47,855 nucleotides of DNA from Spirochaetales bacterium (lineage in GTDB: Bacteria; Spirochaetota; Spirochaetia; Treponematales; Treponemataceae): assembly GCA_003246335.1 (NCBI GenBank), contig QKAR01000095.1:1-47855 (forward strand). The letters are read 5' to 3'. This document shows positions 1-47,855 of the stretch, piece after piece. How positions within the stretch are numbered: the first letter of the stretch is position 1; each line of letters begins with the position of its first letter. The notes beneath the pieces were generated by a model that was given only the letters and a program-made list of their open reading frames with translations, was not told where the DNA came from and ran no database searches. The translations under genes and the position numbers were made by a program.

Positions 1-1
1 A

Positions 2-1513
2 GTCGCAGCCGGCGAGGAAGCGGCCGTCGAGCCCGAGGCGATGCAAGCCTTGGACGAGTCTCTCCAAAAAATCGCCGAGGTCGCCCGTTCTCAACCCGAA
101 GAAAGCGCGGAAAAAACCGTCGCCGAGTATAAAAAACTCTCGGTTTCGACCGTTGAGGAACGGAAACCCGTTTCCGCGGCCGCGGTCGAGACGTTTACCG
201 CCGCGCAAAACTTAACGCTTGAGGTTCCGAAAGAGACCGCCCCCGCGAAAGTGCCGGTATCCGTCACGGTGGAACCGGCGAACGCGATCATAACCCTGAA
301 TGGCGGCTCCCGGTTTACCGGTTCGTTCTCCGGGCTCTACGCTTCTGGAGAAACGCTCAGCCTATCCATATCGGCCGACGGTTTCGTCGCCTCCTCGGAT
401 ACGATCGTCGTTGCAAGCGGTAACCCCGTTTCAAAGACAATAGCGCTCGAGAAAGTGGCCGCGAGCGAGTCGGTCGCCCAAGTCGCGGCGCCGCCGACCC
501 CGGTGGCGACTCCCGCTCCCCCGGAACCCCCGAAGCCGAAAGCGGTTTCCTACGCCGTTTCCGCGTCTAAGATCGTTTCCCTCGCGAGTGGCGCGAGTAA
601 CGCCGCAATCGCGTGCGATTCCCGCAGCGGCTTGTACGCACTCAAGGCCGACGGGGCTGTCGCGTGGTCCGTCAAAACGGCGAATGGCTCGAACTCGGTG
701 AATCTTCCCGCCGTCGGCAATGGCGTGGTCGCCTTCTCCGGCGATAAGAGCTTAGTCGTCCTTGACGAAAAGACCGGCTCGCAGCTTTGGTCGCTCGATT
801 TGGATAAAACGAATACCGGCTTATATGGGCGCCATCCGGCCATCGGCAAGAAAAACGTTTTTATCGGAAACGATGGGGGCCTTTCGGCGTATGACCTCAG
901 GACGGGTACCGACGCCGGAACGGTCTCTTTCGCGAACGGCACCGACATGAGCCCCGCGTACGCGAACGGTATGCTCTATGTCGTATCGAAGACCGGCGTA
1001 TTTCAGATAATCAACGAGGACTCGCTTTCCGTCGTAAAGAGCGTTGATACCGGTGCCATACAGCCGGTCGCCAGCGCGCCCGCGGTGAGCGGCTCGACGG
1101 TCGTATTCGCCGATCGAAAGGGCACCGTGACCGCGGTCGACGTGGTAAAGGGCGCGGTCGTTTGGCAATCGAAACTTGATCCGGCCCGCTCCGTCGACGT
1201 TTTCGTCGATCCGGTCATCGCGAGCTCGACGGTGTTCGTCTACTCGAAAGGCAATGTCTACGCCTTGTCGCTCTCCGACGGTAAAGCGGCCGCTTATTCG
1301 CCGTGCGCGGGCGCTACCGGCTTGGTTTGCCCAGCCGGAGGCCTTCTGTGGTACGGGGCCGGAACCGAGCTCATCGGAATGTCGACGAGTGGGGCAGTTT
1401 CGAAGCGGGAAAGCGCACCCGCCTCGATTTCCGGTAAGCCGCTGAAAGTCGGCGACGCGCTTCTCGTTCCCCTCGCGAACGGACAGCTGTATTCGTATCC
1501 CGTCGGGAAGTAG
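2..1513 (+). CDS. PEGA-domain / PQQ-type beta-propeller protein, 5'-truncated
   Basis: The reading frame is open from base 2 and the first ATG (41) is not followed by a signal peptide, so the true N-terminus probably lies left of the window. Visible parts, numbered from the ATG: an acidic/charged segment (1-65), a PEGA-like beta domain (about 68-137) with the usual glycine- and serine-rich strands, a Pro/Ala linker (about 145-168), and repeated PQQ/WD-like blades (about 170-490) with motifs such as GLYALKADGAVAW and LDEKTGSQLWSLD. PEGA domains are usually extracytoplasmic and bind surface or peptidoglycan-associated partners; the propeller is probably a protein-interaction scaffold. I see no catalytic residues. 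A strong hairpin terminator follows the stop. The exact function is unknown. Confidence 0.75.
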   Translation, partial: VAAGEEAAVEPEAMQALDESLQKIAEVARSQPEESAEKTVAEYKKLSVSTVEERKPVSAAAVETFTAAQNLTLEVPKETAPAKVPVSVTVEPANAIITLNGGSRFTGSFSGLYASGETLSLSISADGFVASSDTIVVASGNPVSKTIALEKVAASESVAQVAAPPTPVATPAPPEPPKPKAVSYAVSASKIVSLASGASNAAIACDSRSGLYALKADGAVAWSVKTANGSNSVNLPAVGNGVVAFSGDKSLVVLDEKTGSQLWSLDLDKTNTGLYGRHPAIGKKNVFIGNDGGLSAYDLRTGTDAGTVSFANGTDMSPAYANGMLYVVSKTGVFQIINEDSLSVVKSVDTGAIQPVASAPAVSGSTVVFADRKGTVTAVDVVKGAVVWQSKLDPARSVDVFVDPVIASSTVFVYSKGNVYALSLSDGKAAAYSPCAGATGLVCPAGGLLWYGAGTELIGMSTSGAVSKRESAPASISGKPLKVGDALLVPLANGQLYSYPVGK

Positions 1514-1529
1514 CGGCGGTCGGAAAGGG

Positions 1530-1564
1530 CGGCGCGCGGCGTAATGCCTGCGCGCCGTTTTTTT
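1530..1564. terminator. Bidirectional rho-independent terminator between convergent genes
   Basis: An 8-bp GC-only inverted repeat (CGGCGCGC at 1530-1537, GCGCGCCG at 1550-1557) is extended by an inner GGC/GCC pair. Seven T residues follow at 1558-1564. The T-run overlaps the TAA of the convergent chemoreceptor gene, so the hairpin can end transcription of the propeller gene and sits directly after the minus-strand gene. Confidence 0.8.
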
Positions 1565-3728
1565 ATACCTTGAAGAGCCGGACGGACGCGGAAAGTTCCG
1601 CGATCGTATCCCGGTTTTTAACGCTTATCTCGTTCGTGTCCGCCACTGCTTGGTTTATCTGGGAAGTTCCCGCGGACATTTCGCTCATGTTTGCGGATAT
1701 CGCCTCGGTGATGTCCGCGAGGCTTCGAACGCTGCCTAATATATCCCGTACCTCGGAAACCATGAGCGATGAGTGCTCCCGCACGCTTGTCGAGATTCGT
1801 TCGATGTCGCGAACCGACTCGAGCACCCGAGTCCCCTCCTGCGATTGTTCCGCCATCGCGGCCCGAATGTTCTCTTCCTGCGCCTCGACTTTCGCGGTGA
1901 TCGACCGGACGGCGGTGAATTCCGTCTGAGCCCGGGCCGTTGAGTCGGACACGTCGTTGATCGATTGCCGGAATTCCTTCAGGACCGACGTAATCCGCTT
2001 GCTTTGCTGAGCCGACGTCTCGGCGAGTTTTCGAATCTCGTCGGCGACGACGGCGAAGCCCCTCCCGAATTCCCCCGCGTGTGCGGCCTCGATGGCGGCG
2101 TTCATCGCGAGAAGGTTCGTCTGGCTCGCGATGCTTTGGATGAGGTCGCTCGCCTCAAGGAGTCCATCCGACTCTTTCAGTATTTTCCCGACGTTCCCGG
2201 TTACCTGATCCAGCTCCCGCTGTCCGCCTTCCGAGGTGAGTTTCAGCTCATTTACCGACTTGCCGTTATCGTCGAGCTTGCCGGTCACCGATTTCGTGCT
2301 CGCGACGATATGCGACAGCGCCTCGGTCGATTCCGTGACCGACGTGGACTGCGAGGCGATCTCGCCGTCGAGCGACTCTAGTCGCCCGGTTATTCCCTCG
2401 AGCGTTTTGCGCGTCTTTCCGACGCTTTCGGCCTGTTGCGCCGTTTGCTGCCTAACGCCTGCGATATTCGCCGCTATTTGGTTAAGCGCGCTCGCGCTTT
2501 CCGCCATGTTCGCCGAAAGTTCGTCGCCGACGGCGGTCATATCGTCGGTTTCCTTCGCTATATCGCCGATCATCGTCCCGATTTTCGCGATGGTCGCGTT
2601 GAAGTAGGACGCGAGCAAATCGATTTCGAGGTCGCTCGATCGGTCGAGCCGAACGGTAAGGTCCCCGTCCCCGTGCGCGATGTTCGCGAGCGCGTCGACG
2701 GCCACGGTCAGCGGCTTGACGATGGATCGCGCGAGCACCCACAGCGCGGCGAGCAGAAGCATAAAGCCCGCGACGAGAACGCCGACGACGATGATCACGA
2801 CTTGGTTCGCTTTCGCGTAAAAATCCCCGAAGGGAACGATGGCCCCGAGGAACCAACTCGAGCCGCCGGGAACGGAAACGGGCACGAGGATGGTATAGGC
2901 CCGGTCTTTCAGGAATTGATCGCGCCGCGCGCTCGTGAGCGGTTCGCCTATTCGCAGGCGGGCCACGCCGTTCGCGAGCGCGGGGTCCGAAAACTCGCTC
3001 GCGACGCTTCCGATCGCGGCTGGATTTTTCGATGCGACGATTTTTCCGCCGGAGTCGGCGAGCTCGAAATAGCCCGACGCGTAAATTTTCGCCGAAGCCA
3101 CGGTCTCGTTGATCTGCGATAGTTTTATTACCACGCCGACGGCCCCGACGGGCCTTCCGTTCGCGCCCTCGACGGGAACCGCGACGCTCGTTAATTTCAC
3201 TATTTTGTTCTCGGCAACTTGGTCGTACGGCGCGCGCATGAGCGTTTTCGCCGCGTCAAGCGTCTTGCGGTAAAAGCCCGTTCCGCTTTCCGGCTCCCAA
3301 TTCGTGCCGGAAAGGAATTGCAAATCCTTCGACGGGGTAAGTCGCCACGAAATGTCGAAAATGCTGCCGGCGTCGAGCGCGTTCGGCTCAAGGCAAACCC
3401 AAAAGGAGTCGTAGCCCGGATTCGTGAGGCAAACGGATTTTAGGTGATTGGTATAAAAATCTCGCCGGCTTGTCGCGGGAATGGACCCGCTCGCGCTATA
3501 CGCGTGGGCGAGTTCCTGGGCGACGAGTAGCGGCTCGTTTAATTTCGCCGAGATCGACGTCGCCTGGCCCGTCGCCAGGGCGAGGGCGTACTCGAGCGCG
3601 TTCGTCTTTTGGGCCGAGGAAACCTGCAGGGCGACTATCGCGGTAATCGCGGCGAATACGGCAAAAAGGCAGCTGCCGATAGAAATAACCATGCGCGCGG
3701 TAAGACGCGTTTTCTTTCGTGACTTCAC
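1563..3728 (-). CDS. Methyl-accepting chemotaxis protein with dCache-like sensor
   Basis: Transmembrane chemoreceptor that would signal to CheA/CheW. GTG at 3728 is chosen because a GGAGG lies 8 nt upstream and the next residues ([11 protein letters not shown]) lead straight into the first membrane helix; the frame stays open about 96 codons further upstream, but that stretch has no receptor features. The 721-aa product shows TM1 (about 13-35), a large periplasmic dCache-like region (about 40-300), TM2 (about 304-328), HAMP (about 329-385) and a cytoplasmic signalling domain. The signalling hairpin tip (about 523-566) carries the conserved [18 protein letters not shown] and [14 protein letters not shown]. 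The ligand is not predictable; dCache domains commonly bind amino acids or other small metabolites. It is a single gene, with no chemotaxis operon alongside. Confidence 0.93.
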
Positions 3729-4033
3729 GAGGGACCTCCGGTGTTCCGCGTAGTTACGTGATCGTAATAACGAATCAAAGAAAACTTTTTGTCTTATTGG
3801 ACGCGGGCGAAAATACGGTACGAAAACACAGTAGACAAAATGTCGGGTGATAATCAAGACTTTTTTTATTAAAAATCGATAAACCGAGGCAGGGTCGCCC
3901 TTCCGGGCGAATCTATTTACAAGAGAATCGTAAATTGCTATATTTTTATAGATATGGGCGCGGGCGCTCTCGCGCGCGTTCTTTCCGCAAAATTCAATTT
4001 TTGACAGAAACGACACATTTTCAGGAGGATTTC
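3729..4033. other. AT-rich divergent intergenic region (chemoreceptor / pgk)
   Basis: These 305 bp carry no convincing gene. They hold the pgk promoter (listed separately), an 80-nt pgk leader with a GC-rich potential hairpin around 3956-3978, and upstream sequence for the minus-strand chemoreceptor. For the receptor I see only a weak sigma70-like match (TTGTCT, 17 bp, TATTTT on the minus strand) and no clear sigma28 or sigma54 box. Confidence 0.5.
3916..3944 (+). promoter_or_regulatory. Sigma70-type promoter of pgk
   Basis: TTTACA at 3916-3921, a 17-bp spacer, then TATATT at 3939-3944. Predicted transcription start is near 3951, giving a leader of about 80 nt before the pgk ATG at 4034. Confidence 0.65.
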
Positions 4034-5293
4034 ATGATCAAGACAGTGAAAGACGTTGATCTCAAAGGTAAGCGCATCGTGATGCGCGTCGATTTTAACG
4101 TGCCGATGAAAGACGGCGTCGTGCAGGACGATACGCGTATCATGGCGGCCTTGCCCACCATCAAATACATTTTGGATCAGGGTCCCGCCTCTCTCGTTCT
4201 GATGAGCCACCTGGGCGACCCCGCGAAAGACGCGAAAAAAGCGAAAGAAAAAGCCGAAAAAGACGGCAAATCGTTCGACGAGGCGAAATACATCGCCGGC
4301 AAGCACCGCATGGCTCCCGTCGCGAAATACCTCGAGAATAAGCTCGGCAAAACCGTCGCGTTCGCCGACTCCTGCTTTGGCCAGAAGGCGAAAATCGACG
4401 CGCTCGCCGCCGGTTCGGTGCTCATGCTCGAAAACACCCGCTTCCACAAGGAAGAGACCGCGAAGACCGAGGCCGAGCAGGAGCCCCTGGCCAAGGAACT
4501 CGCCACCTACGGCGATATTTTCGTGAACGACGCGTTCGGCACCGCCCATCGCGCCCATGCCTCGACCGCGACGATCTCCAAGTTCGTCAAGACGAGCGTC
4601 GGCGGCTTCCTCATGGAAAAAGAGGTGAAATACCTCGAGCCGATGGTGACCAATCCCCCGAAACCGATGGTCGCGATCATCGGCGGGGCGAAAGTTTCCT
4701 CCAAAATCGCCGTTCTCGAGAGCCTCCTCAAAAACGCGTCCGCCCTCATCATCGGCGGCGGCATGGCCTATACCTTCCTCAAGGCGCAGGGCCATACGAT
4801 CGGTAAGTCCCTCGTCGAGGACGACTTCATCGACACCGCGAAGAGCCTTCTTTCCGCGGCCGCCGCGAAGAACGTGAAAATCATCCTCCCCGTCGACCAT
4901 GTCGGCGCCGATTCCTTCTCGCCCGACGCGAAAGCGGTCGCCATCGACGGAGCCAACGTTCCCGACGGCATCATGGGCATGGACGTTGGCCCCAAGACCG
5001 TCGCCATTTACAAAGACGTGATCCTTTCCTCGAAATCCATCGTATGGAACGGACCGGTCGGCGTATTCGAGTTCGACGCGTTCGCGAAGGGAACCGAGCA
5101 GGTTGCCCGCCTCGTCGCCGAAGCCACGTCTAAGGGCGCCACGAGCGTCGTCGGCGGCGGCGATTCCGTCGCGGCCGTCAACAAGTTCAATCTCTCCGAC
5201 AAAATGAGCCACGTATCCACCGGCGGCGGCGCGTCCCTCGAATTCCTCGAAGGCAAAACGCTCCCGGGCATTGCGGTCCTCGAGACTAAATAA
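4034..5293 (+). CDS. pgk: Phosphoglycerate kinase
   Basis: Catalyses 1,3-bisphosphoglycerate + ADP to 3-phosphoglycerate + ATP in glycolysis; cytoplasmic. ATG 4034 follows AGGAGG (4023-4028) at ideal spacing; the frame extends further upstream but without family sequence. The 419-aa product carries MRVDFNVP (about 18-25), [23 protein letters not shown] (about 217), [10 protein letters not shown] and GGGDSVAAV (about 373), and ends [14 protein letters not shown]. It is longer than the common ~390-400 aa. The usual SHLGRP motif reads SHLGDP (51-56) and is followed by a Lys/Glu-rich insertion of about 25 residues before KHRMAPV. This is probably a lineage form of an active enzyme, but the motif Arg is absent from its normal place. 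It is monocistronic, with its own promoter and terminator. Confidence 0.97.
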
Positions 5294-5385
5294 CGATAGT
5301 TTCGAAACTACCGGGGTAGGGGGGAAGTCTCCCCCCTCGGCCGCACACGGTTGCGGCCGCCCCCCCTCCTCGCGAGGCACACGCG

Positions 5386-5431
5386 AAAAAAAAACCGCGC
5401 AGGGGAACATTCCCCTCGCGCGGTTTTTTTT
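5386..5431. terminator. Bidirectional terminator between pgk and trpB2
   Basis: CCGCGC at 5395-5400 plus AGGGGA at 5401-5406 pairs with TCCCCT at 5411-5416 and GCGCGG at 5418-5423, with one bulged C. The stem is flanked by nine A residues on the left and eight T residues on the right, so it is a terminator in both directions for the convergent genes. Confidence 0.9.
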
Positions 5432-5443
5432 ATGCGCGCCGCG

Positions 5444-6832
5444 TTACGGTTTCGGAAAACCCTCGGCGCAGGCGAGCGACGCCGCGATTTGCCCGTCCGT
5501 CGGCGCGAAATCGCTTAAGGCGCCGGACATATACTTGTCGTAGCCGACGAGGTCGAGGAGCCCGTGGCCCGAAAGGCCGAACACGATCACCTTTTCCTTG
5601 CCTTCTTCCTTCGCCTTCACGGCTTCCCGCATCGCCATCGCGAGCGCGTGGCTCGACTCGGGCGCGGGAACGATTCCCTCGGAACGCGCGAACTTCAGCG
5701 CGGCGTCGAAGCATTCGGTTTGTCCTATGGAGCGCGCCTCGATGAGTCCGTCCTGCACGGCTTTCGAAACGAGCGGCGACATGCCGTGATAGCGCAACCC
5801 CCCGGCGTGGATCGTGTCCGGGATGAACTCGTGCCCAAGCGTGTACATGGGAAGGAGCGGCGTCATGCCGGACATATCGCCTAAATCGTACGCGAACGTT
5901 CCGCGCGTCAGGCTCGGGCACGAGGCGGGTTCCACCGCAACGATATCGATATTCGCTCCCTCGATCTTATCCTTGCAGAAGGGGAAGGCGAGCCCGGCGA
6001 GGTTCGAGCCGCCGCCCGCGCACGCGATGACCACGTCGGCTTTTTTCTCCCCGGCGAGCGCGAGCTGTTTTTTCGTCTCCTGCCCGATGATCGTTTGGTG
6101 CAGCATGACGTGGTTGAGCACTGACCCAAGCGCGTATTTCGTCGAGCCGGTTTTGTCGCTTACCGCTTCCTCGACGGCTTCGCTGATCGCGATCGCGAGG
6201 CTTCCCGGGCAATTCGGGTCCTTCGCGAGCACCGACCGTCCGGCGTTCGTCTGATCCGTCGGGCTCGCGACGCAAGTTCCGCCCCAAGTTTGCATGAGCA
6301 TTTTACGGAACGGCTTTTGCTCGAAACTCACCTTCACCATATAGACTTTGCACGAAAGCCCCATAACCGTGCACGCGTACGACAGCGCGCTTCCCCATTG
6401 GCCCGCGCCGGTTTCCGTGGTGATATGCTTCGTTCCGGCGATTTTGTTGTAATACGCCTGCGCGACCGCGGTATTGAGCTTATGGCTTCCGGCGGGGGAT
6501 ACGGACTCGTTTTTATAATAAATTCTCGCCGGCGTGCCCAAAAGCCGCTCCAGGGCGACCGCGCGCACGAGCGGGGACGGTCGCCATTTGAACAGTATTT
6601 CGCGCACTTCGTCCGGAATATCGATCCATCTTTTCGAGGACATTTCCTGCTCGATTAAGTTCATCGGGAAAATGGCGCTCATCATTTCGGGGGAAATGGG
6701 CTTGCCGTCGGGCCCGAGCGGCGGAAGCATCGGGGTTTTAAAATCCGCGGCGATGTTGTACCATTGTTTCGGCATTTCCGATTCAGGAAGAATGATTTTC
6801 ACGGGGCTTGCGTTTTTGTTTGATACGGCCAT
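5444..6832 (-). CDS. trpB: Tryptophan synthase beta chain, TrpB2 type
   Basis: PLP enzyme joining indole and L-serine to give L-tryptophan. ATG 6832 follows GGAG on the minus strand; 20 further upstream codons look like promoter sequence. The 462-aa product belongs to the long TrpB2 (TrpEb_2) branch: it has an extended N-terminus ([10 protein letters not shown]), the PLP lysine in AGSHKLNTA (about residue 120), TGAGQWG where TrpB1 has TGAGQHG, a phosphate-binding CAGGGSN and C-terminal [10 protein letters not shown]. No trpA or other trp gene is adjacent, which fits the known stand-alone habit of TrpB2, often proposed to salvage indole or work without TrpA. Two palindromes lie just upstream and may regulate it. 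Confidence 0.93.
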
Positions 6833-6844
6833 GATTACTCCTTT

Positions 6845-6864
6845 TGTATCTATGTATAGATACA
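6845..6864. promoter_or_regulatory. Palindromic operator-like site 1
   Basis: Perfect 9-bp arms TGTATCTAT (6845-6853) and ATAGATACA (6856-6864) around a GT centre. It lies 13-32 nt before the trpB2 start codon. It overlaps the -35 (TTGTAT, 6844-6849) and spacer of a possible plus-strand promoter with TATAAC at 6868-6873, reading toward the radical SAM gene. The core TATCTAT-N2-ATAGATA matches site 2. Confidence 0.6.
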
Positions 6865-6882
6865 TGGTATAACTGACTTGTG

Positions 6883-6898
6883 TTTCTATCAATAGAAA
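6883..6898. promoter_or_regulatory. Palindromic operator-like site 2
   Basis: Perfect 7-bp arms TTTCTAT (6883-6889) and ATAGAAA (6892-6898) with a CA centre. Aligned to site 1 the consensus is TWTCTATSWATAGAWA; centres are 36 bp apart. It overlaps a possible minus-strand -35 (TTGATA, read from 6892 to 6887) for trpB2, whose -10 may be TACCAT at 6869-6864. Regulator unknown. Confidence 0.55.
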
Positions 6899-6936
6899 AG
6901 TATTCTTTTTTTTAGAGAAAGGTGTTGAAATACAGT

Positions 6937-8052
6937 ATGAAAGAAGCAGACGAATACTTGCGCCGAATGGATAGGGGCGTGACCCGCCTCGCGCGCAACG
7001 CCTTGAAACTCGCTTGGCGATATCCCTTTTGCCTCTCGGCGTTTTTTCGCATCGCGCGGAACCAGCGACGAGCCTCGCGGATTCGCGCCTCGTTCCGCCA
7101 GCGCGGTCTCTCGGCTCCCGCTTTTTTAATCGTGAGCCTTACGCGCCGGTGCAATCTCAACTGCGCCGGGTGTTATTCTCGCGCGGCCGAGCGTTTCGAG
7201 TCTATCGGGGGGCGTACGGAAGAACTCAATGACGACCGACTGGCCCTCGTCATCGCCGATGGCGCGAAGCTCGGCGTATCGTTCGCGTTGCTCGCGGGGG
7301 GCGAGCCTTTCGTGCGTTCCGAGCTCCTTTTTCGGCTTGCGCGCGAAAATCCCTCGATCGCGTTTCCCGTGTTTACGAACGGTACGCTCATCACGGACGC
7401 GGCGGCGCGGGAAATCGCGCTGACTCGCAACCTCATGCCGGTCATCAGCGTCGAGGGGCGTTTGGCGGAGACTGATACCAGACGCGGCGACGGGGTATAC
7501 GCCACGGCGCTCGAAGCGATGGCGCGCCTCCGGCGCCAGCGCGTCTTTTTCGGCGTTTCGGTGACCGTCATGCGCTCGAATTTCGCCGAACTCATCGACC
7601 GGGATTTCGTCGATTCCCTCGTTCGCGGCGGCGCGGGCGTTCTTTTTTATAATGAATATACGCCCATCGCCGACGGAACCGAGTCGTTTTGCATTGACGC
7701 AAAGCAGCGCGCGACGCTTTTGCGAACGCTCGCGGATTTTCGCCGCCGGTTTCCGGCGATTTTTCTCGCCTTCCCCGGCGACGAGGATCGGTTCGGCGGC
7801 TGCCTTTCGTCGGGTAGGGGGTTCGTCCATATCGCGCCGGACGGAAGTCTTGAGGCGTGTCCCTTCGCGCCTTTCGGAGACGCGAACGTTCGTGACGCTT
7901 CTCTCGGCGATGCGCTCCAATCGCCCCTGCTTGCGGCGATTCGCGCCCATCACGCGGAATTAGCGGAAACTTCCGGCGGCTGCGCGCTGTGGAATCGCCG
8001 GGATTGGGCCGAATCTCTTCCGCGAGCGGACGCGGTTGCGCGAACCGATTGA
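6937..8052 (+). CDS. Radical SAM protein of the anaerobe CNLHCAGC-type family
   Basis: The [4Fe-4S]/SAM motif CNLNCAGCY gives CxxxCxxC, followed by a glycine-rich LLAGGEPFV typical of MoaA/SPASM-like radical SAM enzymes. The C-terminal part contains [20 protein letters not shown] and GGCALW, so about three extra Cys could bind an auxiliary cluster, but a full SPASM set is not visible. It resembles a common but functionally unassigned family in anaerobes whose N-terminus (here about 60 residues, Arg-rich) precedes the cluster motif. ATG 6937 gives 371 aa; GTG 6922 (376 aa) is also possible because the nearest ribosome-site-like AAAGGTG is at 6918-6924. It is divergent from trpB2 across two palindromes. 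The substrate is unknown. Confidence 0.85.
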
Positions 8053-8077
8053 ACCATTTCGGTAATTTTGGTACGAT
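8049..8077 (+). promoter_or_regulatory. Probable promoter of tpiA
   Basis: TTGAAC at 8049-8054, 17-bp spacer, TACGAT at 8072-8077. The -35 overlaps the stop codon of the radical SAM gene. Predicted leader is about 24 nt. Confidence 0.45.
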
Positions 8078-8107
8078 TTATAAAACCCGTATCGCAAGGA
8101 GTTATAT

Positions 8108-8857
8108 ATGCGCAAATATTTTATCGCCGGAAACTGGAAAATGCATAAGACCGCCTCAGAGGCCGTCGCCCTCGCCACCGAGCTCGTTAAAGAGCTTAAA
8201 GGCGGACCCAACAAGTACATGATCGCCCCTTCGTTCACCGCGCTCGACGCCGTTTCGAAGGTCGTGAAGGGAACCAACATCCTCCTCGGCGCGCAGAACA
8301 TGAGCACCGACGAGCAGGGCGCGCACACCGGCGAGGTGTCCGTTCTTCAGCTCAAGGACCTTGGCGTCCAGGTCGTCATTCTCGGCCATTCCGAGCGCCG
8401 CCACATTTATAAAGAAGACGACGCGATGATTAACAAAAAAGTGAAGCTCGCGCTTTCCCACGGCCTCGAGGTCGTGCTGTGCGTCGGAGAGCTCCTTGAG
8501 GAACGCGAATCCGGTAAGGCCGAAAAAGTGTGCGAAGAGCAGACTCGAAAGGGTCTCGCGGGCGTTTCCGCCGCAGACTTGAAGAAAGTCACCATCGCCT
8601 ATGAGCCCGTTTGGGCGATCGGCACCGGCAAGACCGCGACTCCCGAGGACGCGGACGCCATTCACGCGTTTATTCGCAAGGTCATCGCCGATATGTACGG
8701 TAAGGCCGCCGCTGACGAGATGATTATCCAGTATGGCGGATCCATGAAAGCCGAAAACGCCGCCGCATTGCTCGCCAAGGAAAATATCGACGGCGGTCTC
8801 ATAGGCGGCGCTGCGCTCAAAGCGGATACCTTCAAACCGATAGCCCTTTGTAAATAA
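8108..8857 (+). CDS. tpiA: Triose-phosphate isomerase
   Basis: Interconverts dihydroxyacetone phosphate and glyceraldehyde 3-phosphate; cytoplasmic TIM barrel dimer. AAGGAG (8096-8101) sits 6 nt before ATG 8108. The 249-aa length is normal. Key motifs are all present: GNWKMHKT with the catalytic Lys, ILGHSERR with the electrophilic His, YEPVWAIGTGKTATPE with the catalytic Glu and loop 6, and the phosphate-binding YGGSMKAENA. It is followed by a strong terminator, so it is transcribed alone or from the radical SAM promoter. Confidence 0.98.
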   Translation: MRKYFIAGNWKMHKTASEAVALATELVKELKGGPNKYMIAPSFTALDAVSKVVKGTNILLGAQNMSTDEQGAHTGEVSVLQLKDLGVQVVILGHSERRHIYKEDDAMINKKVKLALSHGLEVVLCVGELLEERESGKAEKVCEEQTRKGLAGVSAADLKKVTIAYEPVWAIGTGKTATPEDADAIHAFIRKVIADMYGKAAADEMIIQYGGSMKAENAAALLAKENIDGGLIGGAALKADTFKPIALCK

Positions 8858-8879
8858 CGGTCTTCTGATATAGTCCGAC

Positions 8880-8917
8880 AATCGCCGTGGGACGCAACGT
8901 CGCGCGGCGATTTTTTT
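8880..8917 (+). terminator. Rho-independent terminator after tpiA
   Basis: AATCGCCG (8880-8887) pairs with CGGCGATT (8905-8912). An inner GACG/CGTC stem (8891-8894, 8898-8901) closes a CAA loop. T residues run through 8917. Confidence 0.85.
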
Positions 8918-8921
8918 CCCC

Positions 8922-8950
8922 TTGCAAAAGGGGAATCGTTCCTATATAAT
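8922..8950 (+). promoter_or_regulatory. Near-consensus sigma70 promoter of secG
   Basis: TTGCAA at 8922-8927, exactly 17 bp, then a perfect TATAAT at 8945-8950. It begins 4 nt after the tpiA terminator and gives a leader of about 20 nt. Confidence 0.85.
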
Positions 8951-8977
8951 GGCTTTTGATATTATTTGGAGTCATGA

Positions 8978-9382
8978 ATGGAAATAATTGGTATCGTATT
9001 GCTGGTCGTTTTTGTTATCGTGTGTTTGCTCATCGTCGGTCTTGTGCTGATTCAGGACGAGGACGGAGACAGCTTGGGCGGCCTTTTCGCCGGCGGGTCT
9101 AATTCCGCGTTCGGCTCTCGTTCGGCTAGCGTCCTTACGAAAACTACCTACGTAGTCGTGGGACTGTTTTTCGTCACTGCCTTTTTCCTCGCTTTCATGA
9201 ATAGAACGCCCGGGGATTCCGGACTTCAGAATGCCGCGCGCATAGAGCAAAGCTCCTCATCCGATGGCGAGTGGTGGAATACCGATAAGTCAGCCTCCCA
9301 GAGCGAACCCGCCGCGGATACCGCCCCGACTGACGCCGTCCCGTCCGACGCCGCTCAGCCTGAGCCGACGGCCGCCGAGTAG
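8978..9382 (+). CDS. secG: Preprotein translocase subunit SecG
   Basis: Small integral-membrane partner of SecYE that aids protein export. ATG 8978 follows GGAG (8968-8971). The 134-aa product has TM1 (about 3-25), the conserved cytoplasmic loop LVLIQDEDGDSLGGLFAGGS with the SecG-type Gly/Ser-rich stretch, and TM2 (about 52-72). An unusually long Ser/Glu/Pro/Ala-rich hydrophilic tail (about 75-134) follows; typical SecG is 70-110 aa. It has its own near-consensus promoter, and the EIIA gene follows after 12 nt, so they are probably cotranscribed. Confidence 0.93.
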   Translation: MEIIGIVLLVVFVIVCLLIVGLVLIQDEDGDSLGGLFAGGSNSAFGSRSASVLTKTTYVVVGLFFVTAFFLAFMNRTPGDSGLQNAARIEQSSSSDGEWWNTDKSASQSEPAADTAPTDAVPSDAAQPEPTAAE

Positions 9383-9394
9383 AGAAGGGAACCT

Positions 9395-9868
9395 GTGGTC
9401 CTCGAAAACGTTTTTTCGCCCAGTCTCATTAAGACCCAATTAGAGAGTTCGGACAAAGAAGAAGTATTCGAGGAGCTGATAGAGTTATTCGTTGCGGCGC
9501 ATCCGGAAATCTCCCGAGAGAAAATTCTCGCGGCCGTCAAAAGCCGCGAGGACAAGCTTTCGACGGGCATAAAATCCGGGATCGCGCTTCCCCATGCGCA
9601 AACGGACGCCGTTTCCGGCGTTACCGGCGTTATCGGCATAGCCCATGACGGCATCGATTACGACGCGCTGGACGGCAAACCCGTTTATGTCATTTTCCTG
9701 TTACTATCCAACCGAGACGCGTGCTCGCTGCATTTGCGCGCCTTAAAGCGTCTGGCGATGTTGTTGGAAACCCCCGCCTTTTTTAAGGAAATTCTCGAGC
9801 AAAAAGACGCGAATTCCGTTTACGCTACGGTATGTAAATTTGAGGAGATGTTGGCGATTCCCCAATAA
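9395..9868 (+). CDS. ptsN: PTS EIIA-2 / nitrogen-type EIIA protein
   Basis: Stand-alone EIIA domain of the mannitol/fructose/Ntr class (157 aa). It accepts phosphate from HPr on the His of GIALPHAQT (about residue 69). Regulatory EIIA proteins of this kind control transport and transcription rather than sugar uptake. GTG 9395 is used as start, 12 nt after the secG stop, with only a weak GAAGGGA upstream. No EIIB or EIIC gene is nearby, supporting a regulatory role. A second EIIA domain fused to an HTH lies at 33461. It stands just before the V-ATPase operon and may be cotranscribed with it. Confidence 0.88.
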   Translation: MVLENVFSPSLIKTQLESSDKEEVFEELIELFVAAHPEISREKILAAVKSREDKLSTGIKSGIALPHAQTDAVSGVTGVIGIAHDGIDYDALDGKPVYVIFLLLSNRDACSLHLRALKRLAMLLETPAFFKEILEQKDANSVYATVCKFEEMLAIPQ

Positions 9869-9918
9869 GGGATGCGTTTCATTGATCGACCTATAGAGTG
9901 AACCTTTTGGGAGGCAAT

Positions 9919-10227
9919 ATGACGGAACCTGACGTAATTAGCCATCTGATAGACGTCGAGCGTCTTGCGTCGGACCTTTTGACCGAAGCGCAAAAAGAGG
10001 CCGATCGCCGAAAAACCGACGCAAAAGAGTCGGCGGAGCGTCTTTTCCTAGAAGGCTACGGAAAAATCGTCTCAGGGCTTGAGCGGAAATTCTCCGAGGA
10101 TCGAAAGGCTATCGAACTTTCGCGTGATGCGGCTCGGGACGAGTATGCAAAAGCCCTCGCCGCGACTTCTCTTGATCAGCAAAATATTAACGCCTATCTC
10201 GATTCTTATTTTACGGAAGCTAAATGA
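9919..10227 (+). CDS. V-type ATPase peripheral-stalk subunit (G/H-like)
   Basis: First gene of the V-ATPase operon. ATG 9919 follows a strong GGGAGG (9909-9914); a GTG at 9898 in the same frame lacks such a site. The 102-aa product is almost wholly alpha-helical and charged (LLTEAQKEADRRKTDAKESAERL), like the right-handed coiled-coil G/H stalk subunits (AhaH) that pair with subunit E. Sequence conservation in this family is low, so position and coiled-coil character carry the call. Its TGA overlaps the ATG of subunit C. Confidence 0.75.
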   Translation: MTEPDVISHLIDVERLASDLLTEAQKEADRRKTDAKESAERLFLEGYGKIVSGLERKFSEDRKAIELSRDAARDEYAKALAATSLDQQNINAYLDSYFTEAK

Positions 10228-11228
10228 TGGATCGAACGTCCGCGGACGCGTTCGTATTCGCCAAGGCTTCCGGATTATTCTCGAAATTTTTCATAGGAGC
10301 GCGAGCGAGGCGCCTTTTTCAGGCAAAGCGGCTACGCGACATTTGGGCGTTGCTTTTCGAGGGCGAGCCCCCGCTCGTCCCGGAGGGAATGCTGGCGTTG
10401 CTCATCGAGAGAAAATCCTCGGAACGCGCGTTCTCACAGTTTCGTTTATTGCTATCCCGCTACGATCGACCCGATCCGGTTTCACTCGCGCTTTTGCGGA
10501 ACTACGATTATAATAACCTGAAAGCGCTCGGCGCAGCCCTGCAGCGCGGCGACAAGGAAGCGCCGTTTACCGTGGATATCGGCGAATGGTCGGCCCTCCG
10601 CATTGATCGTTGGCCCGATATCGGGGCGATTACGCGCGATGGTCCGCTTTCATGGTATAATCGGGTTCCGGGCGCGGAAGAGTCCCTTGATTGGGAAGTT
10701 CGCCTCGATCACGAGTATTACCAAAACCTGTGGTCAGCCGTGGTTTCCCTCGGAAATCGCGACCGTCTGTCGGTGGAACCGCTCGTCCGGGAAGAAATTA
10801 CACTGCAAAACATTGTATGGGCGATGCGCCTTCGCTCATATTACGGGAAAACGAAAGCCGATATTTTGCCGCTCCTTTTCACCGAGGATTTGGCGCTTTC
10901 AAAACCCGCGTTGGGTATTTGCGAGCTGCCGCTCGATGTTTGGGATCGGTGGGCATCGTGGAAATACTCGTGGTTGCTGAATCCCCATTCCGAAGGGGTT
11001 CCCTGGGCGCTTGACCCGCGATGGGCGCAGTTAGCCGCTGAGCAATATCTCTATCGCGTGGCCCTGCGAAGTTTTCGCCAGCAACCGTTCACGGCGGGGG
11101 TGCTCGTCTCTTTTTTTAAGATTCAGCAGTTGGAACTGCAGATGATACGGGTCGCGACGGAAGGAATTCGCCTTGGCATGAGCGAGGGCGAAATGGCTGA
11201 ATTTATGGGGAGCGGCGGCAATGTTTAA
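10224..11228 (+). CDS. atpC: V-type ATP synthase subunit C
   Basis: 334-aa alpha-helical protein matching the archaeal/bacterial subunit C (yeast d) family, which forms the socket linking the central stalk to the membrane ring. It has repeated helical blocks with Tyr/Asp pairs (LLRNYDYNNLK, LRSYYGKTKADILPLLF) and ends with a helix rich in Arg/Glu. It starts by ATGA-type overlap with the stalk gene and overlaps subunit I by 8 nt, showing translational coupling. The family is divergent; the call rests on length, these motifs and operon place. Confidence 0.85.
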   Translation: MMDRTSADAFVFAKASGLFSKFFIGARARRLFQAKRLRDIWALLFEGEPPLVPEGMLALLIERKSSERAFSQFRLLLSRYDRPDPVSLALLRNYDYNNLKALGAALQRGDKEAPFTVDIGEWSALRIDRWPDIGAITRDGPLSWYNRVPGAEESLDWEVRLDHEYYQNLWSAVVSLGNRDRLSVEPLVREEITLQNIVWAMRLRSYYGKTKADILPLLFTEDLALSKPALGICELPLDVWDRWASWKYSWLLNPHSEGVPWALDPRWAQLAAEQYLYRVALRSFRQQPFTAGVLVSFFKIQQLELQMIRVATEGIRLGMSEGEMAEFMGSGGNV

Positions 11229-13206
11229 AACGAGAAAAATGTGCCTCGTGGAACTGTTGGTGCTTCGCCACGACGCGGATCGAGTCATTGAGTACCTGGG
11301 CAACCACGCGAACTTTCAGCCGCAGGGCTCGTCGTCAGCCCTCGATCTGACGGGACCCAACGAGGATCGCGACGTTCTAGACCGCTTACAGCTCGTTCGC
11401 GGTTACCTCGGGCTCGAGGACGCCGATTCCTTCACTCCCGATATCGGTTTGCCCTCGGTTCAGGACGCGGAAGCCGCCCTCGCGCTCATCGGCGAGGTGG
11501 AGTCGTTGCGCTCTCGAGAGCAGGACGCGCGCGCGACCCTTTCTCGACTTCAGTCGGCTTTAGAGGAGGCGCGCGCCTTCGCGAAGCTGAAGGTTCCGTT
11601 CTCGGAACTCGACCATCTCGCGTTTTTCTCGTTCCGCATCGGACGGATAGACCCGGCCGCGTTCGACGATTTGGCAACCGCCGTGGGCGACCGCGCCGTT
11701 CTCGTTCCGCTCGACGAAGGCCGCGCGCGCGTATTGGCGGCGTCGTCGAAAAAGGGCCGCTTCGCCCTCGATACCGAACTCAAGCGCTTTTCGTTCGTTC
11801 CCATCGAGGTTCCGAAAGATTTTACCGGCGTGCCCGACGAGCTCATCGCGGGGCTCGAGCGCCAAGTCGCGGAATCGGCATCCGAGGTCGAGCGCGTCGC
11901 CGCCGAGCGGGCTTCCATCGCCTCGTCGCGCGCGGCGGAGGTTCGCCGCCTCACGCAGGAATATTCGCTCGCGTCGCAGGTGCGCGCCATTCGCTCGGGC
12001 CTCGAGTCGACGCAGTCGGTATATCGTTTGACCGGATGGGTCGCCGCTGACGCGCGCGCGTCGCTCATGAAAGATTTGGACGATTTGACCGAGGCCCGCG
12101 TCGCGATGCGGATTTTCGACCCCGGCGAGGTACCGTCGGTCATTTCGGGTGCGGAAAAAGTCCCCGTGCAATACCGGCACGGCCCGGTGACGAGAAGCTT
12201 CGAGCGGATGATTTTCAGCTATGGCGCGCCGCTTTACGGAACGATCGACCCCACGCCGGTCGTCGCGTTTTTCTTTACCGTGCTTTTCGGGATCATGTTC
12301 GGCGACGTGGGGCAGGGACTCGTTTTTTTCGCGCTCGGAATTTCGCTCGTGCGCGGTTGGATTAGGCCGCTCGCGAAGTGGCGGCATTTCGGCCCGCTTT
12401 TCGCGGCGATAGGGCTTTCGAGCATGGTCATGGGATTCGTGACCGGCGAGTTTTTCGCGAACGGCACCGTGCTCGCCCCGGTGAGCCGCTGGATAACCGG
12501 TCTTTTCGGCGAGCCGCGGGAGCGGGTGCTCGAGCTCATGCCCTCGCGCGACGCCCTGGATAAGCTCCTGTATTTTTTCTGCTTCACGCTCGCCATCGGC
12601 TTCATCATCAACTCGATGGGCCTCGTCATCAATATCGTCAACCAGTTCTCGCTCGGTCGCCCCGCGCGGGCGGTGTTCAGCAAGAACGGCATTTGCGGCG
12701 CCGCTTTTTTTTGGTATGCCGTGTTCATGGCCCTGCGCATCGCGCTCGGCGGCGCCCCGTTCGGTTGGTACGACGCGGTAGCGCTCGCGACCCCCGCCGT
12801 CGTTCTTTTCTTCGCCTCGCCTTTGACGCGCCTCGTCGAGGGCGAGCGCCCCGTGCTCGAAAATGGCGCGTTCGCCGCGGTGATCGAGGGTTTCGTCGAG
12901 GTGCTCGAGGTCGTCTCGACGTATATCTCGAATTCGGTGAGTTTTCTCCGCGTCGGCGCGTTCGCGCTTTCGCACGCGGTGCTCAGCTATATCGTTTTTA
13001 CCATGTCTGATCTTGTCGGCGGCGCGTTATCCGCCGGCGGTCTCGCCATCGGCGTTTTCGGAAACGCGGTAATCATCGTGCTCGAAGGACTCATCGTCGC
13101 GATTCAGGTCGTTCGTCTGCAGTATTACGAATTTTTCTCGAAGTTCTTCACGGAAACTGGGAAGGAGTTCACGCCCTTCCGCTTCACATATCGGAAAATG
13201 TCATGA
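11221..13206 (+). CDS. atpI: V-type ATP synthase subunit I (a-like)
   Basis: 661-aa membrane subunit that carries the ion half-channels and the stator attachment. The cytoplasmic N-terminal half (about 1-330) contains long coiled-coil helices. The C-terminal half has about seven or eight TM segments, starting near YGTIDPTPVVAFFFTVLFG and GIMFGDVGQGLVFF. The family's essential Arg sits in SVSFLRVGAFALSHAVL, and the protein ends LQYYEFFSKFF...FTPFR as expected. Together with the proteolipid K it forms the Vo motor. Confidence 0.95.
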   Translation: MFKTRKMCLVELLVLRHDADRVIEYLGNHANFQPQGSSSALDLTGPNEDRDVLDRLQLVRGYLGLEDADSFTPDIGLPSVQDAEAALALIGEVESLRSREQDARATLSRLQSALEEARAFAKLKVPFSELDHLAFFSFRIGRIDPAAFDDLATAVGDRAVLVPLDEGRARVLAASSKKGRFALDTELKRFSFVPIEVPKDFTGVPDELIAGLERQVAESASEVERVAAERASIASSRAAEVRRLTQEYSLASQVRAIRSGLESTQSVYRLTGWVAADARASLMKDLDDLTEARVAMRIFDPGEVPSVISGAEKVPVQYRHGPVTRSFERMIFSYGAPLYGTIDPTPVVAFFFTVLFGIMFGDVGQGLVFFALGISLVRGWIRPLAKWRHFGPLFAAIGLSSMVMGFVTGEFFANGTVLAPVSRWITGLFGEPRERVLELMPSRDALDKLLYFFCFTLAIGFIINSMGLVINIVNQFSLGRPARAVFSKNGICGAAFFWYAVFMALRIALGGAPFGWYDAVALATPAVVLFFASPLTRLVEGERPVLENGAFAAVIEGFVEVLEVVSTYISNSVSFLRVGAFALSHAVLSYIVFTMSDLVGGALSAGGLAIGVFGNAVIIVLEGLIVAIQVVRLQYYEFFSKFFTETGKEFTPFRFTYRKMS

Positions 13207-13220
13207 TAAGGAGCACCAAC

Positions 13221-13523
13221 ATGAAACGCAAAAGCATCGTATCGGCAGTAGCACTTCTTACGGGAACCGCATCGGGACTTTTCGCCCAGTCGGCTCCCGC
13301 GGCGGCAACGGCGACCTCGGGCGTTAAGTATATCGCGGCGGCCATCGCCGTCGGCGTCGCTTGTCTCGCCGGCGGGATCGCGGTCGGTCGCATCGGCGCG
13401 GCGGCGATGGGAGCCATGAGCGAAAACGCGGAATTGTCCGGAAAGGCCCTGCCGTTCGTCGGTCTTGCCGAGGGTATTTGCCTGTGGGGATTCCTGGTCG
13501 CCCTGCTTATCATCCTTTTATAA
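13221..13523 (+). CDS. atpK: V-type ATP synthase subunit K (proteolipid), single-hairpin type
   Basis: The 100-aa rotor proteolipid starts at ATG 13221, 7 nt after AAGGAG (13208-13213); an upstream in-frame ATG at 13203 lacks a site. It has an N-terminal signal-like segment (1-22, ending LFAQSAPA), then TM helix 1 (about 37-63) and TM helix 2 (about 76-100) with the ion-binding Glu84 in GLAEGICLWGF. This two-helix, signal-bearing layout resembles the Thermus V-ATPase proteolipid rather than the four-helix 16-kDa type. In helix 1 the motif GIAVGRIGAA has Val/Gly where some homologues have Gln; the coupling ion cannot be settled from this. Confidence 0.9.
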   Translation: MKRKSIVSAVALLTGTASGLFAQSAPAAATATSGVKYIAAAIAVGVACLAGGIAVGRIGAAAMGAMSENAELSGKALPFVGLAEGICLWGFLVALLIILL

Positions 13524-13546
13524 TCGCGAAGAGGTTTTTTACAACC

Positions 13547-13888
13547 GTGGAATATTGCGTCATTGGCGAGCGCGAGATCGTGCTCGGCTTCGCCTTCGTG
13601 GGAATCCCCGGCATGGTCGTTCGAACCCCGGAAGAGGCTCTCGACGCCTTTCGTCGCGCCACCGGGCAGGGAAACGCGCTCGCCGGGAGCGCGCCTTCCG
13701 GCGAAGAACGAGCCCGCGTGTTGATACTCACGGAAGAAGTCGCGACCATGCTCGAAAGCGAGGTGCGCGACTGGCAAATGGGAACAGAGTACCCGCTCAT
13801 CGTCGATATTCCCGGATTGCAGGGGCATGTGCCGGGGAGAAAATCCCTGACCGACTCGATTCGGGAAGCGATCGGAATACACGTATAA
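13547..13888 (+). CDS. atpF: V-type ATP synthase subunit F
   Basis: 113-aa central-stalk subunit that binds subunit D. It begins at GTG 13547 with EYCVIGEREIVLGFAFVGI, the typical subunit F opening, and has the Rossmann-like pattern ARVLILTEEVATML in the middle and PLIVDIPG near the end. GAAGAGG at 13528-13534 is the best ribosome site, 12 nt away, so translation may also rely on reinitiation from the proteolipid gene 23 nt upstream. The frame extends upstream through the K gene but that is shadow sequence. Confidence 0.88.
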   Translation: MEYCVIGEREIVLGFAFVGIPGMVVRTPEEALDAFRRATGQGNALAGSAPSGEERARVLILTEEVATMLESEVRDWQMGTEYPLIVDIPGLQGHVPGRKSLTDSIREAIGIHV

Positions 13889-13900
13889 GGTGTCCTAGGT

Positions 13901-14527
13901 ATGGAAGAACTGCGCTCTACGGAGATACTCGACCGAGAAATACAAGACGACGCCCGCCGCAAGGCCGATAAGGCCATTAAAGCCGGCGAGCTTGAGGCGA
14001 ATCGCATTTTGGAAGAAGTTGGGCCGCGGTTGCAAAAAGCCGAGGAAGAAAAAACGGCGGAGTTTTACGCGCGTTTACGAGCCTTTCAGCGAGACGTTGA
14101 CGCGTCTCGCCCGCTTGAGAGGGAACGGACGCGCATTTCGTTCGTCGATTCCTCCGTGCAAAAATCGGTTGACGCTTGGTTCGATTCGCGCCCCGCGGGG
14201 AAGCGGCTCTCCCTGTACGTGGACCGCCTCGCGAAAGCCCGTTCCGTGTTCGCTTCCGCGCCGCTCGAGGTTCGCGCGGCAGGTTTTTCGGCGTCCGAAG
14301 TTACGGCGGCCGTAACCGCCGTCCTCGGCGGCTCGAAAGGGTTTTCCGTGAAAATCGTCGATTCCGCCGCGGCCGTCCAGTTGGGCTTTACCGAGGGTCT
14401 CCTCGCGACGGCCCAAGACGGCTCCGTGACGTGTCGCGCGACGCGTGAGGAGCTTCGGTCCGAGGTTCTTCTTGAGCGACGGCAAGAGCTTGCCGAGGCC
14501 CTGTTGGGCGGGAGGTTGCCCGAATGA
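13901..14527 (+). CDS. atpE: V-type ATP synthase subunit E
   Basis: 208-aa peripheral-stalk subunit. The N-terminal third (about 1-75) is a charged coiled coil ([20 protein letters not shown]), and the rest is a globular alpha/beta head that contacts subunit B. It is preceded by AAGGTG 12 nt upstream of ATG 13901. Its end overlaps the start of subunit A by 4 nt (ATGA). It pairs with the G/H-like subunit at the operon start. Confidence 0.85.
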
Positions 14528-16311
14528 GCGCGCCTGATTCGATAGAGGGAAAAATCGTTCGCATTTCGGGCCCGATCGTCTTCGCTGACGGACTAGGCGC
14601 GTGCGGCTTGTACGACGTCGTCGACGTCGGGAACGCGAAGCTCATCGGCGAGATAATCCGGTTAAAAAACGGACGAGCCACTATTCAGGTCTACGAGGAC
14701 GATACCGGCATGCGCGTCGGCGAGCCCGTCGTCTGCCATCGCCGCCCCCTTTCCGTCCGCTTAGGTCCCGGTCTCGTCGGCACGATTTACGACGGCATTC
14801 AGCGCCCACTCGCGACGATGTACGCGGATTCGGGCGCGTTCCTCGCCCCGGGCGAGCGAAGCGTGCCGCTCGACGTGGCGAAAAAATGGCGTTTTGAGCC
14901 TGCGCCGGGCGTCGGTGAGGGCAGCGCGATTTTCGGGGGCTTCATTCTTGGAACCGTTCAAGAGACGCAATCCATCGTCCACCAGGTCATGGTTTCCCCC
15001 AGCGTCCGCGGGCGAACGCTCGCTTGGTTCGCCGGAGCCGGAGACTATACCGTCGATGAGCCGATAGCCCGGACGGAGCTTAACGAGGAAATTTATCTCG
15101 CCCATTATTGGCCGGTGCGGAAAGCGCGTCCTTTCGCCGAAAAACTTTCCGTCTCGGAGCCGCTCGTCACTGGCCAGCGCGTCATCGACGTTTTTTTCCC
15201 GCTTTCGAAGGGCGGCACTGCGGCCATTCCCGGGGGCTTCGGCACGGGTAAGACGATGACCCAGCACGCGGTCGCCAAGTGGTGCGACGCCGACCTCATC
15301 GTGTACATCGGCTGCGGCGAGCGCGGGAACGAGATGACCGACGTGCTGACCGAATTCCCCGAGCTCATCGATCCCCGAAGCGGGCGATCCCTGATGGAGC
15401 GGACGATATTGATCGCGAATACATCGAACATGCCCGTCGCCGCGCGCGAGGTGTCCCTCTATTCCGGCATCACGCTCGCCGAGTATTACCGAGACATGGG
15501 CATGGACGTCGCGATCATGGCGGACTCCACGAGCCGCTGGGCCGAGGCCCTGCGCGAGCTTTCCGGACGCATGGAGGAAATGCCCGCGGAAGAGGGCTTC
15601 CCGGCGTACCTACCGACTCGTCTCGCCGAATTTTACGAGCGCGCGGGTCGGGTGAAAACGCTATCGCGGGAGACGGGTTCCGTCTCCGTTATCGGCGCGG
15701 TATCGCCGCCCGGCGGAGATTTTTCCGAACCGGTTACCCAGCACACGAAACGGTTCATCCGCTGTTTCTGGGCGCTGGACCGCGACCTCGCGAACGCGCG
15801 CCACTACCCGGCCATCGGCTGGATAGAGTCGTACTCGGAGTATTCCGAGGAGCTGAAGCCTTGGTGGGATCGCCTCGATCCCCGTTGGGCGCGCGTGCGC
15901 ACGCAGGCCCTCGAGCTTTTGAAACGCGAACAGCGACTGCAGCAGATCGTCCGCCTTATCGGGCCCGACGCCCTCCCGGACACCGAGCGCGTCATTCTCG
16001 TGGTCGCGGAAATGATAAAGAACGGTTTCCTGCAGCAAAGCGCTTTCGACGACGTCGACCGCTATTCGGTGCCGGCGAAACAGATAACGCTCCTTCTCGT
16101 GATTATGGAATATTACGAGCGCGCGCTCGCGATCGTGAAGAACGGGGCGCCGCTCTCTAAATTGGTGAATCTTCCGAGCAGGGAAGAGGTCGTTCGCGCG
16201 AAGACGACGTTCCCGAACGAGGACGCCGCCGGGCTCGCGGCGCTGCAAAGCCGGATGAACGCGGAGCTTGACGAGCTCGATCGAACCTACAGAAAGGCGG
16301 TGGGCGCATGA
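14524..16311 (+). CDS. atpA: V-type ATP synthase catalytic subunit A
   Basis: 595-aa catalytic subunit. Walker A is GGFGTGKTM (about 237-245); the catalytic-Glu region is GCGERGNEM (about 264-272); the Walker B region is [15 protein letters not shown] (about 327-341). The V/A-type non-homologous region between the N-terminal beta barrel and the P-loop is present, which separates it from F-type beta. [11 protein letters not shown], diagnostic for A subunits, is also visible. Its start overlaps subunit E and its end overlaps subunit B, both by 4 nt. Confidence 0.98.
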
Positions 16312-17729
16312 GGGGAATAGAATATCGCGGGGTCGCGGCGGTTGACGGCCCCATCGTGGTCGCTCGTCGCCGCGAGAACTCGTTTTACGGGGAGACCGTG
16401 CTGGTCCGCGACCGCTTCGGCGCGCCGAGGACGGGCCGCATCGTCGACGTGTCCGACGATGCGTGCGTCATACAAATTTTTGGTTCGACGACCGGGCTTT
16501 CCCTCGACGAGGCGTCGGTCGAATACCTTGAGCGGCCGATGGAGCTTCGCGTTTCGGACGGCTTATTGGGTCGAATCTTCAATGGCTTGGGTAAACCGAT
16601 CGACGGTTACCCCGAACTTTATTCTTCGAAGCTCGTGAACGTAAACGGATATCCGATCAACCCGTACGCCCGCGTATATCCGCGCGACTTCATCCAAACC
16701 GGCATTTCCGCCATCGACGGCATGAATACCCTCATTCGCGGCCAAAAACTCCCGGTCTTCTCGGGGAACGGGCTTCCCCATAACCGGCTTACCGCGCAGA
16801 TCATCCGTCAGGCGAAAATTCTTTCCGCGGACGAGGAGTTCGTGATGGTGTTCGCGGGCATGGGCATCAAGTACGACGTCGCGCGCTTTTTCATCGAGAC
16901 GTTCGAGCGCTCAGGAGTCCTTTCCCGCGTCGTCATGTTTCTCTCGCTCGCGGACGCCCCGTCGATCGAGCGCATCATAACGCCGAGGTGCGCGCTGACC
17001 GCCGCGGAATACCTCGCCTACGAGCGGAATAAGCATGTGCTCGTGGTCATGACCGACATGACGAACTATTGCGAGGCCCTGCGGGAAATCTCGACGACCC
17101 GCGGCGAGGTCCCGGGCCGCAAGGGTTATCCCGGTTACCTCTATTCCGATCTTGCCGAGCTCTACGAGCGCGCCGGAAAGATCAAGGGCTCAACCGGTTC
17201 GATCACGCAAATTCCCATCCTGACGATGCCGAACGACGACATCAGCCATCCCATACCCGACCTCACCGGTTACATAACCGAGGGGCAAATAGTCCTCGAC
17301 CGGGAACTTTCGCAGCGCGGCGTATATCCGCCGGTCGCGGGACTCCCCAGCCTATCCCGTCTCATGAAGGACGGCATCGGCGAGGGCATGACGCGGGACG
17401 ATCACAAAGACGTTTCGAGTCAATTGTTCGCCGCGTATTCCAAAGTGAAGGGAATCAGGAACCTCGCGGCCATCATTGGCGAGGAAGAGCTTTCTGAGGT
17501 TGACCGGCTCTACCTTAAATTCGGCGAGCTATTCGAGTCGAAGTTCCTCACGCAGGGCGAGGACGAAAACCGCTCGATAGCGGACACGCTCGACCTCGGT
17601 TGGGCGCTGCTTTCCATTTTGCCGAGGAACGAACTGTATCGGCTTAAGCCTGAATTAATCGAGAAATACCTCGCGGCGGCGGTCGCGAAGACCGGAATCG
17701 GCTCAGCCGAGGCGGCGGAGGCTCACTGA
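16308..17729 (+). CDS. atpB: V-type ATP synthase subunit B
   Basis: 473-aa non-catalytic partner of subunit A. It has the family's [12 protein letters not shown] in place of a P-loop, [30 protein letters not shown] and [19 protein letters not shown]. The conserved Arg that completes the A-subunit active site is expected near the segment [12 protein letters not shown]. Length and motifs are fully typical. Subunit D follows 2 nt after the stop. Confidence 0.98.
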
Positions 17730-17731
17730 CG

Positions 17732-18361
17732 ATGGCTCGCCTTCCGGTCGCCCCGACGAAGTCCAACCTTCTCGCCGTCAAGGAACAGCTCGCGATCGCG
17801 CGCGACGGTTACGACTTATTGGAGCAAAAGCGCGAGATCCTCGTCATGGAACTCATGCAGATGGTGGAGCGGGTAAAGCTCCTCGAGGCCGATATCGACA
17901 AGGCCGTCTCGCGTGCCTATCCGTCGCTCAGGCGCATGCTCATGGCGGTCGGACGCGACCGCGCGGAATCGGTCGCCGATACCGTCTCGTATTCCTACAG
18001 CCTCGCCGAAAAGCGCGTGACGCTCGCGGGCATGAGCTTTTCGACCCTGTCGGTCACTTTGCCGAAACGGCGGCTCGCGTATTCTTACCTTAACTCTTAC
18101 GCGGATTGCGACCGCGTCATGATAGATTTTTTCGAGCTCGTGCGATTGCTGACCGACATGGCCTCGATCAGGACCATCGTCTGGCGCCTCGCGCGCGAGG
18201 TTAAAAAAACTCAGCGGAGGGTAAATGCCCTCGATAAGCAGGTCATACCCCAGACGGGAGAGACGAAGTCATACATTGAGGGCGTCCTCGAGGAGCGCGA
18301 ACGGGAAAACGTTTTCGTGCTGAAGGCGCTTAAATCGAGAAACGGAGGCGCGGCGATATGA
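17732..18361 (+). CDS. atpD: V-type ATP synthase subunit D
   Basis: 209-aa central rotor shaft. The typical N-terminal coil KSNLLAVKEQLAIARDGYDLLEQKREIL and the C-terminal helix KKTQRRVNALDKQVIPQT are both present, matching subunit D of archaea and bacteria. It starts 2 nt after subunit B and ends in a 4-nt overlap with the Usp-like gene, which places that gene firmly inside the same transcript. Confidence 0.96.
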   Translation: MARLPVAPTKSNLLAVKEQLAIARDGYDLLEQKREILVMELMQMVERVKLLEADIDKAVSRAYPSLRRMLMAVGRDRAESVADTVSYSYSLAEKRVTLAGMSFSTLSVTLPKRRLAYSYLNSYADCDRVMIDFFELVRLLTDMASIRTIVWRLAREVKKTQRRVNALDKQVIPQTGETKSYIEGVLEERERENVFVLKALKSRNGGAAI

Positions 18362-18846
18362 TACCACCCCTTTTCCAAAACGTTCTCGTGTTGGTCAACG
18401 GGACGGAAGCGTCGATTAATGCGGTTCGCTACGCGGTTCTTATGTCGAAATTGTATAAGAGCCGCGTCTTCGCGGTGTTCGTCGTCGATACAGCGACGAT
18501 AAAGCAGCTTTCCATCAATCGAATTTTCATCGAGGAGGAGAGTCGCGAGTACGAGGCGAGCCTCGCGGAAAACGGCGCGCGCTATCTTGCCTATGTCGAG
18601 AAAATCGGTAAAGATAAGGGCGTACACATTCAGACGGACCTTCGCCGTGGAGCCATCTGGTCGGAGGTCATCGCCTGCGCGAACGAGAACGACATCGACC
18701 TAATCCTGATCGGTTCGCAGGAACTCCCCCTTCACGAGCAAAAGGACGCGATTTCCTCGACGTTTAAGTCCGTTTTAATCCATTCGCGCTGCTCGGTTCT
18801 CGTCGTGAAGGAACCTGACGTCGAGCAGCTGTATAAACTGATTTAG
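18358..18846 (+). CDS. Universal stress protein (UspA family), ATP motif degenerate
   Basis: 162-aa alpha/beta protein. It opens FQNVLVLVNGTEASINAVRYA and ends IHSRCSVLVVK, the two ends of the Usp fold. The usual nucleotide loop G-x2-G-x9-G-(S/T) reads GSQELPLHEQKDAISST: the first Gly remains, but the second and third are lost, so ATP binding is doubtful and the UspA (non-ATP) subtype is likely. It overlaps atpD by 4 nt. A Usp gene translationally coupled to the V-ATPase suggests a role tied to energy status. Confidence 0.88.
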   Translation: MIPPLFQNVLVLVNGTEASINAVRYAVLMSKLYKSRVFAVFVVDTATIKQLSINRIFIEEESREYEASLAENGARYLAYVEKIGKDKGVHIQTDLRRGAIWSEVIACANENDIDLILIGSQELPLHEQKDAISSTFKSVLIHSRCSVLVVKEPDVEQLYKLI

Positions 18847-18860
18847 GAGATTTTTTAGTT

Positions 18861-19271
18861 ATGCGCGTCGCTCTTATCTCGTTTTGCCCCCGCAAGGACG
18901 AAAAGTCCCGGTCCGCCGTTAAATCGCTTGAGGCAGCCGCTTCGTCTCGCGGAAATCAGGTTGACGTCATCGACGGCAACGAGGACCTCGTGAACACCCG
19001 GCTGACGATGTACGATTACATCGCCTGCGTCATTCGTCCCGCCGGGATCATCGGCGGAAAAATATCCCCCCGCGTCTCGGAATTTCTCGCGTCGTCGGGA
19101 ACCGTCTCCGGCAAAAAGGGCTGCGCCCTCGTCCTGAAAGGCGGCTTCTCCTCCGAGCGCGTATGCCGCTCGCTCATGCGCGCGATGGAGGCCGAGGGCG
19201 TTAAGCTCGATTATTTCGATGTCGTCAAAGACGCCGACCACGCGCGGTACGTCGGAAAGAAAATCGGCTAA
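18861..19271 (+). CDS. Small flavodoxin-fold-like protein of unknown function
   Basis: 136 aa, starting 10 nt after AGGAG. The order of elements (MRVALISF strand, a helix of about 20 residues, QVDVIDG, YDYIACVIRPAG, GKISPRVSEFL, GKKGCALVLKGG, KLDYFDVV) follows a flavodoxin-like alpha/beta fold. The phosphate-binding loop expected after strand 1 (TxTGxT-like) is replaced by CPRKDEKSRS, so FMN binding is not supported. It lies 14 nt after the Usp gene and 13 nt before the J-protein gene, in the same operon. I do not recognise a specific family. Confidence 0.7.
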   Translation: MRVALISFCPRKDEKSRSAVKSLEAAASSRGNQVDVIDGNEDLVNTRLTMYDYIACVIRPAGIIGGKISPRVSEFLASSGTVSGKKGCALVLKGGFSSERVCRSLMRAMEAEGVKLDYFDVVKDADHARYVGKKIG

Positions 19272-19284
19272 GAAGCGAACTCCC

Positions 19285-20094
19285 GTGGAAGACTGTTACT
19301 CGATTCTTGGCGTGCATTCCTCGTCCTCGGCCGCGGAAATTAAGCGCGCCTTTCGTTCGCGCGCGAAGGCCCTGCATCCCGACATTACCGGCGAGGCGTC
19401 CGGGGACGAGCGCATGCTCGCGCTTATCCGCGCCTACGAAACCCTTTCCGACCCGGAGCGCCGCGCGGAATTCGACTCGATGTACGCGCGCTTTCGCGCC
19501 GTGCGCGAGGGCACCGACGCGGTTACCGGCTTCGACTATCGCCTGTGGCTCATGGAACGGACCGACGCCGAAAGCCGCGCGAAGCTCATTTTTTTCGATC
19601 TTTTGCATGGGCTCGAAACCGAGGCCGTCGCAGAATTCGCGGCCCAGCGCGCCCTGGCCGGCGGTTTCACCCTGTCGCGTTTTTTTGACCGGGAAGACTT
19701 CATGGACTGCGGTTTCATCCTCGCCGAGGAACTCGCGGAGCGCGCCGACTATTACGAGGCTTTCTTGCTGCTCGCCGAGGTCGTTCAGCTTGAGCGGGAA
19801 AAGCCCTATTTCAGGCATTTTTTCCCGGAAGTCATAATTTTCGTTCGGGATCTCATCCGCGTTCGCATTCCCGCGTCCTTGACCGACGAGCTGGCGCTTG
19901 ACTGCTACGAGCTCGCCCTTGAGCTCGGCTTGGGAAAAAAGGACGACGCCTACGTGCTCAGGCTCATGGCGGCGAGTTACGAGCGGCTTGGAGACGGGCG
20001 CATGGCGTGGCGTTGCCTTTCGCAGGCGCTGCGCATGGACCCGTTAATGAAGGGCGTGCGCGAAATGAAAAAAAGATTGGAGGCTTTTGGATGA
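19285..20094 (+). CDS. J-domain protein (type III DnaJ-like)
   Basis: 269 aa from GTG 19285, 13 nt after the previous stop; upstream codons in frame have no J-domain sequence. The N-terminal J domain (about 1-65) has DCYSILGVHSSSSAAEIKRAF, the HPD motif in ALHPDITGE and a helix IV ending RRAEFDSMY. There is no Gly/Phe region or zinc finger. The remaining 200 residues are alpha-helical, with Leu/Ala-rich hairpins resembling TPR-like repeats (DGRMAWRCLSQALRMDP). It would recruit and stimulate a DnaK-type Hsp70 for a specific client; placement behind the V-ATPase genes hints at complex assembly. Its TGA overlaps the map ATG. Confidence 0.85.
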   Translation: MEDCYSILGVHSSSSAAEIKRAFRSRAKALHPDITGEASGDERMLALIRAYETLSDPERRAEFDSMYARFRAVREGTDAVTGFDYRLWLMERTDAESRAKLIFFDLLHGLETEAVAEFAAQRALAGGFTLSRFFDREDFMDCGFILAEELAERADYYEAFLLLAEVVQLEREKPYFRHFFPEVIIFVRDLIRVRIPASLTDELALDCYELALELGLGKKDDAYVLRLMAASYERLGDGRMAWRCLSQALRMDPLMKGVREMKKRLEAFG

Positions 20095-20852
20095 TACGGA
20101 TTAAGAATGAGCGTCAGATTGACGGTATTCGCAAGTCTTGCAAGGCGCTCGCGCGGCTTTTCCGCACCCTCGTCCCGACGGTCGCCGAGGGAATGAGCAC
20201 CGCCGATATCGACGCGTTTTGCGTCGAGTTCATAAAAAAAGCCGGCGGCAAACCCGCGTGGTACGGCGAGAAATTTCCCGGCGCGGCTTGCATTTCCCTC
20301 AATGAGGAAGTCATTCACGGAATACCGGCGAGGGACCGAATCGTAAAAAGCGGCGATCTCGTATCGCTCGATATCGGCATAGACTTAGGGGGATTTTTCA
20401 GTGACGCGGCGGTTACGGTCCCCATCGGAACGCCCACGAAGGCCGACGCCGCGTTGATGGAAACGACGAGGCGATGCCTCGAGGCAGGCATCGCGGCGTG
20501 CCGGGCGGGAAACAGGATCAGCGATATTTCTCGCGCCGTTTTTGAGATCGCCAACGGCGCCGGCTACGGCGTCGTGTACGAATACTGCGGCCACGGCGTC
20601 GGTCTTTCGGTGCACGAAGACCCGCAGATTCCCAACGTCCCGGAGCGGGGCCCGAACCCGCGCATCGTGCCGGGCATGGTGCTCGCGATCGAGCCGATGA
20701 TCAACATGGGAACGGCGGACGTCGATCTCCTCGACGACGGCTGGACGGTCGTCACGTCCGACCGGAAAAAATCCTGCCATATGGAACACACCGTCGCCGT
20801 CTTTACCGACCACACCGAAGTGTTAACAATGTTAAATCCCGGGGAAGAATGA
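20091..20852 (+). CDS. map: Methionine aminopeptidase, type I
   Basis: 253-aa metalloprotease that removes initiator Met. ATG 20091 is 7 nt after GGAGG (20079-20083) and overlaps the J-protein stop. The five metal ligands can be assigned: Asp in SLDIGID (about 94), Asp in GGFFSDAAVT (about 105), His in GHGVGLSVHE, Glu in AIEPMINMG and Glu in MEHTVAVF. No N-terminal zinc-finger extension. It ends the V-ATPase operon. Confidence 0.96.
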   Translation: MIRIKNERQIDGIRKSCKALARLFRTLVPTVAEGMSTADIDAFCVEFIKKAGGKPAWYGEKFPGAACISLNEEVIHGIPARDRIVKSGDLVSLDIGIDLGGFFSDAAVTVPIGTPTKADAALMETTRRCLEAGIAACRAGNRISDISRAVFEIANGAGYGVVYEYCGHGVGLSVHEDPQIPNVPERGPNPRIVPGMVLAIEPMINMGTADVDLLDDGWTVVTSDRKKSCHMEHTVAVFTDHTEVLTMLNPGEE

Positions 20853-20855
20853 CGG

Positions 20856-20881
20856 GCGTGTAACCTCTGCGCGCTTTTTTT
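20856..20881 (+). terminator. Weak possible terminator after map
   Basis: GCGTG (20856-20860) can pair with TGCGC (20868-20872) using two G-T wobbles, followed by a T-run at 20875-20881. The stem is poor, but it is the only terminator-like element before htrA. Confidence 0.3.
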
Positions 20882-20943
20882 ATTAGATTATACATAAGAC
20901 ATGCATGCCGATTTCCCGAAGGGAAATCCGTTTGGAGGTTAAA

Positions 20944-22464
20944 ATGAAACCCTTTGCCAAAAAGGCGGCGAAATCCGCCCTCATATCGATTGGCGCGCTC
21001 GCCAGTTTCGCTCTCGTCGTGTTTTTCTCGACCCGCAATCCCGGTTCCGCCCAGGTTGCCTTCGCCGAATCGAAACCCTCGGCGCAAATACCCGCCGATT
21101 CGGTTTCTTTCCTCGAGTCCATGCAAAAGGCGAACCGCAGCGTTTCCCAGGCGATTTTACCGGTCGTCGTGACCGTTGACGTCATCGAGACGAAAACCGT
21201 TCAGAATGGCCCGCAAAACGCCTTCCCGTGGTTTTTCTTCGGAAATCCCCAACAGGGCGACGACAACGGTTCCGGAAACGGGGATAACGGCGCCAATGGG
21301 CCGTCGCAGCGAGAGTATAAGTCCGAGGGCCTCGGCTCCGGCATCATCGTGCGCAAGACCGGCTCAACGTATTACGTGCTGACCAATCAGCACGTCGCGG
21401 GCTCGGCGAACGAGATTTCCGTCAAGCTCTACGACGGTCGCGAAATTCCCGGAAAGCTCGTGGGGTCCGATAGCAGAAAGGACGTCGCCCTCGTCTCGTT
21501 CGAGTCGAGCGATTCCTCGATACCGGTCGCTCAGCTCGGCGATTCCGACACCGTTCAGCCCGGAGACATCGTGTTCGCGGTCGGTTCCCCGCTCGGTTAC
21601 ATCTCCTCGATAACTCAAGGCATCGTAAGCGCCGTGGGGCGTTCCGGCGGCCCGAACGGCAATATAAACGATTTCATCCAGACTGACGCCGCGATCAACC
21701 AGGGTAACTCCGGCGGCCCGCTCGTGAACATTTACGGCGAGGTCGTGGGCATCAATACCTGGATCGCGTCCTCGACCGGTGGGTCTCAAGGCCTCGGTTT
21801 TTCCATACCGATCAATAACTTGAAAAAGGCCATTAACGACTTCATCTCTAACGGAAAAATCTCTTACGGTTGGCTCGGCGTTTCCCTCGTCGACGCGGAT
21901 ACCGACCTCCTCGCCGATCTCGGCATCAAGGACCGCAAGGGCGCCCTCGCGACGCAAGTGTATCTCGGTTCCCCCGCCGATAAGGGCGGGCTGAAGCCGG
22001 GCGATTTCGTCGTATCGCTGAACGGTAAGGACGTGAAGACCGTCGATCAGCTCGTGCGCGACGTCGGCGACCTTCCGAGCGGCAAGACCGCGATCTTCGG
22101 CGTCATCCGAGGCGGGAAGGAAACGAGCGTTTCCGTGAAGATCGAGGAGCGCGACGAGAAAATGGTTACCGATTCCAGCAAGCTCTGGCCCGGGTTCAAC
22201 CCGTATTCGCTGACGGACGATATCCGCAAGCAGCTGAACCTCGACGCGAACCTCAAAGGCGTGCTCGTCGCGAACGTTCAGGTGAAGAGCGCCGCGGCCA
22301 TCATGGGCCTCGTTTCCGGGGACGTCATCGTCAAGGTAAACGATAAGGCCGTGAAGAATATCGGCGACTTCTACTCCCGAATGGCTGATTCCTCCGCCAA
22401 GGAGATTTGGTTCGACGTTATCCGCGAAGGGGCTACCGTCACCACGATGAAGTACAAGCGATAA
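20944..22464 (+). CDS. htrA: HtrA/DegP-family serine protease, membrane-anchored
   Basis: 506-aa periplasmic protease/chaperone. ATG 20944 follows GGAGG (20934-20938) by 5 nt. The N-terminus has Lys residues then a hydrophobic helix (about 13-32), probably an uncleaved anchor. A flexible Asn/Gly/Gln-rich loop (about 98-120) precedes the trypsin-like domain. The catalytic triad is complete: His in LTNQHVAG (about 149), Asp in RKDVALV (about 180) and Ser in QGNSGGPLVN (about 255). Two PDZ domains follow (about 300-390 and 410-500), the first with YGWLGVSL. It would degrade or refold misfolded envelope proteins. It forms its own unit between a weak terminator and a strong hairpin. Confidence 0.95.
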   Translation: MKPFAKKAAKSALISIGALASFALVVFFSTRNPGSAQVAFAESKPSAQIPADSVSFLESMQKANRSVSQAILPVVVTVDVIETKTVQNGPQNAFPWFFFGNPQQGDDNGSGNGDNGANGPSQREYKSEGLGSGIIVRKTGSTYYVLTNQHVAGSANEISVKLYDGREIPGKLVGSDSRKDVALVSFESSDSSIPVAQLGDSDTVQPGDIVFAVGSPLGYISSITQGIVSAVGRSGGPNGNINDFIQTDAAINQGNSGGPLVNIYGEVVGINTWIASSTGGSQGLGFSIPINNLKKAINDFISNGKISYGWLGVSLVDADTDLLADLGIKDRKGALATQVYLGSPADKGGLKPGDFVVSLNGKDVKTVDQLVRDVGDLPSGKTAIFGVIRGGKETSVSVKIEERDEKMVTDSSKLWPGFNPYSLTDDIRKQLNLDANLKGVLVANVQVKSAAAIMGLVSGDVIVKVNDKAVKNIGDFYSRMADSSAKEIWFDVIREGATVTTMKYKR

Positions 22465-22466
22465 GC

Positions 22467-22498
22467 AAAGGCCGGCGCGCGAAAGCGCGTCGGCCTTT
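22467..22498 (+). terminator. Strong hairpin after htrA with GAAA tetraloop
   Basis: A 14-bp stem (22467-22480 with 22485-22498, one G-T wobble) is capped by GAAA. The T-run after it is short (CTTTCGCCTTTCG), so termination may be partial, or the hairpin may stabilise the mRNA end. Confidence 0.7.
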
Positions 22499-22523
22499 CG
22501 CCTTTCGCAGTTTCTGGGTCTGC

Positions 22524-22552
22524 TTGAGTATTAGCAAAAAACGGGTTACATT
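22524..22552 (+). promoter_or_regulatory. Possible promoter for the phosphoribosyltransferase gene
   Basis: TTGAGT at 22524-22529, 17 bp, TACATT at 22547-22552, placing the start about 17 nt before ATG 22576. Moderate match only. Confidence 0.4.
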
Positions 22553-22575
22553 GGATGATATGAGAGGTTCATGTC

Positions 22576-23187
22576 ATGCATAAGGAATTCCTGCCCTACG
22601 ATAAAGTTCGCAACAACGCCCTGAAGATGGCGTATAAAATACATCAAGACGGTTTCATTCCCGACGTCATTTACGTATCCCTGCGCGGCGGCGCCTATCT
22701 CGCCAACGTCGTCAGCGAGTACTTCAAAATCGTTCGCAAGGACGCCCACCCGGTTTTGTACGCGGCCGTCGTCGCGCGGTCCTATTCTGACGTGCGCCAG
22801 CGCGATCGCGTCATGGTCGACGGCTGGACGTATTCCCCCGAGCATTTACGGCACGGCGACAAAATCCTTTTAATCGACGATATCTTCGACACGGGAAAGA
22901 CGATCAACCATCTCGTGGAAATCCTCATCGAGAAAGGTATTCCCCGAAGCGACATTAAGGTCGCCGTGCACGACTATAAATATTTCACGTTCCACGAGGA
23001 GCAGCTTCCCATTCAGCCCGATTACTGGTGCCGCAAGCACGAGATCGACTCCCCCGAGGAAGATTGCTGGATTCACTATATGAGCCACGAGCTCATAGGG
23101 CTGAGCGAGGAAGAGCTCGACCGGTATTACTACCGCGACGATCCCGAGCTTCGTCCCATCCTCGCGGCGCTTAACGCGGCAAAATGA
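22576..23187 (+). CDS. Type I phosphoribosyltransferase
   Basis: 203-aa PRTase. The PRPP-binding signature is ILLIDDIFDTGKTINHL, and DVIYVSLRGGAYLAN supplies the PPi loop. A hypoxanthine/xanthine-type role in purine salvage is likely, but the base-recognition region (HDYKYFTFHEEQLPIQPDYW) does not clearly match a named subfamily. The C-terminal WIHYMSHELIGLSEEEL is an added helical tail. GAGAGG lies 8 nt before ATG. Its stop overlaps the next ATG by 4 nt, coupling it to a secreted beta-rich protein. Confidence 0.85.
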   Translation: MHKEFLPYDKVRNNALKMAYKIHQDGFIPDVIYVSLRGGAYLANVVSEYFKIVRKDAHPVLYAAVVARSYSDVRQRDRVMVDGWTYSPEHLRHGDKILLIDDIFDTGKTINHLVEILIEKGIPRSDIKVAVHDYKYFTFHEEQLPIQPDYWCRKHEIDSPEEDCWIHYMSHELIGLSEEELDRYYYRDDPELRPILAALNAAK

Positions 23188-25925
23188 AGAACCCGCGGCG
23201 GAGATTAGCGCGCATTCTCGCGGCCACGCTTGCCGTTTTCGTCGGCCTTGGCGCGTACGCGGAAAGCGGTCCCTCGGGTACCTCTCCGATGCGTTTTGCC
23301 GCGACGCCCTCGGTCTCGCCGGGTTTTTATCGCGAACCTCTGTACGTCTCTTTCGCTTCCCCCTCGGGTACGCGCGTTCTCGTGGGGGTCAATGGCGAAA
23401 AGCCCGTCGACTTTCGCGCGCCAATCGCCCTTGCGGCGGCTGCGGGCGAGACGAAAACATTTATCGTCGAGGCGATCGTTTGCGACGTTTCGCCGAACGT
23501 TCGCGTGCTTGGACGGGACACGTATTCATGGACGATAGATCGCGTCCTCCCCGATCCCGTGCTTTTTTCCCCGAGTCGCGCCGAAGGCGGCCGGTCGGTC
23601 GTCGTATCGATGGGCGAGCGGGGCTCAATCCATTGGCGACTTTACCATCCGACGTATCGCTCTTTCGCAGAAGACGCGTGCCCCTCGGGATCGGAAATTT
23701 TCGTCCCGACGGGAGCCTCTCTCTGCGCTTGGGCCGTCGACCTCGCCGGCAACCGGGGTCCCGCGACTGCGTTGCCTTTCGCGGCAGATCCCCCTCCCGT
23801 TCCTTTTACTATCGTGAGCCCAACCCCCGGAACTTGGGCGAATTCGCAACCCCTCGTAATAGACCGGGCCGACGGAGTGTCCGTTCGGTACACGACCGAT
23901 GGGTCCGATCCCTCGGTGAGCGGCTCTGCGTATATCGGACCCGTGCTCTTATCGGATTCCGCGGTGAAAACCGTGCGTGTCGTCGCCGTTGATTCGCTCG
24001 GCCGATCGTTTTCCTCTCGCGTGACGTTCGCCGTTCGTCGGCCCGACTCGCCGGCGGAATTTTCCCCCATCCCGGAAATTCCCGCGAACGGCGGCATCGT
24101 CGAAACGGGCGAGTTCGCCGAATTCCACGCGGGCGAAGGCTACGCCTGCGCGCCCGGTAACGCGGTAATTCCCGATTACGCCTCTGATAAAGTCGTGCTG
24201 ACGGCCGTGCGCGGCGTTCGCACGTATACCCCGCTCACCGCCACCGACGGTGAGCATTTTTGGCGCTGGATTTGCGCGGGCGGCGGTAAAATCGATTCCG
24301 ATGGCGAAAACCCCGAATCATCCGCGGTCGCGGCCCCCGTCGCGCCTGCACCTGACGCAGAGAAATCCGAGCCGGTCGTGAGGGTTCTCGATTGGTTTTT
24401 CGTCGACATTCGCTACCCTGAGCAGGTGTATTATTCGCTCGATTCCCAGGCGTGGCGCGCGCTTGACGGGCCTGTGTTCGTGGATCGATCGAATCCGCAC
24501 CGACTCAGCTGGTATTCGCCTTCGTGGGATGGCGGCGCGGCGCGATTTCTCTCGCTTCCCGCGAAACCGGTCTTGACCGGAATTCCCTCGAGCGGCGTAT
24601 CGACCGATCCTGTCTTCGTGTCCTGTTCGGACCCGGCCTATTCGCTCCGGTATGAGGCCGGAGCTTTCGAGCCGAGGACTCCGTCGGAATCTTCTCCCTC
24701 CCTCGCGAGCGGCTTGCTCGTCGAAATCCCCAAGGAAACGGAATCGTCGTTTCAGTTTCGGGTGCTCGCTGCCGTCGACGGGGTAGAGCAGGGTGAATTG
24801 CGCGCCGCGTTCTCTATCGACCGTAAGCCCCCGACGGCTCCTTCCCTCGGTATACCCGAGTCGCTCGCGTATTCGCGCAATCCCGTCCGCCTAAAAATAT
24901 CCGGCGAGGGTTCTATTCGCGTCTCCGTTTCGCCCGACGCGGCTTCCCGCGTCGACGATGCGCTCATCCTCGTCGGCGATAAGGATCGACCGGTTGAGTA
25001 TTCGATTACGGCGTTTTCCGTGGATCCCGCCGGAAATAAAAGCCGCGAAGTTACGAAAAAAATCACGGTCGACCTCAACGCGCTGTACGTGACCGAGCGC
25101 GGGGAGGAATCTTCCGGTGCAGCTCGGGACGGCTCGCCTTCGGCCCCGTACGAAACGCTCGACGACGCGTTGGACGTCGCCCGCGCCGGCGGCCCATGGA
25201 GAATTTACATACGCGGGACGGTGCCTCTATCCCATTCGCGTCAAATGCGCGCATCCACTTCGTTTTATGGCCTTGGCTCGGACCCATTTGTCGCTTTCGC
25301 CGACGATGCCCGCCTTTCCGTCATCGGAGTCCCCGTAACGCTCGAGTCGTGCGGCTTTCGACGCGTCGGCGTCCCCTCGCAAAGCGAGCCTTCGTCCGGG
25401 CCAAACGCGATGTCATTTGACGGAAAGCCCATAGTCGAGCTTACCACGGCTTCTCTCACCCTTAACGGATCTTTCATCGAGGCCGCGTCGCCCCGGTCCG
25501 GCCGTCTCATTCGGGGCGAACGCTCGATCGTCGAATTGAAGAATTCGCGGCTTTCGTTCCACGCAAGCGAGTACGCGATCGGCGTCGATATGCTTTCCGG
25601 CGAGTTGCGTTCGAGCGATAGTTCGATCGCCGTGGAGGGTAGGGACGCCTCCGCTATTTCGCTCGTCGATTCCTCCGCCGTCTTTTCGGGCGGTAGCGTT
25701 TCCGTTTCGGCGGAATCGGCGGGCCGAGGGCTAGAAGCCTGGTCATCGAGCGTTTCGCTCCGCGCGATCGCCTTCGAGCGGATTAACTCGGCAAGTCAAC
25801 CCGTTTCCTCGTCGGGCGGCTTCGCCGTGTGGGGCGATGAAAAGAGCCGCCTTCTCGAGCGGTCCTCGGTTACCGTTCGCGGGTTTTCCTCTCTCGGGCA
25901 ATTCGACGATGCTGTGCGGTATTGA
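23184..25925 (+). CDS. Large secreted protein with chitobiase-like/Ig-like repeats and C-terminal beta-helix
   Basis: 913 aa, starting by ATGA overlap. Residues 1-26 form a signal peptide (Arg-rich, hydrophobic, ending GLGAYAES). Several beta-sandwich modules follow; the clearest, about 225-285, has SVRYTTDGSDPS, the hallmark of CHB_HEX_C (chitobiase C-terminal-like) domains. Others contain VLVGVNGEKP, VYYSLDSQAWR and YSITAFSVDPAGNKSRE. After LYVTERGEE (about 633) comes a right-handed beta-helix-like part (GSPSAPYETLDDALDVARAGG, then Ser-rich repeats) as in DUF1565-type proteins. No catalytic residues are evident; it is probably an envelope or surface adhesion/scaffold protein. It overlaps rnhB by 17 nt. 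Confidence 0.8.
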   Translation: MKNPRRRLARILAATLAVFVGLGAYAESGPSGTSPMRFAATPSVSPGFYREPLYVSFASPSGTRVLVGVNGEKPVDFRAPIALAAAAGETKTFIVEAIVCDVSPNVRVLGRDTYSWTIDRVLPDPVLFSPSRAEGGRSVVVSMGERGSIHWRLYHPTYRSFAEDACPSGSEIFVPTGASLCAWAVDLAGNRGPATALPFAADPPPVPFTIVSPTPGTWANSQPLVIDRADGVSVRYTTDGSDPSVSGSAYIGPVLLSDSAVKTVRVVAVDSLGRSFSSRVTFAVRRPDSPAEFSPIPEIPANGGIVETGEFAEFHAGEGYACAPGNAVIPDYASDKVVLTAVRGVRTYTPLTATDGEHFWRWICAGGGKIDSDGENPESSAVAAPVAPAPDAEKSEPVVRVLDWFFVDIRYPEQVYYSLDSQAWRALDGPVFVDRSNPHRLSWYSPSWDGGAARFLSLPAKPVLTGIPSSGVSTDPVFVSCSDPAYSLRYEAGAFEPRTPSESSPSLASGLLVEIPKETESSFQFRVLAAVDGVEQGELRAAFSIDRKPPTAPSLGIPESLAYSRNPVRLKISGEGSIRVSVSPDAASRVDDALILVGDKDRPVEYSITAFSVDPAGNKSREVTKKITVDLNALYVTERGEESSGAARDGSPSAPYETLDDALDVARAGGPWRIYIRGTVPLSHSRQMRASTSFYGLGSDPFVAFADDARLSVIGVPVTLESCGFRRVGVPSQSEPSSGPNAMSFDGKPIVELTTASLTLNGSFIEAASPRSGRLIRGERSIVELKNSRLSFHASEYAIGVDMLSGELRSSDSSIAVEGRDASAISLVDSSAVFSGGSVSVSAESAGRGLEAWSSSVSLRAIAFERINSASQPVSSSGGFAVWGDEKSRLLERSSVTVRGFSSLGQFDDAVRY

Positions 25926-26505
25926 TGAAGCCGGGCGCGGCCCGCTCGCCGGTCCGGTTTCCGCCGCGGCGGTTATATTGCCCGACGGTTTTGACGTCTC
26001 CCTGCTTGATGACTCGAAAAAAATGTCCGAAAAGAAACGCGAGGTCGCTCTGGGCGCGATAATGGACGGAGCGGTCTCCTGGTGCGTCGGTTGGGCGTCC
26101 AACGAGGAAATCGATCAACTGAACATTCTTCGGGCGACGCTTTTGGCGATGGCTCGAGCTTTCGAGGGCATGGTCGCGAAACTGCCGTCGTCGGATATCG
26201 CGCAATCCTCGATCGACGTGATTGTCGACGGGCTTTTTTGTCCCGATATCGTCGCCTCGAGCCTTCGCGCGGCCCCTAAAGCAGACGCCACGTATCCGGC
26301 GGTAATGGCCGCGTCCATTCTCGCAAAACAAGCGAGGGACCGGGCGATGATACGGTATAGTTGGCTTTATCCCGAGTATGGTTACGAGCGGCATAAGGGG
26401 TACCCGACGTCCGCTCACGTGAGCGCTTTAAAAGAAAACGGGCCTTCTCCCATTCAGCGACGGACTTTCCGGCTGAAAGGCGAAGGCCAGCTGCGTTTTT
26501 TCTGA
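25909..26505 (+). CDS. rnhB: Ribonuclease HII
   Basis: 198-aa endonuclease that cuts the RNA strand of RNA-DNA hybrids and removes single ribonucleotides. ATG 25909 is chosen because MLCGIDEAGRGPLAGPV is the normal N-terminus; the same frame opens 24 codons earlier inside the preceding gene. The DEDD acidic set is visible: Asp and Glu in GIDEAGRG, Asp in IDVIVDGLF and the later Asp of QARDRAMI. No clear ribosome site precedes it, so expression may depend on coupling to the upstream gene, which it overlaps by 17 nt. Confidence 0.95.
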   Translation: MLCGIDEAGRGPLAGPVSAAAVILPDGFDVSLLDDSKKMSEKKREVALGAIMDGAVSWCVGWASNEEIDQLNILRATLLAMARAFEGMVAKLPSSDIAQSSIDVIVDGLFCPDIVASSLRAAPKADATYPAVMAASILAKQARDRAMIRYSWLYPEYGYERHKGYPTSAHVSALKENGPSPIQRRTFRLKGEGQLRFF

Positions 26506-26506
26506 G

Positions 26507-26527
26507 GCCGATTAGTCGGCTTTTTTT
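26507..26527 (+). terminator. Terminator after rnhB, overlapping convergent gene end
   Basis: GCCGA (26507-26511) and TCGGC (26516-26520) enclose TTAG, followed by seven T residues. The loop contains the stop codon of the convergent Pur-family gene. Confidence 0.65.
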
Positions 26528-26919
26528 CGCGGAATTACTTTTACTTTTTTCGGGGTTGCTTTCTTCGCGGCCGGAGCGGCATTCGCCCCGCCGGTTTTGC
26601 CCGCCGCGTCGGGGGCCGCCCCGGCGTTCCGCCGTACGTACCGTTTCTTCGCCGGCTCGCCTTTTTCGGCCGCGTCGCGAAGTTTATTCTTATGGTTTTT
26701 CTCGATGAACTTCAGCGTCGACTCGAGCCCCTGCAGGAATTTCTGCATGTCATCCTCGAATACCACGATCGCCCGGCGGTCAAAACCCGTTCCTTCCGTG
26801 CTTTTGCTTTCGACGACTTGAAGAAACACGTCGCCCGTCCGATTTTCCTTCACGTTAAAAAAATACGTGCGGTTATCAAGCGATATTTCAGTGGTAAAGA
26901 GCTCTCCGCGTACACCCAT
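26512..26919 (-). CDS. Pur-alpha family nucleic-acid-binding protein (DUF3276, BpuR-like)
   Basis: 135 aa. The first ~75 residues form one PUR repeat (MGVRGELFTTEISLDNRTYF, FNVKENRTGDVFLQVVESK), the same layout as the spirochaete Pur protein of Borrelia (BpuR), a dimer that binds DNA and RNA and modulates expression. The C-terminal ~50 residues are Lys/Ala/Pro-rich (KKATPKKVKVIPRKK), a basic tail reminiscent of histone H1-like tails that could add non-specific nucleic-acid binding. GGAAGG precedes ATG. It converges on rnhB, with stop codons only 6 bp apart. Confidence 0.9.
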   Translation of the reverse strand: MGVRGELFTTEISLDNRTYFFNVKENRTGDVFLQVVESKSTEGTGFDRRAIVVFEDDMQKFLQGLESTLKFIEKNHKNKLRDAAEKGEPAKKRYVRRNAGAAPDAAGKTGGANAAPAAKKATPKKVKVIPRKKAD

Positions 26920-26958
26920 GCGCTACCTTCCTTCACGGCCAATTAGTATAGAACAATA

Positions 26959-28905
26959 CTATATTTTGCCGTCAGCCTCAAGTACCATGCCCGTTAGCCA
27001 TCCGAGCAAATATCGCTCGATGGCCCGATCGGCGCCTCGCGCGTCGGCGAGGACGCGAAACACCGGTTCCGTGCCCGATCCCCGCATCCAAATAAACGCC
27101 GCGGGCTTTCCCTCTCGATCGACGAACTGAATTTTCAGACCGCCTTTTTTTGACTCGCCAAAGTCGGTGAGACCCATGGTTTGAGCGGTTCCGTTATTGG
27201 ATATCGCGACCCAGGAGGCGAAGCCGAAATCCTGCCTGAGGCTCGCTTTTTTTTCCGCCCATTCGCGCTCGAATATGGCTTGGAACTTTCGCTTGAGCGC
27301 CGCGTGATCGAGCGTTGAAACGCTCAGCATCGCGTCCTTTTCGAATACCGATGTCGTCACGAAAGGGGGGAGCGTGTCGATGACGTCCGTAAGGTCGAAG
27401 TCCTTTCGGTATTTTTCCTCCTGTCCGGAAAGATCGCACCAGACGCCGAAGGGTCCGCGTCGGTTGCCGTCCTCCCCAATGACGAGCAGCTTGAGTAAGG
27501 CCATTACCGTATTGAGGGGGTCGCGTACCGCCGCCGGATGCGTGATATTTCCGCCATTGGAGCCTTCGCCTAAAATCCTTACGAGGAATCCTTTCTGGCG
27601 GAGGTCACGCGCGAGGTTTACGACGTTCGCTTCCCCGACTTCCGCCCGCGCGACGGTCGCTCCGAAACGCGCGGCGATCGCGTCAATCATCATTGACGTT
27701 GGGTCGTTTACGGCGATCGCGAGCGGCGGTTCCGTCGCGCCTTCGGCCGTTCGCCGTACCTTGCCGAGCGAGAAGAGGTGAGCGAATTCCGCGATAACCG
27801 AAAGGGCGAATACTTCCTGGGCTTGAAGGATTTCGGCGCGCCCGGCTTTTCGATCCCAGTACACGATGTTTCCCCGGTCGCCGTCGCAATCCGGAACGTA
27901 TCCCATCGATACGTTCCGTTCCTCGTCGGTCGTTCCTTCCGAGCGTAATCGCTCGATTTCACGGGCGCAAAACGAAAGGCTGTCGCCCTCGGGGACGATT
28001 CGATGGGCGATTTTCCCCGCTTCGCCATTGATGGAGAAAAGGTGGATTCCCATTTCCTCGAAAAAAAACCGGTCGATAGATTGGCTTCGCGCCGACCCGT
28101 TAAAGTCGCAGAGCAGAGAAACGGGCTTTCCGCGCGCGCGCGCGGTTTCCGCGGCTTGGGAAAAAAAGCCGAAAAAGGCGTTCTGCCTCGTTTGGTCGCC
28201 TTCTCCCGAAACGACTTCCCGCGAGAACGCGCGGTAAGCCGCGATGGATCGTTTTTTTTCTTCGTCGATAGTCTCATACGCGCGGGAGAGTAATTCTCGC
28301 GGGCACTCGGCAATAAGTTTTGCGGCCTTTTGGCCGGCGTCCGGCACCGCGCAAGCCGTTTTTAGCGCCGCGATAAGCGGTCCAATTTTCTCGCCGGAGA
28401 GCACTCCCCCGTCGGCGAGACCGAATTTAACGCCATTATGGCCGATCGGGTTATGGCTCGCGGAAATATACGCGAACGCGCCTATTTCGCGCGCGTAAGC
28501 CATTATTTCGGGAGCCGCTGCAACGAAAACGTGGTGAACCTCAAGGCCGCGCGCGAGAAAAACGCGGCACATGACGTCGGCGATTGCGGCTCCGGTTGGC
28601 CGAGTATCCATGCCGAGCGCGACTTTCGGCGCTCGCGCATCGTCGGCGTCTCGTTCGCCAAGAAGATAGTCGGCAAAAACATCGGCAATGTGGGCCGCGA
28701 TTACCTCGTTTGCCGACCCGATGTCGCGTTCCGCGGACTCTTCATCCTCGGATTTCGCGAAAATTTTACGCCATCCAGATGCTGAGAGTATGAGCGGCGC
28801 AAACGCTTTTGCGATTTCTTGTTCGGTGGGGTGCGACCGTGAAAGGGGGACGATCTCGGGATCGCCAATAAAAAAGCCAGTCGACTGATCGTAAAATTGG
28901 GCCAT
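26959..28905 (-). CDS. Alpha-D-phosphohexomutase (phosphoglucomutase/phosphomannomutase family)
   Basis: 648-aa enzyme that moves phosphate between C1 and C6 of hexoses through a phosphoserine. Four signature loops are present in order: catalytic Ser in YISASHNPIGHNG (about 148), Mg loop PDCDGDRGN (about 328), sugar loop GEGSNGGNI (about 441) and phosphate loop MRGSGTEPVFRV (about 616). It is longer than the usual 450-580 aa, mainly through extra segments between domains. The sugar loop GEGSNGGN differs from the common GEESGG, so substrate choice is uncertain. AAGGAGG precedes ATG 28905. Monocistronic by context. Confidence 0.9.
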   Translation of the reverse strand: MAQFYDQSTGFFIGDPEIVPLSRSHPTEQEIAKAFAPLILSASGWRKIFAKSEDEESAERDIGSANEVIAAHIADVFADYLLGERDADDARAPKVALGMDTRPTGAAIADVMCRVFLARGLEVHHVFVAAAPEIMAYAREIGAFAYISASHNPIGHNGVKFGLADGGVLSGEKIGPLIAALKTACAVPDAGQKAAKLIAECPRELLSRAYETIDEEKKRSIAAYRAFSREVVSGEGDQTRQNAFFGFFSQAAETARARGKPVSLLCDFNGSARSQSIDRFFFEEMGIHLFSINGEAGKIAHRIVPEGDSLSFCAREIERLRSEGTTDEERNVSMGYVPDCDGDRGNIVYWDRKAGRAEILQAQEVFALSVIAEFAHLFSLGKVRRTAEGATEPPLAIAVNDPTSMMIDAIAARFGATVARAEVGEANVVNLARDLRQKGFLVRILGEGSNGGNITHPAAVRDPLNTVMALLKLLVIGEDGNRRGPFGVWCDLSGQEEKYRKDFDLTDVIDTLPPFVTTSVFEKDAMLSVSTLDHAALKRKFQAIFEREWAEKKASLRQDFGFASWVAISNNGTAQTMGLTDFGESKKGGLKIQFVDREGKPAAFIWMRGSGTEPVFRVLADARGADRAIERYLLGWLTGMVLEADGKI

Positions 28906-29028
28906 TTAGCGCCTCCTTGCCATGCGTGGGCGAGTTTATCATATGAAAGTATTTTCCGCAATTTACGCGAACGCGCGCTCGGGAGTTCGCCCGCTCACTC
29001 GCCCGGAAGTTATTTCTTATCTTTCCGC

Positions 29029-29057
29029 TAGGCAATCGAGTTTCGTTTTGTTATATT
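29029..29057 (+). promoter_or_regulatory. Weak candidate promoter for nifS
   Basis: TAGGCA at 29029-29034, 17 bp, TATATT at 29052-29057, about 48 nt before the start codon. The rest of the 199-bp gap from 28906 shows no other strong feature. Confidence 0.35.
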
Positions 29058-29104
29058 TTCAGCATGCGGTTGCTAATTCTGAACTTTAGGGAGACTCTTG
29101 GTTG

Positions 29105-30352
29105 ATGAAAAAGCGCGTATATATGGATTATAACGCCACGACTCCGCTCGATCCTCGCGTTCGGGACGTTTTCGTGCGAGAGCTTGATCGTTTCGCGAAT
29201 GGGTCAAGCATGCATGAGCAAGGCCGATCGGTCGCGAAAGACATTTATCTTGCGCGAACGCACGTCGCGGCTTTAATTAACGCGAAACCGGAAGAAATCA
29301 TATTTACCTCGGGCGGATCCGAGTCGAATAATACCGTGTTTAACGCGATGACGACCGAGTCGCTTACCTCGACGACTTCGCGCAAGGAAACGTTCGGCGG
29401 TCGCAAGACGATCATTACCACGGCGATCGAGCATCCCTGCGTAATGGAATCGGCGAAACGGCTCTCGGCTCTCGGTTTTCAGGTGCATTTTCTCCCGGTC
29501 GACGGTTTAGGCGTCGTTGACGTTGAAAACTACCGCGCGCTTCTCGCCGCGGGAAACGCGAGCGCGAACAAGGCCGATAAACCCCTTCTCGTTTCGATAA
29601 TGATGGCCAATAACGAGATTGGGACCATACAAGACATTAAAACGCTCGCGCGCTTGGCGCACGAGTCGGGAGCCCTGTTTCACACCGACGCGGTTCAGGC
29701 GGTGGGGAAAATACCGGTAGACGTCGACGACCTCGGCGTCGATTACCTGACCATGTCCTGCCATAAAATTTACGGGCCAAAGGGCGTTGGTGCCCTATTC
29801 GTGCGTACGGGCGCCCCGGTTGACCCGTTTATCCGCGGCGGCCATCAGGAAAGCGGATTGCGGGCGGGTACCTATAACGGCCCGTCAATCGTCGGATTCG
29901 GCGAGGCCGCTCTCGTCGCGCGGGAAGGCCTGGACGCTTACGCGCAACATACGCGCGCTCTCCGCAATCGTCTCAGAGACGGTTTTCTCGCCTCGATACC
30001 GGATATCCGCGTCAACGGACATCCCGAAAACGTCCTACCGAATACGCTCGACGTCTCTTTCCCGGGAGCCGAGGGCGAGGCGATCCTTTTGATGCTCGAT
30101 CTTTCGGGCATCGAGGTTTCCACCGGTTCCGCGTGCGCGTCCGGCAGCCTTGAACCCTCTCACGTGCTTATGGCGACCGGCGTCGGACCAGAACTGGCTC
30201 ATGGCTCCATTCGGTTTAGCCTCGGAAAGTTCACGACGACCGAAGAGATCGACTACATCATCGAGACGGTTCCGCCGATCATCGCGAAACTGAGGGGGTT
30301 TTCCACCGTTACGAGCGGCGACGCCATGAAGGCCGGCGCCGCGCACTGTTAA
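29105..30352 (+). CDS. nifS: Cysteine desulfurase NifS/IscS type
   Basis: 415-aa PLP enzyme that takes sulfur from Cys for Fe-S cluster assembly. It opens MKKRVYMDYNATTPLDPRV. The PLP lysine lies in MSCHKIYGPKG (about 220), and the persulfide Cys in STGSACASGS (about 343) sits in the short-loop form typical of group I enzymes. AGGGAG (29088-29093) precedes both ATG 29105 and an in-frame TTG at 29102; ATG is preferred. A scaffold gene follows after 18 nt, forming a two-gene nifSU operon with no regulator such as IscR nearby. Confidence 0.96.
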   Translation: MKKRVYMDYNATTPLDPRVRDVFVRELDRFANGSSMHEQGRSVAKDIYLARTHVAALINAKPEEIIFTSGGSESNNTVFNAMTTESLTSTTSRKETFGGRKTIITTAIEHPCVMESAKRLSALGFQVHFLPVDGLGVVDVENYRALLAAGNASANKADKPLLVSIMMANNEIGTIQDIKTLARLAHESGALFHTDAVQAVGKIPVDVDDLGVDYLTMSCHKIYGPKGVGALFVRTGAPVDPFIRGGHQESGLRAGTYNGPSIVGFGEAALVAREGLDAYAQHTRALRNRLRDGFLASIPDIRVNGHPENVLPNTLDVSFPGAEGEAILLMLDLSGIEVSTGSACASGSLEPSHVLMATGVGPELAHGSIRFSLGKFTTTEEIDYIIETVPPIIAKLRGFSTVTSGDAMKAGAAHC

Positions 30353-30370
30353 AGATATAAGGAGTACGCT

Positions 30371-30967
30371 ATGAGCGATTGGCTATATTCTGACGTCGTA
30401 AAAGACCATTTCATGAATCCCAAGAACGTTTTGTCCGACGACGAGTCGGCTTGGACCTGCGACGGCCGCGGAATCGTCGGCAACATCAAGTGCGGCGATC
30501 AGATGCTCATTTTGCTTCGCATAAAGGACCGGACGATAACGGACGTACGCTGGAAGACGTATGGATGCGCGAGCGCCATAGCTTCGACCTCGATCCTTTC
30601 CGAGGCGATTAAGGGGATGAGCATCGACGAGGCGTACACGCTGAAACCGGATGACATCGTCGCCAAGCTCGGCGGTTTGCCCGCGAATAAAATCCATTGC
30701 TCCGTCCTCGGCGACAAGGCGCTGCGCGCGGCCATCGACGATTACTGCCAAAAGAACGGCTTGCCCTCGATGAAGGGAACCGAGCACGCCGAAATCATCT
30801 GCACTTGCCTCAACGTGACCGATAGGGATATCGAGGACGCGTATAAGGCCGGGGATCGGACGTGGGAAGATTTGCAGTCGCGGACAAAAATCGGAACCGT
30901 TTGCGGCGGATGCAAAACGAAGGCGCTCGAGCTAATGCATCAGTTCGAGCATCTCTACGGGGAGTGA
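30371..30967 (+). CDS. nifU: NifU-like scaffold (IscU domain plus [2Fe-2S] BFD-like domain, no Nfu domain)
   Basis: 198 aa, with AAGGAG before ATG. The N-terminal IscU-like domain has the three scaffold Cys in GNIKCGDQM, TYGCASAIAS and KIHCSVLGDK; the motif before the last Cys is LPANK instead of LPPVK. The C-terminal domain has paired Cys in IICTCLNVT and GTVCGGCKTK, the [2Fe-2S] central domain of full-length NifU. The third, Nfu-type CxxC domain of classic NifU (~290 aa) is absent and the stop is clean, so this is a natural two-domain form. It receives sulfur from the adjacent NifS. Whether it serves general or nitrogenase clusters cannot be told here. Confidence 0.93.
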   Translation: MSDWLYSDVVKDHFMNPKNVLSDDESAWTCDGRGIVGNIKCGDQMLILLRIKDRTITDVRWKTYGCASAIASTSILSEAIKGMSIDEAYTLKPDDIVAKLGGLPANKIHCSVLGDKALRAAIDDYCQKNGLPSMKGTEHAEIICTCLNVTDRDIEDAYKAGDRTWEDLQSRTKIGTVCGGCKTKALELMHQFEHLYGE

Positions 30968-30972
30968 CGCCG

Positions 30973-31020
30973 TGGAGCGTCCGCGTTTTACTCGATGAGT
31001 AAGCCGAAAAGGACGCTCCG
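30973..31020. repeat. Nested inverted repeats at a convergent gene junction
   Basis: Outer arms GGAGCGTCC (30974-30982) and GGACGCTCC (31011-31019), extendable by a T-G wobble. Inside them is a perfect TTACTC/GAGTAA repeat (30988-30993, 30997-31002) that includes the stop codon of the minus-strand gene. There is no T-run, so a classic terminator is not certain. Confidence 0.5.
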
Positions 31021-31857
31021 TTCGTTTCCCGCAATGTCGCGCGCGATCACGGAAATATCCGAGCGGCCCCTATTTAAGGCGATCGCGCCCAGATACATTC
31101 TCGTTGGGTCGCCGTACAGGCCTTGCCACGAAAAATCCGGTTCGTTGAGGAAGAGTTTTCCCTGCTGTTCCCGAAGGACCTCAAAAGGAAGGCTTGTTTC
31201 TTCTTTCCCGTTTACGAGCACGGAAACGCGAAACGGCACGAGCTCCGCGCTCGATCCCTCGATTGAGTCGGCGATATCGGCGTAAATCCGGTATTTCCCC
31301 TGGCGGGCGGTTTTCGCCGAGCCCAGGGCGATTGTTTGACCCGACGGAGAAACGATCGTTACGTCGCGAATTACCGGGCCTTTTTTATCCTCAAGCGCCG
31401 GTAATAGCAATAAAGGATTGATGTAGTTTTTCTTTTCGCGGTCTATGACCTGGAAAATTACCGATCCCGGCTCGCCCCACGCGCTTTTCCCTACGTTTGA
31501 AAGAATATCGCCGGTTTCGACGGTTTTTCTTTCCGACATTCGGTTCAAATCTTCCAAATTCCCGTACACGGTGAGCAATTGATCTTCGTTCGAAACGACG
31601 ACGGCGTTGCCGAGCGCGCTGGGAAAACCCGACATATTTTGCTGACTCTCTATCGTTATCAGTATCGTTCCGTGGCCGGCCGATCGAATCGTTTCCTCTC
31701 CGCCGACGACCAATCCCCGCTCGATTACGCCGTTGGATCGACCGCCGAAAAGCGTCCGCACGTTTCTGCCGCTCGTAGGCCACTCAAGCGGGAAGCAGTG
31801 GCCGGAAAGAATCGCCACACACGCAAAGCACATCGCGCGCCGAATTAATGCGTTCAT
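30988..31857 (-). CDS. Degenerate LytM/M23-type envelope protein
   Basis: 289-aa exported protein (signal peptide about 1-24, ending SGHCFPLEW). Residues about 25-150 follow the M23 beta core: WPTSGRNVRTLFGGRSNGV at the start, ALGNAVVVSNEDQLLTVYGNL in the middle, and VETGDILSNVGKSAWGEPGSVIFQV at the end. The zinc ligands are missing: HxxxD is replaced in VIERGLVVG, the YAHL His by Asn in VYGNL, and the HLHF/HxH motif by VIFQV. It is therefore probably a non-enzymatic activator or adaptor, as with EnvC/NlpD-type LytM factors. The rest (about 155-289) is beta-rich. It is translated by ATGA overlap from the upstream propeller gene. Confidence 0.8.
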   Translation of the reverse strand: MNALIRRAMCFACVAILSGHCFPLEWPTSGRNVRTLFGGRSNGVIERGLVVGGEETIRSAGHGTILITIESQQNMSGFPSALGNAVVVSNEDQLLTVYGNLEDLNRMSERKTVETGDILSNVGKSAWGEPGSVIFQVIDREKKNYINPLLLLPALEDKKGPVIRDVTIVSPSGQTIALGSAKTARQGKYRIYADIADSIEGSSAELVPFRVSVLVNGKEETSLPFEVLREQQGKLFLNEPDFSWQGLYGDPTRMYLGAIALNRGRSDISVIARDIAGNERSVLFGLLIE

Positions 31858-32927
31858 TTTAAACCCTTTATGTCGATTCGGGAAATCGTATCGTCGGCGC
31901 CGACGTACAGCGTCTCGTTCCGTTGGACGAGAAAGGCGTTCCGCGCCGTGAAGTTCATCGTCGCGACAACATGATCGGGACGTTCGAGCGATATGATCGA
32001 ATATTGGTTCTCTGTTTTGAACAGGGCGGAAAAAAGAGCGTCATTGTTCGTTTCTCCGGTCGCGATGAGTCGACCGGAAAACGGTATGACGCTTACTTCC
32101 TTTCGCTCGCAATCTATGACGCCGAGGCCCGAAGCGCATTCAAAGAATGCGAATCGCCCGCTTTTGCTGAAGTTGACGTACGCCTGTCGCCGCAGGTCGC
32201 CTTCAAGATAGTGATGAAAAACCACCTTAAACTGGCCTCTGCTAATTTTTATGAGAAGAACGCGTTGCTTTTCGAGCCCACTCACGCAGACTACTTCGGT
32301 ACCGTCTTCCGAGATAGCCGCCCCGAGAATGACTTGCTGATCGCTTCCCCCGGGGTAGAAAGACAGTCGCTCCGCGCCGTCCGGCGCGAGGCACGTAAGC
32401 AAACCGTCCGCGTAGCCGATGACGGTTCCTCCCGCCGTCGACTGAAAAGCGGTGATAGGCGCGGTGTGTTCCCGCGTCCAGAGGGGCTGGCCCTGGTCAT
32501 TATATTGGCTTACCGCGTCCCCTCCGGGAATCATGAGATACGTGCGATCATCGTCCAAATAAACGTATCCGGCGGCCGAAATCGTCGCTTTAGCGGTACC
32601 GTCAGGCAGCTTTATCGCGGTTTCTCGGGCGTTTTGCGGATATACGCTCCAGGCCGTCGTGGTCACGCTGTAACGGCCATCCGTTTGCGTGGAAGAAAGA
32701 ATTTTCCCGTCCGGCGTGAAGTAACCGAACTTATTTCCCAGCGCGAACGCCTCAGCGTCGGAGGGAAAGGAGCCGCTCGTGGCCTGAACGTCTTGTTCTA
32801 TCGATCTCGTCCATCGTGGTTGAAAGGAAATATCGGAATGCAGGGGAATCGCCGCGACGAACGCGTAAATAACGACGAAAATGAAGGATCCTGTCAGGAT
32901 ATAGGTAAGATTCCCTTTGAAGTTCAT
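31854..32927 (-). CDS. Membrane-anchored WD40/PQQ-like beta-propeller protein
   Basis: 357 aa from ATG 32927 (MNFKGNLTYILTGS), chosen over a GTG 24 nt upstream because it begins directly with a Lys plus membrane-helix pattern and has AGGA just before it. A single N-terminal TM (about 6-28) anchors a propeller of WD/PQQ-like blades (YFTPDGKILSS, YNDQGQPLWTREH, CLAPDGAERLSFYPGG, RLIATGETNND). No catalytic site is seen; it probably acts as a scaffold, comparable to BamB-like propellers. It forms an operon with the pseudo-LytM protein. Its start codon lies only 24 bp from the divergent cdd start, so its promoter must lie inside cdd. Confidence 0.78.
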   Translation of the reverse strand: MNFKGNLTYILTGSFIFVVIYAFVAAIPLHSDISFQPRWTRSIEQDVQATSGSFPSDAEAFALGNKFGYFTPDGKILSSTQTDGRYSVTTTAWSVYPQNARETAIKLPDGTAKATISAAGYVYLDDDRTYLMIPGGDAVSQYNDQGQPLWTREHTAPITAFQSTAGGTVIGYADGLLTCLAPDGAERLSFYPGGSDQQVILGAAISEDGTEVVCVSGLEKQRVLLIKISRGQFKVVFHHYLEGDLRRQAYVNFSKSGRFAFFECASGLGVIDCERKEVSVIPFSGRLIATGETNNDALFSALFKTENQYSIISLERPDHVVATMNFTARNAFLVQRNETLYVGADDTISRIDIKGLK

Positions 32928-32945
32928 GGTTCCTAATGGTATAGT
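32917..32945 (+). promoter_or_regulatory. Extended -10 promoter of cdd, predicted leaderless
   Basis: TTGAAG at 32917-32922, 17 bp, TATAGT at 32940-32945, with TGG just before the -10 (extended TGn). Only six bases separate the -10 from the ATG at 32952, so transcription would start at or next to the A of the start codon. No Shine-Dalgarno is present. The -35 lies within the first codons of the divergent propeller gene. Confidence 0.6.
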
Positions 32946-32951
32946 AGCCAC

Positions 32952-33365
32952 ATGGAAATTTCAATAGAATTGTGCAAGCTCTACGAAGCCGCCCTCGCGG
33001 TCGTGCCGCGCGCCTACGCACGATACTCAAACTTTCGCGTCGGAGCGGCCGTGTTGTGCGGCGACGGCACGGTCATCACCGGCGTCAACGTCGAAAACCG
33101 CTCGTTTGGACTGACGAATTGCGCCGAACGAAGCGCGATATTCACCGCCATTAGCTCGGGTTTTACCGATTTTCGCGCCATCGCCATCGCGACGCCCGAC
33201 GCTTCCTATCCGGTAAGTCCCTGCGGTGCATGTCGACAAGTTCTTTCGGAGTTTTTTCCGGCTTCGGCTCAGGTCGTATTCGGCAACTCCCTGGCGACGG
33301 CCGTTTTGTCGTCCGTTGGGGAACTCTATCCCTACGACGCGCTTCACGAGCTGAGTCATCGCTAA
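32952..33365 (+). CDS. cdd: Cytidine deaminase
   Basis: 137-aa tetrameric-type enzyme converting cytidine/deoxycytidine to uridine/deoxyuridine for pyrimidine salvage. The zinc site is complete: NCAERSAIF (Cys plus catalytic Glu) and SPCGACRQVL (two Cys). YARYSNFRVGAAVL is the usual N-terminal motif and confirms ATG 32952 as near the true start. There is no ribosome-binding site, and a promoter -10 ends 7 nt before the start codon, suggesting a leaderless mRNA. Confidence 0.95.
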   Translation: MEISIELCKLYEAALAVVPRAYARYSNFRVGAAVLCGDGTVITGVNVENRSFGLTNCAERSAIFTAISSGFTDFRAIAIATPDASYPVSPCGACRQVLSEFFPASAQVVFGNSLATAVLSSVGELYPYDALHELSHR

Positions 33366-33401
33366 TTTTTCGGGTTTTTTTGATCGATTATTTAGCACTG
33401 C

Positions 33402-33430
33402 TTGACATATACTACGGTATGGTGCAAAAT
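33402..33430 (+). promoter_or_regulatory. Promoter of the HTH-EIIA gene
   Basis: Perfect TTGACA at 33402-33407, 17 bp, CAAAAT at 33425-33430. Predicted leader is about 24 nt and contains GAGGAG. Confidence 0.6.
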
Positions 33431-33460
33431 TATGTCCCATACAGATGAGGAGATACGGCG

Positions 33461-34114
33461 TTGGCAGACGATATCCTGACTATTGAAGAGGTCGCGAAAT
33501 ACCTTCGCGTTTCCGAGCGAACCGTCTATGATTGGGCCCAAAAAGGCGAAATTCCCGCGGGTAAAATCGGGACCGTTTGGCGATTCAAAAAAGATGAAAT
33601 CGAAAAATGGGTTAATGAACGCTTGACGAGCTCTACGCGCGGCGGGCAGGGTTCGCAGCTCATCCAGGTGCAAAATATCCTGTCGCCCGATCGGATCGTT
33701 CTGCTGAACCACTCGACCCGCCATGACGTGCTGGTCGCGCTGTCGGAAACGCTCGGGACCGCCCCGCAAATAAAAAACCGTCAGGAACTCACCGTCGAGA
33801 TTCTCAAGCGCGAGGAGCTCATGTCGACCGCGATCGGCCGCGGCATCGCGATCCCTCACGTGCGGCTTTCGTCGGTTACCGACCTCGTGATGGCCGTCGG
33901 TATCTGCAAGAACGACATTATCGATTTTCAGACGATTGACGACGTTCCCGTGCGCCTTTTGTTCATGATCGCGGCAGCCTATAATCAACACTCGTATTAC
34001 TTGCAAACCTTGTCGTTTTTCTCGAGTAAGCTGAAAAATAAGTCGTTGCATGACGGATTGTTGAACGTATCGACGCCGCTTGAGGCGTATAACCTCCTTA
34101 TCGCGCGCGAATAG
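33461..34114 (+). CDS. Excisionase-type HTH fused to PTS EIIA domain
   Basis: 217 aa from TTG 33461, placed by GAGGAG at 33447-33452 and by the start of the HTH domain; there is no ATG alternative nearby. Residues about 5-55 are a MerR/HTH_17 (excisionase-like) DNA-binding domain (LTIEEVAKYLRVSERTVYDWAQKGEIPAGKIG...WRFKKDEIEKWV shown in part). Residues about 70-215 are an EIIA-2/Ntr domain with the phosphoacceptor His in GRGIAIPHVRL (about 138). This directly couples PTS phosphorylation state to DNA binding. It is unlike PTS-regulation (PRD) activators because the HTH is the small excisionase kind. Promoter and gene stand alone. Confidence 0.92.
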   Translation: MADDILTIEEVAKYLRVSERTVYDWAQKGEIPAGKIGTVWRFKKDEIEKWVNERLTSSTRGGQGSQLIQVQNILSPDRIVLLNHSTRHDVLVALSETLGTAPQIKNRQELTVEILKREELMSTAIGRGIAIPHVRLSSVTDLVMAVGICKNDIIDFQTIDDVPVRLLFMIAAAYNQHSYYLQTLSFFSSKLKNKSLHDGLLNVSTPLEAYNLLIARE

Positions 34115-34119
34115 TAATC

Positions 34120-35274
34120 TTACCGCTTTTCCGCTTGCGGAAAAGCGAAGAACGAGACGGCGAACCACTTCGCGGGATCGGCCATGTCGGCGGCTATGAG
34201 GCCGGGCCCGACTTTCGCGGTGGTATCGCATAGTAGGTATTTTTTTCCGCCGACGGTGAAACGGGCTCCTTCCCCGGGGCAATCCACGGCGGCGACCGCG
34301 TGACTGTAATCCGGCGAAACGAGAAGTACCGCGTCGACGCCGAGCTCATTGAGCATGAGCACCATGAGCAATGCCCTCGCGTCGCAATCTCCCTTTCGCT
34401 CGATAAAGGCTTCCGGTAAATTCGTGAAATCCGAACCGCTAAAATTGCGCTCATAGGAAAAACTTTGCGTCCAGGCGAGGGTTTTTTCGGTGAGCGCGCG
34501 CGAATCCGTCGGCCATCCGGCGCCGACGCTGAAAATCGCTTTCGTCAAACGCGCCCAACTGTCCCTCCAGATCATTCTATAGTAGCGTTGCCACGCGGGA
34601 ATTACGTATTCGCTGCCGAGGTAGGCCGTAAGGAGGGAGAACTCCCGGTCCACGACCGATTGGGCCGCGCTCTCGTCGTCCTCGCGAAGCGGGACGTTTT
34701 GGCTCGCGTTCCCATCCGTGAATTTTTTTCCGACTTCCTTGCCCTTTGGCCACGCGAAAGCCGTCATCGGGCCGCTTTCGAAATAGGAGCCTTGGTCGGT
34801 ACACACCGAATCGAGGGTGGACACCATCAACGCTTCCAATTCTACCGCCCGTGCCTCGTCCGCGTAGCACGCGAGGGCGAGCCATCCCTTTTTATTGTCG
34901 AGCTCTACGGCCTCGGCCCATCCCGCGACCGACTTCGCCTCGATTCTTCCGATCGCGGCCCTCCTGTTTCGCCAGCTGAGCGAGACTTCCGTGCCGGTAG
35001 ACTTCAATTGTCCCGTAACGTGAGCGAGCGCTTTCGAGGCGTCGGGAAATTGCGAGAGGGGATAGACCGCGATTTGCAATTCGACCGGGTACAGGCTGTT
35101 CGTCAAATGGTATCGCGTGGTGCCGGACTTCTCCGCCAAAATATAGCCTTCGGGGATGTCGAGCGCCCAGCCATCGGAACCAAGGACTTCCGCGTTGAGG
35201 CGCGCGGGCAGGGCGGCGAGCGTCAGGGCTAAAAAAAACACTATCTTCGCGGGCAGATTTTTTTTTGGGTACAT
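34120..35274 (-). CDS. Exported transglutaminase-like cysteine protease-fold protein
   Basis: 384 aa with a signal peptide (about 1-28, ending LPARLNAEV). The N-terminal ~190 residues are beta-rich and unassigned. The C-terminal part is transglutaminase-like: Cys in RKGDCDARALLMV (about 296), His in DYSHAVAAV (about 326) and Asp in YLLCDTTAKVG (about 348) make a complete triad with correct spacing. Such proteins may crosslink or cleave envelope proteins or peptides; the substrate is unknown. GGAG precedes ATG 35274. Only 15 bp separate its start codon from the divergent pseudouridine synthase start. Confidence 0.85.
   Translation of the reverse strand: MYPKKNLPAKIVFFLALTLAALPARLNAEVLGSDGWALDIPEGYILAEKSGTTRYHLTNSLYPVELQIAVYPLSQFPDASKALAHVTGQLKSTGTEVSLSWRNRRAAIGRIEAKSVAGWAEAVELDNKKGWLALACYADEARAVELEALMVSTLDSVCTDQGSYFESGPMTAFAWPKGKEVGKKFTDGNASQNVPLREDDESAAQSVVDREFSLLTAYLGSEYVIPAWQRYYRMIWRDSWARLTKAIFSVGAGWPTDSRALTEKTLAWTQSFSYERNFSGSDFTNLPEAFIERKGDCDARALLMVLMLNELGVDAVLLVSPDYSHAVAAVDCPGEGARFTVGGKKYLLCDTTAKVGPGLIAADMADPAKWFAVSFFAFPQAEKR
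34124..34147. repeat. Perfect 11-bp inverted repeat at convergent gene ends
   Basis: Arms CGCTTTTCCGC (34124-34134) and GCGGAAAAGCG (34137-34147) around TT. It lies inside the last codons of the transglutaminase-like gene, 10 nt after the HTH-EIIA stop. No T-run follows in either direction, so it may be a 3'-end stabiliser or a weak terminator. Confidence 0.55.
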
Positions 35275-35289
35275 AGTAGAATCTCCTTC

Positions 35290-35931
35290 ATGAAAGACAT
35301 CCCGATCGTGTATGAGGACGCGGATATCCTAGTCGTCAATAAACCTTCCGGCATCGCCTGTCAGGGCGGCGCCGGCGTCTCCGTTTCCATTATCGACATT
35401 CTTGAGCGGCAAACCGGGAAAAAAATATATCCGGTGCATCGGCTCGACAAAGATACTTCCGGGATTCTCGCCGTTGCCCTATCCTCGGCGGCCGCGGCGA
35501 AATATTCCCAGGCGGTTGCGTCGAAGTCCCTTGTGAAGGAATATCGCGCGGTCTGCTTCGGGAAGCCGCCCCGCGATCAGGGTCGCATCACGACGCCCGC
35601 CGGCCGCGCGGGGAACGAGAAGCCCGCTGAAACGGAGTATCGCGTTGAATCGGCCGCGGGCGGCGCTTCTCTTTTGACCCTATCGCTGGGAACGGGACGA
35701 ATGCATCAAATACGCGTCCACTTGGCCTCGATTGGATGCCCCATAGTCGCCGACGATAAATATGGAAATTTCGCGATGAACCGAGCCGTTCGCTCGGAAC
35801 GCGGCATTCGGAAACTCCAGCTCTGCGCCTATGCGTTGTCCGTTCCCTTTGGCGGTCGCCTTAATCGATTCGAGATCGCCTTGCCCGATGAAATGCTTGC
35901 CTGCCTCGCGTCGTTTGGGATCGACCTATAA
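35290..35931 (+). CDS. Pseudouridine synthase, RluA family
   Basis: 213-aa enzyme that isomerises uridine to pseudouridine in RNA. It has YEDADILVVNKPSGIACQGG, the catalytic Asp motif VHRLDKDTSGILAV (about residue 55) and the later GRMHQIRVHLASIGCPIVADDKYG. There is no N-terminal S4 domain, and the length is at the short end, so it is a single-domain member whose target (rRNA or tRNA) cannot be told. No ribosome site precedes ATG 35290. TAGAAT at 35277-35282 could be a -10 placing transcription start next to the ATG, though no -35 is visible. Confidence 0.93.
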   Translation: MKDIPIVYEDADILVVNKPSGIACQGGAGVSVSIIDILERQTGKKIYPVHRLDKDTSGILAVALSSAAAAKYSQAVASKSLVKEYRAVCFGKPPRDQGRITTPAGRAGNEKPAETEYRVESAAGGASLLTLSLGTGRMHQIRVHLASIGCPIVADDKYGNFAMNRAVRSERGIRKLQLCAYALSVPFGGRLNRFEIALPDEMLACLASFGIDL

Positions 35932-35946
35932 GTAAAAACCATGCCC

Positions 35947-35975
35947 TTGACACGAATCTTCGTTTTATCCATCAT
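35947..35975 (+). promoter_or_regulatory. Candidate near-leaderless promoter of the DUF4912 gene
   Basis: Perfect TTGACA at 35947-35952, 17 bp, CATCAT at 35970-35975. Predicted start near 35982 is 0-4 nt before ATG 35985, and there is no Shine-Dalgarno. Confidence 0.45.
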
Positions 35976-35984
35976 ACGGCAAGC

Positions 35985-36638
35985 ATGGAAAATACACCGC
36001 TAACCCGGGCGTATCTAGAGACCTTATCGACGAAGGACTTAGTTGATCTCGCCGATACGAATGGTATCGATATTCCCGAGGGGCTAAACCGCCGCTTTAT
36101 CATCGGCGAGTTGCTCGACATCGCGGCCGATGAAGACCTTGTATCCGCCGATCTCGTTGACGCCGAGTTCAGCGGTTCCGTCGAGAGCCTCCCCGACACG
36201 TATAACGAGACTCAAATCAGCGTTCTCGTGCGCGATCCGGGCTGGGCCTTCGTCTATTGGGATTTTCAGGCCTCGTTGCTCTCCGCCATAACCGCGAATC
36301 ACCGATTTGAGACTTTTTTTCTGCGCGTGTATTCGCTTTCAACCTCGAATCCCCCGACCGTAATCGATTATTACGACGTCTCCGTTGGAGTTCACGACCG
36401 GAAATGGTATGTCCATCTTACCGGGCGCGACGAAGCGTGCCTCATTGATCTGTTTTATCGCAATCTTCAGGAAAAAGAGCAATTGCTCGCTCGATCGAGA
36501 CAGTTCGCTATTCCCGTCTGCGGCATGGGCGAACAGACTTTTGGCGTAAAGCGCCGAAATCCTCCGCTGGTTGAGCTTTCGGGCATTGAAGAATTGCGTA
36601 AAATTCATTTCAAAAACCATCGACAATCCTTTACGTAA
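35985..36638 (+). CDS. DUF4912 protein with SAP/Rho-N-like N-terminus
   Basis: 217 aa. Residues about 8-48 (LETLSTKDLVDLADTNGIDI and following) resemble the helical SAP/Rho_N-type motif. Residues about 75-190 match DUF4912, with the diagnostic VLVRDPGWAFVYWDF, then RVYSL, WYVHLTGRDEACLIDLFYR. The function of DUF4912 is unknown; its beta-sandwich-like pattern has been likened to carbohydrate-binding-type folds, but that is inference. No ribosome site is visible. A gene for a GH57-like protein follows after 16 nt, and the two are probably cotranscribed. Confidence 0.85.
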   Translation: MENTPLTRAYLETLSTKDLVDLADTNGIDIPEGLNRRFIIGELLDIAADEDLVSADLVDAEFSGSVESLPDTYNETQISVLVRDPGWAFVYWDFQASLLSAITANHRFETFFLRVYSLSTSNPPTVIDYYDVSVGVHDRKWYVHLTGRDEACLIDLFYRNLQEKEQLLARSRQFAIPVCGMGEQTFGVKRRNPPLVELSGIEELRKIHFKNHRQSFT

Positions 36639-36654
36639 CAAGGCGGTATCGATA

Positions 36655-38256
36655 ATGGCCGAAAATTCGATAATTTTTCTGCTCGACGCGAATTTACCCT
36701 ATGTTCGACACCCCTGTGCCCCGGGGTGCGTGGAGGAAGCGCGGCTTTTTAACGCGTTATCCGGCACGTATTTGCCGTTATTGCGCGTTTGCACGGCTCT
36801 CGAAACCGAGGCTATTCCCTTTAAAATCGCTATCGCCTTTTCGCCGACGTTATGCGAAATGTTCGCCGATCCGCTTTTGCAGGATCGCTACGCCGCCTAT
36901 CTTGATCGGACGCTCTCGCTCGGTCTCGACGAACTGGAGCGTACCGCCGACGATCCCTCCAAACGGTCCCTCCTTACGGCCCAGCTCGATCAAGTGCGGC
37001 TGAATCGGCGCGATTTCGTCGAAATTTACGAAAAAAATATATTGAGGAAATTCGATTATTTTGCCGGTCGCGGCTTCATTGAGCTTCTCGCGACGGCGGC
37101 CACGAACTGCGCCCTTCCTTTATTTATCGATATTCCCGAGACGATAAACGCGCAAATTGAGACGGGCCTCGTGCTCTACCGAAGGTTTTTTACGACGGTT
37201 CCCTCGGGTTTCTGGCTACCCGCGATGGCTTGGACTCCGGCCCTCGGCGCGATTGTGAAGTCCTACGGATTTTCCTATACCGTTCTCGAGTCACATGCGC
37301 TTTTGTTTTCCGATCCCCCTCCGGCTGCGGGCGTTTTCGCCCCGACGCAATGCGATAGCGGTCTCGTCGTTTTCGCCCGGGATAGCCGTGCCTGTCAGGA
37401 AATTCTCGACGAGAAATCCGGCTTCGCGAGTCGTGCGGAGTACCTCGACGTGAATCGCGATATCGGCTTCGAATTCGGCGAAGAAGAGCTTTCTTCGGTG
37501 TTCGACACGAAACTCGGCCGTAGGGCCACCGGTTATCGGTATTGGGCGCGAGGAAGTTCCTCCTCGGTCGAGTCGCAGTATGACGTCGACGCGGCGCGCG
37601 GCCGTGTGCGCGCCGACGCGCAAGCGTTTCTCAAATCACGCAGCGATACCTTGCGCCGCGCCTCCGAAATGCTTGAGGGCGCTCCTGTTTCTTCCGTCTG
37701 CGCGTTCCCCGCTTCCGTATTTGGGGAAATCTGGGCGGAAGGCGTTGACTGGCTCGATTCGGTTTTTCGCCAGAACGCCGAATCGTCGGATCTATCCGGC
37801 TCGGTTAATTTTGCCCTCCCTGCCGCGAAAATCGGTCAAGGTTCCGTCGATCGGCGCGTTTCGCCTCACTATTCGTCGTGGTTTCCGAGCGGCTATTTCG
37901 AGGAAGTGTTAAACGGTTCTAACGATTGGATGTACTCGTACGTGCGCAAGGCGACCGCGCGCATGATAGACCTCGCGGAAAGATTTCCCGACGATACCGG
38001 GCTCAAAGAGCGATCCCTTAACATGGCCGCCCGCGAGCTTTTGCTCTCCCAAACCATGGATTGGTTTTTAATGATGAACGAGGGCGATAGCGCGGAGTAC
38101 GCGAAGAAGCGTTTCGAGGATTCCGTGCGCGCCTTCACGATCGTCTACGAGTCGCTTGGCTCGAATTTCATCAGCACGGAGTGGCTCACCACGACCGAAA
38201 AAGAGCATAACCTTTTTACCGATATTAATTACCGGGTGTTCAGCAAGAAAAAATAG
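36655..38256 (+). CDS. GH57 branching-enzyme homologue lacking catalytic residues
   Basis: 533 aa from ATG 36655 with weak AAGGCGG upstream. Full-length similarity to GH57 alpha-glucan branching enzymes (AmyC/TTHA1902-type with DUF1957 C-terminal region) is visible: LPYVRH near the start, LLATAATNCALPLFID, GFWLPAMAWTP, FGEIWAEGVDWL and the late helical RELLLSQTMDWFLMMNEGD. The conserved catalytic positions are changed: HxHLPYV is DANLPYV, the motif-2 His (ATHG) is Asn, the nucleophile Glu of GFWLPE is Ala, and the Asp of the YDAELFGHWW motif is Pro. It is therefore almost certainly not an active glucan branching enzyme; a glucan-sensing or scaffold role is possible. The reading frame is intact, so this is not a pseudogene. 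Confidence 0.85.
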   Translation: MAENSIIFLLDANLPYVRHPCAPGCVEEARLFNALSGTYLPLLRVCTALETEAIPFKIAIAFSPTLCEMFADPLLQDRYAAYLDRTLSLGLDELERTADDPSKRSLLTAQLDQVRLNRRDFVEIYEKNILRKFDYFAGRGFIELLATAATNCALPLFIDIPETINAQIETGLVLYRRFFTTVPSGFWLPAMAWTPALGAIVKSYGFSYTVLESHALLFSDPPPAAGVFAPTQCDSGLVVFARDSRACQEILDEKSGFASRAEYLDVNRDIGFEFGEEELSSVFDTKLGRRATGYRYWARGSSSSVESQYDVDAARGRVRADAQAFLKSRSDTLRRASEMLEGAPVSSVCAFPASVFGEIWAEGVDWLDSVFRQNAESSDLSGSVNFALPAAKIGQGSVDRRVSPHYSSWFPSGYFEEVLNGSNDWMYSYVRKATARMIDLAERFPDDTGLKERSLNMAARELLLSQTMDWFLMMNEGDSAEYAKKRFEDSVRAFTIVYESLGSNFISTEWLTTTEKEHNLFTDINYRVFSKKK

Positions 38257-38267
38257 CGAAACGTCGC

Positions 38268-39551
38268 CTATTCAAGCTGCTGTAAGTCGTGAATTTTTTT
38301 CTGGATCGCGAGGGTGGTGGTCGCCGCGGCGACGCCCTCAATCGCGGGATCAAAATGCCGGTCTATTTCGAGCGCTTCATTCCACAGGCCTACCGCCGAT
38401 TCCAGTTCGCCCGCCGCGTATAACCGCAAACCGCGGATGTAGAGGTCCTCGACCTTCTTTTCCTTGTTCGCCCGCCCGCGATCGCCTAAGTTGAGTTTCG
38501 CCGCAAGGCTGATTCGGTTAAACAAGGCGACTTGCGTCGTCATATCAAGCGTATAATTGACGTTAAATTGCAGGTCGTTGACGTTCATTTCCCCGCCGAT
38601 CGTGACGCGGGGATTCGCTCCCTTGAGCTGGAAACCCGCTAAAAACGTGAAAAATTTAACGAATTCGACGGAAAAACCCGCGCCGTACGCCATTGATTCA
38701 GATTCCGCCACGTCGAGAAAATTCACCGGCTGCTGAACCTCGGCCGATATGGTCATCGGTTTCGCCCATTTCCAGGCCGCGCCGGCGGTTAATAAGCTCG
38801 GTAGGGCTTCCGACTCTCCTCCGCCGATCGGAACGACGGGCGGTCCTATGTTGCGCGCGGTCAATCCCACGGAAAAGTTTGGGTCGCGCGAATTGTAGAG
38901 CTTAAAGAAATTAAAGCGAGTTTGCATCCCAAAATCGCCCATAATGGTGAACGCGGACTGGTCTAAGCCCGAACCGGACTGAATCGTACCGTCGTTATCC
39001 GAATAGTCGGGCATACCCCGGTAGCCCGCCTTGAGATTGACGCCGAGGGCGATGCCTTTAAAGTAGTACCCCGCGAGGAAATTGTGCGATAGGTTGAGAA
39101 CGCCCAAGGTTTCGGTGTAGTATCCCCGAGATACCCGTTCTCCGAAGGAGTTATATTCGGTAAAGGGGACGTAAAAACACCGGATCGATGCGCCGTATCC
39201 CGTCGTGTCGGTTCTTTGAGTGAAAGATACCGTTTCCAGGCGAGAGTCGGCGATCCAGCTATTATGGAAAACGGCGAGTTCGGTGTTTTTCATCGTGGCG
39301 CTTCCGGCGGGATTCGTCTCGAAGAAACTAATATCGTTCGCGAGGGCGCTGAAGGCCGATCCCATCGCTTCCGAGCGGCCGCCTCCCGGTATCAGCAACG
39401 ATCGAAACGCCGTTTGCCCCGCGTTTTCGTCGGTGAGGGAGTCGAAAATACTGGATACTGAGGCATAGGAATCCGACAGGTCAAGCGCAACGCCCGACAT
39501 CATCAGAGCGAAAATCGTTACTACTGCGCAAACCGTTCGTTTTAGTTCCAT
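38268..39551 (-). CDS. UPF0164 family outer-membrane protein (FadL-like) with C-terminal TPR
   Basis: 427 aa. The signal peptide is about 1-25 (KRTVCAVVTIFALMMSGVAL). The N-terminal region AFRSLLIPGGGRSEAMGSAF and ISFFETNPAGSATMKNTELA are signatures of UPF0164, a Treponema family modelled as FadL-like barrels for long-chain fatty-acid or hydrophobic-nutrient uptake. Alternating aromatic strands follow up to about 355. The last ~65 residues (DLYIRGLRLYAAGELESAVGLWNEALEIDRHFDPA) form one TPR-like helical hairpin, probably periplasmic. ATG 39551 is preferred over GTG 39557; the ribosome site is weak. A TATACT at 39571-39566 (minus) may be the -10. Confidence 0.87.
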   Translation of the reverse strand: MELKRTVCAVVTIFALMMSGVALDLSDSYASVSSIFDSLTDENAGQTAFRSLLIPGGGRSEAMGSAFSALANDISFFETNPAGSATMKNTELAVFHNSWIADSRLETVSFTQRTDTTGYGASIRCFYVPFTEYNSFGERVSRGYYTETLGVLNLSHNFLAGYYFKGIALGVNLKAGYRGMPDYSDNDGTIQSGSGLDQSAFTIMGDFGMQTRFNFFKLYNSRDPNFSVGLTARNIGPPVVPIGGGESEALPSLLTAGAAWKWAKPMTISAEVQQPVNFLDVAESESMAYGAGFSVEFVKFFTFLAGFQLKGANPRVTIGGEMNVNDLQFNVNYTLDMTTQVALFNRISLAAKLNLGDRGRANKEKKVEDLYIRGLRLYAAGELESAVGLWNEALEIDRHFDPAIEGVAAATTTLAIQKKIHDLQQLE

Positions 39552-39666
39552 AGCCACCCAATAAAAGTATATTTTATTTTCGGTTAATATTCTGCCGTTT
39601 TATACTGGATTTGACCATTTTATCTGCCGAAATTTAAGAAAGGTATCGCTCTCGAATAAGGTTTTC

Positions 39667-42627
39667 GTGGGTATAAAAAAGTTTGCGTTTGTCACATCGA
39701 TCATGCTACTCCTCGTTTCGGCGACGATTTTCGCCGGAGGAAATCCCGAAGTGGGACTCCCAAAGGTCGATCGTCTCATTAAGGAAAAAAACTATAACGA
39801 CGCTATTCTCGAGCTGACGAACTATATGAACGAAAATCCCGAGGATTTCGACGGAGCTCAGCAACGCCTGCGGAAAATCATCAAGATGCGGGAAAGCTAT
39901 AACGACACCGCTCTCGACCTTTTGACGGTGCTCGCCGACGAGCCGACGAACGATAAGAAAAAACTCGATATGATCGCGTATCTTGAGGCGCTGGAAAAAA
40001 ACCCGAACGCTTCGACGCAAAACTTCATCGCGGAAACGAAGGCTGCGGCCCAATTCACGTATTATCGGGCTCGCTTCGACGAGATCATGACGACCGGCGA
40101 CGGTCAGATCGACGCCGGGCAATACGTCGCGGCGGCGAAAACTTTTCAGGAAGGCTTCGCCATTTATAAGGCCGAATTCGACGAAACCTCGAGTCCCGAG
40201 GCAGTAACCGCGGTAAACGATCGTCTCACGGAGCTCGGCGCGAACATCGCGCAGTATGACGCCCTACAAGCCGCCTTCGTCGCCTCGGTAAATTCGTTCC
40301 GCTCGGCGGTGCAAAGCCGCGATCCGGCCGCCGTGGAGGAGCGTTACGCCGCCCTTGACGCACAGCTCGGATCGCTCGCTACCGTGCGAAACGCGATCGC
40401 CGCATCGGGCTGGTATTTCGAGGACTCGTTCGCGGAACTTCAACGCCAGAATAAATTACTCACCGAAAACTCGTTTTTGCCCTTCGCCTACCGCTTTACG
40501 CTGGGACGGAAAACATCCGAGCGGTTCGAGGGGATTCTCGGGGCTTGCGACGCCCAGTGGAACCTTTCGATGGACGCGCTTGAAAACGCCGAGCGCGAGG
40601 CGGAGCGCTCCCTTTGGACGGAGTCTCTCGCTACCCTCGGGACCGGCTCGGCCGAGCGGGCCCTTTCGGACCTCGCCTCTGCGCGTCGCCTGCTCGCCGT
40701 GTCGGAAAGGCTCGCCGCGTCGCTTTCCCGCTTTACCGCGCGCGCCGACGCCTGGGGCAAACGGGACTATCTCGCGTTCGCGGCGTCCTCGAGGGCGACG
40801 TCGACGGTTCTCGCGGGCCTAGAGACGCTTGGCGCTCGTTACGGCGAGTATCGCGCGATTTCGGCGGAGCTCGCCGCGTACGCGCCGCCCCCGATTTCGC
40901 CCGACGCCGTTCGAAAAGCCCCCGCGCCGGCGGTTACGACCTGGGCGTCCTGGGTATCCTCCCTCGCGAATCTCTCGGCGGCGGTCGCTTCCGATCAAAC
41001 GGATCGGGCCCCCAGCGGCGCACCGGCCGAATATGACGCGGAATTCAGCGCGTGGAAAAAAGCGTTCGCCTCCTCGATAGCGGCGGATACCTACGCGGCC
41101 CGCGAAAGAAGCGCCGCCTACCAGGCGGATTCGGCCGAAGCCGTCGTCGCCGATCGTCGTTCCGCGTATGACGAGGCCCTCGCCCTTTTGGACGGGAAAC
41201 CGAATGACGCGGGATCGGTTTCGTATTACCCGAGCCAAAGTTTGACAGCCTTTACCGACGTCCGATCCGGCATCGCGTCGGATAAGCGCGCGCTTGGGGC
41301 CGCGGCGGACTCGCTGAGAAAAGCGTCAACCGACGTCCTTGCCCGGCCTCAATACGCCGCTTCTCTCGCCCGTATCGACGCCGCGAACGAGAGCCTTGAC
41401 CGGATTTCCGCGAACGCGGGCACTGGCATAACCCGCGCCAACTCCCGCATTTTACAGTCGAATCTCGCGCGCCAGGAATCCGATTTGCGTTTCACCCAGG
41501 CGCAGGCGGCTCTGCGTCGAAACGACTTTCAGGCCGCGCGGGATAATCTCCAGCGCTCTCGAGACCGTATTAACGTAGCCTTGTCCCTGCAGGAGGACGT
41601 CGCGTTGCGAAAGTCGAGCGATCAAAAACTCGAGGCGCTGGGCGCCGACATCACCCGAATCGAGAACGAGTCGGTCGTCCGCGAGGTTCGCGCGCTAATT
41701 TCGTCGGGAAAAAACGCCTATTATTTGGGGAATTTCGACCAGGCCGACCAAATTTTCACGCAGGCGAAAACCCGGTGGAGCGCGACGAACGTGGACGAGA
41801 ACGCCGAGGTCGCGAACTGGCTCACGATCGTGAATACGGCGCTGTCGATGAAAACCGGACGGACAATCCCCGTATCCGCTCCGCTCTATCCCCAGATGAG
41901 CCAGATTCTCAATACCGCGAACCAGCTTTTCTCGGAGGGTAAGCAGCTCATCGGCGCGGGCCAGCGTACCGCCGCGATCTCCCGGCTTGAGGACGCGAAA
42001 TCGAAATTGCAGCAACTCCAGCTCGTGTACCCGCTCAATCAGGACGCGGGCTTGATGACGCTCAAAATCGACCAACTTATCGACCCGATCGCCTTTTCCG
42101 TTTTTTTCCGCCAGAAGGTCGATTCCGTCCGCCAAAACTACAAAGTTGAGCGGCAAACGTCCTATAGCGATCTTCTCGATCTGTATCAAATTAACCCGGA
42201 CTATCCCGGCATCAAAAAACTTTTGGACGACGTCGAGATATACTTAGGGGTGAAACTACCGCCTCCGGACCCGAAGGCCCTCGCCCGTTCTTCCGAGCTG
42301 ACGCGATCCGCCCAAAAGATATATGATGCCAACACGCGCAGCATGTTCCAAGTCGCGCTCGATCAGTTGGACGAGGCGGTAAAGCTGAACCCCGATAACC
42401 AGGTCGCCATCGCGCTGAAGGATCGCGTGCAAACCTCGGTGGGCGGTCAGTCTGTCGCCGTCCTTTCGGCTACCGATGAGGCGAAATACCAGCAGGCGGT
42501 ACAGGAACTTCAGCGGGGAAACAAGATTACCGCGTCGGCCCTCGTCGAGCAATTGCTCCAGAATCCTAAGAGCCGCAATTCGGCGAAAATTCTTGATTTG
42601 AAAAAAAGGATTGACTCGCAACTATGA
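39667..42627 (+). CDS. Large exported TPR/coiled-coil protein
   Basis: 986 aa from GTG 39667, 5 nt after AAGG. The signal peptide (about 1-24, VTSIMLLLVSATIFAGG) has no lipobox Cys. TPR-like repeats start at about 33 (VDRLIKEKNYNDAILELTNYMNENPED). A very long Ala/Glu/Arg-rich helical middle (about 120-650) is probably coiled coil. Further TPR-like hairpins follow (about 655-860) and near the C-terminus (SMFQVALDQLDEAVKLNPDNQ, about 895-915). No enzyme motif is seen; it is probably a periplasmic scaffold. It overlaps the next gene by 4 nt, so the two products are made together and may form a complex. Confidence 0.8.
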   Translation: MGIKKFAFVTSIMLLLVSATIFAGGNPEVGLPKVDRLIKEKNYNDAILELTNYMNENPEDFDGAQQRLRKIIKMRESYNDTALDLLTVLADEPTNDKKKLDMIAYLEALEKNPNASTQNFIAETKAAAQFTYYRARFDEIMTTGDGQIDAGQYVAAAKTFQEGFAIYKAEFDETSSPEAVTAVNDRLTELGANIAQYDALQAAFVASVNSFRSAVQSRDPAAVEERYAALDAQLGSLATVRNAIAASGWYFEDSFAELQRQNKLLTENSFLPFAYRFTLGRKTSERFEGILGACDAQWNLSMDALENAEREAERSLWTESLATLGTGSAERALSDLASARRLLAVSERLAASLSRFTARADAWGKRDYLAFAASSRATSTVLAGLETLGARYGEYRAISAELAAYAPPPISPDAVRKAPAPAVTTWASWVSSLANLSAAVASDQTDRAPSGAPAEYDAEFSAWKKAFASSIAADTYAARERSAAYQADSAEAVVADRRSAYDEALALLDGKPNDAGSVSYYPSQSLTAFTDVRSGIASDKRALGAAADSLRKASTDVLARPQYAASLARIDAANESLDRISANAGTGITRANSRILQSNLARQESDLRFTQAQAALRRNDFQAARDNLQRSRDRINVALSLQEDVALRKSSDQKLEALGADITRIENESVVREVRALISSGKNAYYLGNFDQADQIFTQAKTRWSATNVDENAEVANWLTIVNTALSMKTGRTIPVSAPLYPQMSQILNTANQLFSEGKQLIGAGQRTAAISRLEDAKSKLQQLQLVYPLNQDAGLMTLKIDQLIDPIAFSVFFRQKVDSVRQNYKVERQTSYSDLLDLYQINPDYPGIKKLLDDVEIYLGVKLPPPDPKALARSSELTRSAQKIYDANTRSMFQVALDQLDEAVKLNPDNQVAIALKDRVQTSVGGQSVAVLSATDEAKYQQAVQELQRGNKITASALVEQLLQNPKSRNSAKILDLKKRIDSQL

Positions 42628-45600
42628 TACGTCGAATCGCCCTCTGCGCATGCGCCTTAACCCTTTTTCTCCTCCCCGCCGTCGCCCGGGATTTCTATTG
42701 GGAAGATCCCCAAATCCTCGGGTCCGTCGATAGCCGCTTTCCCCAATCGGCCTCGAATGGATCGGTTTCGGCGGTACTCTATCAGGAAATTGAGCGCTCG
42801 ACGTCTGATTCCGGTCGCGTTTGGCTTTCGATGCGGGTGTATTCCTCCGCTGGGTGGCAAGTCCGCGCGCGTTTCGCCGGTCCGTTCGCGTACGAGGGAG
42901 ACGTTCCCTCTATCGCCTCGGTTTCGATCGATTCGCGCGGGACGATTTTCGTCGCCGCGGCGACCGCGGTAAACGCGGTCTCGGTCTTCGGTTCGAACGA
43001 TCTTGGCTCGACTTTTATTGAGCAACGCATTCGGGGCGATACGTCCGCGGTGCTTTCTCCGCGCGTGTTCGCGCTTGCCGACGGTTCGTACCTTCTATTC
43101 GCGACGCGCGGGGGAGAGGACAATTTCTCGTTAGTGAGCGCGAAATCCTCCGACGGGCGGGCCTGGTCGAGCTTCGAGACTTTCGCGCCGTCCGCCGGCA
43201 TGCGGCGTCCTTTTTTGCCCGCGCACGCGACGCTGGGCTCGACGGACGTAATCGTTTTTCAGTCGTTTTACGAGGGCTCGAGCCGGTCTTCCTATCAATT
43301 GTATTCAACGGTGTCCTCGAATGGCGGCAAGTCTTGGAGTTCTCCCTATTTATTGACTTCCTTCGCCGATAGCGCGACCACGTACGAGAATTGGCACAAT
43401 CAGCGTCCGCGGCTCCAGAAAGTGGGCGGCTCCCTGTGCCTCGCGTGGGAGCGCGCGCGGACGGCTTCGGAAAAATACGCCATTTACTTCATGAATCTCG
43501 ACTCGCTCGGCCGACCGATAGGGCAGTCCGAGCGGATTTCATCGACGGATGGATATTGCTATGACCCGGACATCGCCGATTCCGACGGTATTCCGACCGT
43601 CGTGTGGTTCGATAATCGTCGGGGCGTCAATCGCGTCTATATGGCGAGAAAAGAGGGCTATCTTTGGGACGAAACCGATATTTCCCGCAGTTCTCGCGAT
43701 TCGGTGTTCGGCCGTGTCGTGACGGTCGGCGGCGATATCGAGGTCTATTGGCAGCAAGCGGAAGCGCGCGGCGTTCAGCGCGTCGTTCGGCTCGCGCCCG
43801 ACCGCACGGCAAAGCCCGCGGTCGTTCAGCCGGTTAATTTCGCGAGCGGCGCGAAGGGTCGCGGGGACGTGGTGCGCGCTCTCGTCAATTTGCCGGACGA
43901 CTCTTCCGGAATCGCCGGCTATTCCTGGGCTTGGGGGCGCGGCGAGCAACCGTGGGTTCCCTCCGCGATACAGAAGTTGCCCGAGGATAATCGCCTTTCG
44001 GTGGAGGCGGACGCGGATGGCCCCTGGTATTTGGGCGTACGCGTGGCGGATTACGCCGGCAACTGGTCGGCCCCCCGATACGTCGAGTATATCCGGGATA
44101 CGACTCCCCCCGATCCGCCGTCGATACAAAACCCGGATCTGGACGACAAGGGGTTCGTCTCGTCGAATACCTTCACCGTTTCATGGGATAAGGCGCCCGG
44201 CGAGATTCCCTCAGGATATTCGTGGAGCCTCGAATACCTCGCCCCGTTGAGCTTCCTTCCGACGCTCGGCGGCGGCTCGAAAATTCCCGCTTCGTTCGAC
44301 CTTGCCGCAGCGGCCGCCGCGCGGTTCGGCGCGCTCAAGGTGCCGGTATCGCTTCGAACGAGGGAGTCGCGCGCATCGTTCGTGAATCGCGATAACGGCG
44401 TGTACGCGTTTACCGTTTCGGCGATCGACGAGGTCGGGAACGTGGGGCAGTCGACGGTTCGGTACCTCGTCCTGAACAAATACGTGCCGGTCACCTTTAT
44501 CACGTACGTCGATTCCTCCGTCGACGAGACGGGAGTCGCGAAGCTTTCGATCGTCGGCCGAGGCTTTTCCGAGGGCGGTCTCGTGACGGACGTGTATTTG
44601 GATCGCGACGGAAAGGCCCCCTGGGACATTCGCCTCGCGCGCGCGGATGGCAGATTCAAGGTCGATAACGATCGGCTAATAACCGGCATTTCGCTTTCCG
44701 ACGTAGAGGAAGGTTCGTACCGGGTCGTTCTCGCGCATCCGGTCCGGGGCCTGTACGTCACGAAACCGATACTATCCTTTACCGCCTTCGGTACCGTGAA
44801 GTTTGGCGATTACCGCTATCAATTCGAGCCGCCCTGGGCCGTCTCGGCCGATAGCGGTTTCCGCTCGATTCGTCCCGATACCGTCTTGCTTATGTCGATA
44901 CTCGCGTTCGCGCTCGCGCTTTTGTCGTTCTCCGCTTGGGGAATCGCCGGAACGGCGCGCGAGGCCGCCCGGATCAGGGGAGACGTACGCGCTCTCATCA
45001 CAGGAGATATCATGCCGTCGGAACAGAAAAAAAAGGCCGTCGCGCTTCGGAAGCGGGGGATCGGCCTTCGACTGAAACTCGCGTCGTTTACGACTGCCCT
45101 CGTCATCTCGGTAGTCCTCATCGTGTCCATTCCGCTGGGACTGCAATTCTCGGCTAACCAGGAGCGAACGCTCGCGCAGGGCCTACAGTCCCGCGTCGAG
45201 GTTTTGCTCGAAAGCCTCGCCTCGGGGGCGAGAGCCTACTTGCCGAGCCAGAACATCCTCGAGCTCGGCTTCCTTCCCGACCAAATGGCGGCGCTCTCCG
45301 AGGCGCGGAGCGCCACGATCACCGGCAACGGCTCGGGCGGCGCGGCGACCGGCATCGATTACGTGTGGGCGACGAATAACGCCTCCATCGGCGAGGAAAT
45401 CGACACGCAGGCGCTTGAGCTCGGAAAGTCACGCGTCGTCGGCGAGGTAAGCGATGAAATTGGCCGCCGCGTGACCGTCCTCGACGAGGAAGCCGCGCAG
45501 TCCGTCGGCGAGCTTTCCGACGGGATCACCTCCCTCACCCAGGAAGGTATCAAGCTCGCCTTGAGCACCGACGAGGCGTCGGTCACGCGGCGCGACGAGA

Positions 45601-47219
45601 TCCAGACCATCACGCGACAGCTCGAGGAAAAATTGAACGCCGAGCTCACGCGGCTTTCGGTGAGCGGGATGGGCTCCTGGCCCGAGTATAACCCGCAGTC
45701 GCTTTCTCGCGAGGTAACGCAGTACGTATTCTACAAACCGGTCATGTATCGACAGGGGTCAGACGTTAAATACGTGCACGGAACGGTCCGGGTGACGATC
45801 TCGACCGAATCCCTGCTTGAGACCGTCAACAAGGACCGGATCGAGCTCGTGCGCACGACGGTTTTCGTCGCCTTGTTCGCGGTTCTCATCGGGGTGATCG
45901 GGGCCTCGATTCTCGCGTCGATCATCATATCTCCGGTGAGAAAGCTCGCTGCCCACGTCGCCATGATTCGCGACACGGAAGACAAAGAAGAGCTCGAGGG
46001 CAAAGATATTAAGCTCCGTTCCCGCGACGAGATCGGCTTGCTCGGAGAAACCGTCAACGACATGACGCACGGTCTCGTAAAGGCGGCCGCCGCGTCCAAG
46101 GACCTTACCGTCGGTAAGGAAGTCCAGAAAATGTTCATCCCGCTCGAAACCGACAAGAACGGGCATAAGCTGACCTGCGGAAAGTCGACGGAAAAGGGCG
46201 TTGAGTTCTTCGGTTACTACGAAGGCGCGAAGGGCGTTTCGGGTGACTATTTCGATTACGTCAAGCTCGACGACCGCCATTACGCCATCATCAAGTGCGA
46301 CGTCGCCGGTAAGGGCGTCCCCGCGGCGCTCATCATGGTCGAGGTCGCGACGCTCTTCCTCGATTATTTTAAGGACTGGAAATACGCCAAAAACGGCTAT
46401 CGACTCACGGGCGTCGTGACGCGCATAAACGATCTCATCGAGTCCCGCGGCTTTAAGGGCCGGTTCGCGGCCTTTACGCTGTGCATTTTCGACGCGCGCT
46501 CCGGCGACGTGCATTTCTGCAACGCCGGCGATAATTTGATCCACATTTTCGATTCGGCGACGCGCAAGATGAAAGTAATCACGCTGCCTGAAACGCCCGC
46601 CGCCGGAATCTTCCCGTCGTTCATGGTCGATATGAAAGGAGGTTTCGCCGAGCATACCGTGCATTTGAACGCGGGCGACGTTCTTTTCCTCTACACTGAC
46701 GGTATCGAGGAAGCGAAGCGATTGTTCCGCACGGAAAAATTAGTCGTTCACGCCTGCGCCGAGGAGGGGCTCGAGAAAGACGCGCCGCACGGCTCTCATT
46801 CGGTGGGCCAGGATAACGAGGAGCTCGGTCCCGAGCGCGTCAACGAAATTATCGAAGCGGTCTTTTCCCGCTCGGTCTACACGCTCTATAAATGGCATAA
46901 TCCCCAGAGCGACGAGCCGTTCGAGTTCGATTTCACTTCGTGCGAGGGCACGGTGGAGGAGGCGATCCTCGCCCTCGTTTCGGTCGAGAAAATATTCCGC
47001 ATGTACCGAGACCCGTCGGCGAGCGACTTCGACCGCGTGCAGGTCGACCGCAAAGTGGATTCTTTCCTGAATGGGCATTTCCGCCAGTATCTCGCGTATT
47101 GCGCCAATCATCGCGATCACCCCGAGTTCGCGGAATATCAATACTACACGAAAATTCGCGAAGACGCACAATACGACGACTTAACCATTCTCGGCTTGAA
47201 GAAAGGGTCCTTCGAGTGA
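42624..47219 (+). CDS. Multidomain sensor phosphatase: propeller, FN3-like, HAMP and SpoIIE-type PP2C
   Basis: 1531 aa. Signal peptide about 1-21. Residues about 25-395 form a sialidase/BNR-like propeller with Asp-box-like turns (SNDLGSTF, SSDGRAWSS, SSNGGKSWSS). Ig/FN3-like modules run from about 400-740. TM1 lies about 755-775. After a short cytoplasmic loop come TM2 (about 818-838), a ~235-residue periplasmic sensor segment, TM3 (about 1077-1100), HAMP (about 1100-1155) and a SpoIIE-type Ser/Thr phosphatase (about 1165-1531) with metal ligands in VSGDYFDYVKL, KCDVAGKGVPAAL, LYTDGIEEAK and DDLTILGLKK. It would dephosphorylate cytoplasmic anti-sigma-antagonist-type partners in response to an external signal. 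An internal start at 45012 may give a second product. Confidence 0.9.
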   Translation: MIRRIALCACALTLFLLPAVARDFYWEDPQILGSVDSRFPQSASNGSVSAVLYQEIERSTSDSGRVWLSMRVYSSAGWQVRARFAGPFAYEGDVPSIASVSIDSRGTIFVAAATAVNAVSVFGSNDLGSTFIEQRIRGDTSAVLSPRVFALADGSYLLFATRGGEDNFSLVSAKSSDGRAWSSFETFAPSAGMRRPFLPAHATLGSTDVIVFQSFYEGSSRSSYQLYSTVSSNGGKSWSSPYLLTSFADSATTYENWHNQRPRLQKVGGSLCLAWERARTASEKYAIYFMNLDSLGRPIGQSERISSTDGYCYDPDIADSDGIPTVVWFDNRRGVNRVYMARKEGYLWDETDISRSSRDSVFGRVVTVGGDIEVYWQQAEARGVQRVVRLAPDRTAKPAVVQPVNFASGAKGRGDVVRALVNLPDDSSGIAGYSWAWGRGEQPWVPSAIQKLPEDNRLSVEADADGPWYLGVRVADYAGNWSAPRYVEYIRDTTPPDPPSIQNPDLDDKGFVSSNTFTVSWDKAPGEIPSGYSWSLEYLAPLSFLPTLGGGSKIPASFDLAAAAAARFGALKVPVSLRTRESRASFVNRDNGVYAFTVSAIDEVGNVGQSTVRYLVLNKYVPVTFITYVDSSVDETGVAKLSIVGRGFSEGGLVTDVYLDRDGKAPWDIRLARADGRFKVDNDRLITGISLSDVEEGSYRVVLAHPVRGLYVTKPILSFTAFGTVKFGDYRYQFEPPWAVSADSGFRSIRPDTVLLMSILAFALALLSFSAWGIAGTAREAARIRGDVRALITGDIMPSEQKKKAVALRKRGIGLRLKLASFTTALVISVVLIVSIPLGLQFSANQERTLAQGLQSRVEVLLESLASGARAYLPSQNILELGFLPDQMAALSEARSATITGNGSGGAATGIDYVWATNNASIGEEIDTQALELGKSRVVGEVSDEIGRRVTVLDEEAAQSVGELSDGITSLTQEGIKLALSTDEASVTRRDEIQTITRQLEEKLNAELTRLSVSGMGSWPEYNPQSLSREVTQYVFYKPVMYRQGSDVKYVHGTVRVTISTESLLETVNKDRIELVRTTVFVALFAVLIGVIGASILASIIISPVRKLAAHVAMIRDTEDKEELEGKDIKLRSRDEIGLLGETVNDMTHGLVKAAAASKDLTVGKEVQKMFIPLETDKNGHKLTCGKSTEKGVEFFGYYEGAKGVSGDYFDYVKLDDRHYAIIKCDVAGKGVPAALIMVEVATLFLDYFKDWKYAKNGYRLTGVVTRINDLIESRGFKGRFAAFTLCIFDARSGDVHFCNAGDNLIHIFDSATRKMKVITLPETPAAGIFPSFMVDMKGGFAEHTVHLNAGDVLFLYTDGIEEAKRLFRTEKLVVHACAEEGLEKDAPHGSHSVGQDNEELGPERVNEIIEAVFSRSVYTLYKWHNPQSDEPFEFDFTSCEGTVEEAILALVSVEKIFRMYRDPSASDFDRVQVDRKVDSFLNGHFRQYLAYCANHRDHPEFAEYQYYTKIREDAQYDDLTILGLKKGSFE
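45002..45014 (+). promoter_or_regulatory. Internal Shine-Dalgarno and in-frame ATG inside the phosphatase gene
   Basis: AGGAG at 45002-45006 is followed by five bases and ATG at 45012-45014, in frame with the 1531-aa gene (codon 797). Translation from here would give a 735-aa protein that begins in the cytoplasmic loop and keeps TM2, sensor, TM3, HAMP and the phosphatase domain, which is a complete classical sensor-phosphatase layout. Use in vivo is unproven. Confidence 0.5.
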
Positions 47220-47239
47220 CGGCAGCAAGCGAAAGGAGT

Positions 47240-47272
47240 CGCGCGAAATTATTTTCAAAAAAAAATCGCGCG
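47240..47272 (+). terminator. Hairpin after the phosphatase gene
   Basis: CGCGCGA (47240-47246) pairs with TCGCGCG (47266-47272) around an A/T-rich loop. The following T-run (47283-47290) is 10 nt away, so it is a moderate terminator candidate before the rRNA promoter. Confidence 0.45.
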
Positions 47273-47276
47273 GCGC

Positions 47277-47305
47277 TTGACCTTTTTTTTCGTCGGTGAT
47301 ATAAC
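47277..47305 (+). promoter_or_regulatory. Promoter of the rRNA operon
   Basis: TTGACC at 47277-47282, exactly 17 bp (starting with eight T residues), then TATAAC at 47300-47305. It lies about 430 nt before the 16S gene, as expected for an rRNA leader promoter. Confidence 0.75.
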
Positions 47306-47736
47306 AGTCTTCGTTGCGCCACTGACTCACTGAAGTCCAGCGCACTTCTTTGAAATGACTTACGGGTTTGACGACTGGCTTTTCGGTTCTGTCTTATACA
47401 TAAGCACCACAAAGAAAACTTAACTCAGTTTGTTTGCCAAGTTATCTTGGTTTACATAAATGTCGCCTTGAACCGAAAGGTTGAAAAGGCGACCTGGTCT
47501 TTGAAAATAAAGGGAAGGGAAAGAAGGACGCTGTTTGAAAGCGTCGCAGATGTAACAGTTTGTGGACGTCAAAAATAGTGTAAGGTAGGCGGTTCGCTAA
47601 CGCGAATCGCTTAGCGCAAGTGATCGAAATAAGCCGTGTAAGCTGATTGAAAGATTGGCGAACACAAATTCCTTTAATGAAATTAAAGGGGTTGGGCTTG
47701 AAATGATATCGAATGCAGCAATGCATTTGAGAATAT
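47306..47736 (+). other. 16S rRNA leader with stem-loops and boxA-like elements
   Basis: This 431-nt stretch has no credible gene. It repeats the 9-mer TCTTTGAAA at 47347-47355 and 47498-47506, resembling boxA antitermination sites bound by NusB/S10. Three hairpins stand out: 47462-47493 (8-bp stem GTCGCCTT/AAGGCGAC, inner AACC-GAAA-GGTT), 47527-47545 (GACGCT/AGCGTC) and 47590-47609 (8-bp stem, TAAC loop). Related TTGAAA words recur at 47536, 47646 and 47697. These are typical of antitermination and RNase III/processing leaders. Confidence 0.6.
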
Positions 47737-47855
47737 ATCATGGAGAGTTTGATCCTGGCTCAGAACGAACGCTGGCGGCGCGTCTTAAGCATGCAAGTCG
47801 GACGGCAAGGGTAGCAATACCCCTAGAGTGGCGGACTGGTGAGTAACGCGTGGGT
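47737..47855 (+). rRNA. rrs: 16S ribosomal RNA, 5' end only (runs off the window)
   Basis: AGAGTTTGATCCTGGCTCAG, the universal bacterial 16S 5' priming site, begins at 47744. It is followed by AACGAACGCTGGCGGCGCGT, CTTAAGCATGCAAGTCGGAC and GGCGGACTGGTGAGTAACGC. The mature 5' end is placed about 7 nt before AGAGTTTG by comparison with E. coli. The CTTAAGCATGCAAGTCG and CCCCTAGAGTGGCGGAC variants are those of treponemes. Only about 119 nt are in the window. Confidence 0.97.

Follow-up and report, generated by a model that had tools for sequence, protein, structure and literature searches.

A DUF4912-GH57 gene pair conserved in treponeme-type spirochaetes whose GH57 member has lost its active-site residues

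GH57 glycogen branching enzymes are known from solved structures of AmyC from T. maritima (2b5d), TT1467 from T. thermophilus (1ufa/3p0b) and TK1436 from T. kodakaraensis (3n8t). We checked five active-site positions, in AmyC numbering H10, H12, H146, E185 and D349, and we take H12 and H146, conserved motif histidines of GH57, to be important along with the other three. In AmyC, H10 is the polariser, E185 the nucleophile and D349 the acid/base (Table 1, PMC6616209). GH57 proteins called 'GBE-like' were named in 2018 by Martinovicova and Janecek from 60 bacterial sequences (length 520; PMC6037648). DUF4912 (PF16258) is a family of unknown function.

The window analysed here, a stretch of 47,855 nucleotides from a spirochaete, carries on its forward (+) strand a DUF4912 gene (35985-36638, 217 aa; PF16258 E 5.5e-21, 75.5 bits against a curated cut-off of 29.4). 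It is followed after a 16-nt spacer by a GH57 gene (36655-38256, 533 aa from the ATG; the longest frame opens at TTG 36571). Judged from this spacing, cotranscription of the two genes is plausible. A promoter-like site at 35947-35975 was set aside, as two such sites were found against 1.7 expected by chance. Comparison of 13 gene contexts gave no function from neighbours, no neighbour family occurring in more than four; RluD-like, transglutaminase and deaminase neighbours recurred in three contexts (the window, L230 and L237).

The GH57 protein matched PF03065 (E 1.1e-21, 77.8 bits; cut-off 21.2) and, in its C-terminal helical BE_C domain (residues 431-529, 37945-38241), PF09210 (E 1.8e-31, 108.9 bits; cut-off 25). 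Its closest solved structure was AmyC 2b5d (E 6.8e-79, residues 5-531). The predicted model (pLDDT 92.8, pTM 0.92) gave TM scores of 0.92/0.94 to 2b5d, and the top six Foldseek rows for it were all GH57 branching-enzyme-type structures. The protein stayed under the NCBIfam equivalog cut-offs (NF041566, 189.3 against 920 bits; NF041133, 167.9 against 1000 bits).

Alignment to AmyC showed that all five active-site positions are replaced. In motif 1 (36685-36693), H10 has become D11 (GAC) and H12 has become N13 (AAT); in motif 2, H146 is N151 (AAC, 37105-37107); in motif 3, the nucleophile E185 is A190 (GCG, 37222-37224); and in motif 4, the acid/base D349 is P352 (CCC, 37708-37710). Among further positions, H355 is replaced by Glu, W29 by Arg and W411 by V418 (GTG, 37906-37908), and W402 is kept. 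The initial annotation had reported an Ala (GCG) nucleophile, a Pro acid/base and Asn or Asp in place of the motif-1 and motif-2 histidines, and the alignment to AmyC agrees at each of these positions, with the flanking motifs aligned. A mis-set frame or frameshift concealing the catalytic residues was rejected, since the 2b5d alignment is near full length and includes the flanking motifs. H10 alone is not diagnostic, because it is also replaced in several outgroup GH57 proteins with the remaining four positions intact. The window protein has none of the nucleophile Glu, acid/base Asp and polarising His of an active GH57 branching enzyme, and it falls within the GBE-like definition of a branching-enzyme relative missing one or both catalytic residues. 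These results confirm a protein of predicted GH57 branching-enzyme fold with its active site lost.

The AF2 model of the DUF4912 protein comprises helices H8-13, H16-25 and H36-57, then a seven-strand beta-sandwich domain (residues 73-181, 36201-36527). PF16258 was matched at E<=1 by 51/51 aligned DUF4912 proteins. The closest PDB folds to the model were mostly generic FN3/Ig-type sandwiches (E about 5e-4), and sequence searches gave no convincing PDB relative (best E 0.77). The SAP/Rho_N-like N-terminus proposed initially is weak in the window, where the best SAP-like match of the helical part (residues 11-46, 36015-36122) is PADR1_N at a sub-cut-off E of 0.052 and no Rho_N or SAP profile rose above cut-off. 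The proposal fared better among relatives: Rho_N appears at E<=1 in 14 of 51 and above cut-off in three of ten chosen DUF4912 proteins outside the order. Half of these ten also have a glucodextranase-B-like C-terminal domain at E<=0.5, one of them above cut-off. The window protein ends in the motif NHRQSF (residues 211-216, 36615-36632). This HRQSF-type tail class was found in 39 of the 41 DUF4912 proteins of the window's family (f1), compared with 0/23 in families f2-f5 of the order and 0/26 in the outgroup (0/49 together). One of the two f1 proteins that do not have it is from a T. pallidum-like genome.

The pairing itself, as initially suggested, is genuine. DUF4912 lies immediately 5' of GH57 on the same strand in 54/54 loci of the order (gap -14 to 88 nt), and a GH57 match was found in all 44 genomes of 90% completeness or more, the window's own included. 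Among the class genomes listed, the set with a GH57 match and the set with DUF4912 coincide (87 genomes); neither gene was found in the rows listed for the small-genome family f7. In the spirochaete outgroup, DUF4912 is just 5' of GH57 in 26 of 38 loci, and of these paired loci 22 keep both catalytic acids and 14 keep all five residues. Outgroup rows as a whole retain both acids in 33/37 and W411 in 37/37. A cross-phylum scan by active-site patterns, from which the best 80 of the matches listed were kept, placed DUF4912 upstream in 59 of 71 usable loci (nine had too little upstream sequence); because of the way matches were selected, it speaks to adjacency and not to the frequency of dead members. 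The pairing links DUF4912, whose function is unknown, with an enzyme that has been well studied, and it does so in many phyla.

What adjacency and co-occurrence demonstrate is a functional link rather than contact. Adjacency is not obligatory, since spirochaete families f25 and f43 have both genes apart, with GH57 intact, and no natural fusion backs contact, since the two domains were in separate frames in the loci compared. The ancestral pair was probably catalytic, because pairs outside the order are mostly intact and the cross-phylum loci also carry DUF4912 upstream. Homologues with an intact active site, which the initial annotation had named as a finding that would count against it, do occur outside the order; there they likely represent the ancestral state and favour secondary loss with the pair retained.

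We examined how the residues were lost. None of 62 order members keeps all five residues and only three (L049, L023 and L054) keep both acids; L054 is without H10 only, and L022 without D349 only. These retention counts (n=62 and, for the outgroup, n=37) exclude L039 (split), L057 (contig end) and the duplicates L063, L068 and L081, with L109 removed from the outgroup and L080, L082 and L083 additionally from the tree; tallies in the residue-by-locus table still include the dropped rows. In the window's family the whole cleft is eroded, with W411 kept in 0/39 members, W29 in 6/39 and W402 in 11/39, and relative conservation is higher in the C-terminal domain. The HRQSF tail occurs in the family that has lost W411. 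In families f2-f5, W29 (20/23), W402 (21/23), W411 (23/23) and D349 (18/23) largely survive, and the nucleophile column is Gln in 14/23. In two order families Gln or His stands in place of the nucleophile and the glucan cleft is largely retained; another has mostly kept the nucleophile and changed Asp or His. Within a single family the residue at the nucleophile position can be A, Y, S, E, H, F, D or Q, and the acid/base column is equally variable. The tree, which largely tracks families, requires at least 7 changes at E185 and at least 12 at D349. The E-to-Q families sit on a separate branch, so families lost catalysis differently, and a model of loss in stages was dropped.

To assess selection, dN/dS was calculated for 14 pairs, of which three GH57 and one DUF4912 pairs were too diverged and three outgroup pairs had no DUF4912 at the locus; several ratios have dS >1. 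GH57 ratios were 0.034-0.132 in close order pairs (0.05-0.13 in the window's family), and DUF4912 ratios were 0.049-0.194 in the order pairs yielding one. Dead GH57 genes are about as constrained as intact ones, since two outgroup pairs with intact enzymes gave 0.09 and 0.112. The GH57 frame is full length in 52/54 order loci, one of the others being split and one ended by the contig end. Together with the dN/dS range, this indicates that retention is not chance, and the initial claim of a pseudoenzyme under selection is upheld. In f1, constraint shifts to residues 431-533 (Mann-Whitney p 5e-8, for a block picked after a first look at the data); the shift is present but weaker in families retaining the cleft. 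For this conservation comparison L091, L092, L093 and L099 were excluded from the active set.

Since the genes are kept side by side despite the lost active site, the pair probably serves a catalysis-free job. Our preferred explanation, which we hold with slightly better than even confidence, is that an active DUF4912-GH57 unit lost catalysis in this order and that GH57 now serves DUF4912 as a partner, in a structural or allosteric role. The starting point would be a widespread bacterial two-gene unit of an active GH57 glycogen branching enzyme and a DUF4912 protein, the latter often built from a putative Rho_N/SAP-like head, a beta-sandwich and a clade-specific tail. Catalysis would have been lost, and the pair retained, in the treponeme-type spirochaetes (our presumed name for the order). 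GH57 may bind DUF4912 through its C-terminal domain, the vacated cleft or both, and the output of the putative complex would come from the DUF4912 side. Because catalysis was lost to different degrees with the partnership kept, these lineages should allow the non-enzymatic job to be isolated.

A bolder form of this explanation, possible but doubtful, is a pan-bacterial DUF4912-GH57 complex whose non-catalytic job would be as old as the enzymatic one and the sole job in treponeme-type lineages. The complex would have no connection with glycogen and would work as a regulator or scaffold, with the f1 tail lying in or on the dead enzyme. It counts T. pallidum among the treponeme-type spirochaetes, and the DUF4912 tail is new in most of the window's family.

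We also considered glucan binding, in which glycogen or maltodextrin would occupy the old cleft of a sensor or scaffold and DUF4912 would be the read-out. An E-to-Q change at the nucleophile of a glycosidase can allow binding without cutting, and the f2-f5 cleft survives alongside Gln at this position. The glucodextranase-B-like domain of some outside-order DUF4912 proteins and glycogen synthase (GlgA) above cut-off in 32/35 order genomes also fit this explanation. However, the window's family has lost the cleft tryptophans for the most part or entirely, and G030, a 1.14-Mb genome inferred to be Treponema pallidum, still has the pair, although the models for glycogen synthase, phosphorylase and GH13 branching enzyme gave no match in it. 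The glucan-sensing role first suggested for the pair is thus not supported in f1, and we judge glucan binding rather unlikely overall.

Another explanation treats DUF4912 as a nucleic-acid- or membrane-facing regulator and dead GH57 as its ligand-free chaperone or anchor. The above-cut-off Rho_N matches outside the order and the C-terminal constraint shift in GH57 are consistent with it, but the window DUF4912 has only the sub-threshold SAP-like match and no target of the head is indicated; we give it little credence.

Scarcely more probable than a long shot is that the protein is still an enzyme, using another mechanism or residues from elsewhere, for example as the order's missing branching enzyme. 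GH13 GlgB (TIGR01515) was above cut-off in 0/35 order genomes, GlgP was above cut-off in 23/35, and GlgX was present in the three genomes tested. Something may therefore make branches in the order, and three members retain Glu and Asp. However, no conserved replacement occurs at the nucleophile or acid/base column, as the range of residues at the former shows. Candidate substitutes were rejected: the 716-aa GH13 protein that adjoins GlgP in the window's genome proved to be GlgX, the two GH13 proteins examined from G025 and G037 were likewise GlgX, and the second GH57 of the window's genome has Ala in the nucleophile column. Sub-threshold GH13 matches are common (57/64 genomes have at least one GH13 match; within the order, the highest listed score is 92 bits, in G038), so a branching enzyme of unusual type may exist. 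This raises the question of which protein, if any, makes glycogen branches in an order with common GlgA and GlgP, a dead GH57 and no GH13 over cut-off.

Finally, a functionless decaying relic has next to no chance of being correct: residue loss is extensive and repeated and G028 carries its GH57 split across two frames, but decay is already contradicted by dN/dS far below 1, by the full-length frames and the matches in all 44 near-complete genomes, by retention in the 1.14-Mb genome and by the high transcript level tabulated for T. pallidum (PMC8525777).

The residue losses also bear on T. pallidum annotation. We take TPANIC_0358 of T. pallidum, from genome size and from its neighbours, to be locus L025, whose five positions are D, N, N, E and P, with the nucleophile kept and the acid/base and histidines lost. 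TPANIC_0358 was published as a predicted carbohydrate-degrading alpha-amylase (PMC5956850) and is given as a highly expressed GH57 protein in a top-fifty table (in vitro or rabbit; PMC8525777). Its enzymatic label is doubtful because of these losses: although the literature lists this highly expressed protein as an enzyme of carbohydrate degradation, it probably does not act as such.

Taken together, the initial interpretation is partly supported. GBE-like proteins were already known; the DUF4912-GH57 pairing and its loss history were not found in the literature searched, where DUF4912 was named in a single paper, on cotton. The main text of the 2018 GBE-like study does not include Treponema, and its spirochaete mentions are of Spirochaeta thermophila only (PMC6037648). 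With AmyC 2b5d, the window GH57 protein shares a full-length alignment, a closely similar predicted fold (TM 0.92/0.94) and the BE_C domain. In contrast to AmyC, TT1467 and TK1436, it has all five active-site positions and several cleft residues replaced. Compared with the DUF4912 family as defined by PF16258, the window's family adds the HRQSF-type C-terminal tail.

In the window, a DUF4912 gene (35985-36638, + strand), encoding 217 aa (Pfam DUF4912 75.5 bits, above cut-off), is followed after a 16-nt spacer by a GH57 gene on the same strand (36655-38256, +). The 533-aa GH57 product matches Pfam Glyco_hydro_57 (77.8 bits) and BE_C (108.9 bits), both above cut-off, and its closest solved structure is AmyC of T. 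maritima (2b5d; E 6.8e-79, residues 5-531). The predicted GH57 model, based on an alignment of 38 sequences (pLDDT 92.8, pTM 0.92), superposes on 2b5d with TM 0.92/0.94 and rmsd 2.3. Close to the pair, 33461-34114 encodes a fusion of a helix-turn-helix (HTH_17) and a PTS EIIA_2 domain, and a UPF0164 family protein lies immediately downstream on the opposite strand (38268-39557, -). TPANIC_0858, which also belongs to UPF0164, ranks with the strongly expressed genes of T. pallidum in PMC8525777.

Active-site residues were compared in an alignment of 105 locus proteins and AmyC. H12 and H146 of AmyC are conserved motif histidines. In PMC6616209, AmyC is described as later recognised as a glycogen branching enzyme, and Table 1 assigns E185 as nucleophile, D349 as acid/base, H10 as polariser, and W29, W402 and W411 as aromatic gatekeepers. 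We found that all five positions (the three histidines and the two acids) are replaced in the window GH57: H10 by D11, H12 by N13, H146 by N151, E185 by A190 (codon GCG), and D349 by P352. H355, W29, W246, F261 and W411 are likewise replaced, and W402 and W418 are retained. The initial annotation, which had reported the loss of the active site with a GCG-encoded alanine in place of the nucleophile, was correct, and there is strong support for its interpretation as a pseudoenzyme. Taken by itself, H10 is a poor marker, since several proteins from spirochaetes outside the window's order (the outgroup) carry N, Q or T in this column with the other four positions intact.

We infer that this order of treponeme-type spirochaetes is Treponematales, and that the window's family (f1) is Treponemataceae. 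None of 62 order members keeps all five positions, and 3/62 keep both acids; the most intact proteins, L054 and L022, each lack one position. In a quick tree of 97 rows with the five trait columns taken out, which largely follows families, the minimum number of changes is 7 for E185 and 12 for D349, with support partly low (25/94 inner branches open, long branches on three rows). Families f3 and f4 form their own branch, with Gln or His replacing the nucleophile and the Asp retained (16/16), and in f5 the nucleophile is retained in 5/6 proteins while the Asp or a His is altered. Family f1 loses the cleft: W411 is present in 0/39 of its proteins, versus 23/23 in f2-f5 and 37/37 outside the order. 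Glu occupies the nucleophile column in five of the 39 f1 proteins, by either retention or reversal. Separate losses were found outside the order too (L091, L092/L093, L099).

The dN/dS of close pairs within the order was 0.034-0.132 for GH57 and 0.049-0.194 for DUF4912, compared with 0.09 and 0.112 for two outgroup pairs of intact GH57 enzymes; some pairs were too diverged to give a value, and dS exceeded 1 in some. Judging from these sequence comparisons, the GH57 gene of the order is not decaying. Relative to intact outgroups, f1 proteins showed a conservation change of +0.105 in residues 431-533 and -0.066 elsewhere (Mann-Whitney p 5e-8), the block having been picked after a first look at the data and adjacent residues being non-independent. 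When the block was shifted circularly, 2/533 placements reached the observed value, including the unshifted block itself. Families f2-f5 moved in the same direction but more weakly (+0.157 in 431-533 versus +0.051 elsewhere), and thus loss of the cleft cannot by itself account for the shift of constraint.

GH57 matches were found in 56/59 genomes, the window's own included, and in 44/44 genomes with completeness of 90% or more and contamination of 5% or less. Among the 56, G001 and G021 have a different GH57 as their sole match, and in G007 the GH57 gene is cut by the contig end. DUF4912 lies just upstream of GH57 on the same strand in all 54 loci (the window and 53 relatives), with a gap of -14 to 88 nt. 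At one locus (L039, G028:C1:552819-559401), the GH57 gene is split into two frames, owing either to recent pseudogenization or to misassembly. Across the phylum (296 genomes), the GH57 model matched 173 genomes and DUF4912 154; among the genomes listed for the window's class, the 87 with GH57 were the same 87 with DUF4912 when the two lists were compared by eye.

Outside the order, DUF4912 lies just upstream of GH57 in 26/38 spirochaete loci. Both acids are kept in 22 of these 26 and all five positions in 14; the counts for all outgroup rows are 33/37 and 25/37. The two genes can be separated in other classes: in spirochaete families f25 and f43 (e.g. G188, G109; L127, L129, L130, L132), for instance, DUF4912 and an intact GH57 lie far apart or on separate contigs. 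We also scanned named genomes across phyla with an active-type alignment, calling upstream DUF4912 with thresholds of 400 nt and E < 0.01. Among the best 80 loci, drawn from many phyla, 71 had enough upstream sequence: DUF4912 was upstream within 271 nt in 59/71, and no upstream DUF4912 was found in 12/71, seven of them cyanobacterial. The ancestral DUF4912-GH57 pair was probably enzymatically active.

The window DUF4912 ends in NHRQSF. Tails matching [HY]R[QEH][SACG][FL], a pattern formulated post hoc from the alignment, occur in 39/41 f1 DUF4912 proteins (the exceptions being L056 and the T. pallidum-like L025), 0/23 from f2-f5 and 0/26 from outside the order. Many f3/f4 proteins end in a P[ST]RIL-type tail, and loci L133-L212 include STFK-type tails in many gut Clostridia and SSPG in Peptococcaceae-type loci. 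Given these other endings in many f3/f4 and gut Clostridia proteins, the tail may serve for docking in a manner particular to each clade. In the DUF4912 model (pLDDT 80.7, pTM 0.50), a helical N-terminal region precedes a sandwich of seven strands, and the matches among solved structures are mostly generic FN3/Ig-type domains; no convincing sequence relative of DUF4912 was found in the PDB. Rho_N was matched at E<=1 in 14/51 DUF4912 relatives, and above cut-off in 3/10 chosen proteins from outside the order. A C-terminal glucodextranase-B-like domain in 5 of these 10, all five from other phyla (L175, L193, L138, L185, L209) and above cut-off in L138 only, hints at glucan contact in active pairs.

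Based on conservation, we favor a model in which the GH57 pseudoenzyme would serve as a non-catalytic partner of DUF4912, with contact made through the GH57 C-terminal domain and the DUF4912 tail. The observation in the initial annotation was confirmed, and its proposal of a glucan sensor is weakened for f1. A dead GH57 branching-enzyme relative is, as such, already known: the GBE-like GH57 proteins of PMC6037648 lack one or both catalytic residues. In the literature searched, DUF4912 came up in a single paper, on cotton, and GH57 together with pseudoenzyme in none; the novelty of the pairing holds only for that literature.

Glycogen genes were surveyed in 64 genomes, 35 of them from the order, including the window's own (order counts read from lists). 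Above cut-off, GlgA was found in 32/35 order genomes, GlgP in 23/35 and GH13 GlgB in 0/35, the 5/64 GlgB genomes overall all belonging to other classes; weaker GH13 matches were common in the panel. GlgX was the identity assigned to each GH13 protein tested, namely the one adjoining GlgP in the genome of the window and those from G025 and G037. Given GlgA and GlgP without GH13 GlgB above cut-off, the branching step of the order is unaccounted for. The window's genome carries a second GH57 (contig C67, L059:2985-4901, + strand; 639 aa) of the 4-alpha-glucanotransferase type (1k1w, E 2.5e-36), with Ala in the nucleophile column (WLPASAW). All ten fetched f1 relatives of this protein lack the Glu (A, S, G or H instead), and 8/10 fetched from f2-f5 keep it. 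Therefore, two GH57 paralogues degenerated in parallel.

The genome G030 (1,139,633 bp, one contig), which we infer to be T. pallidum, gave no match to the GlgA, GlgP or GlgB models, the three searched, and keeps the pair; thus, glycogen metabolism does not explain pair retention in all members. The GH57 of its locus, L025, would correspond to TPANIC_0358, which is a predicted carbohydrate-degrading alpha-amylase in PMC5956850 and, at 595 and 260 FPKM, is tabled in PMC8525777 among the genes ranking in the top fifty in vitro or in rabbit. By locus numbering in the latter, TPANIC_0361 is close to TPANIC_0358. An acyltransferase gene adjoins the pair in G030, just as TPANIC_0361 is near TPANIC_0358 in T. 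pallidum.
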